Shown here: positions 1 to 64,000 of the stretch, one piece after another
Numbering within the stretch: the first letter of the stretch is position 1
Layout of the letters: every line of letters starts with the position of its first letter
Source: Candidatus Nitrosopumilus sp.
GTDB taxonomy: Archaea; Thermoproteota; Nitrososphaeria; Nitrososphaerales; Nitrosopumilaceae
Direction of reading: 5' to 3'
DNA: 64,000 nucleotides
Assembly: GCA_013215285.1 (NCBI GenBank)
Contig: JABSRD010000006.1
Location: 62,001-126,000, forward strand
Translations under genes and position numbers: made by a program
The notes under the pieces: model-generated
What the model was told of the DNA's origin: nothing
The model's database searches: none
The model's input: the letters and a program-made list of their open reading frames with translations, nothing else

Positions 1-1515
1 ATAATAATCACTATGATTTTTGAAGATCTTGAATTGATTACCTTCTTTAACCAGTTCAAAACAATCTTCTTTTAAACATAACATTTCAGTTGATTGTTCT
101 ACCATTGTTTTTTTGTTCTGATCGGTTGGTTCAAAATTTATAAAATACGTTTTAAAATATTTAAGATTTCCACCTAGACCCTCAATCTTTTTACCTTTGG
201 CATTTTTATAACCTTTAATTACTTTTTTTAGTCGTGGATAACATACATCTGTACAAATGTTGTTTTCATTATTTGTACAAAGTATGAATCTTCTAGTTCC
301 TCCATCTTCTTTGTTTAATTCTAAAACAGCATGACCTGTAGTACCTGAGCCTGCAAAAAAATCCAATACTGTTGAATTATTTTTTGATATGAGTTTTAAA
401 ATATCATATGTAGTCCATAATGATTTTGGGTATGGAAATGTATCTTTTTTTCTTAGAATATTTCGCAACAACATAATTCCATGACTTGAAGCATCATAAC
501 GAGGATCATACCATACAGACCTAGGTTTCTTACTGGTTATGTTGAGTAGTCTACGTTTTTTAAAAATTTTATATTCATTTTTGATATGTCGTACTATCAA
601 TTCAGTATCTTTCTTTTTCAAAAATGTGTCTTTTCCCCACTTCCAAACTTTTTCATCACCTGAATTATTTATCGGAAGTAATTTGACAGAACCTTTAGTT
701 TGTATCGCATCAAGTTTGTTGGTTTTAGGATTATAATAGATCGGATAAAACATTTTTGGTCTTGTATGACGATCAGAGTTATTTCCACCTCGCATATATG
801 TCACAAGTAAGTAATTTGAAATTTCATCTTTCATATTATATGTATTAATTTCTTTATTTGTAAGATCAAAATAACCAACGTCAGAATTATTTGGGTTTAT
901 TGAATAGATCAACATATACTCATGCATTGTAGCAAAATGTGTATCGTCGTTTCTTCCTCTTGGATTGTGGACAACGGTAATTGTACTTAAACGGTTTTTC
1001 TCATCAAATATTTCATCCATTAATAATCTTAGTGTGTGTACTTCGTAATCATCAATAGAAACAATAATTTTACCTGATTTTGTAAGAAGTGTTTTTGCTA
1101 ACTTCAATCTCTTATTCATGAATGAAAGCCATTTACTATGACGAAAACCATCATCTTTATCAACAAAATTATTGTTGTATTTCCATGTCTTATTTCCTGT
1201 ATTATAGGGCGGATCAATGTAAATTACATCAATTTTATTTTTATGTGTATAACTCAAAACTGAAAGAGTATGATAATTATCGCCTTCAATTAAAATATTA
1301 TTTGGTTTTGATATATCCTCAATTCCATTTTTTGTAACATCTTTTAGAACAGGCAGTTTTTCCTGTATTTCTTCTTCAAAAACCTCTTTGGTTCTTTCCT
1401 CATCCCAGATTATACCGTATTTTTTTCTTTTTTCTAATTTTTTGATCTCTTTAATTAATTCAGTTTGTGACCAACTGGAATAATCAATTTTTTTTGGTTT
1501 ACCATTAACTACCAT
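1..1515 (-). CDS. Type III restriction-modification Mod-like adenine DNA methyltransferase, 3' end cut by window edge
   Basis: I translated this minus-strand frame from ATG at 1515; it stays open for 505 codons and runs off the window, so the C-terminus is missing. Motif IV DPPY is at residues 101-104, preceded by the IEGDNYHTL segment typical of type III Mod proteins. The SAM-binding FAGSGTT motif comes much later, near residue 386. Motif IV before motif I is the beta-class order of type III Mod subunits. The likely role is N6-adenine methylation for a restriction system; the Res subunit would lie beyond the left edge. A ribbon-helix-helix-like gene starts the same unit 6 bases upstream. Confidence 0.88.
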   Translation of the reverse strand, partial: MVVNGKPKKIDYSSWSQTELIKEIKKLEKRKKYGIIWDEERTKEVFEEEIQEKLPVLKDVTKNGIEDISKPNNILIEGDNYHTLSVLSYTHKNKIDVIYIDPPYNTGNKTWKYNNNFVDKDDGFRHSKWLSFMNKRLKLAKTLLTKSGKIIVSIDDYEVHTLRLLMDEIFDEKNRLSTITVVHNPRGRNDDTHFATMHEYMLIYSINPNNSDVGYFDLTNKEINTYNMKDEISNYLLVTYMRGGNNSDRHTRPKMFYPIYYNPKTNKLDAIQTKGSVKLLPINNSGDEKVWKWGKDTFLKKKDTELIVRHIKNEYKIFKKRRLLNITSKKPRSVWYDPRYDASSHGIMLLRNILRKKDTFPYPKSLWTTYDILKLISKNNSTVLDFFAGSGTTGHAVLELNKEDGGTRRFILCTNNENNICTDVCYPRLKKVIKGYKNAKGKKIEGLGGNLKYFKTYFINFEPTDQNKKTMVEQSTEMLCLKEDCFELVKEGNQFKIFKNHSDYY

Positions 1516-1521
1516 GAATAA

Positions 1522-1695
1522 TCACTTTGATTTTTTATACTCCTTTTTGATTGGATTATTTTTCATGTAATCGTGCATGGCAAATTCTAATTCAGTATTG
1601 GCATTTCTGGTATTGCCATGCTTTTTTAATGCATATCCCTGAAAATCTTCCCAAATATTTTCATCCAAAGTCAGACTAGTTTTTTTCCGTGTCAT
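1522..1695 (-). CDS. Small ribbon-helix-helix-like protein (57 aa) upstream of the methyltransferase
   Basis: ATG at 1695, TGA at 1522-1524, 6 bases before the methyltransferase start, so the two are probably one transcript. The N-terminus (RKKTSLTLDENIWEDF) has the basic beta-strand and first-helix pattern of CopG/Arc-type ribbon-helix-helix proteins, followed by a second helix and a lysine-rich tail. It could be a transcriptional autoregulator of the methyltransferase or an antitoxin-like protein; no toxin partner is visible. It is too small to assign with certainty. Confidence 0.6.
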   Translation of the reverse strand: MTRKKTSLTLDENIWEDFQGYALKKHGNTRNANTELEFAMHDYMKNNPIKKEYKKSK

Positions 1696-1698
1696 TGT

Positions 1699-1783
1699 TC
1701 ATATATAAGGGTACCTGTATATAAAGATACCTATATGGTTATGAATAGATAATCTTTTATAGATATACAGTTATCTATACAAT
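1699..1783. promoter_or_regulatory. Divergent promoter/operator region with repeated TACCTATAT-type motifs
   Basis: The region between the methyltransferase unit (minus) and the transposase-like gene (plus) contains a TACCTGTATA / TACCTATAT pair around 1712-1735 and a CTGTATA (1715-1721) / TATACAG (1764-1770) inverted pair. TTTTATAG near 1755-1762 is a reasonable TATA box for the plus-strand gene. Repeated short sites would suit binding by the ribbon-helix-helix-like product, but that is inference. Confidence 0.35.
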
Positions 1784-3140
1784 ATAAATAGAAAACAGAA
1801 AGCAACCCAAATCTTCTCAAAGACAAATTCGATTAGAAAAATTACAAACAATCACTATGTTGTTGAATCTCAAAATTCAAACCAAAAATATAATGTACAA
1901 AAATTAAAGGATACTAATGTATGGACTTGTGAATGTGGAGATTTTCATTACAGATTAAGAACCCAAGACAACAAACACTGTAAACACATTCTAAGCTGTA
2001 TAATTCTAAAAGAGAATATCATCACTGAAAATAGAATTGAGAGAACGGAAAATCCTCAAGTTTGTCCTAAATGTAATTCCACTACAATAGTAAAGCGTGG
2101 GTTTAGAAAGCTCAAGAATGGAACAAAACGACAAAAATATTCATGTAAGCAATGCAATTACAAATTCATTTTAGGCGAGAACGGATTTTCCAAAGTTTCA
2201 TCTGATCCTAAAATTATTTCTGAATCAATTAATCTAGTTATGAATGGAATGTCTTACAGAGCAATTTCAAGACACATTGAATCAACACATGATATTACAA
2301 TAACTCATGTGTCTGTGAATAATTGGGTGAAAAAATATACATACATCATCAAGAATTACGTTGAATCATTTTATCCACAAGTAAGTGATGTATGGTCACT
2401 TGATGAAATGGTATTAAATGTAAAAAACACAAAGAAAACTGGAAAGGGTTTTCATGATTGGTTATGGAGTATTATTGATCCTAAAACTAGATTCTTGATA
2501 GCCACAGAAGTATCTAAAAGACGTGAGATAAAAGATGCAAGAAAAATTATTGCAAGTGGTAAGAAACTAATCTCACAAAATCCAAACTATGTGTTAACTG
2601 ATTGTCTCAATTCATACCAAGAAGCAATAAGAAAAGAATTTGAAAATAGAACTGCACATGTAAAAACCAAGTCACTAAAAGATGGATTTGTGAATAGACC
2701 TATAGAGAGATACCATAACGAAATCAGAGAAAGACTCAAAGCTAGACGTGGATTAGGAAATGATGAGTCTGCTCAAACATTCTCAGAATTATTAAAAATC
2801 AATCATAACTTTGTAAAACCACATCAAGGATTAGATGGACAAACATCAGCTCAAGCTGCAAATATTGATCTAAATCTTGGTCAAGACAAATATCTGGATT
2901 TGATAAAACAAGCTGGAGCTAAACCAAACTTTGTAAACAATCTTGGTAAAAGAATCAACAAAGTAACAATAGTTAATGAGGGTGATTCAATCAAAGTAAC
3001 TCCTAAAACATGGATTGACAAACATATTTGGCGAGAGATAAATGATATTCTAAAACTACATGAGTTTGGTTGGTTGTCTAATGGAAAAGATAGTTGTTGG
3101 CTCAAGCTGATCTCTTGATTTTTTAATTAGGTACTTTATA
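1720..3140 (+). mobile_element. Candidate insertion sequence with imperfect terminal inverted repeats
   Basis: The transposase-like gene is flanked by TATAAAGATACCTA (1720-1733) and, inverted on the right, TAGGTACTTTATA (3128-3140). These match as inverted repeats except for one extra A on the left. No target-site duplication is evident outside them. In AT-rich DNA such a match may be chance, so the element boundaries are tentative. Confidence 0.35.
1784..3118 (+). CDS. Transposase-like protein: SWIM zinc finger, zinc ribbon, IS6-like DDE domain; no canonical start codon
   Basis: The open frame begins after TAG at 1760-1762 and has no ATG, GTG or TTG until 2240; the likely N-terminus is ATA at 1784 (444 codons). 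In order: a SWIM motif, CxCG...CKH (residues 49-68), an IS1/IS6-type zinc ribbon CPKC...CKQC (94-124), a helix-turn-helix-like segment (about 150-185), and an RNase H-fold DDE domain with D207 (SLDEM), D273 (VLTDC) and probably E308 (NRPIERYHNEI), the IS6/IS240 pattern. It would bind and transpose DNA ends. The part upstream of 2240 is clearly coding by its zinc motifs, so the gene is either started from ATA or has lost its start. It could also be a decayed or domesticated transposase. Confidence 0.75.
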   Translation: MNRKQKATQIFSKTNSIRKITNNHYVVESQNSNQKYNVQKLKDTNVWTCECGDFHYRLRTQDNKHCKHILSCIILKENIITENRIERTENPQVCPKCNSTTIVKRGFRKLKNGTKRQKYSCKQCNYKFILGENGFSKVSSDPKIISESINLVMNGMSYRAISRHIESTHDITITHVSVNNWVKKYTYIIKNYVESFYPQVSDVWSLDEMVLNVKNTKKTGKGFHDWLWSIIDPKTRFLIATEVSKRREIKDARKIIASGKKLISQNPNYVLTDCLNSYQEAIRKEFENRTAHVKTKSLKDGFVNRPIERYHNEIRERLKARRGLGNDESAQTFSELLKINHNFVKPHQGLDGQTSAQAANIDLNLGQDKYLDLIKQAGAKPNFVNNLGKRINKVTIVNEGDSIKVTPKTWIDKHIWREINDILKLHEFGWLSNGKDSCWLKLIS

Positions 3141-3147
3141 TTATTTC

Positions 3148-3366
3148 ATGCCAGATAATTTTGCAATTTATCATAATAGCAGAACAGACATTAAAATACA
3201 CAATATTTGTTGTTCTGCATTTGACAAAAGAGATCCTAACACAATAAATGAAGAATGGCATACTACACCAGACCTTCAAACTGCCACAGATATAGCTAGA
3301 ACACTAAGTAGAGAACATGGTCTACATTTTAGAAATTGTAAACGGTGCAAGCCTTCAAGCACCTAA
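3148..3366 (+). CDS. Small cysteine/histidine-containing protein (72 aa), unknown
   Basis: ATG at 3148, 29 bases after the transposase-like gene and just outside the candidate right end. The sequence has an IHNICC segment in the N-terminal half and NCKRCKP near the C-terminus, separated by a helix, which suggests one small zinc-binding fold. No enzyme motif is seen. It may be cargo or an unrelated host gene. Confidence 0.5.
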   Translation: MPDNFAIYHNSRTDIKIHNICCSAFDKRDPNTINEEWHTTPDLQTATDIARTLSREHGLHFRNCKRCKPSST

Positions 3367-3655
3367 CTCAACACAAAAAGTCTCTAATTTAACGGTCTAT
3401 TGAAAAGCTCCTGAGATTTAACAGTGCAAGATCTATAGTGCAAGTGATTATAACTTAACAGAACCCTTAATATATTCATCAACCTAACAAAACATTAACT
3501 ATCTAACACTACACAGCACAAATCAACTAACCGCAGATTACACAGAACCCCTAAAACATAAGGTCACCAAACTTTACACTAGAAAATAGGTCACTGTAAT
3601 TTGATAGAACCTTAAAAACAGTAAATAAAATAATCCCTAGAACGAGAGATTAAGT
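3367..3655. other. Gene-free stretch rich in A and C on the plus strand, with short degenerate repeats
   Basis: No convincing gene on either strand. The plus strand is poor in G. It carries AGTGCAAG twice (3423-3430, 3437-3444), an AGAACC core three times followed by CTTA or CCTA (near 3460, 3544 and 3606), and AGGTCAC twice (3561-3567 and near 3588-3594). Spacing is irregular and the copies are degenerate, so this is not a CRISPR array. It may be a non-coding RNA, a decayed gene or mobile-element debris. Confidence 0.5.
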
Positions 3656-4210
3656 TTAATTTTCTTTCCATTTGATTGAACAGCCAATTGATGGGTCAAA
3701 ATCTTTTTCAATTTTTTCACTGGACAATAATTTTTGTATGTTGTTAATCATTGTCTTTTCGGTAACTGTATCATCTGGTTTCATAGCATTGTCAATTTTA
3801 CCATGAAAAATTAACTGTTTTTGACTATTAAACAAGAATGGATCTGGTGTACACATAGCACCATATTTTTTTGCAATTTCTTGTGTTTCATCTACGAGAT
3901 AATCAAATCCAAATCCTTTTTCTTTTGCTGTCTGTTTCATAGCATCAAAACTGTCTTCAGGATAATCTGTGGAATCATTACTATTGATTCCTATAATGGC
4001 AATATCTTTTCCAAATTTTTCATATAACTCATTTAATGAATCTACTTTTGCTTTAACATATGGACAGTGATTACACATGAAAATCACCAAAATTCCTTTG
4101 TAGTTACTATAATCATTTAACGAATGTTTCTTGTCATCAATTCCTAATAGTTCAAAATTTGGTGCAATGTCATTTACTTTTAATTTAATTTGTGATTCTA
4201 AAAGTACCAT
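3656..4210 (-). CDS. Thioredoxin-like redoxin (AhpC/TSA-type) with CNHC motif
   Basis: 184 aa with a thioredoxin fold. A redoxin N-terminus (NDIAPNFELLG) is followed by CNHCPYV with cysteines at 46 and 49, an active-site pair as in bacterial thioredoxin-family peroxiredoxin-like proteins, then GINSND and a C-terminal beta-strand (FHGKIDNA). There is no signal peptide, so it is probably cytoplasmic. The likely role is thiol-disulfide exchange or peroxide defence; the substrate is unknown. It stands alone on the minus strand. Confidence 0.82.
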   Translation of the reverse strand: MVLLESQIKLKVNDIAPNFELLGIDDKKHSLNDYSNYKGILVIFMCNHCPYVKAKVDSLNELYEKFGKDIAIIGINSNDSTDYPEDSFDAMKQTAKEKGFGFDYLVDETQEIAKKYGAMCTPDPFLFNSQKQLIFHGKIDNAMKPDDTVTEKTMINNIQKLLSSEKIEKDFDPSIGCSIKWKEN

Positions 4211-4290
4211 GGAAAAGTAATCTTACATTCAAATAAAATCCTTGTCAAGAAGACAACAATTAAAATCCACACATTAATCATTCTTCATGT

Positions 4291-4364
4291 GGGCCGGTAG
4301 TATAGCCTGGTAGTATACCCGCCTTGCACGCGGGGGGTCACGGATTCGAATTCCGTCCGGTCCA
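4291..4364 (+). tRNA. tRNA-Ala (anticodon UGC)
   Basis: The cloverleaf folds with a 7-bp acceptor (GGGCCGG with CCGGTCC) that includes the G3-U70 wobble, the alanine identity element, and discriminator A. The anticodon stem CCCGC/GCGGG encloses loop CTTGCAC, giving UGC. The T arm carries TTCGAAT. No intron, and the CCA end is not encoded. Confidence 0.96.
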
Positions 4365-4441
4365 CTTTCTAACTCAATCGATCTATGTTGAAATTCAGAC
4401 TGCTGGATGGATTTAAATAGGATAAGTTTCCGTTTTGAATT

Positions 4442-4546
4442 ATGACAAGCGCAGCAGATGGATGGCCAGTATTTATTCCACTCATTGTAGGTCTAGCTCC
4501 AGGTTTAATTTACTGGATTGCTCTTACCGCAAAGAAAACAAAATAA
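4442..4546 (+). CDS. Micro membrane protein (34 aa)
   Basis: ATG at 4442, TAA at 4544-4546. A short polar N-terminus (TSAADGW) is followed by one hydrophobic helix (about residues 9-28) and a lysine-rich tail, as in a single-pass membrane micropeptide with its C-terminus inside. It sits alone between tRNA-Ala and the secreted-protein gene. A purine-rich, TATA-like TTTAAATAGG lies about 25 bases upstream of the ATG, consistent with a leaderless transcript. Function unknown; it could be an accessory subunit of a membrane complex. Confidence 0.55.
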   Translation: MTSAADGWPVFIPLIVGLAPGLIYWIALTAKKTK

Positions 4547-4678
4547 ATTTTATATCTATTTTTAATTTCTTTTTATTATCTACTACGGTTAGTGTAAACT
4601 AGGTTAAACGTTGTTACCTTTTTTGTTCACTATATGATATGTTACCTGAGATTAATCATAATTCTCAAAGAAATCTAT

Positions 4679-5749
4679 ATGTTGAAAATCATTTCTAGTG
4701 TATTTTTAATTTTACTTTTAATCCCATTCTCACAAGCATTTTCTGTAGAATCTACAGATAATCCTTCAACATTATCTGTATCTCTTAGCAATGATACTCC
4801 TTTTGTCTATCAGGATTCAGATGGATACACTGTTGTAGTTGGTATAATTGAAAATAATAATTCTTTAACCTCTATAGATAATGTTAGAATTCAAGTAAGC
4901 TTTTTTGATGATTTTGACTCTCATCCGTTAGAAGTTGTAGTGGGCAATTCCACTTTACAAGTAATTCCATCTGATGGGAAATCTCCATATGTCATTCGTT
5001 CTCAAACTCCTAATCCTGATATAACTAAGGCATCTGTTTCACCAAAAATTACCTTTGATTCCTCAGGTGGAAAAGAAACAGGGCTCGTAGTATATTCAAG
5101 CGAAGTATCTTGGGATGACTCATTTAGATTTTCAGGAGTTTTACAAAATAGCGGTGCCCCAAATTCCAATACAAATGTCTACCTGGCTTTCTATGATAGC
5201 TTTGAACCTCCTAGAATTCTTAGTGTGTCAACAATTGAACTTGGTAATGTAGAATCCAATACCGAAGTTACTTTTGAGATTAACGAAAAAATTAACGTGA
5301 ATTCTAAAGGATTTTTAATATTTGCAGAATCTAATGTTTTCAATTCCAATGTAGTTGATATAACACTCCCTTCCCAACAGTCTTTAACAAAATTAGTTAC
5401 TATATCTGATGTTGCTGTAAAGGATTCTTTTGGAAATAATCTTTCTGAAATAGAACTTGGTTCTATAGTGAATATAGAAAGTAAAACCTGGGTACAATTT
5501 GCAGCAGATCAACCTACTAACGAAACCCCATACACATACTATGTACAAATCAAAGAATCTGGAAAACTCCCATATGTTGAATATATTGGAACATATGATG
5601 GTAGATTTATCGGAACTGGACTTCAATCTCAAACTATAGACTGGATTCCAAAAAATAGTGGATTGTTTTTCATTGAGACATTTGTGTGGGATAGAAATAA
5701 TGTTCCAATTTCTGACAAGGGACAATTTGTTCTAATTCACGTAAAATAA
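4679..5749 (+). CDS. Secreted or surface-anchored beta-rich protein (356 aa)
   Basis: I prefer ATG at 4679 over the upstream start at 4634 because it opens directly on a signal peptide: MLKIISSVFLILLLIPF, then SQAFS. The mature chain is rich in Ser, Thr, Asn and Asp and appears as repeated beta-sandwich segments (for example NNNSLTSIDNVRIQVSFFDD and NSGAPNSNTNVYLAFYD), resembling CARDB or Ig-like modules. There is no C-terminal membrane anchor. It is likely exported and cell-surface associated; ligand unknown. Confidence 0.75.
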   Translation: MLKIISSVFLILLLIPFSQAFSVESTDNPSTLSVSLSNDTPFVYQDSDGYTVVVGIIENNNSLTSIDNVRIQVSFFDDFDSHPLEVVVGNSTLQVIPSDGKSPYVIRSQTPNPDITKASVSPKITFDSSGGKETGLVVYSSEVSWDDSFRFSGVLQNSGAPNSNTNVYLAFYDSFEPPRILSVSTIELGNVESNTEVTFEINEKINVNSKGFLIFAESNVFNSNVVDITLPSQQSLTKLVTISDVAVKDSFGNNLSEIELGSIVNIESKTWVQFAADQPTNETPYTYYVQIKESGKLPYVEYIGTYDGRFIGTGLQSQTIDWIPKNSGLFFIETFVWDRNNVPISDKGQFVLIHVK

Positions 5750-5782
5750 TAGATTTATTTTCAAAGAAATTCATACATTTGC

Positions 5783-6259
5783 ATGTCTAAATTTTCTCTT
5801 GTTGCAATGGGTGGTACATTTGATATAATTCATAGAGGTCATCTGACTTTACTTTCAAATGCATTTTCAATATCTGATAAAATAATTATTGGATTAACTA
5901 GTGATGAATTTGCTCAAAAAAAGGGAAAATTCACAATCAACAAATATGACGAGCGACTTGAAAATTTAATAGAAATGATTTTGATAGAATTTCCAAATTC
6001 TTCATTTCAAATCAGCAAATTAGATAATGATTTTGGACCTGCTGTTTTGGAAAAAGGAGTTGAAGCTTTAGTAGTTAGTGATGAGACAAGTAATCAGGGT
6101 ATTATTCTGAATCAACTTAGAGTCGAAAGGAAATTATCCCCTGTTCAAATAATAACTGTTCCAATGTTTTTAGCAAAAGATGGCACTAGAATTTCCACTT
6201 CTAGAATTAAAAATTCTGAAATTGATATAGATGGAAATGTATTATCAATTGACAAGTAG
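5783..6259 (+). CDS. coaD: Phosphopantetheine adenylyltransferase, archaeal type
   Basis: 158 aa of the nucleotidyltransferase superfamily. The GGTFDIIHRGH motif (residues 10-20) contains the HxGH signature, and ISTSRIK near the C-terminus is the ISSTxIR-type motif. This family transfers AMP from ATP to 4'-phosphopantetheine to make dephospho-CoA, the penultimate step of CoA synthesis. Length fits the archaeal family. It follows the secreted protein by 33 bases with an AT-rich spacer, so it may have its own promoter. Confidence 0.92.
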   Translation: MSKFSLVAMGGTFDIIHRGHLTLLSNAFSISDKIIIGLTSDEFAQKKGKFTINKYDERLENLIEMILIEFPNSSFQISKLDNDFGPAVLEKGVEALVVSDETSNQGIILNQLRVERKLSPVQIITVPMFLAKDGTRISTSRIKNSEIDIDGNVLSIDK

Positions 6260-6311
6260 CTTGTAGAACTTTGAGTAATTGGAATAAAACAAAATTCTAG
6301 GATTAAATTTC

Positions 6312-6641
6312 ATGACCATCATCAATCACATGATGAAAAAAATAGATACTGATGTTTCAAATTTGAAGCAAGGATTACACCCACAAAATCTTTCATATTG
6401 GTATGAAAAAATTATTAAAGAAACAATTGAAATGGCTCCCCCTTGGCTTCAAGACAAAATCAAAGTTCATCAAGATCCTATTCTTACAATGAAATTTAAT
6501 CTAGATATTTCAAAACGTGCTGTTAGATACTTTATGATTACAGTTGAAAATAATTTAGATGCTATGCCATATTCTACGAGGCTTTATTTTCTTAAAGTTC
6601 AAGAAGTGATGGCTACTGAAATGGATAAATCGTTAGTTTAG
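6312..6641 (+). CDS. Conserved-looking hypothetical protein (109 aa)
   Basis: ATG at 6312; an alternative in-frame ATG lies six codons in. The protein is mostly helical and amphipathic, soluble, with a central IIKETIEMAPPWLQDKI segment. No cysteines, no membrane helix and no known catalytic motif. It lies between coaD and the zinc-finger protein on the same strand. I do not recognise the family. Confidence 0.6.
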   Translation: MTIINHMMKKIDTDVSNLKQGLHPQNLSYWYEKIIKETIEMAPPWLQDKIKVHQDPILTMKFNLDISKRAVRYFMITVENNLDAMPYSTRLYFLKVQEVMATEMDKSLV

Positions 6642-6713
6642 TGATTTTTTTAATTCTAGGCACAAAATAAAGCTCAAGGTATCTATAATCAATTGAACTC
6701 AAATTCGCTATCA

Positions 6714-7430
6714 ATGGACCTTTACAAAACAAAGTATTCAGATGGCAAGACCGATGGAAGAAATGCAAGACGGGAAAATGAATCACATCGGTCTTATCGA
6801 AACTCTGGTGATAACAGACATTCAAGAGATGGCGATAGAGAATCTACAACTGTAACTTGTTCTGATTGTGGAAATCAATGTACAGTTCCATTTGTTCCAA
6901 GAAATGACAAACCAGTTTACTGTAGTGATTGTTTCAGACAACACAAACCAGATGATTCAAGAGATGATAGAGGTTCAAGATATTCAAGAGACGATAGAGG
7001 TTCAAGATATTCAAGAGACGATAGAGGTTCAAGATCATCTTATGGACGAGAATCAAGTAGAGATAATTCTAGATCTAGAAAACCAAAAAATGACAAATTC
7101 CTAAGAAAACAAGAAAGTTTCTTTTCTAATGGTTCAGACAAATTTTATGAAACAATAAAAGAAAAATTATTTGAAATTTTAGGCGGAAAGACTTGTTCTA
7201 ATTGTGGATTTAAAGATGAAAGGGCTTTAGGAATTAGTCCTGTGTTTGATGATGCTTCTTTTGATAACAATGGGCGTGGAGGGGCACTTGGAAAATATAT
7301 CTCAGCACCTGAACTTGCTCGTGAAGAACTAAAGGTATTGTGCTTAAACTGTAATCAAATAAGGGAACCTGCATCAAAACCAAAAGAAACTAGTTCAAAT
7401 CCAAAAAAGAGTAAATATTTTCCAAGATGA
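6714..7430 (+). CDS. Two-zinc-module protein with Arg/Asp/Gly-rich repeat linker
   Basis: Start taken at ATG 6714 (MDLYKTKYSDGK); an upstream ATG at 6693 adds seven unlikely residues. After a basic, low-complexity N-terminus comes a CxxC...CxxC module (CSDCGNQ...YCSDC) like the small CxxC zinc domains of unknown role. Next are three near-identical RDDRGSRYS repeats, and then a C-terminal CSNCGF...LCLNCNQ module with the spacing of an HNH or ribbon fold. Arg/Gly/Asp linkers often bind RNA. I infer a nucleic-acid-associated protein, function unknown. Confidence 0.72.
   Translation: MDLYKTKYSDGKTDGRNARRENESHRSYRNSGDNRHSRDGDRESTTVTCSDCGNQCTVPFVPRNDKPVYCSDCFRQHKPDDSRDDRGSRYSRDDRGSRYSRDDRGSRSSYGRESSRDNSRSRKPKNDKFLRKQESFFSNGSDKFYETIKEKLFEILGGKTCSNCGFKDERALGISPVFDDASFDNNGRGGALGKYISAPELAREELKVLCLNCNQIREPASKPKETSSNPKKSKYFPR
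6957..7037 (+). repeat. 27-bp tandem repeat, about three copies, inside the zinc-module gene
   Basis: Unit begins TCAAGAGATGATAGAGG and encodes SRDDRGSRY. Copies start at 6957, 6984 and 7011 with single-base differences (GATGAT versus GACGAT); the last unit diverges after TTCAAGA. Such repeats readily change copy number. Confidence 0.85.
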
Positions 7431-7491
7431 TTAGTAGATTTACGTTTAAGAATTTATTAACACTTTAATTATAATAATTTGAAATCTAAAC

Positions 7492-7575
7492 GTGGATAGT
7501 GACCATAAATCTTTAGGAATTTCTCTTATTGCTATGTTTAGCATCGTAACACTTTGGGCTGTATTTTTTCGATAA
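7492..7575 (+). CDS. Possible membrane micropeptide (27 aa)
   Basis: GTG at 7492 to TAA at 7573-7575. The product has a polar start (DSDHKS) and one hydrophobic helix with a terminal Arg. A TATA-like AATTATAATA lies about 25 bases upstream, the spacing of a leaderless archaeal transcript. It ends 2 bases before the convergent gene's stop. Only context and composition support it. Confidence 0.4.
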   Translation: MDSDHKSLGISLIAMFSIVTLWAVFFR

Positions 7576-7577
7576 AC

Positions 7578-7859
7578 TTACCCTTTTACAATCTCTACAT
7601 CATGTTCAAGAATTTCAACGGAAACTATTTTGTGTTCTTTGTCAATCACTGACTGAATAAAATCTGCAAATTTCTCTACATTTATTTCATCTTTGAGTAA
7701 TATGCTGTGAGCTGATTTATCTTTCAATGAAATTACCAATTCATTTTTTACAACATTAAGAATTGATGTGATGTATGTCTCTTTTCCATCTTTAATAAAA
7801 ATAAGACTTGCAAATTTTTTTGCTTCATAACTATCATCACATGTTATACTGATCTTCAT
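7578..7859 (-). CDS. Small hypothetical protein (93 aa) downstream of trpS
   Basis: Starts with ATG overlapping the trpS stop by 4 bases, so it is translationally coupled to trpS. The pattern of two beta-strands, a polar segment and a C-terminal helix vaguely recalls the KEOPS subunit Pcc1, but the key residues are not clear, so I do not name it. No cysteines and no membrane helix. Confidence 0.6.
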   Translation of the reverse strand: MKISITCDDSYEAKKFASLIFIKDGKETYITSILNVVKNELVISLKDKSAHSILLKDEINVEKFADFIQSVIDKEHKIVSVEILEHDVEIVKG

Positions 7860-8968
7860 TTATCTTCAAAAAGGAATTGATCTATTTTGTCTTTTGCTTT
7901 TTCTCTTTTTTCTTGGTGAATAGAAAGAAAATTATTGATTTTTTCAATCAAAATTGCTTTTAGCTCACCTGAAAGTAGTTTTCCAGATTTATAATCTTCA
8001 TAAATTGATTTCAACTTGTTATCATCTGGCTCAAAAAATATTCTTAGATATTGATATGATACATCAATATCTGGATTACCTCCAATTTTTCTATGTTCTT
8101 CAACACTTGTTTGTCCTCCTGAAAATGCATATTTGTTAATTTTCTTTTTAACTACGTTTGGTTCATCAGTTGTATACACTGTTCCATTTTCATTAGAAGC
8201 TGACATTTTTCCACCTGGTCCTTCCAATCCTGGAATCATAATGTTGTGAATTAATGCAGGTTTTGGTTTTCCAATTTTTGGTGCAATATCTCTTGTCAAT
8301 CTAAAATGTGGATCTTGATCAACCCCTAATGGAATTAACACTGGTTTATCTTCGATAAAACATGGTGCAGATTGTAAAGATGTATAAAAAATCATACCAA
8401 TATTTGTTTCATTTGTAAATCCAAATGTGGCTTTTGTATTTGAAAAATTAATTTTCTTTGCTACTTGAGCTGCAATTGGGTAAAGAGTTTGTATGTTTCT
8501 TGTATTGATAATAATTTTTGTTTTTTCTGGTTTGAAACCTAATGCAATAAAGTCTAGTGCATTTTCATATGCAAATTTACTAGTTTCTTCTAAAGTTAGA
8601 TTAGGTTTTGCATAAAATTTCTCATCATCTGTTAATTGAAAATACATGTTGACATCAAATTTTTCTTGCAACCATTTTGCGAAAACCCAAGGTACCAAGT
8701 GTCCTATGTGAGTATGACCTGAAGGGCCTCTTCCAGTGTATAGAAAGAATTTGTTACCTTTTTCATAATCATCAAGAATTCTATTCATTTCTCTGTGGGA
8801 GAAGAAAATACCTCTTCTGAGCATAAAATGGTCTTCTCCTGTAATTTTCTTTATTCTGTCTTGTAATTCTGAAGAAATTTTCTCAGTACCAAATCTCTTG
8901 ATTAATTTATCATAATCTATATCCCCTTCAACATGCCAAGGAGTTACAATAAAGTCATCAGCTGACAT
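7856..8968 (-). CDS. trpS: Tryptophanyl-tRNA synthetase, archaeal/eukaryotic type
   Basis: 370 aa class I synthetase. The HIGH signature appears as HTHIGH (residues 85-90) after TGRGPSG, and the KMSKS signature as KMSAS (254-258). The N-terminal PWHVEG segment is characteristic of archaeal and eukaryotic TrpRS. It charges tRNA-Trp; the tRNA-Trp gene lies about 8 kb away at 16.7 kb. It is divergent from pheS and appears to share one central TATA box with it. Confidence 0.95.
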   Translation of the reverse strand: MSADDFIVTPWHVEGDIDYDKLIKRFGTEKISSELQDRIKKITGEDHFMLRRGIFFSHREMNRILDDYEKGNKFFLYTGRGPSGHTHIGHLVPWVFAKWLQEKFDVNMYFQLTDDEKFYAKPNLTLEETSKFAYENALDFIALGFKPEKTKIIINTRNIQTLYPIAAQVAKKINFSNTKATFGFTNETNIGMIFYTSLQSAPCFIEDKPVLIPLGVDQDPHFRLTRDIAPKIGKPKPALIHNIMIPGLEGPGGKMSASNENGTVYTTDEPNVVKKKINKYAFSGGQTSVEEHRKIGGNPDIDVSYQYLRIFFEPDDNKLKSIYEDYKSGKLLSGELKAILIEKINNFLSIHQEKREKAKDKIDQFLFEDK

Positions 8969-8987
8969 TCAAATTGACTTAGGTTAA

Positions 8988-8998
8988 GGTTTAAAAAG
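8988..8998. promoter_or_regulatory. Near-palindromic TATA box shared by divergent trpS and pheS
   Basis: GGTTTAAAAAG reads as CTTTTTAAACC on the other strand, so it can serve as a TATA box in both directions. Its centre (about 8993) is 25 bases from the trpS ATG (8968) and 26 bases from the pheS TTG (9019). This is the usual archaeal TATA-to-start distance, which predicts leaderless mRNAs both ways. It is the only good TATA element in the 50-bp gap. Confidence 0.6.
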
Positions 8999-9018
8999 TC
9001 TTTTTCGAACTTTTACTG

Positions 9019-10407
9019 TTGTCACAAGTTTTTCATGATATTGAAAAAAAAATTATTACCTCTCTAAAAGATAACCCAAAACAAACTCCTGAGACACTTG
9101 AAAAATCAACAAATCTTTCACCGGATCAGATTAGACGAGGAATTGAATGGTTAAAACTAAAAAATCTAGCAATTGTTAATGAATCAAAAACTAATGTTAT
9201 TAGTTTAGGAAAAAATGGCATCGAATCTTTTCAAAAAGGATTACCTGAAAAACGATTATTAGATTTATTAAAAAATGGTCCCAAAAAATTATCTGATTTG
9301 CAAAAAGAACTTGGACCTGTTTTTGGACCTGCAATAGGATTAGCTAAAAAAAATAACTGGATTGAATCTTCTTCAGAACAAATTTCATTAAAGAATTTAC
9401 CTTCAGAATTTCCTGGTGAAAAAACCCTTAAACAAATTGCGAATAATAAATTACTCGAAAATAATATTGATAAAAATGATTTGTTAGTACTTTTGAAAAG
9501 ACCCGATTTTATTATTGAAGATATAATCAAGTCAAAAGAAATTACTTTAACTGATTCTGCAAAATCAATTAAATTTTCTTCTTTTTTTGGAGCAATAGAT
9601 GTTGAAGCTAAAGTACCCGAAATTTTTGTTGCACGAACTCACCCACTAAAAGATACAATTGATGAAATTCGTGAAATTTTTGTCACATTGGGATTTTCAG
9701 AAATTATTGGAAACATGACACAATCAAGTTTTTGGAACTTTGATGCTTTATTCACTCCACAAGATCACCCTGCAAGAGAATTACAAGATACGTTCTATCT
9801 TGATGGCATTTCTGCTAAAAAAATTGCAACTCCTGAACAAATTAGAAAAGTTTCTGAATCCCATAAAAAAAATTGGCGATACTATTGGGATATTAATGAA
9901 GCAAGAAAAATGGTCTTAAGGACTCATACTACTTGTGTTACAATCAAACATTTGGCTGAAAACAAACCTGATGAGGCTCAATTTTTTTCATTAGGTCGTG
10001 TATTTAGAAATGAAAAAGTTAGCTACAAGCATCTTGTAGAATTTAATCAAATAGAGGGAGTTGTTGTTGGGAAAAATGCTAATTTACGAAACTTGATGGG
10101 TATTCAACGAGAATTTTACAAACGAATTGGAATTACAAAAATAAAATTCTGGCCAACGTTTTTCCCATACACCGAACCATCCCTTCAAACAATGGTCTAC
10201 AATGAAAGATTAGGAAAATGGATTGAATTATTTGGAATGGGTATTTTTAGACCAGAACTAACTAAACCTCTTGGAATTACAAAACCTGTTTTGGCATGGG
10301 GTGGAGGTATTGAACGAATTGCAATGCTAAAGTATGGTTTAGATGATGTGAGAGAATTTTATAATAATAATTTGGGTTGGTTAAGGAGTGTCACAAAATG
10401 CCAGTAA
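9019..10407 (+). CDS. pheS: Phenylalanyl-tRNA synthetase alpha subunit
   Basis: 462 aa starting at TTG 9019, supported by TATA spacing. The N-terminal half holds winged-helix tRNA-binding domains (DQIRRGIEWLKLKNL). The C-terminal class II catalytic core contains the motif 2 region (FSLGRVFRNEKVSYKH) and motif 3 (AWGGGIERIAMLKYG). It forms the alpha2-beta2 PheRS with PheT, encoded just downstream with a short overlap. Confidence 0.95.
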   Translation: MSQVFHDIEKKIITSLKDNPKQTPETLEKSTNLSPDQIRRGIEWLKLKNLAIVNESKTNVISLGKNGIESFQKGLPEKRLLDLLKNGPKKLSDLQKELGPVFGPAIGLAKKNNWIESSSEQISLKNLPSEFPGEKTLKQIANNKLLENNIDKNDLLVLLKRPDFIIEDIIKSKEITLTDSAKSIKFSSFFGAIDVEAKVPEIFVARTHPLKDTIDEIREIFVTLGFSEIIGNMTQSSFWNFDALFTPQDHPARELQDTFYLDGISAKKIATPEQIRKVSESHKKNWRYYWDINEARKMVLRTHTTCVTIKHLAENKPDEAQFFSLGRVFRNEKVSYKHLVEFNQIEGVVVGKNANLRNLMGIQREFYKRIGITKIKFWPTFFPYTEPSLQTMVYNERLGKWIELFGMGIFRPELTKPLGITKPVLAWGGGIERIAMLKYGLDDVREFYNNNLGWLRSVTKCQ

Positions 10408-12044
10408 TCGAATTATCATACACACGTCTTCAAAAATTAATTGGTAAAGTATCAAAAAAACAAATTTCTGATTCTTTGCCTTTTCTTGGATTGGACATTG
10501 AATCTGAAGATAAGGATCTAGTTAGAATTGAATATAGTCCTAATCGACCGGATTATTCAACCGATTTTGGAATTGCACTTGGATTACAAGGATTACTTGG
10601 AATCAAAACTGGCGCAATCAAACTGAATATCAAAATCTCAAAAAAATATCGCATTTCTGTAAAACCACAAGTATCAAAAATCCGCCCTTTTGTAACTGGA
10701 ATTATTGCAAAAAATGGAAAAATTGATGATAAAACAATAAAACAATTCATGACCATGCAAGAAGATCTTCATTTTGGAATAGGAAGAAAAAGGAAAAAAT
10801 CATCTATTGGTATTCACGATTTAGATAAAATCTCTTTTCCTCTAGTTTACACAACTACTAATAGAAATCATAAATTTACTCCATTAAACTCTGAGAATAC
10901 ACAATCAATTTCTGAAATTATTCAAGATACTGATGTGGGAAAGGGCTATGGACCAATACTTGGAAATTCTTCTAAAGTACCTATCATTTTAGATTCAAAC
11001 CAACAAACAGTTTCTTTTCCACCAATCATTAATGCTGCTATTACAACTGTTACAACTAAAACAAAGAATCTTTTTGTTGAGGTAACTGGAATCAATAAAG
11101 ATGATGCTGAGGATATGCTTTCAGTTGTTGCAACTATCTTACAAAAAGCAGGTTTTGCTTTAGAAACTGTTCAAATATCTGGTGCAAAAAATTCGACCCC
11201 TAAACTTGTACAAAAGAAAATCCTTGTTAGTCCTATGTTGATTAATCAAATGCTTGGTTTGAATCTAAACACATCAAAAATAATTTCATCATTAAAAAAA
11301 TCTAGATTAGATGCATCCGTAAAAGGAAAAAATATCATTTGCACAATACCTGCATATAGATTTGATATTTTTGGACCTATGGATTTAGTAGAAGAAACTG
11401 CTTTAGGTTATGGGATTCAAAATCTTGAGCCTATATTATCTACTTCTCAAACCCTTGGTCAGATAAATCCAATATCTTCCCAATTAAAATCTCTGAGCCA
11501 AACAATGATTGGACTTGGATATCTTGAAGCATTGAATTCAAGTTTGACTAGTAAGCGTGTATTGTATGATATGACTAATAGAAACACATCAAAAATGATT
11601 TCTGTACTTGACTCAAAAAGTTTAGAACACACCATTTTACGTGACGCTATTCATCCTGGATTATTAGAAAATCTTTCAAAAAATATACATGAATCTTATC
11701 CTCAAAAAATGTTTGAAACTGGTACTATCTTTTCTATTGGTGATCCAATATCTGAAGAAGTTAGTTTTTCAAGTATTAGTGCTCATAAAGATGCAAATTT
11801 TACTGAGATAAAATCCATATTACAATCTGCATTAAAAACTGGATTTGGAATAAAGATTGAAACAAAGACTACAACTCATCCTACTTTTGAAGACGGTCAT
11901 TGTGCAACAGTAATTCTAAATGGAAAATCTATCGGTGTAATAGGAAAAATTGATTCAAAGATTATTGAAAATTATAAAATCCGCGTACCTGTAGTAAGCT
12001 TTGAAATATCCTTATCTGAATCAATTTTTGATACTAAAAATTAA
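10398..12044 (+). CDS. pheT: Phenylalanyl-tRNA synthetase beta subunit, archaeal type
   Basis: I place the start at ATG 10398 (MPVIELSYTRLQ), overlapping the end of pheS by 10 bases; an upstream start at 10377 would add seven unlikely residues. 548 aa, the shorter archaeal/eukaryotic form without the bacterial anticodon-binding extension. Contains a B1-like N-terminus, IEYSPNRPDYSTDFGIA, the B3/B4 region, B5 and a catalytic-like C-terminal domain. Partner of PheS. Confidence 0.94.
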   Translation: MPVIELSYTRLQKLIGKVSKKQISDSLPFLGLDIESEDKDLVRIEYSPNRPDYSTDFGIALGLQGLLGIKTGAIKLNIKISKKYRISVKPQVSKIRPFVTGIIAKNGKIDDKTIKQFMTMQEDLHFGIGRKRKKSSIGIHDLDKISFPLVYTTTNRNHKFTPLNSENTQSISEIIQDTDVGKGYGPILGNSSKVPIILDSNQQTVSFPPIINAAITTVTTKTKNLFVEVTGINKDDAEDMLSVVATILQKAGFALETVQISGAKNSTPKLVQKKILVSPMLINQMLGLNLNTSKIISSLKKSRLDASVKGKNIICTIPAYRFDIFGPMDLVEETALGYGIQNLEPILSTSQTLGQINPISSQLKSLSQTMIGLGYLEALNSSLTSKRVLYDMTNRNTSKMISVLDSKSLEHTILRDAIHPGLLENLSKNIHESYPQKMFETGTIFSIGDPISEEVSFSSISAHKDANFTEIKSILQSALKTGFGIKIETKTTTHPTFEDGHCATVILNGKSIGVIGKIDSKIIENYKIRVPVVSFEISLSESIFDTKN

Positions 12045-12115
12045 TTTGTTCTAACAAACTGTCTTATGAAAAATAATTTCTTCAATGGTTTTTAGTATGA
12101 GTAATTACACCATTA

Positions 12116-12286
12116 AACGCCCAAGAGCAGGCATGCAGACGGATTAGGATGACGATGATCGTTATGATACCAATGATTTCTAATTCACCCAGGCATGCTA
12201 CATTATGGGCAACCCCGGTTTCAGAACGCGAGGAGGCGTATGGCTATGACCAATGATTTTGTGCGAGTCAGAACCGGGGAACATTA
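12116..12286 (+). ncRNA. Structured RNA of two hairpins; the second resembles an H/ACA guide
   Basis: This gene-free interval is richer in G+C than its surroundings. Hairpin 1: GCCCA (12119-12123) pairs with TGGGC (12206-12210), with inner GCATGC/GCATGC and GGATTAG/CTAATTC stems and an ACGA-TGA-TCGT tip. Hairpin 2: CCCCGGTT (12213-12220) pairs perfectly with AACCGGGG (12272-12279), and one base later comes ACA (12281-12283) followed by TTA. That is the position of the ACA box in archaeal H/ACA pseudouridylation guides. GATGA/TGATA-like stretches could form kink-turns that bind L7Ae. Strand is inferred from the ACA position. RNase P and SRP signatures are absent. Confidence 0.55.
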
Positions 12287-12335
12287 ACAATTTACAAAAG
12301 TCATAAAACATCCCTTAGTAATACAGAAAATTGAG

Positions 12336-12755
12336 ATGGTAAATTATTGGTTGGCAAAACAAGAACCTAGTGGACCAAGAGGTTATAATTTTGAACAACT
12401 AAAAAAAGAAAAAACGACAGTTTGGGATGGAGTTCATAATAATTTAGCATTGAAGCATATGAGAGAAATGAAGTCTGGTGATCTTGTTTTATTTTATCAT
12501 ACAGGTGATGAACGACAAGCAGTAGGAATTATGCAAATAACTTCAAAACCCTATCCAAATCCAAAAGAAGACAATGAACGTTTTATTGTTGTAGATGTAA
12601 AATATAAAAAAACATTGAAACGTCCAGTAACACTTAATGAGTTAAAAAATGAAAAAAAATTTCAAGATTGGGAACTTATCCGAATTTCAAGATTATCTAT
12701 AATGCCTGTACCAAAGCCCATTTGGAATACAATTTTACAGATTTCTCAAAACTGA
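12336..12755 (+). CDS. EVE-domain (PUA-like) protein
   Basis: 139 aa that is essentially one EVE domain: MVNYWLAKQEPSGPRGYNFE at the start, WDGVHNNLALKHMREMKSGDLVLFYHT in the middle, and conserved GIMQIT and YKKTL blocks. EVE domains belong to the PUA superfamily and bind modified bases in DNA or RNA; some act in RNA modification or defence. It directly follows the structured RNA on the same strand. Confidence 0.88.
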   Translation: MVNYWLAKQEPSGPRGYNFEQLKKEKTTVWDGVHNNLALKHMREMKSGDLVLFYHTGDERQAVGIMQITSKPYPNPKEDNERFIVVDVKYKKTLKRPVTLNELKNEKKFQDWELIRISRLSIMPVPKPIWNTILQISQN

Positions 12756-12798
12756 ATATGATCGATTTATTGATATAGTCTATTTATTCAGAAAACAC

Positions 12799-13038
12799 AT
12801 GGCAACAGCTTATGTTTTAATAAACTGTGAACTAGGTTCAGAAGAAGCTATTATTCAGCAACTAAAGGGCTTAGAAGGTGTTAAAGAAGTTCATGGAACT
12901 TTTGGCGCATACGATATTTTGGCCAAAATTGAATCAGATACTGTAGAAAAACTTAGAGAGACAATTACTTGGAAAATTAGAAAAATTGAAAAGATTCGTT
13001 CAACTCTAACTTTAATGGGTATTGAAGGTCAAACATAA
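12799..13038 (+). CDS. Stand-alone Lrp/AsnC ligand-binding (RAM) domain protein
   Basis: 79 aa matching only the C-terminal effector domain of Lrp/AsnC regulators: ATAYVLINCELGSEEAI, GVKEVHGTFGAYDILAKI, and a final beta-strand. The DNA-binding helix-turn-helix half is absent. Such small RAM proteins form amino-acid-binding oligomers and may modulate full-length Lrp proteins. Its ATG follows the EVE gene by 43 bases. Confidence 0.88.
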   Translation: MATAYVLINCELGSEEAIIQQLKGLEGVKEVHGTFGAYDILAKIESDTVEKLRETITWKIRKIEKIRSTLTLMGIEGQT

Positions 13039-13056
13039 ACACCCTTTTTTCTTATT

Positions 13057-13623
13057 ATGATTTTACATTTTATCTTTGTAATAAAAGAAGAGGATCTTGA
13101 AAAACGACAATTTGAATTTGAATATATTAAAAAAATGAGTCAGTTTTACAAGGTATGGATTAAAGAAAAATTTGGAAAAGATTATGAAATTCAATGTGAT
13201 GAATTAATTACAAAACCTCAAAGTATTCTTCAAAGACTTGATACCCCCACACTTCTTAGTGATCATAAACAAAGAGGAAGTGACATTTACCACTTTTACT
13301 TATCGCATTTCAGACCTTTTTGGACTGATTGTACTTGTGAAGGTTATCATGCTGAAAATTTTGGAATGATTTTTTGGCAACCTCTTAAAGAATTTGATGA
13401 CACTTTATTTCTTGCAGAAAAAAATTGTACTACTGTTTCACATGAATTACTTCATGAATTATTACGAATTTCTGGACTGAGTAGATTCATTCAAGATGTT
13501 CATGATGTTTGGACAAAGCATCTCTTTGAACAATTAGAATTTGAACAATATGGTGAAGACTTTAAAAAAACTGATGGTAAACCTATGTTTCTAACTGTGG
13601 ATACTTCACAATTAAAATTATAA
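13057..13623 (+). CDS. Hypothetical protein with HExxH-like motif (188 aa)
   Basis: Starts at ATG 13057, 18 bases after the Lrp-like gene. It has a CTCEGYHAENFG segment and TVSHELLHELLRISG, whose HELLH fits the HExxH zinc-metallopeptidase motif, with further His and Asp residues after it (VHDVWTKH). No signal peptide or membrane helix. A metal-dependent peptidase is plausible but unproven; otherwise unrecognised. Confidence 0.65.
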   Translation: MILHFIFVIKEEDLEKRQFEFEYIKKMSQFYKVWIKEKFGKDYEIQCDELITKPQSILQRLDTPTLLSDHKQRGSDIYHFYLSHFRPFWTDCTCEGYHAENFGMIFWQPLKEFDDTLFLAEKNCTTVSHELLHELLRISGLSRFIQDVHDVWTKHLFEQLEFEQYGEDFKKTDGKPMFLTVDTSQLKL

Positions 13624-13637
13624 AATAATTTTTTTAA

Positions 13638-14276
13638 TTAACATTTTGTAACAGAATATATATTATTTTCAAAATTTGCTGTTTTAAAATTTAACATATT
13701 TTCTGGATCATCACTTCTTGATTTACTTAAATTTTCAAGTTCAACTAATGCGTCGCCTCTAAAATTAACTGATGAACCATAAATTGCATCTATTAACATT
13801 GTTCCATGATCACCTTTTTTGATATCATCAACCATATCATAAAATCTAGTAGTTTCTTTCTTGTTAACTGGATTTCCAGTTGCTTTGTTGTATGCAACTG
13901 CAATATACATTCCATTATTTTTTACTGCAACAGGAATTTTATGATTTTTACCTGTTGCACCTGGAATTGTTTCATTAACTAGAACTTCACATTTATGATA
14001 CATACTTGAAACATATGCAAAGAATCTATACTGTGCATATTTTCCTGCTTTATCTTCTTGACATCCAACAAAAACTCTGTGCAATAATTCTAAAGCTTCA
14101 TCATTCATACTTTGTAATCTGTCATCAATTCGACCTCTTTCAAGAAGTTCTGATTTACATTCTTTAGCAACTAATACTAAAATAAAATCTGGTAAATTGT
14201 AATTTTTAAGAGCTGCTACAAATGCACCAGCTTGTGACATGCCAAATTTTGGAAACCCTTTATTGACCATATTCAT
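13638..14276 (-). CDS. Hypothetical protein (212 aa)
   Basis: ATG at 14276, with a second ATG two codons in (14270). Soluble alpha/beta protein with a helical N-terminal half and a beta-rich part (IPVAVKNNGMYIAVAYN) that could be the core of a nuclease-like fold, although the catalytic residues are not clear. Convergent with the HExxH gene. I do not recognise the family. Confidence 0.6.
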   Translation of the reverse strand: MNMVNKGFPKFGMSQAGAFVAALKNYNLPDFILVLVAKECKSELLERGRIDDRLQSMNDEALELLHRVFVGCQEDKAGKYAQYRFFAYVSSMYHKCEVLVNETIPGATGKNHKIPVAVKNNGMYIAVAYNKATGNPVNKKETTRFYDMVDDIKKGDHGTMLIDAIYGSSVNFRGDALVELENLSKSRSDDPENMLNFKTANFENNIYSVTKC

Positions 14277-14425
14277 ACCTCATTTTAGAAAATTTATAAC
14301 TTCCCAATATTTAATTAGAAAGCTACGTTTCGCTTATAATTGTTAAGAATTTACATGCCTATTGGAATAAATTTCCAAATTTTTAAATTGTAAATATTAA
14401 ATTCGGGATAAACTTACTGCATTAT

Positions 14426-16693
14426 GTGGAAATAGATACTACCACTGAACTTGTTTCATGTGTTTATGCTAAATTAAAAGAAAATATTGAGAAATATAGA
14501 AATCTAGTTGGAAGACCACTTACACTTACTGAGAAAATTTTATCTGGTCATTTTCATGAAATTGATGACACAAATTTCATTGGTGGTAAAAATTATGTTT
14601 TTCTGAAACCTGATAGAGTTGCATTACAAGATGTTACAGGTCAAATGGTAATGCTTCAATTCATGCAAGCTGAACTCAAACATGCATCTTTACCCACAAC
14701 TATTCATTGTGATCATCTCATTAGAGCTGAAGTTCAAGGTGACGTTGACATGAAAGTTTCTCTTGATGAAAATAGTGAAGTTTTCAAATTCTTACAATCT
14801 GCTTCTGCAAAGTATGGATGTGGTTTTTGGAAACCTGGTGCAGGAATTATTCATCAAGTGGTTCTTGAAAATTATGCATTCCCTGGTGGTTTGATGATTG
14901 GTACTGACTCTCACACACCAAATGCTGGTGGTCTTGGGATGATTGCTATTGGTGTGGGTGGATTAGATGCAGCTGAAACCATGGCTGGATTACCTTGGGA
15001 ACTACTTTATCCTAAAAAAATTGGAATCAAACTTGTTGGAGAACTTAATGGATGGACATCTCCTAAAGATATCATTCTAAAAGTTGCTGATGAACTAACA
15101 GTATCTGGAGGAACTAATTCAATTGTTGAATACTTTGGACCTGGAACAAAATCTATCAGCTGTACTGGTAAGGCTACCATTACAAATATGGGTGCTGAAA
15201 TTGGTGCAACTTGTTCAATTTTTCCATATGATGAACGAATGGAAACATATCTCAAATATACAAACAGAGGAGATACAGCTGAATTAGCAAATCAAAATAA
15301 AGACTCACTAGTAGCAGATCCTGAAATAGAAAATGATCCTGAAAAATTCTTTGATAAAGTAATCGAAATTAATCTCTCAACATTAGAACCACATATTGTA
15401 GGACCACACACTCCTGATTTAGCAAGATCTATTTCTCAATTAGCTGATGATGTTAAATCTAATGATTACACTGATCCAATTTCTGTTGCATTAATTGGAA
15501 GTTGTACGAATTCATCTTATGAGGATATGTCAAGAGCTGCAGACTTGGCTGAACAAGCTAAAGCAAAAGGAATCAAAGCAAAAATTCCTCTTCTAGTTAC
15601 TCCTGGTTCTGAACAAATCAGAGGTACAATAGAACGCGATGGACAAATGGATTCTCTAAAAGATATTGGTGCAACTGTTTTAGCAAATGCTTGTGGTCCT
15701 TGTATCGGACAATGGAATCGACCTGAACTAGAAAAAAATGAAAAAAACTCTATTGTTACAACGTATAACAGAAATTTCCCTGGACGAAATGATGGTCAAC
15801 GAACAACTCTAAATTTCATTGGCAGTCCTGAAATGATTATTGCATTATCTTTGGGTGGACGACTTTCTTTTAACCCCCTGAAAGATGAACTGACTGCATC
15901 TGATGGGACAAAATTCAAACTAGAACCTCCAAAACCTGCACCTGAAGTACCCAAAGACGGTTTTGTTTTACCTGAGGGAATTTTTGTTGTACCCCCTGAC
16001 AATTCAGATGATATTGAAATTATTATTGATCCTAACAGTAAAAGATTGCAATGTTTAGAACCATTTTCAAAATGGAATGGAAAAGACTTTGAAGAACTAC
16101 CAATTATGGTAAAGGCCAAGGGAAAATGTACTACAGATCATATTTCTCCTGCAGGTGCATGGTTGTCGCTTCGAGGACATTTGGATAATCTTAGTGATAA
16201 TATGTTGTTAGGTGCAGTTAATGCATTTAATGATGAAGTAGGTGTAGGTAAAAATATTTTAAACAATCAACTTGAACCATTTTCAAAAATTGCAAGACAG
16301 TACAAAGAAAAACAGATGAACTGGATAATAATTGGTGATAATAATTATGGTGAAGGTAGTAGTAGAGAACATGCTGCAATGACTCCCAGATATCTAGGAT
16401 GTGTTGCAGTTGTAACCAAAAGTCTTGCAAGAATTCATGAAACTAATTTGAAAAAACAAGGAATATTGGCATTAACATTTAGCAATTCAAATGATTATGA
16501 TAAAATCCTTGAAGATGATAAAATTAGTTTATTAAATTTAAATGAATTAGAACCTGATAAACAAGTCAAATGTATTATTTCTCATAGTGATGGAAATAAA
16601 GACGAAATTTTACTAAACCATTCTTATAATAAATCACAAATAGAATGGTTCAAAGATGGTTCAGCACTAAATGTTTTGAGAAATAATAAATAA
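14426..16693 (+). CDS. acn: Aconitate hydratase
   Basis: 755 aa. The [4Fe-4S] cysteines appear in GSCTNSSYED and ANACGPCIGQW. The substrate-binding and swivelling-domain motifs TTDHISPAGAW and GDNNYGEGSSREHAAM are intact. Start taken at GTG 14426, since the overlapping ATG at 14424 is out of frame. It interconverts citrate and isocitrate through cis-aconitate in the TCA cycle, which in ammonia-oxidising archaea supplies precursors. It is monocistronic, ending just before the tRNA-Trp gene on the other strand. Confidence 0.94.
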   Translation: MEIDTTTELVSCVYAKLKENIEKYRNLVGRPLTLTEKILSGHFHEIDDTNFIGGKNYVFLKPDRVALQDVTGQMVMLQFMQAELKHASLPTTIHCDHLIRAEVQGDVDMKVSLDENSEVFKFLQSASAKYGCGFWKPGAGIIHQVVLENYAFPGGLMIGTDSHTPNAGGLGMIAIGVGGLDAAETMAGLPWELLYPKKIGIKLVGELNGWTSPKDIILKVADELTVSGGTNSIVEYFGPGTKSISCTGKATITNMGAEIGATCSIFPYDERMETYLKYTNRGDTAELANQNKDSLVADPEIENDPEKFFDKVIEINLSTLEPHIVGPHTPDLARSISQLADDVKSNDYTDPISVALIGSCTNSSYEDMSRAADLAEQAKAKGIKAKIPLLVTPGSEQIRGTIERDGQMDSLKDIGATVLANACGPCIGQWNRPELEKNEKNSIVTTYNRNFPGRNDGQRTTLNFIGSPEMIIALSLGGRLSFNPLKDELTASDGTKFKLEPPKPAPEVPKDGFVLPEGIFVVPPDNSDDIEIIIDPNSKRLQCLEPFSKWNGKDFEELPIMVKAKGKCTTDHISPAGAWLSLRGHLDNLSDNMLLGAVNAFNDEVGVGKNILNNQLEPFSKIARQYKEKQMNWIIIGDNNYGEGSSREHAAMTPRYLGCVAVVTKSLARIHETNLKKQGILALTFSNSNDYDKILEDDKISLLNLNELEPDKQVKCIISHSDGNKDEILLNHSYNKSQIEWFKDGSALNVLRNNK

Positions 16694-16704
16694 AATTACT
16701 AACG

Positions 16705-16858
16705 TGGGGCCGACCGGAATCGAACCGGCGACCTACGGGTCACTACAGCTCCAAACTTACATCATCCGTGAGTCAGTTTAGATTAGTTAACCTTTGGAGC
16801 CCTTAGCGGTGATCTTTTTCGTAGACACTGTCGCCCTACCAGGCTAGGCTACGACCCC
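16705..16858 (-). tRNA. tRNA-Trp (anticodon CCA) with two introns
   Basis: On the minus strand the acceptor GGGGTCG pairs with CGGCCCC followed by discriminator A, and the T arm is GCCGG/CCGGT with loop TTCGATT. The anticodon loop CTCCAAA gives CCA. A normal 74-nt cloverleaf is recovered only by removing two segments: 16803-16829 (27 nt, within the 5' anticodon stem) and 16741-16793 (53 nt, near the canonical 37/38 site). This restores the perfect stem ACGGG/CCCGT. Exact splice points are inferred from the fold. The larger intron carries CTGA and GGATGATG, box D/C-like, and TTTGGAGC that can pair with the anticodon loop. Confidence 0.88.
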
Positions 16859-16948
16859 ACAAACAAGAATAAAATGGACTTGAATTTTAAGTTATTTTTA
16901 ACTAAGATTTATTTGGAATAAAAAGAAATCATTTATTGTTCAGCAATT

Positions 16949-17482
16949 ATGGTTAAACCAATTTACTTAGCGTTAGGGGCAATTCCAATAATTGTAGCGA
17001 TTCTACTTTCTGTTCCATTAATTATGAAAAATGAAATTCCAATTTCAGCAGCAAATTCTTATGATAAAATTGAAATTGAATATACAAAACATCAGTTAAA
17101 GAAAGTTTCTTTCGGTGTTACTGAACGAACTGGTGCACAAAAAACGGAAATTCTTTTCATTAAAAATAATGGTGAACTAAAATATTCTGTTACAGAACAA
17201 GGATATCTTCAACCTGTTATTAAATCCAAACTAAGTGAAGCAAAACTTAACAAAATTAAAGCACTGATTAAAGAAACTGGTTTTATTGCAATTCCATCTG
17301 AATCATTCACCATTTTAGATGATGTTGTAGATTATCAAAAATCAAATGTCAAAATTACACTTAATGGTAGAACAAATCAAATTCATTGGCCTGAACAAAA
17401 TGCAACATCTGATTTTATTCCTCCAATAATTACTATGGTTGAATTTGAACTAGATCAGATTATATCTGAAATAAGTGAATAG
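16949..17482 (+). CDS. Membrane-anchored hypothetical protein (177 aa)
   Basis: One N-terminal hydrophobic helix (about residues 5-26, YLALGAIPIIVAILLSVPLI) anchors or exports the protein. The remainder is a beta-rich soluble domain with no cysteines, probably outside the cell. It contains VSFGVTERTGAQ and VKITLNGRTNQIHWPEQN. It precedes pdxS by 30 bases on the same strand, but no functional link is visible. Confidence 0.65.
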   Translation: MVKPIYLALGAIPIIVAILLSVPLIMKNEIPISAANSYDKIEIEYTKHQLKKVSFGVTERTGAQKTEILFIKNNGELKYSVTEQGYLQPVIKSKLSEAKLNKIKALIKETGFIAIPSESFTILDDVVDYQKSNVKITLNGRTNQIHWPEQNATSDFIPPIITMVEFELDQIISEISE

Positions 17483-17512
17483 ATACAAATAGTCTTTAGA
17501 GAAAATTAGAAT

Positions 17513-18481
17513 ATGCTTCCATTGTTTGGTGAACGAACTAACGCTAAAGGAATAATTTCTGAAAAAGTAAATTCTAATGATGTTTTACGTGGTTCATCCA
17601 CTCTTAAACGTGGTTTTGCTCATATGCTAAAAAATGGTGTTGTAATGGATGTTACAACAGTCGAACAAGCTCAAATAGCTGAAGAAGCTGGAGCAGTTTC
17701 TGTAATGGTTTTAGATAAACTTCCATCTGATGTTAGAAAAGCTGGTGGTGTTGCAAGAACTGCAAGTATTAGAATAATTGAAGATATTATGAATTCAGTA
17801 ACGATTCCGGTCATGGCAAAATGTAGAATTGGTCATGTCCATGAAGCATTAGTTCTACAAGAAACTAATGTGGATATGATTGATGAGTCTGAAGTTTTAA
17901 CTCCAGCTGATGAATTACATCATATTTGGAAATGGGATTTCACAACTCCTGTTGTAAATGGTGCTAGATCATTAGCAGAAGCTTTGAGAAGAATTGAAGA
18001 AGGTGCTTCAATGATTAGAACAAAAGGGGAACCTGGAACTGGAAATGTTGCAGAAGCTATTACGCATATCAAAAAAGTTAATGATGAATTAAGAACAATC
18101 AAATCAATTTATGATTCTGGAGATAATCAAGATTTAGTTAGAATGGCAAGAGAATTCAAAGTATCTTATGATATTGTTGAACAAACTGCAAAACTTGGAC
18201 GATTGCCTGTTGTAAATTTTGCAGCTGGTGGAATTGCCACTCCTGCAGATGCTGCATATTTGATGTCTCTTGGGTGTGATGGTGTTTTTGTTGGCTCAGG
18301 AATTTTCAATGCTGATGATGCAAAAGAAAGAGCTAGAGCAATAGTTTTAGCTACTACTTTCTGGGATGAATCAGATAAAGTCAAAGAAGCCCAAAAAATG
18401 ATTGATGAAAGACAATCAATGTTGGGATTAGATGTTAACACTTTAGAATTACGAATGCAAGATCGTGGCGGCTCCTCATGA
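17513..18481 (+). CDS. pdxS: Pyridoxal 5'-phosphate synthase, lyase subunit PdxS
   Basis: 322 aa TIM-barrel protein with family blocks [59 protein letters not shown] and a phosphate-binding [12 protein letters not shown]. The catalytic lysines of the family lie in VLDKLP and TKGEPGTG. It condenses ribose 5-phosphate, glyceraldehyde 3-phosphate and ammonia into PLP. Its stop overlaps the pdxT start by 4 bases, so both are one operon. Confidence 0.96.
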
Positions 18482-19095
18482 GTCTTAATGTTGGTATTTT
18501 ATCTATTCAAGGGGATGTCCAAGAAAATCTCTTATCGACAAAAGCTGCATTTGATGAATTAGGAATTAATGGAAACATAACTCAAGTAAAAACCACTAAT
18601 GAAATATTCCAATTAGATGGATTGATTATCCCTGGTGGTGAAAGTACTACTATTGGACAACTTTCTTTGGTAAATGGTTCACTAAAAATTCTAAAGGAAA
18701 AAATTGAAAATGGAATGCCTGTACTTGGAATTTGTGCTGGAATGATTATGTTGTCAATGACTGTTGATGATCGTGTTGTTGGGAAAACAGATCAACCACT
18801 TTTGAATATTCTTGATATAAAATTACAACGAAATTCATTTGGACGACAACAAGACTCATTTGAATCTGATATTTCTATGGATTCTATTGGAATTCCAAAA
18901 TTTAATGGAATCTTTATTCGAGCACCAACTGTTTCTGATATTGGTTCAGATGTAGAAATTTTATCAAAATTTAATGGGCAAATTATTGCAGTTAAAAAAG
19001 GAAATATAATTGGTACTGCATTTCATCCTGAACTAACTACTGATATCTCATTACACAAGTATTTTGTAAATCTTGTCAATTCCTCAAAAAACTAA
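18478..19095 (+). CDS. pdxT: Pyridoxal 5'-phosphate synthase, glutaminase subunit PdxT
   Basis: 205 aa class I glutamine amidotransferase of the PdxT family: [14 protein letters not shown], nucleophile C86 in GICAGM, and the His-Glu pair in FHPELTTD. It releases ammonia from glutamine and channels it to PdxS. ATG at 18478 overlaps the pdxS stop. Confidence 0.95.
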
Positions 19096-19109
19096 TTATT
19101 TTTTTTAAA

Positions 19110-21428
19110 CTAATCTGTTAAGTGATGCATGGATTTCAAATCTTTTTTGAATGGTTCCAAAATTTTAGGAATTTCAATTTTAATTGAATCTTTTAATGAA
19201 AGATTCTGAGATTTTTTTTCATTCCATACCTTGGAATTAAATTCTGCAATTTCTTTAGTAATATTACTTTTAATTTCCAAATTTTCTGCTTTAACTTGCA
19301 TCTGTTTATGAATACTTTCTTTAGAGTATAGTGCATTCCAGAGATGTTCAGTGATAAATGGTGTAATGGGAGCTAATAATTTTAAAATTGTTGATAATAC
19401 TTTATGCAATGTAAATATTGCACCATCTCTTTCTTCATCTGAAAAATCAATTCCATAAGCTCTTGCTTTCACCATTTCAATATAATGAGCTGCAAACAAA
19501 TTCCAGGTAAATTCTCTAATTGCAATTGCAGGAATGAAGAAATTATATTTATCATATCCTTTTTTACATTCTTTTACTAGATTATCTAATTCTGATAAAA
19601 TCCATTTATCTGATTCATTTGGAATTCCAGATTCGATTATTGGAAAACTAGACAAGAATCTTGACACATTCCATAATTTGCTAAGAAATTTTTTAGTTGA
19701 CTCAATTTTTTGTTCATTACATCTAAAGTCATACCCGTGATTAATTTCACTTGCACTCCAGAATCTAAAAGTGTCTGCTCCTAATTTTTCAATTACTGGT
19801 AATGGATCTATTGCATTTCCTTTACTCTTACTCATTTTCATTCCTTTTTCATCAAGACCATACCCCATAATCCATGCTTCAGTCCATGGTTTTTTTCCTG
19901 TAATCTGTTCACATCTTAGTAGTGTATAGTATAGCCATGTTCGAACGATATCTTTTGCTTGTGGTCTTATTGATGCAGGATATACTTTTTTGAAAAATTC
20001 ATCATCTCTGTTAAATTTACTAATGAATAGTGGAGATACGCTGGAATCCATCCATGTATCGAATGTTCGTTCTTCTCCAACAAATTCAGTAGAATTACAC
20101 TTGACACAATTGCTTATTGGGCATTTTTCATTCCAGGGTTTATAATATTTTCCAGGCTCTGGAACATATGGTTCAGAGCAATTTTTACAATACCATATTG
20201 GAATTTCAGTACCATAATACCTTCTTCTTGAAATTGGCCAATCAATATTGATAGATTCTAACCAATTCATCAAGATTTGTTTGTGCATTGGTGGATGAAA
20301 TGTTATCTCTTGTCCTAATTTTCTAATTTTTTCAACTGAATCTTTTTGTTTTAGATAATATTCCTCCATTGGAATTATTTCAATTGGAATTTTACTTCTT
20401 TCAGATATTGGTGTTCTGTGAATGATATCTTCAATTTTTTCTACAAAACCGTTAGTTTCTAAATCCTCGATAATTTTTGTTCTTGCTTGTTTTGGTTTTA
20501 ACCCTGCATAGTCTCCTGCAACTTTTGTCATTCGTCCATCTAATCCAATTGCTACAACTTCTTCTAATTCCAACTCTCTGAATAATGCTACATCGTTTTG
20601 ATCACCATAGCTACATACCATTACTGCACCTGAACCAAATTCTTGTTTAGCAGAATGATGTGTTCTTAATTCAATTTCTACATTAGTAATTGGAACAATT
20701 ACTTTTTTTCCAATGTATTGTGTATATCGTTCATCTTCTGGATTTACAATAATTGTTTTACATGCACAAATTAACTCAGGTCTTGTACTTACTATAATTA
20801 TCTCCTTATCTGTATCTTTTATTTTGAATTTCATGTAAACTAGTTTAGTGGCTAAATCTTCGTAAATGATTTCTGCATCTGCAATAGTTGTTCCTGATAC
20901 CCAATCATAGTTGTTAGGTCTATTTGCAAGATAGATTTGACCTTTTTTCCATAAATCTATGAATGTTGATTGTGTTAATGTTCTATATTCTTCTGAATCT
21001 GTTCTGTAATAGTTTGAAAAATCTCCACTAATTCCAAGATTTTTCATAATGAGAATCATCTCATCTTCTAAATCATCTAGTGCTGCTCTGCACAAATTCA
21101 AAAATTCATTTCTATCTGTTTTCCTCATTCTGATTTTGTGTTTTTTTTCAGTGTACAACTCTACAGGAAGTCCATTTCTGTCTATCCCAATAGGGAAATA
21201 GACATTTTTTCCAGCCATTCTTGCTGTACGTGCAATCATATCAATTTGTGAATAATGTGCAGCTGCTCCAATATGCCATGGTCTACCTGATGGATATGGC
21301 GGGGGAGTATCTATGGTAAAATTATCTTCTTGTGGAGTAAAATCATAAATTTTCTTTTCTTCCCATTGCTTGAGAATTTTCTTCTCTAATTCTGGGTTCC
21401 ATGCTTTTTCTGATATTGTAGGTTCCAT
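19110..21428 (-). CDS. valS: Valyl-tRNA synthetase
   Basis: 772 aa class I synthetase. DTPPPYPSGRPWHIG carries the HIGH-type site, the CP1 editing domain includes STRPELI and GTEIPIWYC, zinc-like cysteine pairs (CKNCS, CPISNCVKC) follow, and KMSKSKGN is the second signature. WPISRRRYYG favours ValRS over IleRS or LeuRS. The C-terminal anticodon-binding domain is helical. It is shorter than bacterial ValRS, as in archaea. Confidence 0.93.
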   Translation of the reverse strand: MEPTISEKAWNPELEKKILKQWEEKKIYDFTPQEDNFTIDTPPPYPSGRPWHIGAAAHYSQIDMIARTARMAGKNVYFPIGIDRNGLPVELYTEKKHKIRMRKTDRNEFLNLCRAALDDLEDEMILIMKNLGISGDFSNYYRTDSEEYRTLTQSTFIDLWKKGQIYLANRPNNYDWVSGTTIADAEIIYEDLATKLVYMKFKIKDTDKEIIIVSTRPELICACKTIIVNPEDERYTQYIGKKVIVPITNVEIELRTHHSAKQEFGSGAVMVCSYGDQNDVALFRELELEEVVAIGLDGRMTKVAGDYAGLKPKQARTKIIEDLETNGFVEKIEDIIHRTPISERSKIPIEIIPMEEYYLKQKDSVEKIRKLGQEITFHPPMHKQILMNWLESINIDWPISRRRYYGTEIPIWYCKNCSEPYVPEPGKYYKPWNEKCPISNCVKCNSTEFVGEERTFDTWMDSSVSPLFISKFNRDDEFFKKVYPASIRPQAKDIVRTWLYYTLLRCEQITGKKPWTEAWIMGYGLDEKGMKMSKSKGNAIDPLPVIEKLGADTFRFWSASEINHGYDFRCNEQKIESTKKFLSKLWNVSRFLSSFPIIESGIPNESDKWILSELDNLVKECKKGYDKYNFFIPAIAIREFTWNLFAAHYIEMVKARAYGIDFSDEERDGAIFTLHKVLSTILKLLAPITPFITEHLWNALYSKESIHKQMQVKAENLEIKSNITKEIAEFNSKVWNEKKSQNLSLKDSIKIEIPKILEPFKKDLKSMHHLTD

Positions 21429-21435
21429 TTCTTAA

Positions 21436-22251
21436 TTATCTTGAAATATTTGAAATAATATGGGATCCTTTATTGTATCCTTCATAAATGTAAACTCCTA
21501 CTGCTTCTACATTTGATGGCATTTTTGGTACTAGTAGCTTGATAATTTCACTTGAAAGGTTTTCTACAGTGGCTTCACCTTCTAAAAGATAAGTAGTATT
21601 TTTTGGAACTTGTAATTCAAACATTCCTTTAGGACCATCAAATTGAATGAAATAATGTGATTCATCTTCTTTTTTTAGATATTTTTTATTTATGAAAAAT
21701 TTATGATCAAATATGTTAACTACTTCCTTGATAATTTTTTTTGCTACACCAAAATCCACAAGTAAGTTATCCTTCATTTGTCCTACAAGCTCTACCATTA
21801 CTGAAGATGTGTGTCCGTGTAATATGGAACATTTTTCAACTAATGGAAGTATATGTGCATAATCAAATGAGAAGGATGCATCTTCTAAAAATATAGAACC
21901 CGTTTGTGGAGTCTTGTCATAAAATACAATATCTTGTAATTCTTTAATCTGTGCAACATATTTTGCATGTCCTATTGCCATTATTTTATCTTGAGGAAAA
22001 TCATCTTTGATTTGTTTATATTTTTTAATATCTTCATCCGTATCAATTACTTCAATCAATCCTTTCTCTGTTTTAAAATCAATAGTAACCTTATTTCCAT
22101 TCTTCAATGTTATTTTATGATTGTATTCATATTCTAGTTCAAGAAAAGTAAGCATTTGTGCTACTGTTAATTCAGTTCTAGTTTTGAGTAAATTTCCCTT
22201 TTTATCAATATATTTAAAATCTGAATCTAAAATTGTAGGACTTGATGTCAT
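21436..22251 (-). CDS. 6-pyruvoyltetrahydropterin synthase/QueD-family protein with extra N-terminal domain
   Basis: 271 aa. The C-terminal half is a PTPS/QueD T-fold: FSFDYAHILPLVEKCSILHGHTSSV supplies the catalytic Cys and the zinc histidines, followed by DNLLVDFGVAKKIIKEV and FDHKFF. The N-terminal 110 residues are an additional alpha/beta domain (VTIDFKTEKGLIEVIDTDED) that vaguely recalls nuclease-like folds, though the catalytic Lys is absent. The protein could act in queuosine/archaeosine or pterin synthesis. A pterin dehydratase gene lies upstream on the same strand. Confidence 0.75.
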   Translation of the reverse strand: MTSSPTILDSDFKYIDKKGNLLKTRTELTVAQMLTFLELEYEYNHKITLKNGNKVTIDFKTEKGLIEVIDTDEDIKKYKQIKDDFPQDKIMAIGHAKYVAQIKELQDIVFYDKTPQTGSIFLEDASFSFDYAHILPLVEKCSILHGHTSSVMVELVGQMKDNLLVDFGVAKKIIKEVVNIFDHKFFINKKYLKKEDESHYFIQFDGPKGMFELQVPKNTTYLLEGEATVENLSSEIIKLLVPKMPSNVEAVGVYIYEGYNKGSHIISNISR

Positions 22252-22320
22252 GTGAAGTCAATTATCTTTAGATATAATATAAATTCTGTATTATTCATGC
22301 CTAAAATTCCTCATTTACAA

Positions 22321-22599
22321 TTATGTCAAAGAATTCAAAATTCTGGCTAAATTGACATCATTTTTTGTAATGCCACCCGTATCATGTGTTGTTAATTCTA
22401 TAGTGATTCTATTGTATACGTTAAACCATTCTGGATGATGATTCATTTTTTCAATTTCCATAGCGGCCCTAGTCATAAAACCAAAGGCTTGGTTGAAGCT
22501 CTCGAATTGAAATTTTTTGTGAAGTTTTTCGTTTACAATACTCCATCCTGGTAAATCCTTTAACTGCTCATCAATATCTATTTGTGATAATCGTATCAT
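22321..22599 (-). CDS. Pterin-4a-carbinolamine dehydratase
   Basis: 92 aa, full length for the PCD/DCoH family. NHHPEW holds the catalytic histidine pair and [15 protein letters not shown] is the signature C-terminal block. It dehydrates 4a-hydroxytetrahydropterin; in archaea it may also serve in molybdopterin-related chemistry. It lies near the PTPS-like gene on the same strand. Confidence 0.92.
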
Positions 22600-22672
22600 G
22601 ATGTTTTAAAAACAACCTTAAATTAAAAGATTGATTCATTACCCTTTTGAAGAATCTGTAATGTGAGCGATA

Positions 22673-23428
22673 ATGGATGAAATGAATAAAAAATTACTTG
22701 ACACTTTTAAAAATTCTATTTCTGAGACTGTTAAAGAAAAAAAAATTGGGATTGCATTTTCTGGTGGTGTTGATAGTACATTAATTTCAAAAATTTGTTC
22801 AGATATGAATTATGATATTACACTATTGACAATTGGATTTCCTGAATCCCATGATATTTTATTTGCAAAAGAAGTTAATGCATATCTAAAATACTCACAT
22901 CATACTCTAGAAATTGATTCAGATACTTTTCCAACTATTTCATCAAAAATTCGTCAAATAATAAACACTGATAACTTATCTTGGAATGAAAATTGTATTG
23001 CATTTTATTATGTTTCTAAACTGGCAAACAGTTTAGATCTTGATACTGTAGTTACTGCAAATGGGATAGATGAATTATTTTGTGGTTATAATGCCTATCG
23101 AGAAGCGTTTTCTGGAGGTGAATCCAAAATTAATGAAGTAATGATTGCTAAATTAGATAATGAACTAAAAATGATGAAATCTGTAAATATTATCGCATCT
23201 GAATTTGGAGTAAATATTCTTCAACCCCTGCTAACTTCAAAATTCATAGATTATGCCAAAACCATCCCTATTTCTGAAAAAATTCATGATTCTGAAGATT
23301 TGTATCGTAAGCACATAATACGAAAATTAGCTAGCGAAGTTAATGTTCCAGAACTTTCTTGCACAAAACGAAAAAAAGCATTACAGTATGGTTCTAAAAT
23401 TCATAAGGCTTTACTAAAAACTAGATAA
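22673..23428 (+). CDS. Asparagine synthetase C-terminal-domain protein, glutaminase domain absent
   Basis: 251 aa PP-loop ATP pyrophosphatase. SGGVDS (residues 30-35) binds pyrophosphate; TANGIDELFCGYNAYRE matches the AsnB-type substrate and ATP block. There is no N-terminal Ntn glutaminase domain, so it would use free ammonia or an amide donor from another protein. It may not make asparagine at all, since related stand-alone domains amidate other acids. Tail-to-tail with purB. Confidence 0.8.
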   Translation: MDEMNKKLLDTFKNSISETVKEKKIGIAFSGGVDSTLISKICSDMNYDITLLTIGFPESHDILFAKEVNAYLKYSHHTLEIDSDTFPTISSKIRQIINTDNLSWNENCIAFYYVSKLANSLDLDTVVTANGIDELFCGYNAYREAFSGGESKINEVMIAKLDNELKMMKSVNIIASEFGVNILQPLLTSKFIDYAKTIPISEKIHDSEDLYRKHIIRKLASEVNVPELSCTKRKKALQYGSKIHKALLKTR

Positions 23429-24785
23429 ATTTCTTAACTGTATTATGAACTGATTTTTCAACATTTTTTATAATTACAGGTGATGCACCAAGGTGTTTTT
23501 CTGGTAAAAATATGGATTCAATTTCTTTATCAGTTAATTTTGAAGTAAATGCTTTGTCATTTTTGATTGCATCTATGTAGTACATTCCTTTGTCATTTGC
23601 CTCAAATGCAACTCTTTGAACATCCTTGTATGCTACAAATCTTGGTATGCCTTTTTTGATTAGTGCTTCCAAAACAAATTCTGCAAAAATTTGCCCTTTT
23701 GTAATGTATAGATTTTCCATTATTCTTTTTTCATTTACCATTAAATTTAAAATAATTTTAGTCATAGTTTCTAACATTTCATCAACTAAAATGGATACAG
23801 TTGGAATTACAAATCTTTCATTAGCTGAATTTGAAAGATCTCGTTCATGCCATAATGGAATATTCTCAAAAGCGACTGCTACTTGACTTCTTACTAATTT
23901 GGATAATGATGACACTCGTTCACTTTTAATTGGATTTCTTTTAACTGGAACTGCACTGCTTCCCATTTGACCCTTCTTGAATTGTTCTGCAACTTCACCA
24001 ATTTCTGTTCTTTGTAAGTTTCTAATCTCTATAGCAATTTTTTCTAAAGTTGCACCGATTAATGCCAATTCAAATACGTATTCAGCATATCTTTCTCTAG
24101 GAACAACTTGAGTTGTAACTTCTGCTGGAAATAACTTTAATCGTTTAGCAGCTCTTTTTTGTACATCAAGTGATTTTGCACCCATTAGGGAACCTGTACC
24201 TACAACACCTAATGTCTTACAAATTAGAATTCTTTTTTTGATCTCTTCAATTCTTTCCACATGTTTTGCCATCTCTGCTGCCCAATTTGCAAATTTTAAT
24301 CCAAATGAAATTATACTTGCATGTTGTCCGTGTGTTCTGCCTACGGCTGGAATTTTTCCATGTTTAACAGCTTTTTTAGCTAAAATCGATGCCATCTTTG
24401 CAACTTTTGATTCAATAATTTTTAATGAATCGCGCATTTGCATGGAATTACTTGTATCTACCAAATCATTACTTGTCAATCCATAATGAATCCACGGTTT
24501 AGCATCTTTTGTACATTTTTCACTTAATGCTTCAACTAATGCTGCAGTATCGTGATCACTTTTTGCTTCTAATTGTTTAATTCTTTTAGCAGTAATTTTT
24601 CCTGAAATTGCAACCTTTAAGATTTTTTTTCCAACTGTTTTTGGAATAATTCCTATTTCACTTTGTGAAATAGCAGCTACACCTTCAATCTCTAATTGAT
24701 AATCAATTTTCTTTTGTTCACTAAAAATATCCATCATTTCTTTAGTCCCATAACGACCATTGTCTATAGGTAATATTGCCAACAT
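23421..24785 (-). CDS. purB: Adenylosuccinate lyase
   Basis: 454 aa of the fumarase/aspartase superfamily. It shows PWIHYGLTSNDLVDT, the catalytic-His region VGRTHGQHAS, and the signature loop MGSSAVPVKRNPIKSE. It acts twice in purine synthesis (SAICAR to AICAR, and adenylosuccinate to AMP), the second step directly after PurA, encoded at 40.5 kb. Its 3' end overlaps the AsnB-like gene by 8 bases. Confidence 0.94.
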   Translation of the reverse strand: MLAILPIDNGRYGTKEMMDIFSEQKKIDYQLEIEGVAAISQSEIGIIPKTVGKKILKVAISGKITAKRIKQLEAKSDHDTAALVEALSEKCTKDAKPWIHYGLTSNDLVDTSNSMQMRDSLKIIESKVAKMASILAKKAVKHGKIPAVGRTHGQHASIISFGLKFANWAAEMAKHVERIEEIKKRILICKTLGVVGTGSLMGAKSLDVQKRAAKRLKLFPAEVTTQVVPRERYAEYVFELALIGATLEKIAIEIRNLQRTEIGEVAEQFKKGQMGSSAVPVKRNPIKSERVSSLSKLVRSQVAVAFENIPLWHERDLSNSANERFVIPTVSILVDEMLETMTKIILNLMVNEKRIMENLYITKGQIFAEFVLEALIKKGIPRFVAYKDVQRVAFEANDKGMYYIDAIKNDKAFTSKLTDKEIESIFLPEKHLGASPVIIKNVEKSVHNTVKKFI

Positions 24786-24926
24786 TATGGCTTTTTATCT
24801 ATAGAAAATAAATCTACTTCTTTTTCTTAATTTTGTGTATTAGTGATATTTTGAATTGTTCTAAAATTCTTTTTTCTAATCTTCTGAAGGTTAAAATTGG
24901 ATTGAACACAAATTTGACCGATACCT

Positions 24927-26375
24927 ATGTCTTCAAATACTCCGAGAAAAATTGGAGAAAATCAATATCAAATTGATGCTGATTCTAATTCAGGTATGAA
25001 AGTTCCTGTTAGAATTTTTGCAGATGAGCAATTACTACAAAAAATGATGTCTGATAGAACTATTATGCAGGCACGAAATGTATCATCTATTCCTGGCATT
25101 GTTAGTCATAGTGTAGTTTTACCTGACGGTCATGAAGGTTATGGATTTCCTGTAGGTGGCGTAGCTGCTATGGATGCAGAAGAAGGAATGATTAGTCCTG
25201 GTGGTGTCGGTTATGATATTAATTGTGGTGTAAGATTACTTCGAACAAATTTAACTGAACAAACTGTTCGCTCAAAACTAAAAGATCTTGTAAATGATCT
25301 TTTTAGCTCTATTCCTTCTGGAGTTGGTTCAAAAGGTGCTGTTAGATTGAGTCCATCACAACTTGATGAAGTTTTAGTTAAAGGAGTTAATTGGGCAATA
25401 GACAATGGTTATGGTTCATCAAATGATGCAGATGTTTGTGAAGAGAATGGACAAATTGCAAATGCAGATCCAAACAAAGTTTCAGATAAAGCTAGAAAAA
25501 GAGGAGCACCACAACTTGGAAGTTTAGGATCTGGTAATCATTTTCTTGAAATTCAAAAAGTTTCAGAAATTCATGATGAAGAAGCAGCACAAAGAATGGG
25601 AATCAAAGAAGGAACCATTACAGTTTTAATTCATTGTGGTTCTAGAGGCTTTGGACATCAAGTATGTAGTGACTATCTTAGAGTTGCAGAACAAGCAATG
25701 GAGAAATATGATATTCATTTGCCTGATAGAGAACTTGCATGTGTTCCAAATACTTCTGAAGAAGGTGAATCTTATAGGAAAGCAATGTTTTCTGCACTAA
25801 ATTTTGCATGGAGTAATAGACAAATGATTACACATTGGACTAGAAAATCTTTTGAACGTGTGTTTAATCAATCAGAATCTGATCTTGATATGGAATTAGT
25901 TTATGATGTATCTCATAATATTGCTAAAGTTGAAAAACATAAAATCGATGGACGAGAAAGAAAGTTAGTTGTTCATAGAAAAGGTGCAACAAGAGCTTTC
26001 CCTGCAAATCGTGATGAGATTCCATCAAAATATCGTGATTTAGGACAACCTGTTTTAGTTCCAGGTTCAATGGGAACTGCTAGTTGGATTTTGCTTGGAC
26101 AACCAAACTCAATGGATTTGAGTTTTGGCTCTACAGCACATGGAGCTGGAAGAACCATGTCAAGATCAAAAGCTAGAAGAAATTATACTGAATCTGATGT
26201 GAAAAAATCACTTAATGACAAAGGCATTTTTATCAAAGCATTGACAAGAGACGGAGTGGTAGAAGAGGCACCTCAAGCATACAAAGACGTTGATGCTGTA
26301 GTTGATGTGTCTCATAATCTAGGAATTGCCACTAAAGTAGCAAAATTAGTGCCTATAGGTGTGATAAAAGGTTGA
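24927..26375 (+). CDS. rtcB: RNA-splicing ligase RtcB
   Basis: 482 aa. Metal-binding Cys100 lies in GYDINCGVR after PDGHEGYGFPVGG; further metal ligands are in GSGNHFLEI and VSHNIAKVEKH. The His that becomes guanylylated is in STAHGAGRTMSR. It joins 2',3'-cyclic phosphate and 5'-OH RNA ends and is the tRNA exon ligase in archaea, which makes it the predicted ligase for the two-intron tRNA-Trp in this window. Followed by an overlapping TTG start of the next gene. Confidence 0.95.
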   Translation: MSSNTPRKIGENQYQIDADSNSGMKVPVRIFADEQLLQKMMSDRTIMQARNVSSIPGIVSHSVVLPDGHEGYGFPVGGVAAMDAEEGMISPGGVGYDINCGVRLLRTNLTEQTVRSKLKDLVNDLFSSIPSGVGSKGAVRLSPSQLDEVLVKGVNWAIDNGYGSSNDADVCEENGQIANADPNKVSDKARKRGAPQLGSLGSGNHFLEIQKVSEIHDEEAAQRMGIKEGTITVLIHCGSRGFGHQVCSDYLRVAEQAMEKYDIHLPDRELACVPNTSEEGESYRKAMFSALNFAWSNRQMITHWTRKSFERVFNQSESDLDMELVYDVSHNIAKVEKHKIDGRERKLVVHRKGATRAFPANRDEIPSKYRDLGQPVLVPGSMGTASWILLGQPNSMDLSFGSTAHGAGRTMSRSKARRNYTESDVKKSLNDKGIFIKALTRDGVVEEAPQAYKDVDAVVDVSHNLGIATKVAKLVPIGVIKG

Positions 26376-26791
26376 GTAATGAAGATTCTGAACTTGAGAG
26401 ATTAAAGGCAAAACGATTAGCTGAAATGCAAAAAAATATTTCATCCCAACAAAAAATTGAAGAAAGTACTAAAACTATTTCTGAGAAACCTATTGAAAAT
26501 CCACGAACTTTACTAGTTGGAAAATTGGGATATAGGGGTCTTGAAGTTTTAGAAAATGCTGAATCTCAATTTCCAAACGAAACAAAAATTATTGTGTCAA
26601 AATTATCTGAATTAATTAAAACCGGAGAAATTAATGAAATTCTTGATGGTGGAAAATTATTGGCTTTGTTTAGAACTGTTGGACTGAGTATTAGAATGAA
26701 AACCAAAATTAATGTTGAACAAGATGGAAAACTTGTATCATTATCTGATAAATTTAGTAATCAATCATCTGATATTAGTGATGATAAATGA
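26372..26791 (+). CDS. PDCD5-like DNA-binding protein
   Basis: Starts at TTG 26372, overlapping the rtcB stop (TTGA). A charged N-terminal helix (LERLKAKRLAEMQKN) and a low-complexity linker precede a compact helical domain (FPNETKIIVSKLSELIKTGEINEILDGGKL). The layout resembles the archaeal PDCD5/TFAR19 family, though the C-terminus (FRTVGLSIRMKTKINVEQ) is unusual. Overlaps the next gene by 4 bases; the rtcB-led trio is one operon. Confidence 0.55.
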   Translation: MSNEDSELERLKAKRLAEMQKNISSQQKIEESTKTISEKPIENPRTLLVGKLGYRGLEVLENAESQFPNETKIIVSKLSELIKTGEINEILDGGKLLALFRTVGLSIRMKTKINVEQDGKLVSLSDKFSNQSSDISDDK

Positions 26792-27099
26792 AATTAGTTT
26801 TAGAAGTTGGGAGTACAAATTATGCTGATGATTTATTGCTAATCAAAAAATCGCTTTCACATATTGAAACACTTGTTGGTATTTACAATGGATATGTTCT
26901 AAGTGAACCTTCATCAAAGTTTGGATGGACATTTTTTAAATTAGCATTTAAAACAGATTTACAAAATGCAATTGAGGAAAAGTTTTCTGATATGATTAAT
27001 AATTATCCGTCAAATGATCCATCACAAAAATTTGCAAAATTTATTTCTGATTATTTTAATTCAAAAGGTTGTAAAGTTAAAATAAAAATAACTGACTAG
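26788..27099 (+). CDS. Hypothetical protein (103 aa) in rtcB operon
   Basis: ATG at 26788 overlaps the upstream stop by 4 bases. Alpha/beta protein ending in KVKIKITD, no cysteine in a motif, no membrane helix. The close coupling with rtcB and the PDCD5-like gene suggests an RNA- or DNA-related role, but no family is recognised. Its end overlaps the S11 gene end by 4 bases. Confidence 0.6.
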
Positions 27100-27596
27100 A
27101 CTCTTCTTCCTCTTTTTCCACCTTTCTTTCTGGTGGTGTCATGAGGGATAGGTGTTACATCATCAATTCTTCCAATTTTAAATCCACCTCTTGCTATTGC
27201 TCTAATTGCAGCTTGTGCACCTGGACCTGGTACTCTAGAACCAACTCCTCCAACTGCACGGACTCTGATGTGAAATCCTGTAAATCCTTTATTTTTTGCA
27301 GTTTCTACAACTGCATTAGCAGCTTTCATTGCTGCAAATGGTGATGATTCATATCTATCAGCATTTACATGAACTCCGCCTGAACTAATGGCAAGAGTTT
27401 CTCCGCCAGTCAAATCAGTCATATGGATAATTGTATTGTTGTAACTGCTGTAAATGTGAACAATTCCCCACTTTTCAGGACCTTCTTTTTTTGTCTCTGG
27501 TTGAGATTTTGTTTCTACTTTAGCCTCAGTTTTTTCTTCCTCAACTGGTGCCTCAGTTTTCTCAACTGGTGCTTCTTTGACTTCGGTTTCAGACAA
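27096..27596 (-). CDS. rps11: 30S ribosomal protein S11 with acidic N-terminal extension
   Basis: The conserved S11 core begins at [20 protein letters not shown] and ends in [20 protein letters not shown] place the start at TTG 27596, about 27 bases after a TTTTTTAAACC TATA box; the upstream ATG at 27647 would add a non-conserved stretch across that promoter. Ahead of the core lies a Glu/Lys/Thr/Pro-rich tail of about 40 residues with repeated [16 protein letters not shown] units, unusual for S11. S11 binds the 30S platform near the E site. Confidence 0.93.
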
Positions 27597-27713
27597 TGAA
27601 TACTCACGTCTTAAAGGGTTTAAAAAACATTGATTTTCAAATATCATCTAAATTTAGTTACTTGGCTTGAAATTGATGATTGTTCATATAGTTTCGCCCT
27701 CTGAATTCTTTCA

Positions 27714-28031
27714 ATGGTGTCATTTTTTTTAATTATTGCAATTGTAATTACAACTGCTTTACTTGGGTCTGTTGCTTATCAATTCCTAACACCGATCAAT
27801 GATATGATTTTATCACCTTTAGAACAAAAATGTCAACTAATTGCTAATGAGGGATACAAAATTCATACGATTTATCCTGATTCTAATCCTGATGAACTTC
27901 TTGAAAGTGATATGAAACGATTATTGTATTTAGATAAAATATGGATTAACGAATGTGTTTCCACTCTTCCTGCTGATTCAATATTTAATATTGTAAATAA
28001 TGTAGAACGAAATTTTTCTTATGGTGAATAA
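27714..28031 (+). CDS. Membrane-anchored small hypothetical protein (105 aa)
   Basis: A single N-terminal hydrophobic helix (about residues 3-24, SFFLIIAIVITTALLGSVAY) with the remainder predicted outside, containing two cysteines (KCQL and NECV) that could form a disulfide. No recognised family. It ends immediately before the convergent thiL stop. Confidence 0.6.
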   Translation: MVSFFLIIAIVITTALLGSVAYQFLTPINDMILSPLEQKCQLIANEGYKIHTIYPDSNPDELLESDMKRLLYLDKIWINECVSTLPADSIFNIVNNVERNFSYGE

Positions 28032-28982
28032 CTATCTAAAATGTTTCCATCCTAAATCTTTAAGCAGTGTGGTTCGGTTGTTCTCTTGAATAAAAACACC
28101 TTTACCTGATGTAACATATCCGATTTCAATAATTGGAATTTTAAGCAATTTTGCATTTTTTTTAATTATTTGTTTATGTTTTGCTGATATGGTAAATACA
28201 AACTCATACTCTTCGCCTCCATGAAAAATTAAATCATTTAAATCAAGTTTTTGAGATTTTGCAAAATATTGTAAATCTTTCATGTAGGGAATATTGTTAA
28301 TGACAAATTTCTTTTTACTTTGTTTTGACATTTCATTTAATGTTGTAGATAACCCATCACTGGAGTCCATTGATGATGAAAAATACTTTTTATTTCTTAG
28401 TCCAAAACTAAGCTTAGGTTTTGGTTTTACAACTGATTTAATGGCTTTTCTAACAAAATTAGATTTTCCCCTTTTCTTACCAAGAAGTATTCTTAATCCT
28501 GCAGAAGTATATCCAAATGGCCCTGTGACGAATATTATGTCTCCTTTTTTAGATCCTTTTCGACTTACTAGGCTGTCTACTGTCCCAAAAATGCAGACAT
28601 TAAACACAAATTCTTTCCCTTCATTTGTATCGCCACCAAGAATTAAAATATCATATTCCACACATGCTTTTCTAAAACCATTTGCAATTTCATCAATTTT
28701 TAAGCGCGATGTAGTTTTTGGAAGATTCACCGAAATTAGTCCGTATTGAGGTTTGATTCCTTTTGCAGCAAAATCACTTACACATGCAACAACACTCTTT
28801 CGTGCAGCATCCATTAATTTCATTTTAGATGGTATGTCTGTACTTTCTACCATTGTGTCTGTTTTTGCAGCGATTTTGGTTTTACCTAAATTAAAAATTT
28901 CGACATCTTCAGAAACAAATTTTTTATTTCCTAATTTCCTTTGAAAGATTTTGATAATCAAAGATTCATCTAATTTGGTCAT
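28032..28982 (-). CDS. thiL: Thiamine-monophosphate kinase
   Basis: 316 aa of the PurM/ThiL-like ATP-binding family. It has KTDTMVESTDIP with the metal-binding Asp, SVVACVSDFAAKGIKP, GGDTNEGKEF, VTGPFGYTSAGL and MDSSDGLSTTL. It phosphorylates TMP to the active cofactor TPP. Its start overlaps the 3' end of the phosphohexomutase gene, so both are co-transcribed. Confidence 0.93.
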   Translation of the reverse strand: MTKLDESLIIKIFQRKLGNKKFVSEDVEIFNLGKTKIAAKTDTMVESTDIPSKMKLMDAARKSVVACVSDFAAKGIKPQYGLISVNLPKTTSRLKIDEIANGFRKACVEYDILILGGDTNEGKEFVFNVCIFGTVDSLVSRKGSKKGDIIFVTGPFGYTSAGLRILLGKKRGKSNFVRKAIKSVVKPKPKLSFGLRNKKYFSSSMDSSDGLSTTLNEMSKQSKKKFVINNIPYMKDLQYFAKSQKLDLNDLIFHGGEEYEFVFTISAKHKQIIKKNAKLLKIPIIEIGYVTSGKGVFIQENNRTTLLKDLGWKHFR

Positions 28983-30264
28983 AGCTTTCTTTTACTAGTT
29001 TTAATGTATGTTTAACAATTTTTTTACATTTTTCTTCACTATTTGATTCTGCAGAAATTCTAATGATATCCTCTGTATTTGATTTCCTAATCAGAATCCA
29101 ACTATCATCATCGATAATACCTTTAATTCCATCCATTGTAATTATTTCTGAATATTCTTTTGATAATTTTGAACTTATATTCTCAATTATTTTGTCATGA
29201 AAATTTGAATCAGCTTTAATTTTATCTCTGATTTGATAATAGTTATCCATATAATTCAAAATTTCAGTGAATTTTTCATTTCCTAACATGGATGCAATTA
29301 ATCCACTTGTAAGAATTCCTTCTCTACAATAATTGAATTCTGGTAAAATAAAACCTGCACTACTTCCTTCACCACCTGCTTGAGCATTTGTTTTTAACAT
29401 GAGATCTATAACATTTGCCTCTCCAACTTTAGATCTTTGAACAGTACCTCCTTTTTCTTTAATGAATTTTTCAATTGATACACTTGTATCTATACTGAGA
29501 ACAAATTTTCTATATCCTAATTCTAGAGACTTGACAATTCCTAATCCTAATGTTACATCTGGGGTTTGTTTCTTTCCATTTTTAACCACCACTAAACGAT
29601 CTCCATCTAAATCAAATGCAAAACCAATTTCTTTGTTATTGGATGTTGTAATTAATTCAGATAATTTATCAGATGTGGGATCAGGGCCTCTTGAACATCC
29701 TAAAAGTTCTTCATTAATCACTTTCACTTTACATCCAATTCTTTTTAGTAAATTAGGTGCAAAATTCTTTGCAGCCCCACCTCCTATATCTACGACTATT
29801 TCTGGTTGATTTTCAACATTTCCTATGATTTTTTCTGCATCATCAATATATGATGATGATATATTTTCTTCAATTCCAATTTTTGATTTTAAAATTGTTT
29901 GATGTTCAATAATTTGTGGTAATTCTTTTTCATTTATACCTCTTCCATCAATAATGAATTTCATTCCATTCCATTCTATTGGATTGTGTGATGAAGAAAT
30001 TACTAATCCTGTACCATATTTTCTTGCTTCTCTAAAAACTACTGGAGTTGGCACTGTTTCTAAATTGAACATGTTAATTCCATTTTTCATTAATACTGCA
30101 CTAGCTGTATCTTTTATCATAGAACCTGAAGGTCTGGTATCTTTTCCAATTACACATTTTTGTGATTTAATTAATGACGAAAAATTATTACAAAATTCTA
30201 ATATATCTTTTAAGTGTAAATCTTTTCCAAAAATTCCTCTAATGCCTGAAATTGTTTTCTTCAA
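28966..30264 (-). CDS. glmM: Phosphoglucosamine/phosphohexose mutase
   Basis: 432 aa alpha-D-phosphohexomutase. The phosphoserine loop is SSSHNP (residues 90-95), the magnesium loop is DLDGDR (about 218-223), and the sugar-binding loop is GGEGSS. It interconverts hexose 6- and 1-phosphates (glucosamine, glucose or mannose) for surface glycan precursors; substrate preference cannot be read from sequence. First gene of the glmM-thiL unit. Confidence 0.85.
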   Translation of the reverse strand: MKKTISGIRGIFGKDLHLKDILEFCNNFSSLIKSQKCVIGKDTRPSGSMIKDTASAVLMKNGINMFNLETVPTPVVFREARKYGTGLVISSSHNPIEWNGMKFIIDGRGINEKELPQIIEHQTILKSKIGIEENISSSYIDDAEKIIGNVENQPEIVVDIGGGAAKNFAPNLLKRIGCKVKVINEELLGCSRGPDPTSDKLSELITTSNNKEIGFAFDLDGDRLVVVKNGKKQTPDVTLGLGIVKSLELGYRKFVLSIDTSVSIEKFIKEKGGTVQRSKVGEANVIDLMLKTNAQAGGEGSSAGFILPEFNYCREGILTSGLIASMLGNEKFTEILNYMDNYYQIRDKIKADSNFHDKIIENISSKLSKEYSEIITMDGIKGIIDDDSWILIRKSNTEDIIRISAESNSEEKCKKIVKHTLKLVKESYDQIR

Positions 30265-30317
30265 TTAATCAAATTCGGAAAGACTTTTTATTAACTCTGA
30301 TGAATTTACCCAAACGT

Positions 30318-30391
30318 GCCTTGGTAGCTCAGCCTGGTAGAGCGAACGCCTCGTAAGCGTTAGGTCGCGGGTTCGTACCCCGTTCAAGGCT
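30318..30391 (+). tRNA. tRNA-Thr (anticodon CGU)
   Basis: Acceptor GCCTTGG pairs with TCAAGGC (one G-U); anticodon stem AACGC/GCGTT encloses loop CTCGTAA, giving CGU. The T loop is TTCGTAC. Discriminator U73, as in archaeal tRNA-Thr. No intron and no encoded CCA. Confidence 0.95.
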
Positions 30392-30422
30392 TTGAAAATT
30401 TTTAAAATTATTTAGAAAATTA

Positions 30423-30509
30423 TTAGGAAGTTGTTTCATCAAAGGTTTCAATATCTGTTTCTAGTTCTTTTCCTAAACCTTCCCACCATTGTTTAGTTTG
30501 ATCTGCCAT
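30423..30509 (-). CDS. Possible acidic micropeptide (28 aa)
   Basis: ATG at 30509 (MADQTKQWWEGLGKELE), TAA at 30423-30425. Acidic, soluble, tryptophan pair near the N-terminus. Codon use and the clean start just downstream of an AT-rich promoter-like stretch support it, but no homology can be claimed. Confidence 0.45.
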   Translation of the reverse strand: MADQTKQWWEGLGKELETDIETFDETTS

Positions 30510-30604
30510 TTCCCCTTGTAACTTAACTAAAATTATCCTTTATAGATCTGTCGATTGATCTATGGTTGATCACAATGTGATATATTCTAAATTTCTTTAA
30601 TTTT

Positions 30605-30781
30605 CTAATCCTTCTTTCTTTTTTTCTTTCGATATATGATGATCAAAAGTGTAATACCTGCACAGCCCCAAAATAACGGTGATAGTCCAGGTTCTATAGA
30701 CAATGGTTGTAATATGCCCATAAAACCTAATGACATTATTGCTATGAGAATTAATCCTATCACATCTAGCATTTTTGTCAT
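30605..30781 (-). CDS. Two-helix membrane protein (58 aa), divergent partner of 30833
   Basis: Read on the minus strand from ATG 30781 to TAG 30605-30607. Two hydrophobic helices (VIGLILIAIMSLGFMGIL and LFWGCAGITLLIIIY) are separated by a short loop containing EPG, and it ends in a very basic tail (RKKKRKKD). The layout closely mirrors the divergent plus-strand neighbour, including an EP loop and PLF before helix 2. A different minus frame here is a shadow. Function unknown. Confidence 0.6.
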   Translation of the reverse strand: MTKMLDVIGLILIAIMSLGFMGILQPLSIEPGLSPLFWGCAGITLLIIIYRKKKRKKD

Positions 30782-30803
30782 AATTTTTTTGTATAATCAA
30801 AAA

Positions 30804-30811
30804 GATATATG
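30804..30811. promoter_or_regulatory. TATA box shared by two divergent small membrane genes
   Basis: GATATATG is centred near 30807.5, about 26 bases from the minus-strand ATG (30781) and 25.5 bases from the plus-strand GTG (30833). ATATAT reads the same on both strands, so one element could drive leaderless transcripts both ways. Confidence 0.5.
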
Positions 30812-30832
30812 GTTTTGTAAATCAAATAATTT

Positions 30833-31045
30833 GTGGATAAGTACCTTCTAGTAATCTTAATCTTTATGGTTGTAACTATTCCTATAGCTTTTGTTGAACC
30901 CTCTACAGGAGATTTGAGAGATCCACCTCTTATCCCACTGTTTTATGCTGCAATAGCAGGAATAGTAATCATTGTTCTTTATAGCTCTTACAAAGAAAGA
31001 AAAGAACATCAAAAAGCTAATGTAAAAAGAAGATCTAAAAAATAG
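30833..31045 (+). CDS. Two-helix membrane protein (70 aa)
   Basis: Starts at GTG 30833, supported by TATA spacing. Helix 1 is LLVILIFMVVTIPIAFV, then a loop with EPSTGDLRDPP, then helix 2 (IPLFYAAIAGIVIIVLYSS), then a lysine/arginine-rich tail. It resembles the divergent 58-aa neighbour and may be an ancient paralogue. No known function. Confidence 0.65.
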   Translation: MDKYLLVILIFMVVTIPIAFVEPSTGDLRDPPLIPLFYAAIAGIVIIVLYSSYKERKEHQKANVKRRSKK

Positions 31046-31048
31046 ATT

Positions 31049-31330
31049 TTAAAGTTCTAATCCGAATGATTCAGCAATACTAGAGAATTTTACATAAGAA
31101 TCCAAGTATTGTCTTCCTTTAGTAGTAATTACAAAAGTATTCTTACCATCAAATTCGATTTTGTTAATTAGACCTGCACCAGTCAAATTTGTCAAGAATT
31201 TTGATAATCTTGAATGTGATAAGTTTGCTTTAGTTAGAAGAGATGTTGTTTTGATACCCTCTTGTCCTGATTGTTGAGTAACTGTAAGCACATCTGCAAC
31301 AATCTGCATACTAGTTCTATAGGAAACCAT
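31049..31330 (-). CDS. Winged-helix transcriptional regulator (93 aa), paralogue of 38271-38558
   Basis: YRTSMQIVADVLTVTQ opens the fold; recognition helix KANLSHSRLSKFLTNLTGAGLI is followed by a beta-wing (FDGKNTFVITTKGRQYL) and a C-terminal helix. This is the small archaeal winged-helix type. A paralogue with the same framework lies 7 kb away. Targets unknown; it may act on its membrane-protein neighbours. Confidence 0.83.
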   Translation of the reverse strand: MVSYRTSMQIVADVLTVTQQSGQEGIKTTSLLTKANLSHSRLSKFLTNLTGAGLINKIEFDGKNTFVITTKGRQYLDSYVKFSSIAESFGLEL

Positions 31331-31411
31331 ACGTAATTTAGTTTAAAACTCAGATATAAGGGTATTACCATCAATTCAGATCAGATAAATAATCTCTATC
31401 CTGATTTTTCA

Positions 31412-31996
31412 ATGGTGTCTTCATCGTCTATTCAGTGGTTTGATGATTTTGTTGGTGTTGCATATAGATACTATGATCTTAGAATGAATGTAGTTCCTTT
31501 ATTGACTGATAGAAAACAATCTACATCACTTTGGCATGATGTTATTCATTGGTGGGTAGATCCATCCATTAAAATCCGATTTGTAGAAATTGATGATGAC
31601 TACTGGTTCATTATGGGGGCTGATTCCCAAAAACCTACTACTAACATGTCTTTTTTTAAGAAATTACAAAAATCTGAAAATTATGAGCGATTTAAAAAAG
31701 GCCATGGTGGTGAAGCATATCTTCGATTGGGTGTATATACAGACAAGCCACTTAGTGATGTAAAAAAAAATGCAATGTGTAATTGTAATCATGAAGCTCA
31801 AGATCATGATGAAGGCGATAATGATGTATGTCTTTTCAACGATTGTGATTGTAAAAAATTCTCTAGTTTTCAGGTAAATTTATCGAAAAGAAAAAAAACT
31901 ATTACTGATATTAAATTTTTAGAAGAAAAAGATGTAAAAGATGATGTTCTTGCATGGAATTGTATTAATGTAAATAAATATTCAAAATCAGAATAA
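31412..31996 (+). CDS. Hypothetical protein with C-terminal Cys/His/Asp cluster (194 aa)
   Basis: The N-terminal two thirds are alpha/beta with many aromatic residues (DYWFIMGADSQKP). Near residue 130 it has CNCNHEAQDHDEGDNDVC followed by NDCDCKKF, a CxCxH...C...CxC pattern fit for metal binding. No other recognised motif and no membrane helix. Confidence 0.65.
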   Translation: MVSSSSIQWFDDFVGVAYRYYDLRMNVVPLLTDRKQSTSLWHDVIHWWVDPSIKIRFVEIDDDYWFIMGADSQKPTTNMSFFKKLQKSENYERFKKGHGGEAYLRLGVYTDKPLSDVKKNAMCNCNHEAQDHDEGDNDVCLFNDCDCKKFSSFQVNLSKRKKTITDIKFLEEKDVKDDVLAWNCINVNKYSKSE

Positions 31997-31998
31997 AT

Positions 31999-32202
31999 CT
32001 AATCCAAATCTTTGTTTACTCTAACATGTTCTCCAGGATAATGTTCTCCAATTTTTTTTGAATAACACTTTCCACATAGTAAACCCTCTATCTCCCATTC
32101 CTTCATTGGTTTGAAACGAAGTTCAATTTTTCCACTACAAATTGCACATTTCTCTTTTGTTCCCAAAGTGTTTTTGCTCTTTTTAATCAATATAAAAAAC
32201 AT
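31999..32202 (-). CDS. Small zinc-ribbon protein (67 aa)
   Basis: Two CxxC knuckles (CAICSG and CGKCYS) about 29 residues apart, separated by KIELRFKPMKEWEIEG, suggest a treble-clef or ribbon fold. The basic N-terminus fits nucleic-acid binding. It ends convergent with the upstream plus-strand gene. Function unknown. Confidence 0.62.
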   Translation of the reverse strand: MFFILIKKSKNTLGTKEKCAICSGKIELRFKPMKEWEIEGLLCGKCYSKKIGEHYPGEHVRVNKDLD

Positions 32203-32247
32203 ACTAGAATAAACTCTTCATCAAAAATCATGTTAAATATCACCTGT

Positions 32248-32307
32248 TTATATTGAATTTTGGTAGTAGTCTGGCCAATGTAAACCTCCTGCAAGATTTT
32301 TACTTGG
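32248..32307 (-). pseudogene. Possible short gene remnant (19 codons, no start)
   Basis: Between the zinc-ribbon gene and the AIPR gene a minus frame reads SKNLAGGLHWPDYYQNSI then stop. It has protein-like composition but is preceded at once by TAA and has no start codon, so it may be the C-terminal scrap of a lost gene. The evidence is compositional only. Confidence 0.2.
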
Positions 32308-32328
32308 TTAGACTTCTACCTTCTAAAA

Positions 32329-34080
32329 TCAGAATAAACTACCTGTTAGTTTTTTTAATGCTAAAATTTCATCTTCTTCCTGTCTAATTTTTTTATCAAT
32401 TACACGAAGCATTGAATCATTCCAAACATGTTGTGAAAAGAAATTATGTTTAGTATTTGCTAATTCAATTTCATCATCTACTACTGTATCTTCAAGAAAT
32501 TTAGTTACAATAACGTCTGTGAGTTTTAAAATTCTAGAGTTAAGTTTGAAACTACAAAAAATAGGCTCTAATTTTCTAATATCTACTTTAAAACCCTCAT
32601 CTGATTCAAGAATTTTTTTATAAAGTACTCTAAAGTAAACTGCAACAAAAAATAATGTCGCATATCTTTTAGTTTTATGACCTCCTTGTTTTCCATATTT
32701 TAATGATTTTTTTGCAAATTCTTTCACAAGATATGGATATAACAAAATTCTATAATCATCTTTTAAACTATCATTGAAAATGTAATCGTATTTACTTCCT
32801 CTTGGAAGAAATTGAGATGGTGAACTATATGCCTCAGTTGGTCTTTGCTCTATCCCTGCAACTAAACATTGAATTGCATCTTTTGCAACAATGACTTTTT
32901 TATGATTATCTGGCAGATAATTATTGTATATTGCATCTCCTTCATATTCACTTTGTTTTGATTTTGACTTCGTATCAAAAGAACCTGCTTGAATTTCATA
33001 AAAATAACCACAGTTTTTCAACTGTGACTTGATTGATTTATGAAAATCCATTAATGAAACTAAATCTTTACCTCTTACTGAATTTTGAGAATTTCTATAT
33101 TTTGTAATATTATTTTGTTCTTGTTCATCATCTGCTTTTATTATTGTAACTGTCATTGATCCTTCCATGTTTTTTGTTCTTTTAGCTTGGTCAAGAATAG
33201 AATTTGATGTTTGTGCACCATTAACAATTTGTGGTGCATGAAGTTCAATCAAATTATTCTCCAATTCTATGAAATCACTAACTACAATAGTAATACCATT
33301 GTTGTAATAGAAGAATTTGCCTGGATCATTTTGTAATGTTTCACGTAATCCTTTGTTAACTGTAGTCTTGAATTGCATCCATTGTCTGATGTTTGATTCA
33401 AAAACATACTCTCTACTTTTACTTACAAATTCAGTGAGTTCACGTAATTTCAAAATTCCTAGTATAGTATTCTCATATCTAAGCATTTTTTCTAGTTTAA
33501 TTGATGATTTTTTACCTGCTGCTGGTTTTTTAATCCTGTCCCATAATCTTTGAACTATTTTCTCTCCATCTATAACTTCTATAAACTCATCTTCATATTT
33601 CACTTTTTGATCAGTAACATAACAACATTTTATCTTGAGGTTTTTTTCTTTAATTTTTGTTACAAGTTGAGCTAATTCTGGTCTCATTTTTGTTACATCT
33701 TTTCCAAGTAATCTTTTTACATCTTCTTTGAATTTTGCAATTGCTTCTAGTGAGTGTGATGTGCCGTACTTTGATTGGAATAATCTAATCGTATTATCTG
33801 AGAAATCTACTGGAAGATACGCATCAATTCCAAGATCATTTGCACCATCAACAATTGCATCTGCTGCATCATCTTCTGTAGCCTCAAATACTCGTGTTAA
33901 CACCCATTGAAGAAAATTATTTCCTTTCTCAACTTCACTTTTAGAATTTTCAGCATATTCTTGAATACTTCCTAGAACATTCTCTGCAAATCCTTCAAGG
34001 GGCGGACTGGATTTTTTTTGTATTAGTAACATATGTGAACCTGGTATGTATTCTAATAATCCATTCTTATTTTGAGACAA
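32329..34080 (-). CDS. AIPR-family (abortive infection phage resistance) protein
   Basis: 583 aa. The AIPR core is clear: NIRQWMQFKTTVNKGLRETL, then PGKFFYYNNGITIVVSDF, HAPQIVNGAQTSNSI, and a helical C-terminal half. AIPR proteins occur in phage-defence islands and often next to restriction-modification genes; the mechanism is poorly known. Here it stands alone in a core region, without a methyltransferase or nuclease partner, which suggests lateral gain. Confidence 0.85.
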   Translation of the reverse strand: MSQNKNGLLEYIPGSHMLLIQKKSSPPLEGFAENVLGSIQEYAENSKSEVEKGNNFLQWVLTRVFEATEDDAADAIVDGANDLGIDAYLPVDFSDNTIRLFQSKYGTSHSLEAIAKFKEDVKRLLGKDVTKMRPELAQLVTKIKEKNLKIKCCYVTDQKVKYEDEFIEVIDGEKIVQRLWDRIKKPAAGKKSSIKLEKMLRYENTILGILKLRELTEFVSKSREYVFESNIRQWMQFKTTVNKGLRETLQNDPGKFFYYNNGITIVVSDFIELENNLIELHAPQIVNGAQTSNSILDQAKRTKNMEGSMTVTIIKADDEQEQNNITKYRNSQNSVRGKDLVSLMDFHKSIKSQLKNCGYFYEIQAGSFDTKSKSKQSEYEGDAIYNNYLPDNHKKVIVAKDAIQCLVAGIEQRPTEAYSSPSQFLPRGSKYDYIFNDSLKDDYRILLYPYLVKEFAKKSLKYGKQGGHKTKRYATLFFVAVYFRVLYKKILESDEGFKVDIRKLEPIFCSFKLNSRILKLTDVIVTKFLEDTVVDDEIELANTKHNFFSQHVWNDSMLRVIDKKIRQEEDEILALKKLTGSLF

Positions 34081-34155
34081 TTCTCTTTTCTAATATGTTA
34101 TATATTTAGAGAATCTGGTAATTATGTAATAACTCTGTTTTGGATATGATGTAAT

Positions 34156-34563
34156 TTGCTAAAAAAAATAATTATTGTTCTGGTTATCGGAATCGTGATC
34201 CTTGGAATTATTACTATGTCCACTTTCAATAATTCTACTGAAACAAGTAATGATACTGATTTAATTATAGAATCTGATGTCATAATGCCTTCCAAAGTAT
34301 CTCGTCCTGGGTGTGAAGAAGATGATAGATGTTACATTCCATCTCAAATTGTTATTGAACATGGAAAACAAGTAATATGGATAAATGAAGATTCAGCCTT
34401 TCATAGTGTTACTTCTGGTTTTTACGGTGAACCTACTGAACTTTTTGATAGTGGCCATCTTAATCCGTACCAATCATTCTCTTTTACTTTTGATGAAATT
34501 GGAATTTATGATTACTATTGTACATTACATCCATGGATGGATGGACAAGTCATTGTTGAATAA
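34156..34563 (+). CDS. Membrane-anchored cupredoxin (plastocyanin-like)
   Basis: TTG start at 34156. An N-terminal hydrophobic helix (IIIVLVIGIVILGIITM) anchors or exports it. The blue-copper ligands are all present: His83 (AFHSV), Cys122, His125 and Met128 (YYCTLHPWM). CEEDDRC could form a disulfide. Ammonia-oxidising archaea use many such small copper proteins for extracytoplasmic electron transfer, probably in place of cytochromes c. Its stop touches the tRNA-Cys gene on the other strand. Confidence 0.9.
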   Translation: MLKKIIIVLVIGIVILGIITMSTFNNSTETSNDTDLIIESDVIMPSKVSRPGCEEDDRCYIPSQIVIEHGKQVIWINEDSAFHSVTSGFYGEPTELFDSGHLNPYQSFSFTFDEIGIYDYYCTLHPWMDGQVIVE

Positions 34564-34634
34564 GGTACCCGAGGGAGTCGAACCCCCTTGTATAAGCTTT
34601 GCAGGCTCACGCATAACCGTTCTGCCAGAGTACC
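34563..34634 (-). tRNA. tRNA-Cys (anticodon GCA)
   Basis: On the minus strand, acceptor GGTACTC pairs with GGGTACC, discriminator U73 (a Cys identity base). Anticodon stem TGAGC/GCTTA with loop CTGCAAA gives GCA. The T loop is TTCGACT. No intron. The discriminator base overlaps the last base of the convergent cupredoxin stop. Confidence 0.94.
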
Positions 34635-34672
34635 GTTGTAAAAAACATAAAATGAACAATTAACTCTTTAGA

Positions 34673-34894
34673 TTAGAATTTCTGAAATGGTTTTGAAGCC
34701 AGCTTTACATCTTCACCTTTTACAGTTTTTCTACCTGCATGAGCTGCCATATCCACTGCACTTTTTGCAATACCTCCAGCAAGTTCTTCAACTATTCTTC
34801 TTAACTCATCTGCTGATTCATCACTAACTCTTTCAGCTCCTGCCTTCTTCAAAATTCTATACATAGCAGATAGTCCCAGTTCTGAAGATTTCAT
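34673..34894 (-). CDS. Archaeal histone
   Basis: 73 aa histone fold. It contains the basic start ELGLSAMYRILKKAGAERVS, the central helix SADELRRIVEELAGGIAKSAVDMA, and AHAGRKTVKGEDVKLA, the classic histone loop-helix end. It lacks N- and C-terminal tails, as usual in archaea, and would dimerise and wrap DNA. Monocistronic, downstream of tRNA-Cys on the same strand and divergent from tatD. Confidence 0.96.
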   Translation of the reverse strand: MKSSELGLSAMYRILKKAGAERVSDESADELRRIVEELAGGIAKSAVDMAAHAGRKTVKGEDVKLASKPFQKF

Positions 34895-34990
34895 GAATTC
34901 TATTTTAGTTTTTTCTGAAAAAAGATAACGAGTGAAAAAATATCACTAAGGAATCGATTTATACAGACTATTTTAAGAATTGATAAAGAA

Positions 34991-35746
34991 ATGACATGGT
35001 ATTTTGATTCACACATTCATTTGTCTGATTACACATATTCTTCTGATATAAAATTTATTTTAAAGGAGATGGAAATTTTAAAAATAAAAGCTTGTTGTGT
35101 TTCAATGAATTATGAAAATTCTTTAGAAACTTTAAACCTCACAAAAAAAAGTAAACTAGTTTTACCTTTTATTGGAATTCATCCTGAATGTGCAAATGAC
35201 AAACTTGAACCAATTACTGATTTGATAGAAGAAAATAATCAAAGTCTTTCTGGAATAGGGGAAATAGGATTGGATCCTACTTATGTTAAAAATAATGAAG
35301 ATACTAAAAGACAAATCCATGTTTTTGAAACATTGTTATCTCTTGCAGAAAAATTTAACAAACCTGTTTCTATTCATTCAAGAAAAAGCCTTGATAATAT
35401 TCTTCAAATCATGACTTCCTATAATACCAAACATGCGTTACTCCATTGGTTTGATGGTAGTAAAAAACAACTTCAGAAAGCTATGGATATGGACTTTTTT
35501 GTTTCATATGGGCCTGTAATGGTATATGCAAATGATAAACAAACTTTGTTGTCTAAAACTGATGAATCTAAAATCCTTGTTGAAACTGATGGTCCTGTGA
35601 GATTTTCTAGGTGTTTTGAAATGAAATCTGGGCAAATTAGCTTTATCCCTAGTGTGATCTTTTGTGCTTCTAAAATTTTAGGGAAATCCTTTGATGACAT
35701 GACATTATTACTAGAAAAAAACTCAAATTCTTATCTTGGAATATAG
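34991..35746 (+). CDS. TatD-family metal-dependent hydrolase
   Basis: 251 aa. Metal ligands are visible as SHIHLSD (HxH at residues 8 and 10), GEIGLD, PVSIHSRKSL, LLHWFDG and ETDGP. The family includes 3'-5' DNA exonucleases and tRNA/peptide-linked hydrolases. It is followed by rps17e after 31 bases and may be co-transcribed. Confidence 0.9.
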   Translation: MTWYFDSHIHLSDYTYSSDIKFILKEMEILKIKACCVSMNYENSLETLNLTKKSKLVLPFIGIHPECANDKLEPITDLIEENNQSLSGIGEIGLDPTYVKNNEDTKRQIHVFETLLSLAEKFNKPVSIHSRKSLDNILQIMTSYNTKHALLHWFDGSKKQLQKAMDMDFFVSYGPVMVYANDKQTLLSKTDESKILVETDGPVRFSRCFEMKSGQISFIPSVIFCASKILGKSFDDMTLLLEKNSNSYLGI

Positions 35747-35777
35747 GTATAAAATACCCCAATTGATTTTGTGAAGA

Positions 35778-36185
35778 ATGGATAGAATAAAGCGTATCTC
35801 ATTTGAAGTACTTGATACTCACAAGTCTAAATTCGGAGAAGATTTTGCTGATAATAAACTAGCTTTAAATCAAATTGCTATCATTCGTTCTAAAAGTTTG
35901 AAAAATAAGGTTACTGGCTATATTACTAGATTTATCAAAAAAGAGATTCGTGAAGAAAAAGATAAACAATCACGAATTTCATCCTCACAATTTCAAACAC
36001 AAGAAGAATCTCAAACAGAAACCTCTGAAATCACTACCTCTGAAGAAATTCCATCTGAAACTATTACAGAAACTATTCCTGTAGAAGAGAAAACTGAATC
36101 TGTAGAAGAGAAAACTGAATCTGTAGAAGAGAAAACTGAATCTGTAGAAGAGAAAACTGAATCTGTAGAAGAGAAAACTGAATAA
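35778..36185 (+). CDS. rps17e: 30S ribosomal protein S17e with acidic repeat tail
   Basis: The conserved S17e core (MDRIKRISFEVLDTHKSKFG ... NKVTGYITRFIKKEIREEK) occupies about the first 65 residues, the normal length of archaeal S17e. A 70-residue Ser/Thr/Glu tail follows, ending in five near-identical SVEEKTE heptads. The tail is probably disordered and solvent-exposed. Core assignment is secure; the tail's role is unknown. Confidence 0.9.
   Translation: MDRIKRISFEVLDTHKSKFGEDFADNKLALNQIAIIRSKSLKNKVTGYITRFIKKEIREEKDKQSRISSSQFQTQEESQTETSEITTSEEIPSETITETIPVEEKTESVEEKTESVEEKTESVEEKTESVEEKTE
36081..36182 (+). repeat. 21-bp tandem repeat, five copies, in the S17e tail
   Basis: Unit GTAGAAGAGAAAACTGAATCT encodes VEEKTES. 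Copies start at 36081, 36102, 36123, 36144 and 36165; the last runs directly into the stop. The copies are identical at the DNA level, which implies recent expansion or ongoing homogenisation. Confidence 0.97.
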
Positions 36186-36226
36186 TAAACTAATTACTAA
36201 TTTTCTAAATTTTAAATCCGATTATA

Positions 36227-37000
36227 ATGATTACCGTAAAATTTGTTGGTGGTGCAAAAAAGTCATTTTTAAGTGAACAATTAATAATTAATGAATCCGA
36301 TATAACTATTCAAAAATTACTTGATTTATTATTAGAACAAAAACCTGATAATACTCCTGATCTAGACACACAGAATATTTTGATTGCGATAAATGGAACT
36401 GATTCATCTGCTATGGATGGTAAATCTACTAAAATTAAAAATAATGATCTTGTTAGTATTATTCCTGTAATTCATGGAGGTTCCTCAAAAAAACTTTCTT
36501 TTGAAATACTGAAAAAACAAATTCAAATAGTTGAAATTAAGGGTGAAAAAACAATTGATGTAAAATTTCTTGATGATTTAAGAGCAAGATATCCAAAAAT
36601 TCACCTTCAAGCTGTATCGAGTAATTTTATTTTAAACAATAATCATTTAAAAAAAATTTTATCTTTATCATTAGAATCTGAAAAAAATGATATTTTACTA
36701 TCAAATAAACTTGAAACTGATATTTTAATACGTTTTGCATTGACTGGACAAATTTCTGATGCAATAATGAATGTTGGAATAAAACCAAAAACCAATTTTA
36801 TTTTAATTATAATTGGAAATAAAAAAACTCTAAATTCAATATATGGTGAATTATTACCATTTTCTGTTAATTTATTTTCAAAAGATAATACTTTATTCCT
36901 AAAAAAATATTTTAAAATAACAAAAAAACAACTTGATTCAGTTTACTCAAAAAATCCTTTAGAGGATATTTTAGTAGAAAAAGCAGCTATTTTATTCTGA
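36227..37000 (+). CDS. Ubiquitin-like sulfur carrier (MoaD/ThiS/Urm1-type) fused to KEOPS Cgi121 domain
   Basis: Residues 1-85 read as a beta-grasp carrier: MITVKFVGGAKKSF, a helix (TIQKLLDLLLEQ), ILIAING, NNDLVSIIPVIHGG, ending in the diagnostic GlyGly at 84-85. After a short linker, residues about 95-257 match Cgi121, with the hallmark SNKLETDILIRFALTGQI, then AIMNVGIKP and FILIIIGNK. Cgi121 is the tRNA-recruiting subunit of KEOPS, which makes t6A37. A Sua5 gene supplying the t6A intermediate lies 0.5 kb away. The reading frame is continuous, so the two domains are translated as one protein, possibly cleaved after GlyGly. Confidence 0.8.
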   Translation: MITVKFVGGAKKSFLSEQLIINESDITIQKLLDLLLEQKPDNTPDLDTQNILIAINGTDSSAMDGKSTKIKNNDLVSIIPVIHGGSSKKLSFEILKKQIQIVEIKGEKTIDVKFLDDLRARYPKIHLQAVSSNFILNNNHLKKILSLSLESEKNDILLSNKLETDILIRFALTGQISDAIMNVGIKPKTNFILIIIGNKKTLNSIYGELLPFSVNLFSKDNTLFLKKYFKITKKQLDSVYSKNPLEDILVEKAAILF

Positions 37001-37513
37001 AATACTTCGTTTAGTTTTTTCGATGCTTAATACATCTGATTTTTTTAATATAGAAACTCCCGTTTTATTACCCAAAATCTCAATTAATACAACTTTATCT
37101 GGAAATTCAAGTGAAACTTTATTTTTTATTTTAGTTGCTATTTTTTTAATTATTTCTTGACTGGATAAATTGGAATTTCTCTTTTCAATTGATATTCTAT
37201 ATGTTTCACCCTCTATGATTTCTTCACTCATTTCTGAAACTGTTTTTTCTATTTGTTCAATCTTTGTTTCAATGACTTTTTGAATTGGTATAATTCTTAA
37301 ACAATATCTCACACTCCAAGGTTCATCAAGAACCATTTCTTTAATTTTTCTTACAACCTCTACTGGATCAAGCTTTGTTTCAGCAGTTAAAATCCCTGAC
37401 ATTTCTGTGATTGTAACTTTAACATCAGAATCTCCAAATTCTTCTAGAATATCACATAATTCCTCTTCTGTCTCAGGTTCTAGATGTCTAGCACAAGTAA
37501 TGATCATATTCAT
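36992..37513 (-). CDS. THUMP-domain protein, Tan1-like
   Basis: 173 aa. MIITCARHLEPETEEELCDIL opens the protein; the start could also be ATG 37507. The C-terminal half has the THUMP pattern (GETYRISIEKRNSNLSSQEII ... FPDKVVLIEILGNKTGVSIL). Tan1-like THUMP proteins bind tRNA and help make N4-acetylcytidine 12; others guide thiolation or methylation. It overlaps the Sua5 gene by 4 bases, so the two are one operon devoted to tRNA modification. Confidence 0.78.
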   Translation of the reverse strand: MNMIITCARHLEPETEEELCDILEEFGDSDVKVTITEMSGILTAETKLDPVEVVRKIKEMVLDEPWSVRYCLRIIPIQKVIETKIEQIEKTVSEMSEEIIEGETYRISIEKRNSNLSSQEIIKKIATKIKNKVSLEFPDKVVLIEILGNKTGVSILKKSDVLSIEKTKRSISE

Positions 37514-38139
37514 AATCCAAAAATCTCCTCTTGACTTATAGAACCTTTTCTAATAATTTTGATCTTTTCATTTTCTATTTCAATAATTGTTGATTCTCCT
37601 TTACTAGTAATCGTTCCTCCATCAACAAAAATATCATAGTTTTGCATATTTTTTAAACATTCATCAGGATTTGTAAATGATGTTTGTCCAGAAATATTTG
37701 CACTAGTTCCTACTAAAAAATTACATTTTTTTAATAGATCTAGTGTACACTTGTGATTTGGAACTCTTATGGCAATTTTATCAACAACATTTAATGATTT
37801 TTTTAGATTTTCATCAGTTAATTTTAAAATTATTGTAAGTGGTCCTGGCCAAAATTTTTCTGCAATTTTTTTAGAAAATTTATCAAAAAAAGCAATTTTT
37901 TCTGCAATTTCTTTTGAATATACTAAAATTGGAAATGGTTTTGAAGTGTTTCTAGATTTAATGTCATAAATTTTCTTAACTGATTCTTTATTGTATGGGT
38001 TACAACCTATTCCATATACTGTATCTGTTGGAAAAATTATCACTCCACCTTGATTAATAATTTCAACAGCTTTTTCAATCCCTTCTTCATTACAATTCAC
38101 TTTCAATATTTTTCTGTATTTTTTTTGTTTAATTATCAT
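37510..38139 (-). CDS. Threonylcarbamoyl-AMP synthase (Sua5/YciO/YrdC family)
   Basis: 209 aa, the YrdC domain only. GGVIIFPTDTVYGIGCNP and KSRNTSKPFPILV are the substrate-binding blocks; the C-terminal SUA5 domain is absent, as in YrdC. It makes threonylcarbamoyl-AMP from threonine, bicarbonate and ATP, the donor that KEOPS transfers to A37 of tRNA. Close to the Cgi121 fusion gene, it completes a t6A neighbourhood. Confidence 0.9.
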   Translation of the reverse strand: MIIKQKKYRKILKVNCNEEGIEKAVEIINQGGVIIFPTDTVYGIGCNPYNKESVKKIYDIKSRNTSKPFPILVYSKEIAEKIAFFDKFSKKIAEKFWPGPLTIILKLTDENLKKSLNVVDKIAIRVPNHKCTLDLLKKCNFLVGTSANISGQTSFTNPDECLKNMQNYDIFVDGGTITSKGESTIIEIENEKIKIIRKGSISQEEIFGL

Positions 38140-38187
38140 TTACTTTTGAATAAGTTTTAAACAGTGGTAAATTTCTACTTGTAAAGT

Positions 38188-38274
38188 ATGTCTGAACCTT
38201 CTTCTAATCGTGAGGACACAGATTTTGAAGATGATTTTGATGATGAATTAGATGATTCTAACAATGATGATTAA
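38188..38274 (+). CDS. Possible highly acidic micropeptide (28 aa)
   Basis: ATG at 38188 to TAA at 38272-38274. Apart from the first eight residues it is almost all Asp, Glu, Phe, Asn and Ser (DFEDDFDDELDD). A TTTTAAAC TATA-like box sits about 29 bases upstream. It is tail-to-tail with the winged-helix gene, overlapping by 4 bases. It might mimic nucleic acid or be a disordered regulator; unconfirmed. Confidence 0.45.
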   Translation: MSEPSSNREDTDFEDDFDDELDDSNNDD

Positions 38275-38558
38275 ATGCTTAACCCAAAATTTTCTGCAAA
38301 GTTTGTAAATGTATAATATGCTTGAAGAAATTCTCTTCCAGATTGACTAATTTTGTACTTGTTTGAACCTTGAGAATCGACTTGTTCTAAGAGCCCTTGT
38401 GATACCAGTGTTTTTAAAATTCTTGAAATCCTAGAATGTGAAATATTTGCTTTTCTAATTAGATAGGTAACTGTTGCACCATCTTCATCACGTAAATCAT
38501 CTCTTGTTGTTGCTAAAATATCACCAATAATTTTCATGTGTGTTCTATATTCAGCCAT
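38271..38558 (-). CDS. Winged-helix transcriptional regulator (95 aa), paralogue of 31049-31330
   Basis: YRTHMKIIGDILATTRDD, KANISHSRISRILKTLVSQG and SGREFLQAYYTFTNFAENFG align closely with the 93-aa paralogue at 31 kb. Same small winged-helix fold: recognition helix around residues 37-52, then the wing. Probable DNA-binding repressor or activator; target unknown. Confidence 0.83.
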   Translation of the reverse strand: MAEYRTHMKIIGDILATTRDDLRDEDGATVTYLIRKANISHSRISRILKTLVSQGLLEQVDSQGSNKYKISQSGREFLQAYYTFTNFAENFGLSI

Positions 38559-38677
38559 TTTACCTATCGTTAATTTCTCAAATTTCTATGAGAGGACAAT
38601 GATATTTTCCAATATACTAAAAAGATAAAAGAAATTGACAAATTTTGATTATTTTAAATTTTGAGCCTAAATTGGTT

Positions 38678-39319
38678 TTATTCTAACCCTTCATCAAATT
38701 TTATTTTGGTTAAAGGAACTTTGCTTATTGGAATAAACAATGCTAATAATCCACCAATTTTGATTATCATTGATATTGAATATAGGATTGATTCTGGGAA
38801 CAGAAATGAATACCATCCTAAAAATTCACCTAATGCTAAAAGAGCTAATCCCACTGCAACTGAAATTGTACCTTTGTTTTTATTTTCAAAATATGATAAC
38901 ATTGTTTCAATGGCACCATATGCTAACAAAATGAATGAGATTGATCTAAAAATGTGTTCTAATTGAACAGAAGATACTAGAAATAATGGAAAAATCCCAA
39001 TTGATCTAAAGTATCTTGATTTTGGAAAAAATGATTTTATGCTATGTGAAAATGCAATGAAAAAGTATCCAACTGTTTGAATTACAATTCCTAAAGTTTG
39101 AATCCATCTCTCTATGTTTCCTGATTTTAAAACAAAGTCTTCTATCATATACCCTGACCATATGACAAAAAATCCTGAACTTATTGAAAAAAAAGCAATT
39201 GTTAATCTAAATAATGTTGGACTCCCTGTATTTCTAAATCCAATATATGACATTATGCCAATGACAAGTCCTACTAAAAACCCTACAAGATTAAGAATAT
39301 TTTCTAATAAAAATTCCAA
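38678..39319 (-). CDS. Multi-pass membrane protein (213 aa)
   Basis: Six or seven hydrophobic helices fill the sequence (LVGFLVGLVIGIMSYIGF, LTIAFFSISSGFFVIWSGYM, LGIVIQTVGYFFIAF and others), with short polar loops. The count and length resemble small sensory or 7TM-like proteins, but no catalytic or retinal-binding lysine motif is evident. The C-terminus is cytoplasmic and charged. Function unknown. Confidence 0.72.
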   Translation of the reverse strand: MEFLLENILNLVGFLVGLVIGIMSYIGFRNTGSPTLFRLTIAFFSISSGFFVIWSGYMIEDFVLKSGNIERWIQTLGIVIQTVGYFFIAFSHSIKSFFPKSRYFRSIGIFPLFLVSSVQLEHIFRSISFILLAYGAIETMLSYFENKNKGTISVAVGLALLALGEFLGWYSFLFPESILYSISMIIKIGGLLALFIPISKVPLTKIKFDEGLE

Positions 39320-39379
39320 TGATGTTTAGAAACTTGTTAAACTAATTATTTTAATCTGATGAATGATTTTACAATATGG

Positions 39380-39589
39380 TTAATCCCATTCATCTAATGA
39401 CCCTGCTGTTTGACCTTCTGTACTACCTGTATAGTCCCCAAGAATATCTGAGTATTTGGCTTCATTATGTGCTACAAATTTTACGTATTCTCCATAACTC
39501 ATTTCAAAATCACAAGAACCACATTTTACTAGAGAAAAATCCATTGCCAATTCAGCCTTTTCTTTACATTTAGGGCATATTATCTTCAT
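39380..39589 (-). CDS. Small zinc-ribbon protein (69 aa)
   Basis: MKIICPKCKEKAEL and KCGSCDFEMSYGEY form two CxxC knuckles about 16 residues apart, a rubredoxin-like zinc ribbon. The C-terminal half is polar and acidic (GSLDEWD). It might bind RNA polymerase, nucleic acid or a protein partner. Function unknown. Confidence 0.7.
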   Translation of the reverse strand: MKIICPKCKEKAELAMDFSLVKCGSCDFEMSYGEYVKFVAHNEAKYSDILGDYTGSTEGQTAGSLDEWD

Positions 39590-39666
39590 GAAAAATTTAA
39601 TTTTTCTTAACTATTATCACTTTACATTCAAAAAAAGATAAAAGGAGTTCCAAATCGTTAATTCCT

Positions 39667-39948
39667 ATGGGTAGAACTTGTACAAAATGTAAGAATTCAA
39701 TTCCTGATAATGAAGAACTTGGTATGGTTGCAGCAAAATATCCTACGTGTAACAAATGTTGGGCTGAATGGAAAGAATATCAAATAATGGTAATGAATGA
39801 AATGAAACTTGACATGTCTATGCTTGATCATAGAAAATTATTGAAAAAACACGAAAAAATCTTTGTAGGTGTATTATCTTCTGAAGGAGAGGTTATTGAT
39901 TATGCAAATGAAGATAATAGAAATCCTGAAAAACCTCCAGGCGACTAA
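39667..39948 (+). CDS. YggX-like protein with N-terminal zinc knuckles
   Basis: 93 aa. CTKCKN and CNKC flank a short loop at the N-terminus. The middle, CWAEWKEYQIMVMNEMKLDM followed by LDHRKLLKK, closely resembles the bacterial YggX core (AWxxWxxxQxMLxNExxLxxxxxxHRxxL). YggX proteins protect Fe-S clusters and traffic Fe(II). This archaeal version adds a metal-binding head. Assigned from memory of the family. Confidence 0.6.
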   Translation: MGRTCTKCKNSIPDNEELGMVAAKYPTCNKCWAEWKEYQIMVMNEMKLDMSMLDHRKLLKKHEKIFVGVLSSEGEVIDYANEDNRNPEKPPGD

Positions 39949-40406
39949 AATTTCAAGTGTTTTTTAGCATTTTCTGGTATAACTATCATCATTTTCCTTT
40001 TTCCTTCGTCATCTAAATTATTAATAATTTTTTTAATTGTATTTGCTATGATTTCCTTTTCATTTTCTTCTAATGTTAAATATATTTCCAGAATTCCATC
40101 TAGATTAAATGCAATTAATTTTTGTGGAGATTGTGCTGCCTCTATAATGTATGCGGAAAATAATCCTTTTCTTTGTTCTTCTGAAAGAGTTGTTAAAATT
40201 TTAAGCCATGTTTTAAACAATTTAGCAAAACTAGAGAATGGAATTGTTGGCCCTGCTTCTAATGCATTGTTTATGACTTCTTTTCTTTCAGGTTCAGATA
40301 ATGAAAAGAATTCCACCATTCTTTTTTTTAAAATTGGATTTCTTAGAAAATCTGGAAGACTTGCCAAATTAACTATGATGTTCCCAGCAAAATTTTCACC
40401 GACCAT
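39945..40406 (-). CDS. Helical hypothetical protein (153 aa)
   Basis: Almost wholly alpha-helical, with repeated acidic/leucine helices (LRNPILKKRMVEFFSLS, LKILTTLSEEQRKGLF, TIKKIINNLDDEGKRKMM). No cysteines, no membrane segment, no catalytic motif. Its stop overlaps the YggX-like stop by 4 bases. Unrecognised. Confidence 0.6.
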   Translation of the reverse strand: MVGENFAGNIIVNLASLPDFLRNPILKKRMVEFFSLSEPERKEVINNALEAGPTIPFSSFAKLFKTWLKILTTLSEEQRKGLFSAYIIEAAQSPQKLIAFNLDGILEIYLTLEENEKEIIANTIKKIINNLDDEGKRKMMIVIPENAKKHLKF

Positions 40407-40486
40407 CGATCTAAAAGAATTGATGTTAGATATAAAATCATGTGGAAATACTTTAGCTTAAATAAACGAAATGAAAGTTCTACAAT

Positions 40487-41488
40487 ATGACATCAACTGT
40501 AGTTGTTGGCGGATTTTTTGGAGATGAAGGTAAAGGAAAGATCATTTCATATTTAGCAATTAAAGATAATCCAAAAATCATAGTACGTGGAGGCGCTGGT
40601 CCAAACGCTGGTCATACAATTAGAGATGGAGATAAAGTGTATAAAGTTAGAATGCTTCCAAGTGGATTTTTAAACAAAAATGCTAAAGTCATGATTGGGC
40701 CTGGAGTTGTGATTAATCCTGATGTTTTAAAAAAAGAAATTGAAGATTTTGATGTTTCAGGACGTGCATTTATTGATAAACACTGTGGAATTATTGAAGA
40801 AACGCATCTCACTAGAGATTCTAAAGGTGAATTAAAAGAAAAAATTGGAAGTACTGGTTCAGGTACAGGTCCTGCAAATGCTGATAGGGCTATGAGAGTT
40901 TTGAAATTAGCGAAAGATTTTGATTCGTTATCCCCGCTTATCGTAGATGTTCCTCAGGAAATAAATTCTGCACTTTCTGCAAATGAACACGTTTTGATAG
41001 AGGGAACTCAGGGAACTTTCCTTTCGTTATGGCATGGAACATATCCATTTGTAACTTCAAAAGATGTTACTGCATCTGGAATATGTGCTGATGTTGGAAT
41101 TGGACCCACCAAAGTAGATGAAGTGATTGTTGTTTTCAAATCATATGTTACTCGTGTTGGAACTGGTCCACTAGATAACGAACTCTCTTTAGAAGAGGCA
41201 GAAAAAAAAGGTTGGTCTGAATTTGGTACTGTGACTGGCCGTCAAAGACGTGCTGCTGATTTTGATTTTGATTTAGCTAGGCGTGCAATTATGCTCAATG
41301 GTGCAACACAAATTTCTATTACAAAATTAGATGTTCTTTTTTCTGATTGTGCAGGTGAAACTTTATTTGATAAATTATCTGATGATGCAAAAGCATTCAT
41401 AAAAAATATTGAAGACAAATTAAACACGCCTGTAACAATTATTGGAACTGGTCCAGATATCTACGATGTAATTGATAGAAGAAGTTAG
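40487..41488 (+). CDS. purA: Adenylosuccinate synthetase, short archaeal form
   Basis: 333 aa, about 100 shorter than bacterial PurA, as in many archaea. The P-loop is GGFFGDEGKGK (residues 8-18). NAGHTIRDG, IGSTGSGTGP, EGTQGTFLSL and GTVTGRQRR are the IMP- and GTP-binding blocks. It condenses IMP with aspartate using GTP, the step before PurB (encoded at 24 kb) in AMP synthesis. Confidence 0.94.
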   Translation: MTSTVVVGGFFGDEGKGKIISYLAIKDNPKIIVRGGAGPNAGHTIRDGDKVYKVRMLPSGFLNKNAKVMIGPGVVINPDVLKKEIEDFDVSGRAFIDKHCGIIEETHLTRDSKGELKEKIGSTGSGTGPANADRAMRVLKLAKDFDSLSPLIVDVPQEINSALSANEHVLIEGTQGTFLSLWHGTYPFVTSKDVTASGICADVGIGPTKVDEVIVVFKSYVTRVGTGPLDNELSLEEAEKKGWSEFGTVTGRQRRAADFDFDLARRAIMLNGATQISITKLDVLFSDCAGETLFDKLSDDAKAFIKNIEDKLNTPVTIIGTGPDIYDVIDRRS

Positions 41489-41537
41489 GCTCCAAAATTT
41501 TGGATAAGTTTAATTTGATAATCTATGAAACATCTCT

Positions 41538-42224
41538 GTGGATAAATTACAAAACACTTCTATTGATAAATTACCGCGTTACGTTCAAGTGAATTCAACT
41601 TTAGAATTTTCTAGACTCGTTTGTGCACTTGAACGTGCACCACGTGTATCTTTTTTACATGATCATAATGGACAAAAAATTTTATCTGTACAAATGGATA
41701 TTCTAAAAGAAAAACCAATTGTATATTATACTCCAATGGAAAATCCTGGTCATTATCTTTGCTATGGATTGAAAGGTGGAAAAGAAGAATCCACAATTGT
41801 TAATTCAACATCTGACGCTAGCAAACTCTATTCTCCTATTATTAGAATTAAATCACTTCCAAAAACTTTGAGACCTGGTAATGGGACTCTTGATAGATAT
41901 CAACCAATTGAATTAGAAGATACAGCTAGTCTTGCAAAACTCACTTGGGGATTTGATGATATTCCTTTTCCATTATTCCTATTTCCACATAATGATAAAT
42001 GGCTTCTTGGTATTTTCATGAATTTTAATGATGAAGGAACATCTTATTTTTGTCATGTTGTTTTAGATAGAGATCCACAAAAACCCTTCATGAAATTTTC
42101 ATCAACAAATGCTTCTGAACCATCATTTGTAGAAAATCCATCTGAACATGGCTATTCATATATGAAAATAATAAAATTAAAAGACACACATCCGTTAGTT
42201 GATTATGGCCACCTTCAAAACTAG
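41538..42224 (+). CDS. Hypothetical protein (228 aa)
   Basis: GTG start at 41538. Beta-rich soluble protein (PIVYYTPMENPGHYLCYGLKG, WLLGIFMNFNDEGTSYFCHV) with no recognised catalytic motif. The gene overlaps pyrF by about 20 bases, so it is co-transcribed between purA and pyrF. A nucleotide-related role is a guess from context only. Confidence 0.6.
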   Translation: MDKLQNTSIDKLPRYVQVNSTLEFSRLVCALERAPRVSFLHDHNGQKILSVQMDILKEKPIVYYTPMENPGHYLCYGLKGGKEESTIVNSTSDASKLYSPIIRIKSLPKTLRPGNGTLDRYQPIELEDTASLAKLTWGFDDIPFPLFLFPHNDKWLLGIFMNFNDEGTSYFCHVVLDRDPQKPFMKFSSTNASEPSFVENPSEHGYSYMKIIKLKDTHPLVDYGHLQN

Positions 42225-42945
42225 ACTTTCTAAGATCTCAAAATCGCAAGGGAAGGTAATTCTTGCTAATGATTATGATCCTTCAATTAAAAATTTAGAA
42301 GCAAAAACTCTTGATAATATAAAAAAATTACATCCTTTTTTGTGTGGAATTAAACTAAATTTTCATTTACTTCTTCCGTTAAGTGGTAAAGAAATTCTCA
42401 AAATCAATAAAACAGCTCATAGATATGGTCTACAAACTATTGCAGATATCAAACTTAATGATATTGGAAATACCAATCGTGTAACTACTGAAAATCTTTG
42501 GAATTTGGGATTTGATGCAGTTATTGCAAATCCAATAATGGGTCTTGATAGTTTGAAAAATCTTGTTAATTCTTCTCATAAGCATGAAAAAGGTGTCATT
42601 ACTTTATGTCACATGAGTGCTCCTGAGGCTAAATTATCTTATGATATGGAGGTAAAAATGGGAAAAAAGCAGCGATTATACCAATTATTTTTGGATTGGG
42701 CTCTAACTGCAAAAGTTGATGGAATTGTAGTTGGAGCTACTTTTCCAAAAATTATTCAATACTGTTCTAAAAAAGCAGGAAAAAATTTGAGTATATTTTC
42801 CCCTGGTGTTGGTACTCAAGGTGGAAATGCAATTGAAGTAATTTCAGCTGGAACTAATTATCTAATTGTTGGCAGAACAATTCTTAATGCAAAAAACCCT
42901 GTCAATATTGCAAAAGAATTACAACTACAAAGTTTTGGTAAGTAG
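42205..42945 (+). CDS. pyrF: Orotidine 5'-phosphate decarboxylase
   Basis: 246 aa from ATG 42205 (an ATT-containing extension to 42199 is unlikely). The catalytic block ADIKLNDIGNTN has the D-x-K-x-x-D pattern, and SPGVGTQGG and IVGRTILNA bind phosphate. It decarboxylates OMP to UMP, the last step of de novo pyrimidine synthesis. It is longer than many archaeal PyrF and ends tail-to-tail with the NUDIX gene. Confidence 0.9.
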   Translation: MATFKTRLSKISKSQGKVILANDYDPSIKNLEAKTLDNIKKLHPFLCGIKLNFHLLLPLSGKEILKINKTAHRYGLQTIADIKLNDIGNTNRVTTENLWNLGFDAVIANPIMGLDSLKNLVNSSHKHEKGVITLCHMSAPEAKLSYDMEVKMGKKQRLYQLFLDWALTAKVDGIVVGATFPKIIQYCSKKAGKNLSIFSPGVGTQGGNAIEVISAGTNYLIVGRTILNAKNPVNIAKELQLQSFGK

Positions 42946-43344
42946 CGTTTGTGCTCTTGTTAATACTGTTTTAGCATTATCAAATGTTGTTTTTTCCATA
43001 GCTGTGTTATAATCCATCCAAGTATAACCAATATGTTCATTTGATATTTCTATTTCTTCAGTTTTTGTTTCTGCTAAGAAAAATACTACTTTTTTATGAA
43101 CTAATTCACCTTGATATTGAAAATCATATTTTATCCATTCTTCAAAATTTTCAATAAATGTGATATCTGTAATTCCAGTTTCTTCTCTTGTTTCTCTTAT
43201 TGCAGTTTCCTGAGTTGATTCATCTTTCTCCATTTTTCCTTTTACAAAATCCCAATGTCCAGAAGGATAATGTAACAGTAAGAACAAAATTTTTGAATCT
43301 TTTTTTCTAAATAATACAATTCCTGCAGAAGTTTCTTCAATCAT
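42925..43344 (-). CDS. NUDIX hydrolase, Ap4A-type
   Basis: 139 aa. The Nudix box GKMEKDESTQETAIRETREE, followed by TGI, matches GX5EX7REUXEEXGU. TSAGIVLFRK and HYPSGHWDFVKG match the asymmetric diadenosine tetraphosphatase subgroup. It likely clears Ap4A or other oxidised or alarmone nucleotides. It overlaps the downstream end of uppS by 4 bases and is transcribed after it. Confidence 0.88.
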   Translation of the reverse strand: MIEETSAGIVLFRKKDSKILFLLLHYPSGHWDFVKGKMEKDESTQETAIRETREETGITDITFIENFEEWIKYDFQYQGELVHKKVVFFLAETKTEEIEISNEHIGYTWMDYNTAMEKTTFDNAKTVLTRAQTLLTKTL

Positions 43345-44132
43345 TTCCCTAGTCTCCTTTTCCTCTCTTGAAAAGTTCTAATAGCTCTCATCAAATCAAT
43401 CTTCCTAAACTCTGGCCAAAAAATATCCATAAAAATCAATTCACTATAGGCACTTTGCCACATAAGAAAACCACTTAATCTTTTTTCACCTGATGTTCGT
43501 AAAATCATATCTGGAGATGATTGTGGTAAATGTGATGTGTATAGATTTGATTCAATTACTTTTTTATCAATTTCGTTTACATTTAGTGAACCGTCTTTGA
43601 TTTTTTCACCAATTTTTTTTACTGCATCTACTAATTCCAATTGTCCCCCGTATGCTAATGCAATATTTAGAAAATGATTATCATAATTTTTAGTGGCGAT
43701 ATCTAATTTATTTAAAACATCTTTGATTGAATTTGGTAACAATTCAATTCTTCCAATAGCTTTTACTCTCATTTTATTTCTGTGGATTCTAGGGTCGTTG
43801 AGTAATTTTTCAAGTCTAATCTGAATTAATTCATAAAGGTATTCTAATTCATCATCTTTTCTGTCCATGTTTTCAGCTGAAAGTGCATATAATGTGATAA
43901 TTTTAATATCAAATTCTTCACACCAGTCAAGAAGATTTTCTACTGAATCTGCTCCTTTCCAATGCCCTTCTTTTGTCATTGCTAAATGTCTTTTAGCCCA
44001 TCTCCGATTTCCATCTAAAATTATGGCGATATGGTTTGGAATGTCTCCATTTTTTATTTCATTTTCTAACTTTTTTCCATAAATCTTGTAAATGCCTGAT
44101 AATTGGAAAATTACATCTTTTATTTTGTTAAT
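43341..44132 (-). CDS. uppS: Undecaprenyl (cis-polyprenyl) diphosphate synthase; start codon not ATG/GTG/TTG
   Basis: The catalytic motif IAIILDGNRRWAK (Asp40 from my start) lies upstream of the first in-frame ATG (43979), so the gene must begin earlier. Reading back, the frame is open to a TGA just beyond 44132 and contains no ATG, GTG or TTG. ATT at 44132 is the best candidate, about 25-30 bases after a TATA-like TTATTTAT. The 263-aa product then has full family length; YGGQLELVDAVKK and LRTSGEKRLSGFLMWQSAY-type blocks follow. It makes polyprenyl diphosphate carriers for glycosylation. Confidence 0.85.
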   Translation of the reverse strand: MNKIKDVIFQLSGIYKIYGKKLENEIKNGDIPNHIAIILDGNRRWAKRHLAMTKEGHWKGADSVENLLDWCEEFDIKIITLYALSAENMDRKDDELEYLYELIQIRLEKLLNDPRIHRNKMRVKAIGRIELLPNSIKDVLNKLDIATKNYDNHFLNIALAYGGQLELVDAVKKIGEKIKDGSLNVNEIDKKVIESNLYTSHLPQSSPDMILRTSGEKRLSGFLMWQSAYSELIFMDIFWPEFRKIDLMRAIRTFQERKRRLGK

Positions 44133-44218
44133 TCTATATCACCTTTTGATAGTTGATAAATAATTGATGATATCAGTGTTTTTTCAAAAATTTCGTTTTT
44201 GTTGCTCTTTAGGTTAAT

Positions 44219-45364
44219 TTAGTCTGAAACCATCTCTTGTTCTTTGTGTTTTTTGTATTTTTTAAAGAGGATTGTGGCTGAAATTAATGTTACAGCTAAC
44301 CCTCCTAATAGTGGTGGAATTAATGTAAATGAACTTTCATCAAAAATCATTATGTTAGTAAATTGAATTATTGTAGGGTAAAGGGATACTAGAACAATAA
44401 TTCTTAAAATATCACTAATTTGTCTTGGAATTCCACCAATCCAATTACTAAGTAATGTTCCAGCAAAAATTGCTCCCATACCAATCCATAATATTGGCAA
44501 TGCACCTGTAACAAATTGACCTATAATTATTTTGTCAGTAATTTTATCAATAAATTCTGAATTTGATTCAATTAATTCTGAATCAACTGTACTAATTCCA
44601 GCTGGCACTGATGAAAGAATCAATAATATTCCTGCAACCATAGTAAATATTCTGATAAAACCCATCGGAGTTGGTTTTGACCAACTTGACCATGCTCTAT
44701 CAATATCAAATGCTCTGATCAAAAATGCTCCACCCAAAATACTTACAAGAACTGCAAATATTTCTGCAGTATATCCAAAAACAGTTGCAACACCACCGAT
44801 TAACAAAAGAATTCCCGGAACTCCTAAAAAGAACTTTGAATATTTTGAATCATAAGCAAGCATTTTTAGATATTTTCCAAAAACTGCATAAGAATATTCT
44901 ACACTTCTACTTACTTTCATTACAACACGTTGTACTGATACAACTGGTAACACGTTTTGAATTACTGGAATAACACTTTCATCATCCTCGCCATCAGAAA
45001 CTATAACTGCACCATTAGCCGGAAATATCTCTAACACTTTTCTAGTTTCAGCAAGAATTTTTTCGTCAGCTTGTACTCCTCTATCTTTAACTCCTGCAAC
45101 AGTAATAACCTCAACTTTGTATCCCTTACTGATTAAATCTTCATATGTTTTAATTGCTGCAAAAATTGAATTTGAATCTGCATCTTCAGGATCTTCCAAA
45201 GCTAATCTTTGTGCTGCCTCAATACATGCATCTCTACCTATAACTGGTGTAAGTATTCCTGCTTTTTCACCTACATCATTATCTCTATCAATACAAATTA
45301 CAAGTAATTTATTAGCAGTTGATGCATTAACATCCTTTTCAACCTTCTTTGAGCGTTGAGACAT
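44219..45364 (-). CDS. DUF373 family membrane protein
   Basis: 381 aa from ATG 45364 (MSQRSKKVEKDVNA); the ATG at 45406 would add 14 residues. A soluble N-terminal domain carries the DUF373 signature (LLVICIDRDNDVGEKAGILT, VITVAGVKDRGVQADEK, IVSDGEDDESVIPVI), and six to eight hydrophobic helices follow. Family function is unknown. Archaeal distribution; probably an integral membrane protein with a cytoplasmic Asp-rich head. Confidence 0.85.
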   Translation of the reverse strand: MSQRSKKVEKDVNASTANKLLVICIDRDNDVGEKAGILTPVIGRDACIEAAQRLALEDPEDADSNSIFAAIKTYEDLISKGYKVEVITVAGVKDRGVQADEKILAETRKVLEIFPANGAVIVSDGEDDESVIPVIQNVLPVVSVQRVVMKVSRSVEYSYAVFGKYLKMLAYDSKYSKFFLGVPGILLLIGGVATVFGYTAEIFAVLVSILGGAFLIRAFDIDRAWSSWSKPTPMGFIRIFTMVAGILLILSSVPAGISTVDSELIESNSEFIDKITDKIIIGQFVTGALPILWIGMGAIFAGTLLSNWIGGIPRQISDILRIIVLVSLYPTIIQFTNIMIFDESSFTLIPPLLGGLAVTLISATILFKKYKKHKEQEMVSD

Positions 45365-45434
45365 TCTATTTTTATAACAGAATTGCTTTTTAATGATTTC
45401 CAACAATTATGATTAGTAAAATTTAGTTTTGAGG

Positions 45435-45935
45435 CTAATCTGGTCTTGATTCATCAGAAATTTTGACATGTTCTACATATTCTATTTTTAACGATTCTAT
45501 TTTTTCTAAAGTTTCTACCATTTCTTCCTCTGTACTTCCTTTTTCAATCAAATTTGCCAGAATCTTTGTCTCTCCAATATACTCGTTAAATTTTTTCATT
45601 GCTTCCATGTAGCTAATATAGCTAGATTGCCATTCTTCAGGAGGCTTTGATGTTACAAATTCACTTATTTGTGCAGTTATTTGAGATGATGTTATTTCAG
45701 TAATTGTGATGTACTCTTCTGTGGAAATTTTTTCGTCACGAAGGCTTTGAAATTCGATATATGTTGACTCCTGCAATACTTCTTGAATATTTTTTACTCC
45801 GTCAAGATAACCTTTAAAATCAGATACCACAAATGTTGTTTCATTATTTTCTGGGATAATCCATAATGAAAAACTTGCAACAGTAATTACAACCAAAATT
45901 GTGATAGTTACTGCTATTCCTTTTTTGGATGCCAT
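45435..45935 (-). CDS. Membrane-anchored hypothetical protein (166 aa)
   Basis: Residues 6-27 form a hydrophobic anchor or signal (GIAVTITILVVITVASFSLWI). The remainder is an acidic, all-helical exported domain with heptad-like leucine/isoleucine spacing (MVETLEKIESLKIEYVEHV). No cysteines. It sits downstream of nothing recognisable. Function unknown. Confidence 0.6.
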   Translation of the reverse strand: MASKKGIAVTITILVVITVASFSLWIIPENNETTFVVSDFKGYLDGVKNIQEVLQESTYIEFQSLRDEKISTEEYITITEITSSQITAQISEFVTSKPPEEWQSSYISYMEAMKKFNEYIGETKILANLIEKGSTEEEMVETLEKIESLKIEYVEHVKISDESRPD

Positions 45936-46185
45936 TTTGTTGTTTTATGATTAAGGAGTTTATAATTGATAATATTTCAAAAATTACCACTTGTTAAACA
46001 AACATTCTAAAAAAAATCTATTATTGTATCATCTTTACTATATTTTTTTAAAAATGTATACATTTATTGAAATTTTTAGTAATTGTTCTTTTTTGATGCC
46101 TAAAATAATTTAAACACATCTAGTCTATAGCTAAATAATTTTCACAGCCTCTTCCTAAATACCAGCAAGTTTGACAAATTTTAGA

Positions 46186-46341
46186 ATGGTTACAGCATAT
46201 TGCGTAAAATGTAGAGAAAAAAGGGATATCAAAGATCCTAAAGAAACTACACTCAAAAATGGACGTCCTGCCGTAAAAGGTACATGTCCTACATGTGGAA
46301 CTAATGTTTTCCGTATCGGAAAGATGCCGGAAGGCGGATAA
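46186..46341 (+). CDS. DUF5679 small zinc-binding protein (51 aa)
   Basis: ATG at 46186; product MVTAYCVKCREKRDI ... GRPAVKGTCPTCGTNVFRI. Paired CxxC knuckles make a compact zinc ribbon; this matches my memory of DUF5679. The two open frames on the other strand here are shadows. It precedes the aIF2-beta operon by 60 bases. Confidence 0.82.
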   Translation: MVTAYCVKCREKRDIKDPKETTLKNGRPAVKGTCPTCGTNVFRIGKMPEGG

Positions 46342-46401
46342 TACCCCACACGTTTTCTCTTTTTCAAAACCCATATAGAGTACAATCTTCATCATTTTTT
46401 A

Positions 46402-46824
46402 GTGACTAAAACAGAATATGAAAGCCTACTCAAACGTATTCAGGATAAACTAGGTGACACTGACAAAGAGTCTTCTACAAGATTTGAGCTTCCTATTGTC
46501 GATGTAATGTGGGAAGGCCAAAAGACCTTTTTACGCAATTTTTCAGAATTTCCAAAAATCCTTAGACGAGATCCTCAAAAAGTTTTACAATATCTTTCAA
46601 AAGAATTTGCAGTTCCAGCAGAAATGCAGGGAGATAAGGCAATGTTTGTTGGTAGACGAGCTCCTGATGATTTTACAAGATTATTTCAAATTTATGTAAA
46701 AGATTATCTTGAATGTACAACATGTAAAAGCCCTGATACCAAAATTCTCAAAGAAAATCGTATCTCATTTTTAATTTGTGAAGCATGTGGTGCAAAATCC
46801 ACTCTAAAAGGCAAGTATGCATAA
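46402..46824 (+). CDS. Translation initiation factor aIF2 subunit beta
   Basis: 140 aa, GTG start at 46402. ELPIVDVMWEGQKTFLRNF is the conserved alpha/beta core, and YLECTTCKSPDTKI followed by CEACGAKSTLKG is the C-terminal C4 zinc ribbon. Part of the aIF2 alpha-beta-gamma heterotrimer that delivers Met-tRNAi. Its stop overlaps the DUF424 ATG by one base, starting a tight operon through topoisomerase VI. Confidence 0.94.
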   Translation: MTKTEYESLLKRIQDKLGDTDKESSTRFELPIVDVMWEGQKTFLRNFSEFPKILRRDPQKVLQYLSKEFAVPAEMQGDKAMFVGRRAPDDFTRLFQIYVKDYLECTTCKSPDTKILKENRISFLICEACGAKSTLKGKYA

Positions 46825-47120
46825 TGCAATTCTCAGTTAAAGTGACAGATTACCAAAAAAATATCATGCTCAATATTTGTGATGTTGACTTGTTAGGAAA
46901 AAATATTGTTCAAGATGAATTAAACATGAATATCAGTAAAAGCTATTACGGACAAAAATTAGTTGAAACAGAAGAAGCTTCAATATTGCTAAAAAAATCT
47001 TCAATCATCAATATGGTTGGAAAAGAAATAGTTTCTTTATCTGTAAAACTTGGAGTTGGTTCAGAGACTGGAATCAAAACAATTTCCAATATTCCTTTTC
47101 TAATCGTTTTTAAAATGTAG
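46824..47120 (+). CDS. DUF424 family protein
   Basis: 98 aa. I choose ATG 46824 (MQFSVKVTDYQKNIML) over the upstream 46785 start because that lies inside aIF2-beta in another frame and a TAATG overlap is typical here. Beta-rich with a conserved IVQDELNMNISKSYYG segment. In archaea DUF424 sits next to aIF2-beta; role unknown, translation-linked by context. Confidence 0.8.
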   Translation: MQFSVKVTDYQKNIMLNICDVDLLGKNIVQDELNMNISKSYYGQKLVETEEASILLKKSSIINMVGKEIVSLSVKLGVGSETGIKTISNIPFLIVFKM

Positions 47121-47158
47121 GATGTAGTTTGATTTTATTTTTAACTAATACATTATTT

Positions 47159-47178
47159 TTGATTTCAAAAGAAATCAA
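47159..47178. terminator. Perfect 8-bp hairpin upstream of rio1
   Basis: TTGATTTC - AAAA - GAAATCAA is a perfect inverted repeat followed by TTTTAT. It lies between the DUF424 stop and the rio1 promoter region, so it may end the upstream transcript or act as an operator next to the rio1 TATA-like box. Assignment is tentative. Confidence 0.35.
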
Positions 47179-47206
47179 TTTTATCTAGTAGGGTGAATGT
47201 TGTATA

Positions 47207-47986
47207 ATGACTGATATAATTAGTAAAAAATTAGAATCTAAAATAGATCAAAAATTAGCTTCAAAAGCTAAGCGAAAACATTTACCTGATGGTTTCAAAA
47301 AAGGAAAAGTTGTCAATGAGGTTTTAGACAAACCTACTGTTATGACCCTTTACAAAATGATAACAGATCATATCATCGCATATGTTAATGGGCCTATAAG
47401 TGCTGGAAAAGAGTCTGTTGTTTTTTGGGGGGTAGATGAAAATGATATTAGTGTTGCTTTGAAAATTTATTTGGTAAGTACTTCAAATTTTAAAAAACGC
47501 GAACCATACATTACTGGTGATCCTAGATTTTCACATCTAAAAAAGGGCACAAAAAACCTAGTCTATTTGTGGGCAAGAAAAGAATTCCGTAACTTAACTC
47601 AATGTTTTGATGCTGGCATTCCTGTTCCTGAACCCCTATATGTCACAAATAATGTCTTGGCAATGAATTTTGTAGGTGAAAATGGAGTCCCTGCTAAATC
47701 TTTGTTAGTTTCAGAGGTAGACGGAGATGATTATAGACAAGCAATTACAATTATCAAGGATCTATATCATAAAGCAAAATTAGTACATGCTGATTATTCA
47801 GAATATAATATTTTTAAAACAGCAAATGGGTTGATGGTTTTTGATTTAGGTTCTGCAGTTGATCTTAGACATCCCAATTCTAATAATTTTCTTAAACGAG
47901 ATATTTATAACATTTCACGTTTCTTCGTTAAAAGGGGAGTCACTGTTAAAGATCAAGATGTCTTATTTGAGGAAATTGTAAAATGA
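47207..47986 (+). CDS. rio1: RIO1-type serine/threonine protein kinase
   Basis: 259 aa. The ATP-loop lysine is in VALKIYLVSTSNFKKR, the catalytic loop is LVHADYSEYNIF, and the metal Asp is in MVFDLGSAVD, all RIO features. RIO1 works in late small-subunit ribosome maturation. It overlaps the KH-protein gene by 4 bases; a physical partnership with Dim2/Pno1-like KH proteins is known in eukaryotes and archaea. Confidence 0.93.
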   Translation: MTDIISKKLESKIDQKLASKAKRKHLPDGFKKGKVVNEVLDKPTVMTLYKMITDHIIAYVNGPISAGKESVVFWGVDENDISVALKIYLVSTSNFKKREPYITGDPRFSHLKKGTKNLVYLWARKEFRNLTQCFDAGIPVPEPLYVTNNVLAMNFVGENGVPAKSLLVSEVDGDDYRQAITIIKDLYHKAKLVHADYSEYNIFKTANGLMVFDLGSAVDLRHPNSNNFLKRDIYNISRFFVKRGVTVKDQDVLFEEIVK

Positions 47987-48555
47987 GTTTTGAAAAATTA
48001 ATTCGTATTCCAAATGATCGAATAGCTGTAGTAATTGGAAAGTCTGGAACTGTAAAACTAAAAATTGAAGAATTATGTCATGTTAATTTAGATATTGACG
48101 GTGACACAGGTCAAGTTTTAATAAAATCTCAAGGTGATGTTGAAAATATTCAACCTTTCAAAGCGATGGAAATTGTTACGGCAATTGGTAGGGGTTTTTC
48201 TCCTGAAAATGCAATGACTTTGTTAGAAGGTGAAAATGCATTACATGTAATAGATCTTAGAGAGTTTGCAGGAAAATCTACTGCAAATATTGAAAGGATT
48301 AAAGGGAGACTTATTGGAGAAAGTGGTAGAGCAAGACGAAATATGGAAAATCTTAGCGGTACACATATCTCAATTTATGGAAGAACCGTTTCAATTATTG
48401 GGGATTCAACTAAATTACGATCAGCAGTTGATGCAATATCATCTATTTCAAATGGAAGTATGCATGGAGTTGTTTACAGTAAATTAGAATCTGCAAATAG
48501 AAGAGAAAAACATGAAAGAATGAAACTGTGGGAAGATCAAGATGTCTTCGATTAA
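47983..48555 (+). CDS. KH-domain RNA-binding protein (Dim2/Pno1-like)
   Basis: 190 aa with two KH modules: RIAVVIGKSGTVKLKIEEL (first) and RIKGRLIGESGRARRNMENL (second). The second has GESG in place of the usual GxxG, as in Pno1/Dim2 orthologues. It binds pre-16S rRNA near the 3' end. ATG at 47983 overlaps the rio1 stop. Confidence 0.9.
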   Translation: MSFEKLIRIPNDRIAVVIGKSGTVKLKIEELCHVNLDIDGDTGQVLIKSQGDVENIQPFKAMEIVTAIGRGFSPENAMTLLEGENALHVIDLREFAGKSTANIERIKGRLIGESGRARRNMENLSGTHISIYGRTVSIIGDSTKLRSAVDAISSISNGSMHGVVYSKLESANRREKHERMKLWEDQDVFD

Positions 48556-50410
48556 AGAACAATTTAATCAAATTTCTCCTAGTGAATTTTTTTACAGTAA
48601 TCGTGATTTAGCGGGTTTTAGTAATCCTACACGATCTCTTTATACTGCTGTTAGAGAATTTGTTGAAAATGCATTAGATGCGTGTGATCAAAAAGGAATT
48701 CTTCCTGATGTTCATTTATCAATCAAGGCTATAGATCCTGATAAACCTGATCCAAAACCCTACATTCTAACAGTTAAGGATAATGGGCCTGGGATAGATC
48801 CAGTACATATTCCTCTTGCCTTTGGAACTGTACTTTATGGTTCAAAATTTGGATTAAAACAAGCTAGAGGTATGTTTGGACTTGGAGCTACTATGGCAAT
48901 TCTATATGGACAGATTACAACAAACAAACCTGTTATAGTAAAAAGCTCTACAGATGGAGAAACTCAAGATGTATTTGAATTGTTATTGGATATTAAACGA
49001 AATAAACCTGTAATTGTAAAACACACTACAAAAGAAATCTCAAAAAAAGGACTTTCTGTTAGTATTTGTTTAGAGGGAGATTATTCAAAAGCTGGTATTA
49101 AAATTCGAGATTATGTATATCAAACCTCTTTGATTACTCCTTATGCAACAATAACTTTTGATGATCCAAAAGGACAAAAATTTTCTCATCCACGATTTGT
49201 AAAGAATATTCCACCTCCTCCAACAATAATTAGGCCACATCCACATGGAATTGATGTTGAAAGAATACGGAGAATGATAGTTGAATCCCAATTTGAAATT
49301 CCAAGTATTGATGATGCAATGATTGAAAAAGTTAGAAAAGATTTAGGTTTGTCGAAGAAAAATCTTGCTTTCACAGCAATCATGGAAAAGGCAAAGAAAA
49401 AATGGAAAACCCTTCCACGTCAAGTTAGAGTAGTTATTGCTTTAATGTCATTTTTGAAAATGGATTTTGAAAAATTAAACAAAATAAAAATTGAAGATAT
49501 TGATATGCCTAACAAAAAATTATTCTATTGGGATTTTGGTGATTCACAATCAAAGTCAATTGATATGGATCCTGAGAGTCTGTATTACAAACAACTAACC
49601 AACACTGTTCAAGGTGAACCTCTTACTACATTTTTAACAAAAAGACTTCAAAGAATAGGTCCTACTACTGCAATGAAATTTGCACAATTTGCAAAGTTCA
49701 AACCTGAAAAACGAATGGGTACTATGACAAATCAAGAGTTAGTTAACCTTAGTGACGCTCTTCAAAAATTTGATGATTTTCTTGCACCTGATTCAAGCTG
49801 TTTAGCACCATTGGGTGCAGACCCTCTAGAAAAAGGAATTAAAAAATTCTTTAATCCTGATTTTACAGCTGTAGTTCAACGTCCAGCATCTGCCTATTCT
49901 GGATTCCCTTTCATTATTGAGATGGGTATTGCTTATGGCGGTGAAATCAAATCTGGTGGACCTCATGTTTATCGATTTGCCAATAGAATTCCGTTATTGT
50001 ATGATGAAGGTAGTGATGTAGTCCTCAAAGTTGTTCATGATACTGATTGGGGTAGATACAAAATAAAAGGTGAACCTCCATTTGTTATTGTATCTCATAT
50101 TTGTTCTACTAGAATTCCGTATAAGACTGCAGGAAAAGAAAATGTAGCTGATAGACCCGAAATTGAACGAGAACTAAGATTAGCATTACAATTTTTGTCA
50201 AGGAAATTAGCGGCATACATGTCAAAAAGAGGACAAGCTGAAATGGCAAAAAAGAGATCTAATCTTTATGCAAAATACATCCCAATGATTGCAGAATTTT
50301 GTACAGAACTTGCTGGAAAGAAAAAAGAACCTAACTATAAGAAATTATTACAAGAAGAAAATTCAATCCAATCTAAAGTAAAGGAGGAAAATGAAATTGA
50401 AAACCAGTAA
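48542..50410 (+). CDS. top6B: Type II DNA topoisomerase VI subunit B
   Basis: 622 aa GHKL ATPase. The N-box is AVREFVENALDACD, the G1 motif is VKDNGPGID, and the lid is GARGMFGLGATMA-like (KQARGMFGLGA). A helix-two-turn-helix and a transducer domain follow. It drives ATP-dependent strand passage with Top6A. It overlaps the KH gene by 14 bases and top6A by 20. Confidence 0.95.
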   Translation: MSSIKEQFNQISPSEFFYSNRDLAGFSNPTRSLYTAVREFVENALDACDQKGILPDVHLSIKAIDPDKPDPKPYILTVKDNGPGIDPVHIPLAFGTVLYGSKFGLKQARGMFGLGATMAILYGQITTNKPVIVKSSTDGETQDVFELLLDIKRNKPVIVKHTTKEISKKGLSVSICLEGDYSKAGIKIRDYVYQTSLITPYATITFDDPKGQKFSHPRFVKNIPPPPTIIRPHPHGIDVERIRRMIVESQFEIPSIDDAMIEKVRKDLGLSKKNLAFTAIMEKAKKKWKTLPRQVRVVIALMSFLKMDFEKLNKIKIEDIDMPNKKLFYWDFGDSQSKSIDMDPESLYYKQLTNTVQGEPLTTFLTKRLQRIGPTTAMKFAQFAKFKPEKRMGTMTNQELVNLSDALQKFDDFLAPDSSCLAPLGADPLEKGIKKFFNPDFTAVVQRPASAYSGFPFIIEMGIAYGGEIKSGGPHVYRFANRIPLLYDEGSDVVLKVVHDTDWGRYKIKGEPPFVIVSHICSTRIPYKTAGKENVADRPEIERELRLALQFLSRKLAAYMSKRGQAEMAKKRSNLYAKYIPMIAEFCTELAGKKKEPNYKKLLQEENSIQSKVKEENEIENQ

Positions 50411-51503
50411 ATCTAAAGATCGAAAAAAGAAGTCTGATGAAAAACAAAAAAATATTCTTGAGATGCTTAAAAGTCATGGCGCAAAAGTATATGATGATTT
50501 AGATAATGGCCAATTTCCAAAATTCTCAATACCAAGTAGATCTGTAAGTAATATTGTTTATGATAAAAAACTTAGACAATACATTTTAGGTAACAATTCT
50601 GCTTTGAGAAGTTCAAGAAATTTTGCTCAGTTAAGATCTTTTACACAATTAATGTGGCTTGCATTTTTTGCAAATAAATTAACCAAAGAGAAAAAATCAT
50701 CCACTTTAAGAGATGTTTATTATTCCTCCCAAGCGTTTGGTGTTGAATTTGAAGATCAGGGTGAATCTGATAATATTATTGTAGATTTAGAATCTGTTAC
50801 CTCTAAACCTCGAGAAGATTTTCATATATTTCCTGAAGAGCGAAGTTCTATTTTTGGTGATTTGAACATAGAATATACTATTCCTGGTTATGAGGGTAAA
50901 ACAATGAATCTATCTAATCACCCTGATGGATATTCAATTGGTCCTAGTTTGACTACTGCAGAACTTGTTGATACTACTGCTGAAATTGTAATTGCTATTG
51001 AAAAAGGTGGTTTGTTTACAAGATTTGTTGAGGAACAAGTTGATAAAAAATTCAAATCTATAATTATTAACACTGGTGGACAAGCTCCTCGTTCAACTAG
51101 AACTTTGTTAAAAAGACTTCATGATGAAATGAGATTACCTATTATTGTTTTAACTGATGGTGATGTGTATGGTGAACATATTGCAATGGTTATAAAATCT
51201 GGTTCAGCGAATGCTGCTCATCTCAGAGATCTAACAGTTCCTGATGCAAAATGGGTTGGAGTATGGGCTACTGATATTGAAAAATTTAAACTACCTACAA
51301 TACCTATGACTGAATCTGATATCAAGAGATGCTATGATCTTCAAAAAGATCCAAGATATCAAGATGGGATTTGGAAAAAAGAACTAGATGTATTTTTGAA
51401 AATTAAAAGAAAAGCAGAGTTAGAGGCTTTCTCTAAATATGGTCTTACTAACATTACTGATAAATATTTACCACAAAAATTAGAACTAGCAAAAAGTCTC
51501 TAG
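50391..51503 (+). CDS. top6A: Type II DNA topoisomerase VI subunit A
   Basis: 370 aa, Spo11-related. The catalytic tyrosine is in LRDVYYSSQ (Tyr111 probably), and the Toprim acidic residues are in VLTDGDVYGEHIAM. The charged N-terminus (KDRKKKSDEKQKN) is usual. Its 3' end is intact; the next gene, 50 bases on, is the integrase of the accessory element, so the element's left boundary lies just here. Confidence 0.95.
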   Translation: MKLKTSKSKDRKKKSDEKQKNILEMLKSHGAKVYDDLDNGQFPKFSIPSRSVSNIVYDKKLRQYILGNNSALRSSRNFAQLRSFTQLMWLAFFANKLTKEKKSSTLRDVYYSSQAFGVEFEDQGESDNIIVDLESVTSKPREDFHIFPEERSSIFGDLNIEYTIPGYEGKTMNLSNHPDGYSIGPSLTTAELVDTTAEIVIAIEKGGLFTRFVEEQVDKKFKSIIINTGGQAPRSTRTLLKRLHDEMRLPIIVLTDGDVYGEHIAMVIKSGSANAAHLRDLTVPDAKWVGVWATDIEKFKLPTIPMTESDIKRCYDLQKDPRYQDGIWKKELDVFLKIKRKAELEAFSKYGLTNITDKYLPQKLELAKSL

Positions 51504-51559
51504 TTATTTTATTCTAATTGAGCATTATTTGTATATCTTTCTAGCTTTAAGTATTGTCA

Positions 51560-52756
51560 ATGACCAATACAATATTGAATAATTCACTACTGAATAAGGC
51601 AGATATTGACTGGCTTGATAAGATTCATAGAAAATCTAAATCTGATAGAAGTCGAACTGTAGCTGAAATTTCATTGAAAACATTTGATATCTTTTGTAAG
51701 GATCAAGGCATGGAAAGACATTCAGACAAAGATACAATCTATGGCTACATTCCACAGATGATAGAACAGTTCAAGGTATGGTATAATCCAAAGCCAGATC
51801 CTCAAAAATATGTAAGACCTGACATTAATTCTATCTGTAATGTTTTAGATAGATTTGTTGGATTTATGGATATTGAGCATAGGGATATTATCATATCTAC
51901 CAATAAACAAAAGGGTAAAGAGACTTTCTTTAAGAAAAAAGCCCCTAAGACAATCCAACTCTATTTCTCATGGATTAAGATTTATCTCAGATCAGTACAT
52001 TCGATTAAGATAGCGAGTGAGGATGTTAAGGAATTAGTTACTTTTCCTAATCAGACAAAGTATCAAAGAGAAGCTTTGACATTAAAACAACTCAAAGTCA
52101 TCATGGATAATTCCAGTTCAAGACGTAGATGTTTGTATTACATTCTAGTTAGTTCTGGAATGAGAGTCGGAGAAGCTTTGACTTTAACTCCTGCAAATAT
52201 TTTCTTGAAAGAGAATCCAGTTAGGGTCAAGTTGTATGCTGAGAATACAAAAACCAATGAAGAAAGAGAAACTTATCTTTCAGCAGAAGCTGTTGAGAAA
52301 GTTAAACCATTCTTGGAGGGATTAAAAGAAGATGAAAGAATTTTCAAAACAACTGGAAATATTGTAGATGATGTAAGTGCCGAGGATAGAGTCTTTGGTT
52401 ATCTTAGAGAAAAACTAGGTTATACTGAAAAATACAAAGGCTCTGTCAGATACAAGATAAGAATACATGGGATGCGTAGTTATTTCCATACCAAAGCAAG
52501 TCAGAAACATAGTACAGAATATGCCAATGCCTTAGATGGACATACTGGCTACTTAGAACAATATTATAATTTGACTCCAGAAGAACGAGCTGAGAAGTAC
52601 AAGGAATTAGAGCCAGAACTGTTAATCGAATCTGTCAAAGTAGAATCTGATCATACCAAAGACAAAATCATAGATACTCTTAGAGAGGATATGGATAAAA
52701 TGAAAGATGAGATGGATAGAATACTAAAGACTCCAAATAGAATAGTAGCACAATAA
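51560..52756 (+). CDS. Tyrosine recombinase/integrase
   Basis: About 398 aa from ATG 51560 (TTG 51554 two codons earlier is possible). The catalytic set is complete, numbered from the TTG start: R204 (SSGMRVGEAL), K233 (ENTKTNE), H305-x-x-R308 (IHGMRSYF), H330 (DGHTGYL) and Tyr337/338 (QYYNL). An N-terminal core-binding domain and a C-terminal coiled coil (LREDMDKMKDEMDRIL) flank it. It would catalyse integration and excision of the element. Confidence 0.92.
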   Translation: MTNTILNNSLLNKADIDWLDKIHRKSKSDRSRTVAEISLKTFDIFCKDQGMERHSDKDTIYGYIPQMIEQFKVWYNPKPDPQKYVRPDINSICNVLDRFVGFMDIEHRDIIISTNKQKGKETFFKKKAPKTIQLYFSWIKIYLRSVHSIKIASEDVKELVTFPNQTKYQREALTLKQLKVIMDNSSSRRRCLYYILVSSGMRVGEALTLTPANIFLKENPVRVKLYAENTKTNEERETYLSAEAVEKVKPFLEGLKEDERIFKTTGNIVDDVSAEDRVFGYLREKLGYTEKYKGSVRYKIRIHGMRSYFHTKASQKHSTEYANALDGHTGYLEQYYNLTPEERAEKYKELEPELLIESVKVESDHTKDKIIDTLREDMDKMKDEMDRILKTPNRIVAQ

Positions 52757-52773
52757 TTCTTTCTACCTTTTTT

Positions 52774-52998
52774 TTATCCAAATAATATCTCAGATTGTAG
52801 GAACAATCCTAGTATAATCAAACTAATTCCTAAAGCTCTTGAATGATGATTGTTAATCCAATCATGGAATCTCAAAGCACGACTATCCTTATCATTGAGC
52901 AATAATTTAGAGCGTGAAATAATCGGAACTGAGACAAATAAGAATAGAATGAAACCTCCAATTTGTAAAACTAGACCTAAGTCATGGAATGGAAACAT
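52774..52998 (-). CDS. Two-helix membrane protein (74 aa)
   Basis: Start taken at ATG 52998 (MFPFHDLGLVLQIGG), 2 bases after the stop of the small ORF upstream. Two hydrophobic helices (LQIGGFILFLFVSVPII and ALGISLIILGLFL) flank a basic cytoplasmic loop with DWINNHHSR. Last gene of the minus-strand regulator unit. It is tail-to-tail with the integrase. Unknown function. Confidence 0.6.
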   Translation of the reverse strand: MFPFHDLGLVLQIGGFILFLFVSVPIISRSKLLLNDKDSRALRFHDWINNHHSRALGISLIILGLFLQSEILFG

Positions 52999-53000
52999 GA

Positions 53001-53111
53001 TTATTTTTTCTTTCCCCAAATTTTATCAGAATCGTATTTAGAATTTCCCCACACCTTATCGAGATTCTTTTGATTTTTTACAGACTCAGATTTGGCTTTT
53101 TGATTTGTCAA
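53001..53111 (-). CDS. Small basic protein (36 aa), or frameshifted tail of the gene upstream
   Basis: A minus frame starting at TTG 53111 encodes a lysine/serine-rich chain with KVWGNSKYDSDKIWGKKK at its end, stopping at 53001-53003. It overlaps the 61-aa gene (53086-53271) by 26 bases in another frame. The WGK ending also occurs at the end of the HTH protein (SKWGKTKK). Either a tiny separate gene or the displaced C-terminus of the 61-aa gene after a frameshift. Confidence 0.4.
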   Translation of the reverse strand: MTNQKAKSESVKNQKNLDKVWGNSKYDSDKIWGKKK

Positions 53112-53271
53112 TATCTGAGCCTAACTCCTTAGTCATTTTGTCCATTGATTTTCCAAAATCAGATGTGGCCTTATTGAAACTGTCTAAATTCTTTTGATTA
53201 AAAATTCCTGTAAGAACATTAAAACAAACATCTAAGACTTTGTTAAGATTCATTTTTTTGTTTTCCCCCAT
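53086..53271 (-). CDS. Small helical protein (about 55-61 aa)
   Basis: A start at ATG 53253 (MNLNKVLDVCFNVL) is more natural than 53271, though it overlaps the HTH gene end by 4 bases (22 for the longer start). The product is helical with a polar C-terminal half (KSMDKMTKELGSDIDKSKSQ). Second gene of the minus-strand unit. Unknown. Confidence 0.5.
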   Translation of the reverse strand: MGENKKMNLNKVLDVCFNVLTGIFNQKNLDSFNKATSDFGKSMDKMTKELGSDIDKSKSQI

Positions 53272-53810
53272 TTAGATATTTCTCCTTTTGTAAAATTAAC
53301 CTCATCTAATGATTTTTTGATTAAGTTATCGAACAGTATCACTAACTCAGGATCTCGTTTTTGGAGATAATCTATTCTGTATTTGAGAATTTTACTAAGC
53401 ATTTTGATATTATTCTTAGCAATTCCTTTATCCGATTCATACAATGGCATTAATAATTTTAAATTCTCAGTAGCAAGGATTACAATTTCCATTTTAGCTC
53501 TTTCAACAAAGAGCTTTAAAACAACTTTATCGGAGACTTTCTTTTTTGAATTTTCCATATGATTAATTTCATCATTAATTCTTTCTTTCATCATTATCGG
53601 AGTTTTGTAATGTTCATCATCACTCACAACATATTCAGGTTTTCCTTTAACTATTTTTTTACTAATTGTTTCATCTTTGACTAATTGAGCTAAATGTTTT
53701 GAGAAAGTTTGTTTTGATCCTATACCTTTTACTTTACTCCAAATTTTATTAAATTGATTATAACCACTTTTGACAGTATAGACAATTTCATAATCAATAT
53801 CAAATGACAT
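53250..53810 (-). CDS. Winged-helix DNA-binding regulator (186 aa)
   Basis: N-terminal 70 residues form a winged helix: KSGYNQFNKIWSKVKGIGSK, recognition helix QTFSKHLAQLVKDETI, and wing VKGKPEYVVSDD. The remainder is a long helical, probably dimerising segment. Its start lies 3 bases from a perfect palindrome (53813-53836), so it is the obvious candidate to bind there and repress itself. Likely control gene of the element. Confidence 0.72.
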   Translation of the reverse strand: MSFDIDYEIVYTVKSGYNQFNKIWSKVKGIGSKQTFSKHLAQLVKDETISKKIVKGKPEYVVSDDEHYKTPIMMKERINDEINHMENSKKKVSDKVVLKLFVERAKMEIVILATENLKLLMPLYESDKGIAKNNIKMLSKILKYRIDYLQKRDPELVILFDNLIKKSLDEVNFTKGEISKWGKTKK

Positions 53811-53812
53811 CT

Positions 53813-53836
53813 AGTACAGTAAAGGTGTACTGTACT
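53813..53836. promoter_or_regulatory. Perfect 9-bp inverted repeat, operator between divergent element genes
   Basis: AGTACAGTA - AAGGTG - TACTGTACT. It sits between the winged-helix gene start (53810, minus) and a GATATACTT TATA-like element (about 53838-53847) that lies 28 bases before the plus-strand ATG at 53870. Binding here would cover the start of the regulator's own transcript. Confidence 0.8.
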
Positions 53837-53869
53837 TGATATACTTTACCATACCATATTTGATTAATT

Positions 53870-54040
53870 ATGAGTGAAAAAGTAGTCGCAATATACGTCT
53901 CAAGACAGTTTAGAGACAAAATTAAGGTTGAAAAACGTGAATTAACCTATGAACAATATCTCGATAATCAGTTAAAATCTGAAGGAAAAAATCCCTCAGT
54001 CAAAGAAACCAATTCCATCACGAAAAGGAGTTCTAAGTAA
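53870..54040 (+). CDS. Small basic protein (56 aa), possible DNA-binding
   Basis: ATG 53870 to TAA 54038-54040. VVAIYVSRQFRDKIKVEKRE is reminiscent of a ribbon-helix-helix strand and helix, followed by a polar tail. First gene of the plus-strand element operon and divergent from the HTH regulator. A copy-control or accessory regulator is plausible. Confidence 0.5.
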   Translation: MSEKVVAIYVSRQFRDKIKVEKRELTYEQYLDNQLKSEGKNPSVKETNSITKRSSK

Positions 54041-54319
54041 TTGACTTTTGTTTCTAAAAATATAAAGTTAGGAAAGGGCAATGGTTGCTATCAGAAAGAC
54101 GTTAATTTACAAAGACGAAACCCACTCTGCAAACAAAAGTTTCGCAAGGGTCAACTCTGTTTTTTCTGTGAAAAAGCTGTAAAAGATTCACGTGGGCGAA
54201 AACCCTATTTTTGGTCTGTGAACAAATTGCATGGACACCAATCTTGGGAGCATGTAAGCGAAGATTACCGACCTTATTTGTTAGGACTTGTTGAAAAAAT
54301 AAACAAGGGAGAATTATAA
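54041..54319 (+). CDS. Cysteine/histidine-containing hypothetical protein (92 aa)
   Basis: TTG start at 54041, directly after the upstream stop. CFFCEKAVKDSRGRK and HGHQSWEHVSED give a plausible zinc site together with the earlier cysteines (GCYQKD, PLCKQKF). Basic N-terminus. Unrecognised; the next gene starts 1 base later. Confidence 0.5.
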   Translation: MTFVSKNIKLGKGNGCYQKDVNLQRRNPLCKQKFRKGQLCFFCEKAVKDSRGRKPYFWSVNKLHGHQSWEHVSEDYRPYLLGLVEKINKGEL

Positions 54320-54320
54320 A

Positions 54321-54470
54321 ATGAAAAAGTGTTGCAGTAACAAAACAAAATATCAGATAGTTTATGATATTGGATTAGAAAAATCTGAATGGTTACTTTG
54401 TAAAACTCATTTTGAATCAATTACTGTATTTCAAAAGAACATCAAAACAATAACAGAGGTAGAAAAATGA
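54321..54470 (+). CDS. Tiny hypothetical protein (49 aa)
   Basis: ATG 54321 to TGA 54468-54470. MKKCCSNKTKYQIVYDIGLE begins with a CC pair and WLLCKTHFE follows, a possible CC...CxxH zinc site. Its stop overlaps the next ATG as ATGA. Position and overlap, rather than homology, support it. Confidence 0.5.
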   Translation: MKKCCSNKTKYQIVYDIGLEKSEWLLCKTHFESITVFQKNIKTITEVEK

Positions 54471-54601
54471 AAGCCTATTTTTGTGTAAAATGTATGAGAC
54501 ATTCAGATTCATTTACAAACTTTGATTTGTATTTTCTTAAAAATAAACCAAGACTAGCAAATCATACTGGCTTGGATGAATTTTTGTGGAGTAGAAACTA
54601 A
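54467..54601 (+). CDS. Tiny hypothetical protein (44 aa)
   Basis: ATG 54467 overlaps the upstream stop by 4 bases, TAA at 54599-54601, and the next gene begins at the following base. MKAYFCVKCMRHSDSF opens with a CxxC and ends in LDEFLWSRN. One of several tandem tiny genes in the element. Confidence 0.5.
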   Translation: MKAYFCVKCMRHSDSFTNFDLYFLKNKPRLANHTGLDEFLWSRN

Positions 54602-55069
54602 ATGACTACTGAGATAGAAAGGACCAAAGAGTTAGTTACACACATGAAGAATGTTAAGACAGGATCAAGTCCAAAACCAATCTTAACTAATTGTAAAAAG
54701 TGTATGAATGATTTACATGATGAATGTATCACGCCTGAAACGTGCCTATGTTCAGTTGATACTGAGCATAATACTAAGGGAAAAATTGTTTATGATCCAA
54801 AAAAATGGACTTCTGATACTGCAAAAGCAACTACGATACAAATTTTTTCAGTAGATGAGAATCTAAAGTTTGATGATGAATCAAAAATAAATAGTGTTTG
54901 TATAGTTCTAAACAAATTCTGGAATTTTAGCAATCCTTACGAGCTTTTAATGTATGATGGGGTGAGATATAGTAATGATCAAGCTGTTAGACTTGTCAAT
55001 ACATGGACTCAAAAATTAATTCCATATTGTACTAAGAATAATTGTAATGAAGTATTGTTTAAAATGTAA
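54602..55069 (+). CDS. N-terminal part of a primase-helicase, cut by in-frame TAA (155 aa)
   Basis: ATG 54602. A cysteine cluster (NCKKCMNDLHDEC ... CLCSVD) and a YDPKKW segment are followed by NPYELLMYDGVRYSND, the type of sequence found just before the D5_N domain of plasmid and viral primase-helicases. The TAA at 55067-55069 is in frame with the helicase ORF downstream, and reading past it gives NYVDLIEFDKDPTKLTLLSG without a further stop. I regard this and the next entry as halves of one ancestral gene. Confidence 0.6.
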   Translation: MTTEIERTKELVTHMKNVKTGSSPKPILTNCKKCMNDLHDECITPETCLCSVDTEHNTKGKIVYDPKKWTSDTAKATTIQIFSVDENLKFDDESKINSVCIVLNKFWNFSNPYELLMYDGVRYSNDQAVRLVNTWTQKLIPYCTKNNCNEVLFKM

Positions 55070-56242
55070 GTCCAAAACTATGTAGATTTAATTGAGTTTG
55101 ATAAAGATCCTACCAAACTAACTCTACTTTCTGGAATATTAGATATTACAACTATGAAAGAAACCAAACATACTCCAAAAAACTTATCCAAAGTTCTATA
55201 TCCGTTAAGATTCATTAAACCTGGAATAAAAATTAATGATGAAACTATCTTTGAAGATATTGAAAAAAATCTAAAAGATACTGAGTTTTACAAATACTTA
55301 GTTAGATCATTTACCATTGATGGAAAATTCAAGAAAGAAAGTTTAGAATCAATATTAGAAAATATGGCTAGAGTTTTTATCAAAAGAGCAGTTGATGATA
55401 AAGGGTTTATCCATTTAGGAGGAGGTAATAATGGAAAATCAGTATTTCTAAAATACTTACAAAAATTAGTAGGACTTGAAAATTTTGTATCTATACCTCT
55501 CCAAACTTTAGGAGATGATAAATTTGCTAAAGCAGATTTGGAAGGAAAATCACTTAATGTTTATGCAGATTTAGAGGAGCACGCTTTAAGACATTCTGGA
55601 GCCACTAAGAATCTCTTTGGAGGCGAGCCAGAAAGAGCTCAGAAAAAACATGGACATGGATTTACGTTAAGATGTTTTTCTGCTTTTGTTTATTCTTGCA
55701 ATAGGTTTCCAAAAGTATATGATCAATCTGAGGGATTCTTCAGGAGATGGATTATCAGTACATGGGAAAGAGATTTTGAAAAAGATTCAGAAAAAATACC
55801 TGATTTGATTGATAAATTGAATGATGAAGATGAGAAAAACAAGGTATTTTCATCAATTATACACCTAGCAAGTAAGATAAACAGAGATGGGAAATACATC
55901 CATGAGAAAAGCTGGAGAGAGAATCAAAAGCAATGGAACAGTAATGCTGAGCCATTAGACTCATTCATTGGAGAATACATCTTAGAGGATTTGGATAAAT
56001 CAGCCAGAAAAACTAAGATTGAGACTTACAAATTCTATAAAAATACCATGTATGATTTAGGAGAATTACCACTATCCATGAGAAAATTTGGAGAAGCTAT
56101 GATAGAGGTTTATGATGAATCTAAGATAGACAATATTAGATATTGGTTACATATCGACTTGAAGAAACCTAAACAAATACCTCTACCTTTGAAGTCTAAA
56201 GATGAAACAAAACCCCATGTTATCATACACGATAAAGAATAA
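55070..56242 (+). CDS. SF3 helicase of plasmid/phage primase type (D5_N + helicase), same frame as upstream ORF
   Basis: The first usable ATG is 55154 (362 aa), but the frame is open and D5_N-like from 55070. Numbered from 55154: Walker A GGGNNGKS at 89-96, Walker B-like LNVYADLEEH about 134-143, motif C FSAFVYSCNRFP at 175-186, and FFRRW at 195-199. It would unwind DNA at the element's origin, alongside a primase activity. The downstream 350 bases carry the long inverted repeats. It would need a non-ATG start or readthrough to include the 55070-55153 segment. Confidence 0.85.
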   Translation, partial: VQNYVDLIEFDKDPTKLTLLSGILDITTMKETKHTPKNLSKVLYPLRFIKPGIKINDETIFEDIEKNLKDTEFYKYLVRSFTIDGKFKKESLESILENMARVFIKRAVDDKGFIHLGGGNNGKSVFLKYLQKLVGLENFVSIPLQTLGDDKFAKADLEGKSLNVYADLEEHALRHSGATKNLFGGEPERAQKKHGHGFTLRCFSAFVYSCNRFPKVYDQSEGFFRRWIISTWERDFEKDSEKIPDLIDKLNDEDEKNKVFSSIIHLASKINRDGKYIHEKSWRENQKQWNSNAEPLDSFIGEYILEDLDKSARKTKIETYKFYKNTMYDLGELPLSMRKFGEAMIEVYDESKIDNIRYWLHIDLKKPKQIPLPLKSKDETKPHVIIHDKE

Positions 56243-56308
56243 TCATAACATCCAAGTCCATTTACCTACCTTATTTTATCCATTAAGATACAAAGTATTC
56301 ATTCAATT

Positions 56309-56394
56309 AAAACGGGACACATACTCTTAACTTTCTTTTCTACATATTATTCCATATTCTAGTAGAAGTAAGTTGAAGCTATGTGTCCCGTTTT
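56309..56394. repeat. Perfect 15-bp inverted repeat with 56-bp spacer
   Basis: Arms AAAACGGGACACATA (56309-56323) and TATGTGTCCCGTTTT (56380-56394). GC-rich cores stand out against the AT-rich interval. Could be a replication initiator site, a resolution site, or a bidirectional transcription stop. Confidence 0.93.
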
Positions 56395-56411
56395 GTTATC
56401 CTATGTATTTA

Positions 56412-56431
56412 CACTTAGTAATCACTAAGTG
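56412..56431. repeat. Perfect 8-bp hairpin, CACTTAGT/ACTAAGTG
   Basis: CACTTAGT - AATC - ACTAAGTG, 17 bases after the larger inverted repeat. GTCACTGAAAA follows. Its closeness to the 15-bp repeat suggests one functional unit. Confidence 0.85.
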
Positions 56432-56589
56432 GACTTATCTAGTCACTGAAAATTCTTTCATTGATTAATTATTAATTATTTTAACTTCTAGTTTCTACTC
56501 TTAATTATATAGAAAAAGTAAACTGAGAGTGTATAATTTCATTATAGAAAGTATTGAGACCTGTCACTCATTGGAGGTTTGTAATTAAA

Positions 56590-57255
56590 ATGGGTAAGGC
56601 TGGAATACTTCCAGATTTAACAAGTACGTTTTCTTATTGGCGTAAACAATACGATGATGCTTTATCTTCTGGGAATTGGTCTACTATGTCCTTAGCATTA
56701 CATCACATGAACGGAGCCTTAGAGATTGAATATAGAATACCAATTAGTTCAGACTTATGGGAAGAACAAAAAGATGGATACATAGTTTGGAAATGTAATT
56801 CATGTACAAGTCCAGAAACTAAAATCATTAACAAGGGAGAGGATAACGAATACACAAAAGAGATTCAAGTAGCAACCTGTTCAAAACGAGAAGACATTGA
56901 AAGGTTTACTGAGAAATGCTCAGATATTATCAGAGTTTTGTCAGGAGACATAACTAGAAGAATGTGGATTTGCCCAAATTGTAAGAATATAGCTTCTGTT
57001 AGAAGCGTTGAATCTCAGATATTGAAGTACAAACAGCCTCATTATCGAGGATGTATCTATGAGGAACCTTCTAGACCAAAGACATCTTTGATGAGAAATC
57101 GAGGATCTTACCCATCAGATATGAGAAAATGGGGGAGAACATACTCAATAGAATTAGAAAGACAACTTGCAGTTTATCGAATCGAGTACATTAGCCAACA
57201 TGGTCATGAAATGGAAGATACCACTGGCTTTCAAGATAGAGGAGACAAATCATGA
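56590..57255 (+). CDS. Zinc-finger-like element protein (221 aa)
   Basis: ATG 56590 (MGKAGILPDLTSTF) with GGAGGT upstream is preferred; TTG 56554 would add 12 residues. WKCNSCTS and ICPNCKN flank a region with further cysteines (ATCSKRED, EKCSD), possibly one zinc module. The C-terminus YRIEYISQHGHEMEDTTG shares a QHGHxM motif with the next protein. Overlaps it by 4 bases. Function unknown. Confidence 0.6.
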   Translation: MGKAGILPDLTSTFSYWRKQYDDALSSGNWSTMSLALHHMNGALEIEYRIPISSDLWEEQKDGYIVWKCNSCTSPETKIINKGEDNEYTKEIQVATCSKREDIERFTEKCSDIIRVLSGDITRRMWICPNCKNIASVRSVESQILKYKQPHYRGCIYEEPSRPKTSLMRNRGSYPSDMRKWGRTYSIELERQLAVYRIEYISQHGHEMEDTTGFQDRGDKS

Positions 57256-57515
57256 GTGGTAAAGATGAGATGATAAAAAATTCAGAATTTTTGAAAGAAA
57301 GTCTTGAGAATTTGTTGGATGCTACTGAGGATAAAGTTGTAAGAGATGAGGTAATAATTCCTCTAAAGAAAGAGTATGAACTAGCAGTTAAAAATATTAA
57401 AAAATATTATTCTCGTGACACTTTGAGAGCATTATACAAAGTATCTGAAAAAATAATGAGTGAATATAGAATGGCGTTTGTAAAACAACATGGCCATGAT
57501 ATGAGGTATCCATAA
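57252..57515 (+). CDS. Small helical element protein (87 aa)
   Basis: ATG 57252 overlaps the upstream stop, and its own stop overlaps the next ATG by one base. Helical and charged throughout (FLKESLENLLDATEDKVVRD). Its final YRMAFVKQHGHDMRYP repeats the C-terminal QHGHxM motif of its neighbour. Unknown. Confidence 0.55.
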   Translation: MSGKDEMIKNSEFLKESLENLLDATEDKVVRDEVIIPLKKEYELAVKNIKKYYSRDTLRALYKVSEKIMSEYRMAFVKQHGHDMRYP

Positions 57516-58588
57516 TGGAGACTGTCTATTTAGAATCTAAAGAGACCAGTAGAACTAAAAAAAATAAACCAGTTGTCATACACTGGGGAAAAAATAAAGC
57601 TGGAGATCCTGCAAAACTTGTAAGAAGTCACAGTCTAAGAAGTACAGTAGCAGAAATTTTACAATTTTCATCCAGACTTGGAATGGTTAGAATTAATATC
57701 ATTGGAGCTTCTGGAAGTGGAAAAACATCTTTGGCAGAAAGTATAGCACATCTTTGTCATTCAATGAGTATGGAGTTTACCAAAATACCATACGAAGTAA
57801 AATTTATGCAGAAAGAAGATTTGATTGATTTTACATCTACAATTCAGAATCTATCTTCAAACAATTACGTTTTAGTTTTTGATGACTTGAGTTGGATGGG
57901 AGCTGATTTTTCTAAAAAACAAATTGAGAAACTAAAAGCTGAGATTACAACAATAAGACACATAGATGGAAATTCTGACAGAAAGATGATTGTAATTTTT
58001 AATAGTCATGCTCAGAAAGTTATGGATAAATTTTTGAGAATAGCCAATTTTATTTTCTATTCAAGTTGTTCAAGTGAAGAAGTAACATATCTTTTGGAGA
58101 TGTTAGGCAAGAAATATCATCAAAAAATAGACCTATTCCGGAGATTAAGGATTCAAGCTATGGGACAAGGAAAATTTCATTTTCCTTTAGGTAAAAATAA
58201 TGCGTTTACTTACAAGGCCTTTGATCCATTCTTACCCTATCTTTTCTCTAATGGAGACTTTGTGAGGTTTGTAGTTAGTCCATTGAGAACTTGGATACAA
58301 GAAGATTGTCAAATCTGTGAGGTAGTTGTAGAATCAACTAAAACAAACATTGATGATTTTGTAAATGATTATTCTAAAAAGTTTGGAAAGGGAATATCTA
58401 AACGAGCAATTGAATTAAAATTATTACAACATGGAATTACTTGTCAGCCAAAACGAGTCTTACAAGCTCAAAAGTATATTGAAAAATTCCTTAGCATGAA
58501 GAAAGTAAATCTCTTAGAACTTGCAGATAGATACGGATTAGAAGAACAATCAACACACCTACCTAAAGTCAAACAGCCAGATGTATAG
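57515..58588 (+). CDS. P-loop ATPase with packaging-ATPase-like features (357 aa)
   Basis: Walker A GASGSGKTS (64-72) and Walker B YVLVFDDLSWMG (about 118-129). After it come TTIRHIDGN and VIFNSHAQKV, then LRIANFIFYSS. A Walker B ending in DD, then RH, then a polar sensor (here NSH) and a final arginine is the order seen in viral A32-like and FtsK/HerA-type packaging ATPases. A helical C-terminal third may bind DNA. A partition or replication ATPase is an alternative. Confidence 0.6.
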   Translation: METVYLESKETSRTKKNKPVVIHWGKNKAGDPAKLVRSHSLRSTVAEILQFSSRLGMVRINIIGASGSGKTSLAESIAHLCHSMSMEFTKIPYEVKFMQKEDLIDFTSTIQNLSSNNYVLVFDDLSWMGADFSKKQIEKLKAEITTIRHIDGNSDRKMIVIFNSHAQKVMDKFLRIANFIFYSSCSSEEVTYLLEMLGKKYHQKIDLFRRLRIQAMGQGKFHFPLGKNNAFTYKAFDPFLPYLFSNGDFVRFVVSPLRTWIQEDCQICEVVVESTKTNIDDFVNDYSKKFGKGISKRAIELKLLQHGITCQPKRVLQAQKYIEKFLSMKKVNLLELADRYGLEEQSTHLPKVKQPDV

Positions 58589-58775
58589 ATAAAATCATAA
58601 TGATAGTATGACTTCGTAGTGTTAGATATGATCATGAAGTAGATCGTTTAGAATCATTGAGGTATTGTGTCTAGTTTGTTAAACATAATTCAGCGTAAAT
58701 CGAATGGATCGGAGTTACTTTATGACATATTGAGCCAGCCTAAATTTTTAATTCCAAGTATGAATAATACAATTC

Positions 58776-58997
58776 ATGGTTAAGAGAAAACGTTTCAATC
58801 AAACGGATCTATTGAGAAGGCTTCTAGATGTAAAACCTGTTTGTAAAAAATGTGGTAAAAGTGCACGCCAGATACAGTTAGACCTTCATCACAAAGATGG
58901 TGTATCATCAAATGATAATTGGAGAAATATTGTGATTTATTGTAGAGCCTGTCACAATGACTTACATGAAACTGTGCCTAAAAAACGTAAACTCTAA
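58776..58997 (+). CDS. HNH endonuclease-domain protein (73 aa)
   Basis: ATG 58776. Zinc pairs CKKCGKS and CRACHND frame the nuclease core LDLHHKDGVSSNDNWRNIVIYC, with the HH and N of HNH in place. It is a minimal, free-standing HNH domain that could nick or cut DNA, as homing or packaging-associated nucleases do. The 187 bases before it hold no gene I can support. Confidence 0.85.
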   Translation: MVKRKRFNQTDLLRRLLDVKPVCKKCGKSARQIQLDLHHKDGVSSNDNWRNIVIYCRACHNDLHETVPKKRKL

Positions 58998-59012
58998 CTC
59001 AATCTAAGATGT

Positions 59013-59459
59013 TTATCCAGTAGTTTCAATTTTGTTGATATTGGTAATATTTTGAAGTGCAACCTGATAAGTTGGTTCACCATACATGTTGATGTGTGAA
59101 TATTTGAAAACTTTACTTAACACAGGACGTATTGTAATACTAAATCCCTGATTTGTCATATACTCTTGGGTCTTTACATCTTGATCGCTAAATTCAATCT
59201 CTTCTCCTTTACTTTGTGGATTAAATGGTTCTGTAGATGGTAGACGTTTGCTTGCGTCAGATACAATAGCTGATACTGCATTCATTGAATCAAAATTAGT
59301 TTGTACTGGATAACCTTCAGGGGTTTTAAGACGTGAGAAGAGTACTTTTTTTAAAACTATTTTTGCTTTCAATATTGTTCCATCACTAAGAAGAAAACGA
59401 CTATAGTCTTCATCCCTTACTGCAAAATCGACTTCATAGAACTCTGAACTCATATTCAT
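59013..59459 (-). CDS. Hypothetical third gene of the HicBA operon (148 aa)
   Basis: Start at ATG 59459 or 59453 (MSSEFYEVDFAVRDEDY), overlapping the hicA stop by 4 bases. Beta-rich, with FLLSDGTILKAKIVLKKVLF and SITIRPVLSKVF. No recognised motif and no cysteines. Co-transcribed last in the unit; it may serve the toxin-antitoxin pair or be unrelated cargo. Confidence 0.6.
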   Translation of the reverse strand: MNMSSEFYEVDFAVRDEDYSRFLLSDGTILKAKIVLKKVLFSRLKTPEGYPVQTNFDSMNAVSAIVSDASKRLPSTEPFNPQSKGEEIEFSDQDVKTQEYMTNQGFSITIRPVLSKVFKYSHINMYGEPTYQVALQNITNINKIETTG

Positions 59460-59686
59460 TTATTATTCCACTCTTGTATAAATTCCTCTTGTGTCATTCC
59501 CATTTGATTAATTATGGACTTTAGTGTCCCTATCCTCAATTCATGATGGACTGGCACAATTGCAGTGTGTTGATCATTGTCATGCAATCTTACATGGGAT
59601 CCTTTTCTTCCCATAATTTGATAATCTTGTTTAGAAATAAGAAACTTTAGTAATTTGTTTCCCGAAATGATCGGAAGTTGAGACAC
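59456..59686 (-). CDS. hicA: HicA-family mRNA interferase toxin
   Basis: 76 aa. SGNKLLKFLISKQDYQIMGRKGSHVRL contains the dsRBD-like fold and the catalytic His in GSHVRL, and VPVHHELRIGTLKSIINQMG completes the family pattern. HicA cleaves mRNA without needing ribosomes. Encoded 1 base after hicB. Confidence 0.88.
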   Translation of the reverse strand: MSQLPIISGNKLLKFLISKQDYQIMGRKGSHVRLHDNDQHTAIVPVHHELRIGTLKSIINQMGMTQEEFIQEWNNK

Positions 59687-59687
59687 A

Positions 59688-59948
59688 CTACTTTGTTCTT
59701 AAGTCGATGTTAAAATTATTACTTTTACCTTCAGTTTCTAAAAACAATTCTATTGCTTCCATAATGTTTGTAGTTGCTTCTTGTTCAGTATCACCTTGAG
59801 TAGTTACACTCAATTCTGGACAATCAATTACAAATCCGTCATTTTCTTTTTCTAAATATACAACATAGGTTGACTGAAGTTGTTGAGTAATAATTGGTTC
59901 AAAGACAATACACGATTCATGTCCTTTACTAGTCAAATCTAGAGACAT
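59688..59948 (-). CDS. hicB: HicB-family antitoxin
   Basis: 86 aa. YVVYLEKENDGFVIDCPELS, then TTQGDTEQEATTNIMEAIELFLE, is the degenerate RNase H-fold core of HicB. The N-terminal 25 residues are extra, and no C-terminal helix-turn-helix or ribbon-helix-helix is present, so autoregulation may be weak or need another protein. It precedes hicA, the less common order. Confidence 0.86.
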   Translation of the reverse strand: MSLDLTSKGHESCIVFEPIITQQLQSTYVVYLEKENDGFVIDCPELSVTTQGDTEQEATTNIMEAIELFLETEGKSNNFNIDLRTK

Positions 59949-60035
59949 TCTTACTTTTAGTTAGGTAGTCATAATTATATAAATTGGAGGATTCTTTCAG
60001 ACACAAACAAGTTCCATATCGGTACTAGTGAGTAA

Positions 60036-60731
60036 TTAGTTAATTCTAATTCCATTCATTTCTAACCATTTTACTGATTCTCCATATTCGGGCATATGTT
60101 TTGCCATTAGATTCCAAAAGCGTGAAGAGTGTTCTTTGATTTTAAAATGACATAACTCATGAAGAATAACATAGTTGATAATAGATCTTGGGGCTTTCAT
60201 CAAATTATAATTGAGATTAATTTCTTCAGTATGAGTGGAACTTCCCCATCTGTCTTTGAGTTCTTTGATATTGATTTTGGTAGGATGTACACCAATTTGT
60301 TTTTCCAAGTCATGAACTAATTTTGGAAACAATACGTTAGATCTTTTTTCAAGATATGTTTGATATTGTTTTTTGATCTGCTTAGTGGTATGTTTTTTTT
60401 GAGGTATATGGAATTCTATTGTGTTTCCAAGTAGAATTGTTTTTTCAACACTAGTTGGGATGATATGTATTTTGTAATCTTTACCTTGGACAGATAAGGT
60501 AGACTTTATAGAGAAAATAGGTTTTTTATGCTTTGCAAAATGTAATTGTTTTTTGAATATCCATTGCAGTCTTTGCTGAATCATATTTTTTACATCCATA
60601 GTGGACTTTGTTTGTGGTGTTCTTACTGTTACCCCGCTTGATGTAACAGTAATTTGAGATGTCTTGATACGCTTACTTTTGATCAAGTCATACTGAATTA
60701 TACAATTACCATACTTTACTTTCTTTATCAT
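60036..60731 (-). CDS. YgjP-like metallopeptidase (DUF45) next to type I restriction genes
   Basis: 231 aa. The zinc site is VILHELCHFKIKEHSSRFW (HELCH plus a downstream His), preceded by KDRWGSS and NLNYNLMKAPRSIINY. DUF45/YgjP proteins are minigluzincins often fused or linked to type I restriction operons, role unknown. It overlaps the hsdR stop by 4 bases. Confidence 0.88.
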   Translation of the reverse strand: MIKKVKYGNCIIQYDLIKSKRIKTSQITVTSSGVTVRTPQTKSTMDVKNMIQQRLQWIFKKQLHFAKHKKPIFSIKSTLSVQGKDYKIHIIPTSVEKTILLGNTIEFHIPQKKHTTKQIKKQYQTYLEKRSNVLFPKLVHDLEKQIGVHPTKINIKELKDRWGSSTHTEEINLNYNLMKAPRSIINYVILHELCHFKIKEHSSRFWNLMAKHMPEYGESVKWLEMNGIRIN

Positions 60732-63721
60732 AAGTTATCCTTGTTTAGTAGCATTAGAATTTTTTCGGATAATGTTGTAATGTCGTCTTCTGGTATTCCA
60801 AATGACTCTAAAATATCATATGTTATCTCTTCTGTTCTTCTTTTAACACTAGGCTTGTTGTACCATTCAACAATTTCTGTTTCTGGGAGTAGTTTTTCGG
60901 ATAGTGCTTTTGTGATTTTAATTGAGTTATCTTTGTCTTCTTTGTATTGTTCAATTAATCCGTATATTGAAAATTCAATGTCTCTTTCAAATCCTAGTTT
61001 CTTTCTTTCTTCTTCTATTGCCAATGCTTTTTCATAGATTTCTTTTACTTTGTTTTCAGTTTCTGGATCAAAAAATGTAGCGTTAATTTTTCTTCTCTTT
61101 TTTTCCTCATCAATAATTCTCATCAACATTACCCAAAGTTTTTCATAATATACTGGATTGTGTGAATAGTTTTCTTGGATTACTTGCTCAGCCTTATTTT
61201 TAATTAGTGCAGTTCTTGCTCGCGGAGATTTGAATTTAGATACATATGCCAAGAAATTCTCAAATGTAATCTCCATTGGTTTTATCAGTTCAGATACGCC
61301 AGTGGAACGGATTGCGTCATCAATTATTTTTTGAATCATACTAGCATACTTTCGGGTTGATACCTTTGGATCTTCGTAAGCATTTCTTAGTAACTGTCTA
61401 ATTTTACACAAATCTTTGAAATCTGGGATATACTGTGTTGATTCTTTTTTGTACATTTGTGAATTTAACACCTTAGAGAATTTTTTAAAATCCTCTTCAA
61501 ACGTATCTCGTTTATCTACAGGCTCAAATACCTCAATAATTTGCTCTAAATTGTTCCTATCAAGCCCTTTGAGGTGATTCATAATTTCAGCATGATGTAA
61601 TTTTAGAATGATTAGTTGTTGATCATCCGATTCCCATGCACCTTTGATATCATCTGAATCAAATATCTCTAGAGCTTGTTGAATGTTTTTTGTTACTCCG
61701 TAATAATCAACAATCAATCCTTCAGTTTTCCATTCATCGTATGGTCTGTTTACTCTGGCTATTGCCTGAAGTAAGGAATGTTCTCTAAGTGATTTATCCA
61801 AATATAGTACACTAACTATTTTTGCGTCAAAGCCAACTAGTAACATATCAACTACAATGAGAATTTTAGTTGGATCATCTGGACTCTTGAATGAATCTTC
61901 TGCCTGTCTCTTTTGTGTGTCAGTTAGATAGTATTTGTCCCAACTCTTTCCGTCCTTTCCCATCTCCCCGATTTTTTGATCCATGATAATTTTAGATGGG
62001 GGTGAATGAAGTCTGTCTAGTTCTTCTTTGTACAGTACTGCTGATTCTCTTGATGAGGCAACAATCATTACCTTGTAACCATTATCTTGAATGTTGTTTG
62101 TATAATGCTCTACAATATCAAATGCAATTTTTTTGATTCGTTGTGGGGCTTCAGCAATTTTTGCTTTAGTAACATATTCTTTTTTTAGTTGCTCTTTTAG
62201 TTCTGGTGTCATGTTTTGCTCTGAACCAATTATTCTATCAAACAAAACATCGATTGACTCATCACCTTCCACAAACAGATTTGATAGTCTACCTACATAC
62301 TTTATTGGAATTGTTGCACCATCTGCCTTTGATTCCTCAAATCCATACTTGTCAATTAAATCTCCAAAGACTTTGTACGTTGATCTATCTTCTTTGTCAA
62401 TAGGTGTTCCAGAAAATCCAAAGTAAATTCCATTAGGCATTGCCTTATCCATTGCCCCCGCCCCTGTTCCAAACTGTGAACGATGTGCCTCATCAACTAG
62501 AACAATGATTCTTTCATCAGTAGTATCAGTAATTTCCTCAAACTTTTGGATTGTAGTCATCATGGTTTTACCCTTGGGTGATTTTATGAACTCGGCAAGT
62601 TGTTTTGACTTGTCAGCCTTTTCGGGGGATGGAAAACCAACTTCGGAGAATGTTGTGTGTATTTGCTTGTCTAATTGACGCCTGTCTGTGACTATGACTA
62701 GAGGTAAATTGCCATATTCTATTGCCTGTCTTGCAACCCATTGCATAGTGAATGATTTACCTGAACCCTGAGTATGCCAGATAACTCCCCCTCGTCTATT
62801 ATCCGCTGTCTTGATCTTTTCTGCACACTTTGTAACTGCTCTGTATTGTTGGTGCTTTGCAACAATTTTGATTCGTTTGTTGTCTATGGTTTGATAGAGA
62901 ACATAATTTTTTAGTAAATCTAAAAGATGTGATCGTTCTAGCATTCCTGCGATGAGTATTTCTTGTTCTCTACTTTTTCCATATTTTTCCTCAACTTGTT
63001 GTATAGTTAATGGATAAGCACTTGACCATCTACTGTTTTGAAAGTGATTAACATCAGATGAAATTGTTCCATGTCTTGCCTGTGTTCCACAAGTTGCAAC
63101 AAGAATGTGATTGTAAAACATTAATTTCTCATAACCATTTCCAGTAGAACGATATTTCCTAAAGTTTTCTTTCTCTACTGCGTCTTCTAACCAGTTTCTT
63201 CTAAATGGTGACTTGCATTCTATAATTACAAGTGGAATACCATTTACATATAGAACAATGTCGGGGAAAATAGGATTCTTGAATCCTTGTAGTTCGAATT
63301 GGTTTGTAACAATAAAGTCATTATTATTTATATTTTCAAAGTCAAATAGTTTTACAGTTTTTTTAACAGTTCCAGTTTCATCATATTGATCAACTGTTAT
63401 TGGCTCTAATCCTCCTGTTTGTGATAGCCCAACTAGTTTCGCTCTAATCTTTTCATTTGTATCCATGGTGTCATATGTGAATGGAAATGAATCTTCTTTG
63501 ATTTGATTTAATGCGTCATCTATTCCATCTGAATCTAATTTAGGATTGATTCTTTGAATTGCTTCTCTTAATCTACCATACAGTAAAACTTCTGTAGTCT
63601 TTTTTCTTTCCTTGTTGAGGTCATTTTTTGATTTGTATTCATATCCCATTACAACTAGTTGTTCTAAGGCTGGAAGTTCAGAATGTTCTATTTCGTCGCC
63701 CGTACCTGTTACGAACATCAT
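60728..63721 (-). CDS. hsdR: Type I restriction enzyme R subunit
   Basis: 997 aa. The PD-(D/E)xK nuclease is IFPDIVLYVNGIPLVIIECK (D154, E168, K170). The SF2 translocase has Walker A HTQGSGKS (about 316-323), DEAH in VLVDEAHRSQF (410-413), SGTPID, and QAIARVNRPYD as motif VI. It translocates and cuts unmodified DNA as part of HsdR2M2S. It overlaps both neighbours by 4 bases. Confidence 0.95.
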   Translation of the reverse strand: MMFVTGTGDEIEHSELPALEQLVVMGYEYKSKNDLNKERKKTTEVLLYGRLREAIQRINPKLDSDGIDDALNQIKEDSFPFTYDTMDTNEKIRAKLVGLSQTGGLEPITVDQYDETGTVKKTVKLFDFENINNNDFIVTNQFELQGFKNPIFPDIVLYVNGIPLVIIECKSPFRRNWLEDAVEKENFRKYRSTGNGYEKLMFYNHILVATCGTQARHGTISSDVNHFQNSRWSSAYPLTIQQVEEKYGKSREQEILIAGMLERSHLLDLLKNYVLYQTIDNKRIKIVAKHQQYRAVTKCAEKIKTADNRRGGVIWHTQGSGKSFTMQWVARQAIEYGNLPLVIVTDRRQLDKQIHTTFSEVGFPSPEKADKSKQLAEFIKSPKGKTMMTTIQKFEEITDTTDERIIVLVDEAHRSQFGTGAGAMDKAMPNGIYFGFSGTPIDKEDRSTYKVFGDLIDKYGFEESKADGATIPIKYVGRLSNLFVEGDESIDVLFDRIIGSEQNMTPELKEQLKKEYVTKAKIAEAPQRIKKIAFDIVEHYTNNIQDNGYKVMIVASSRESAVLYKEELDRLHSPPSKIIMDQKIGEMGKDGKSWDKYYLTDTQKRQAEDSFKSPDDPTKILIVVDMLLVGFDAKIVSVLYLDKSLREHSLLQAIARVNRPYDEWKTEGLIVDYYGVTKNIQQALEIFDSDDIKGAWESDDQQLIILKLHHAEIMNHLKGLDRNNLEQIIEVFEPVDKRDTFEEDFKKFSKVLNSQMYKKESTQYIPDFKDLCKIRQLLRNAYEDPKVSTRKYASMIQKIIDDAIRSTGVSELIKPMEITFENFLAYVSKFKSPRARTALIKNKAEQVIQENYSHNPVYYEKLWVMLMRIIDEEKKRRKINATFFDPETENKVKEIYEKALAIEEERKKLGFERDIEFSIYGLIEQYKEDKDNSIKITKALSEKLLPETEIVEWYNKPSVKRRTEEITYDILESFGIPEDDITTLSEKILMLLNKDNL

Positions 63722-64000
63722 ACTTTTACTCTGACTTCGCCAGTTAACAGTTTCTGCATTAAAGATTTCTTTAGTCTCTCTAGTTTTTCTTTGTATTGTA
63801 TTTGTGAAGTGATTTGTGAATCAATATTAGATAGTACATATGTAATTTTTTTTATTTCATCCTGCTCAGGGATTGGAATTATCAGATTTTTGATATCAGA
63901 CATACGCAATCCCGGTTGTGCAGTTCTACTAGATCCTACAATATTCAAGATTTTTTGGGGTAAACCATATGCAAGAAACATTGATACAAACTTAACATAT
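63718..64000 (-). CDS. hsdS: Type I restriction specificity subunit, C-terminal fragment
   Basis: Runs off the right edge; the frame is open from 64000 to the stop at 63718. GLRMSDIKNLIIPIPEQDEI followed by the helical YVLSNIDSQITSQIQYKEKL and LKKSLMQKLLTGEVRV is the classic end of an HsdS target-recognition domain and its conserved spacer helix. HsdM should lie beyond 64000. Confidence 0.9.
   Translation of the reverse strand, partial: YVKFVSMFLAYGLPQKILNIVGSSRTAQPGLRMSDIKNLIIPIPEQDEIKKITYVLSNIDSQITSQIQYKEKLERLKKSLMQKLLTGEVRVKV

What the first reader, a model, noticed from the sequence alone, without database searches (positions are those of the whole stretch)
36227..37000. Ubiquitin-like carrier with GlyGly fused in frame to the KEOPS subunit Cgi121
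Seen: one open frame in which a beta-grasp domain ends in VIHGG at residues 81-85 and is followed by a full Cgi121-like domain with SNKLETDILIRFALTGQI. Known: MoaD/ThiS/Urm1/SAMP carriers need a free C-terminal GlyGly for adenylation and thiocarboxylation or for conjugation to proteins; Cgi121 recruits tRNA to KEOPS for t6A. Inference: either the polyprotein is cleaved after GlyGly, like ubiquitin-ribosomal protein fusions, releasing carrier and Cgi121 in equal amounts, or the GlyGly is buried and the carrier domain has become a scaffold. Either would link tRNA thiolation or protein conjugation to t6A synthesis. I do not recall this fusion being characterised.
Basis: partly seen in the sequence, partly recalled or inferred. 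Interest (0 to 1): 0.78.

Follow-up and report, generated by a model that had tools for sequence, protein, structure and literature searches.

The report
Urm1-like carrier fused to KEOPS Cgi121
In this ammonia-oxidising archaeon a ubiquitin-like sulfur-carrier protein and a tRNA-modification subunit are made as one chain, a fusion already described from genomes in 2010; comparison across 115 related genomes suggests the chain is cut right after the carrier's Gly-Gly, so it is probably a precursor rather than a permanent two-in-one protein.

Summary
One 257-aa frame (36227-37000, +) holds an Urm1/ThiS-like beta-grasp domain ending VIHGG (residues 81-85), then a complete Cgi121 domain. It is not a sequencing artefact: the fusion is near-universal in the family. 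It is also not new. Makarova & Koonin (2010, PMC2948915) reported it in all thaumarchaea then known, with the S17e neighbour. I found no biochemical study of it.

What this work adds is evidence on the open question, cut or uncut.
- In 113 fused Nitrosopumilaceae sequences HGG is invariant, while the next 15 residues are the least conserved stretch.
- The Gly codons drift freely, so the peptide is conserved, not a DNA signal.
- In 33 unfused relatives the carrier ends at GlyGly or within nine residues after it.
- Some relatives keep carrier and Cgi121 at separate loci.
- The genome has one E1, two JAMM proteases with intact motifs and an NcsA-like tRNA thiolase. No free carrier was detected; the only other carrier domain is fused to the E1.

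Best reading: a JAMM-processed precursor giving carrier and Cgi121 in equal amounts (about 0.68). An uncut scaffold is the main rival (about 0.2). Cleavage itself was not tested.

The parts
36227..36481 (+). Urm1/ThiS-like beta-grasp (Ubl) domain, residues 1-85
   Evidence: Pfam ThiS and Urm1; AlphaFold2 plus Foldseek to Urm1/SAMP structures
36473..36481 (+). His-Gly-Gly (residues 83-85), invariant; presumed cleavage after Gly85
   Evidence: Entropy 0 in 113 fused sequences; carriers of split relatives end at or within nine residues of this point
36482..36526 (+). Variable linker and first Cgi121 strand (residues 86-100)
   Evidence: Mean column entropy 2.43 bits against 1.50 (Ubl) and 1.73 (Cgi121); lowest-pLDDT block is 81-90
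36515..36997 (+). Cgi121 domain of KEOPS (about residues 97-257); stop codon 36998-37000
   Evidence: NF011465 E 1.1e-47, Pfam CGI-121; Foldseek to Cgi121; Q175, I176, G184 have the spacing of M. jannaschii Cgi121 Gln71, Ile72, Gly80
35778..36185 (+). Ribosomal protein S17e, 41 nt upstream on the same strand, probably cotranscribed
   Evidence: Pfam S17e E 2e-15; S17e directly upstream of the carrier in most loci, fused or split
34991..35746 (+). TatD family protein, conserved upstream neighbour
   Evidence: Pfam; conserved order
36992..37513 (-). THUMP-domain protein, convergent, 9-nt overlap with the fusion gene
   Evidence: Pfam THUMP E 4.3e-11; conserved order
37510..38139 (-). Sua5/TsaC, which makes the threonylcarbamoyl-AMP used by KEOPS
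   Evidence: Pfam Sua5_yciO_yrdC E 8.5e-55; conserved order

Best explanation
The gene encodes a precursor. It is translated as one chain and a JAMM (desampylase-like) metalloprotease cuts it after Gly85. This releases a mature Urm1/SAMP2-type carrier with a free GlyGly and Cgi121 in equal amounts. The carrier is then activated by the genome's single E1 (UbaA/MoeB-like) and serves the NcsA-like thiolase, and possibly protein tagging; Cgi121 joins KEOPS to bring tRNA for t6A37. Shown here: the domains, invariance of HGG, the freely drifting linker, the HGG end of the carrier in unfused relatives, and the presence of E1, JAMM and NcsA-like genes. Inferred: the cleavage, that JAMM does it, and the functions of the products.
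For: HGG has zero entropy in 113 fused Nitrosopumilaceae sequences (the two re-split genes among the 115 genomes also keep it), although the median Ubl identity between pairs is 55% and residues 86-100 are the most variable stretch. Gly codons at GG match background use, so selection acts on the peptide. In 33 split loci of the class the carrier ends at GlyGly-stop or GlyGly plus one to nine residues, with Cgi121 usually starting within about 45 nt. In one genus-level group the carrier stands alone after S17e, and in G243 Cgi121 lies about 200 kb away. The fused/split state changed at least seven times on a tree, so no fixed geometry is needed. The genome has two JAMM genes with HSHP...PSxTD motifs, one aligned to P. 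furiosus JAMM1 at E 6.7e-16, one E1 and an NcsA/TtuA-like thiolase, but no free ThiS/MoaD-like protein was detected. Precedent: HvJAMM1 cuts a SAMP1-MoaE linear fusion exactly after GlyGly, also in vivo, and deletion of GlyGly abolishes it (PMC4443979); a Caldiarchaeum JAMM cuts SAMP precursors (PMC6043591).
Against: No protein evidence was available. HGG could be kept for another reason, such as a structural or binding role in the uncut chain. The thiolase was not found in one single-contig genome, G046, whose HGG is intact, so thiolation cannot be the only reason everywhere. The linker to the first Cgi121 strand is short (about 7 residues in most), which may limit protease access. Small divergent free carriers could have escaped the two profile searches.
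Confidence: 0.68

Rival explanations
1. Permanent two-domain protein: the beta-grasp domain stays attached as a scaffold or regulatory arm of KEOPS, and HGG is kept for a structural or binding role.
For: The fusion is near-universal in a whole family and old (family clade support 99); invariant residues exist in both domains.
Against: HGG has the same form in unfused relatives, where it is at or near the real C-terminus; the linker is variable and low in confidence; pTM 0.67 despite pLDDT 91.8 suggests no firm domain-domain packing; the genes are separate in many relatives.
Confidence: 0.2
2. Cgi121 is also made on its own by internal translation initiation, so the fused chain is a minor or secondary product.
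For: Unfused relatives start Cgi121 overlapping or just after the carrier's end; HGG codons can contain a GGAGG-like sequence.
Against: No in-frame ATG/GTG/TTG within 12 codons after GG in the window; only 22 of 78 fused loci have one, at varying places; GG codons are not biased to GGAGG. It would not free the carrier's C-terminus.
Confidence: 0.05
3. Regulated partial cleavage: the uncut fusion is an inactive reserve, and JAMM cutting switches on carrier and KEOPS together, as with SAMP1-MoaE.
For: The SAMP1-MoaE precedent (PMC4443979); a JAMM match in 123 of 124 good genomes of the class.
Against: Nothing here speaks for regulation rather than constitutive processing.
Confidence: 0.06

Closest known systems
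Ubl-Cgi121 fusion of Thaumarchaeota (Makarova & Koonin 2010, PMC2948915)
   Same: Same fusion, same lineage, same S17e neighbour; they also reported Ubl-E1-TBP fusions in Thaumarchaeota.
   Different: They reported it as a genomic observation and proposed SAMPylation control or coordination of KEOPS. In the passages I read they did not test GG conservation, the linker or split junctions.
SAMP1-MoaE / MoaD-MoaE linear fusions cut by JAMM (PMC4443979; D. radiodurans DR0402, cited in PMC11237513)
   Same: Ubl first, GlyGly internal, functional partner second; cleavage shown precisely after GlyGly.
   Different: Partner is molybdopterin synthase, not a tRNA-modification subunit; cleavage is experimental there and inferred here.
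Ubiquitin-ribosomal protein fusions of eukaryotes (own knowledge)
   Same: Ubiquitin-fold domain released from a fusion after GlyGly in equal amount with a translation protein.
   Different: True ubiquitin and eukaryotic deubiquitinases; unrelated partner.
Caldiarchaeum ubiquitin and SAMP precursors (PMC6043591)
   Same: Precursors cut after GlyGly by Rpn11/JAMM proteases.
   Different: CsUb has only a nine-residue tail after GlyGly, not a second functional domain.

Membership tests
Urm1/ThiS/SAMP sulfur carriers and modifiers | Beta-grasp fold and family profile | tested here: met
   ThiS E 1.6e-9, Urm1 1.5e-4; Foldseek to Urm1 and SAMP1
Urm1/ThiS/SAMP sulfur carriers and modifiers | GlyGly at the C-terminus | tested here: inconclusive
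   GlyGly present and invariant but internal as encoded; terminal only if cut
Urm1/ThiS/SAMP sulfur carriers and modifiers | Cognate E1, thiolase and JAMM in the same genome | tested here: met
Urm1/ThiS/SAMP sulfur carriers and modifiers | Adenylation, thiocarboxylation or conjugation | not testable with these tools
   Needs biochemistry
Cgi121 (KEOPS subunit) | Family profile and fold | tested here: met
   NF011465 1.1e-47; Foldseek to Cgi121 of yeast, human, M. jannaschii
Cgi121 (KEOPS subunit) | tRNA CCA-contact residues | tested here: met
   Q175, I176, G184 invariant in 113 sequences, same spacing as MjCgi121 Gln71, Ile72, Gly80; profile alignment to M. jannaschii Cgi121
Cgi121 (KEOPS subunit) | Kae1, Bud32 and Pcc1 in the genome; binding to Bud32 | not tested
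   Not searched; Sua5 lies two genes away
JAMM-processed GlyGly precursor fusions | GlyGly conserved at the junction with a tolerant linker | tested here: met
JAMM-processed GlyGly precursor fusions | Cleavage after GlyGly | not testable with these tools
   Needs protease assay or proteomics

The most novel reading that the evidence does not exclude
In Nitrosopumilaceae both carriers detected are made only as the front halves of larger proteins, a MoaD/SAMP1-type one with its own E1 and an Urm1/SAMP2-type one with Cgi121, each with an internal GlyGly-Ser in this genome. JAMM proteases would then supply the cell's free carriers, and one cut would deliver equal amounts of the carrier for wobble-U34 thiolation and the KEOPS subunit for t6A37, two modifications of the same tRNA anticodon loops.
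Probability: 0.4. Interest if true: 0.6.

Novelty: already known. Interest (0 to 1): 0.42.

Why it matters
The fusion has been known for 16 years without a tested mechanism in the papers searched. Invariant HGG before a freely drifting linker, with matching ends in split relatives, points to one cheap assay: incubate the fusion with the two JAMM proteins. If it is cut, JAMM becomes a supplier of carriers in an abundant group of marine archaea and physically couples two tRNA anticodon-loop modification pathways, an archaeal parallel to ubiquitin-ribosomal protein fusions.

Tried and rejected
1. E1 loss as a natural experiment. The Ubl-E1 was not found in about 23 of 119 good family genomes, and HGG stayed intact in all 52 fused genes taken from genomes without a strong E1 hit, which looked like evidence against E1 use. 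I rejected it: threonine synthase sits directly upstream of E1 in 33 of 33 and 80 of 80 loci, all 24 single-contig family genomes have the E1, and many of these loci lie at contig ends. Assembly gaps and loss of the whole operon cannot be told apart.
2. Internal start or Shine-Dalgarno at HGG: not supported.
3. Phage origin: no match.
4. A 520-aa frame carrying the carrier at its end in L090 appears to be a shadow frame of GC-rich DNA.
5. Sigma-70 and terminator scan: at or below chance level, and not designed for archaea.

Full report
What is there. The 257-aa frame at 36227-37000 (+) is real. Pfam places ThiS at 15-85, Urm1 at 2-85 and CGI-121 at 117-254; NCBIfam calls the second half KEOPS Cgi121 at E 1.1e-47. 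The AlphaFold2 model from 59 homologues has mean pLDDT 91.8, with the weakest block at residues 81-90, and pTM 0.67. Foldseek matches Cgi121 structures from yeast, human and M. jannaschii, and separately Urm1 and SAMP1. The contact residues for the tRNA CCA end in M. jannaschii Cgi121 (Gln71, Ile72, Gly80; PMC7718258) correspond by spacing to Q175, I176 and G184, all invariant in 113 sequences.

Surroundings. The order histone-like gene, TatD, S17e, carrier-Cgi121, then THUMP and Sua5 on the other strand, is complete in 59 of 106 loci scored and partly visible in most others, many of which are short stretches. It holds whether the two halves are fused or split. Sua5 makes the substrate of KEOPS (established knowledge). 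The only E1 found in the genome carries its own N-terminal carrier domain with an internal GlyGly-Ser. Two JAMM proteins and an NcsA/TtuA-like thiolase are present. Searches with ThiS and archaeal MoaD profiles found only the two fused carriers.

Spread. A match to the query was found in 186 of 200 family genomes and 130 of 150 class genomes; in the family most are full-length fusions. I fetched loci and read the junctions. In the first set, spanning several families, 78 loci were fused and 33 split. A second set of 115 genomes, all from the window's family and overlapping the first, has 113 fused and two split. On a tree of 66 carriers joined with their Cgi121, the family forms one clade (support 99) and the fused/split state needs at least seven changes. 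These include two re-splits inside the family (L095, L096), fusions in f3 (L070; L076 and L077) and fusions in f10 and f12. Split and fused forms can differ by a single stop or frameshift next to GG. In L061 and L096 an in-frame stop follows HGG by one codon. In L059, L062, L068 and L095 a possible start codon for Cgi121 lies in another frame inside the His-Gly codons, CATGG.

Is GlyGly used? Three observations say yes. First, H83, G84 and G85 have zero entropy in 113 fused sequences (effective number 69 after down-weighting close relatives), against a mean of 1.50 bits in Ubl 1-80 and 2.43 bits in residues 86-100. Second, the Gly codons there follow background use. Third, the carriers of split relatives end at GlyGly or within nine residues, and those with a few extra residues would themselves need trimming. 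A domain kept only as a scaffold would not be expected to preserve the exact reactive tail while its junction drifts. The residue after GG is S (68 of 113), A (29), T, R, G, N, K or I, never Pro.

Mechanism. HvJAMM1 cuts a SAMP1-MoaE linear fusion exactly after GlyGly in vitro and in vivo, GlyGly is needed, and the uncut fusion is inactive (PMC4443979). A Caldiarchaeum JAMM cuts SAMP precursors (PMC6043591). [quoted passage not shown] By analogy, the fusion most likely yields a SAMP2/Urm1-type carrier for the NcsA-like protein and Cgi121 for KEOPS. Both pathways act on the same anticodon loops (U34 and A37; established knowledge). The cut and its enzyme are inferred, not shown.

What weakens it. 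The thiolase was not found in the single-contig genome G046, so the carrier must have other uses there, or the fusion has. An apparent loss of E1 in draft genomes could not be trusted (see the rejected leads). Other KEOPS subunits were not searched. Other family genomes were not scanned for free carriers. The genomes are related, so 113 is not a count of independent cases.

Literature. Makarova & Koonin 2010 (PMC2948915) described this fusion in all thaumarchaea then available, its S17e neighbour, and Ubl-E1-TBP fusions. Searches for later work combining Cgi121 with Urm1/Ubl found no biochemical study, within a library that lacks most subscription journals.

Verdict. The fusion is real and already published. 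The new contribution is comparative evidence that it is a processed precursor, which turns an old open question into a simple assay.

Noticed in passing
36079-36183: Five perfect copies of a 21-bp unit encode an acidic EEKTESV repeat tail on ribosomal protein S17e; perfect identity suggests recent expansion.
   Followed up: no
L034 439-1776 (-): The only E1 found in the genome is itself fused behind a MoaD/SAMP1-like domain with an internal GlyGly-Ser (known as Ubl-E1-TBP); threonine synthase precedes it in every locus checked.
   Followed up: partly
G000:C12:112228-112509 (L035) and G000:C23:111914-112180 (L036): Two different JAMM proteases with intact HSHP...PSxTD motifs; the second is only distantly desampylase-like and might have another substrate.
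   Followed up: partly
L019 (G046): A single-contig genome in which the NcsA-like thiolase was not found while HGG is intact; the carrier may have a non-thiolation role there.
   Followed up: no
L060, L065, L069, L072, L075: Carrier gene alone after S17e, ending exactly HGG-stop, without Cgi121 next to it.
   Followed up: partly
36992-37513: Stand-alone THUMP-domain protein next to Sua5, conserved position; its tRNA-related role is unassigned here.
   Followed up: no
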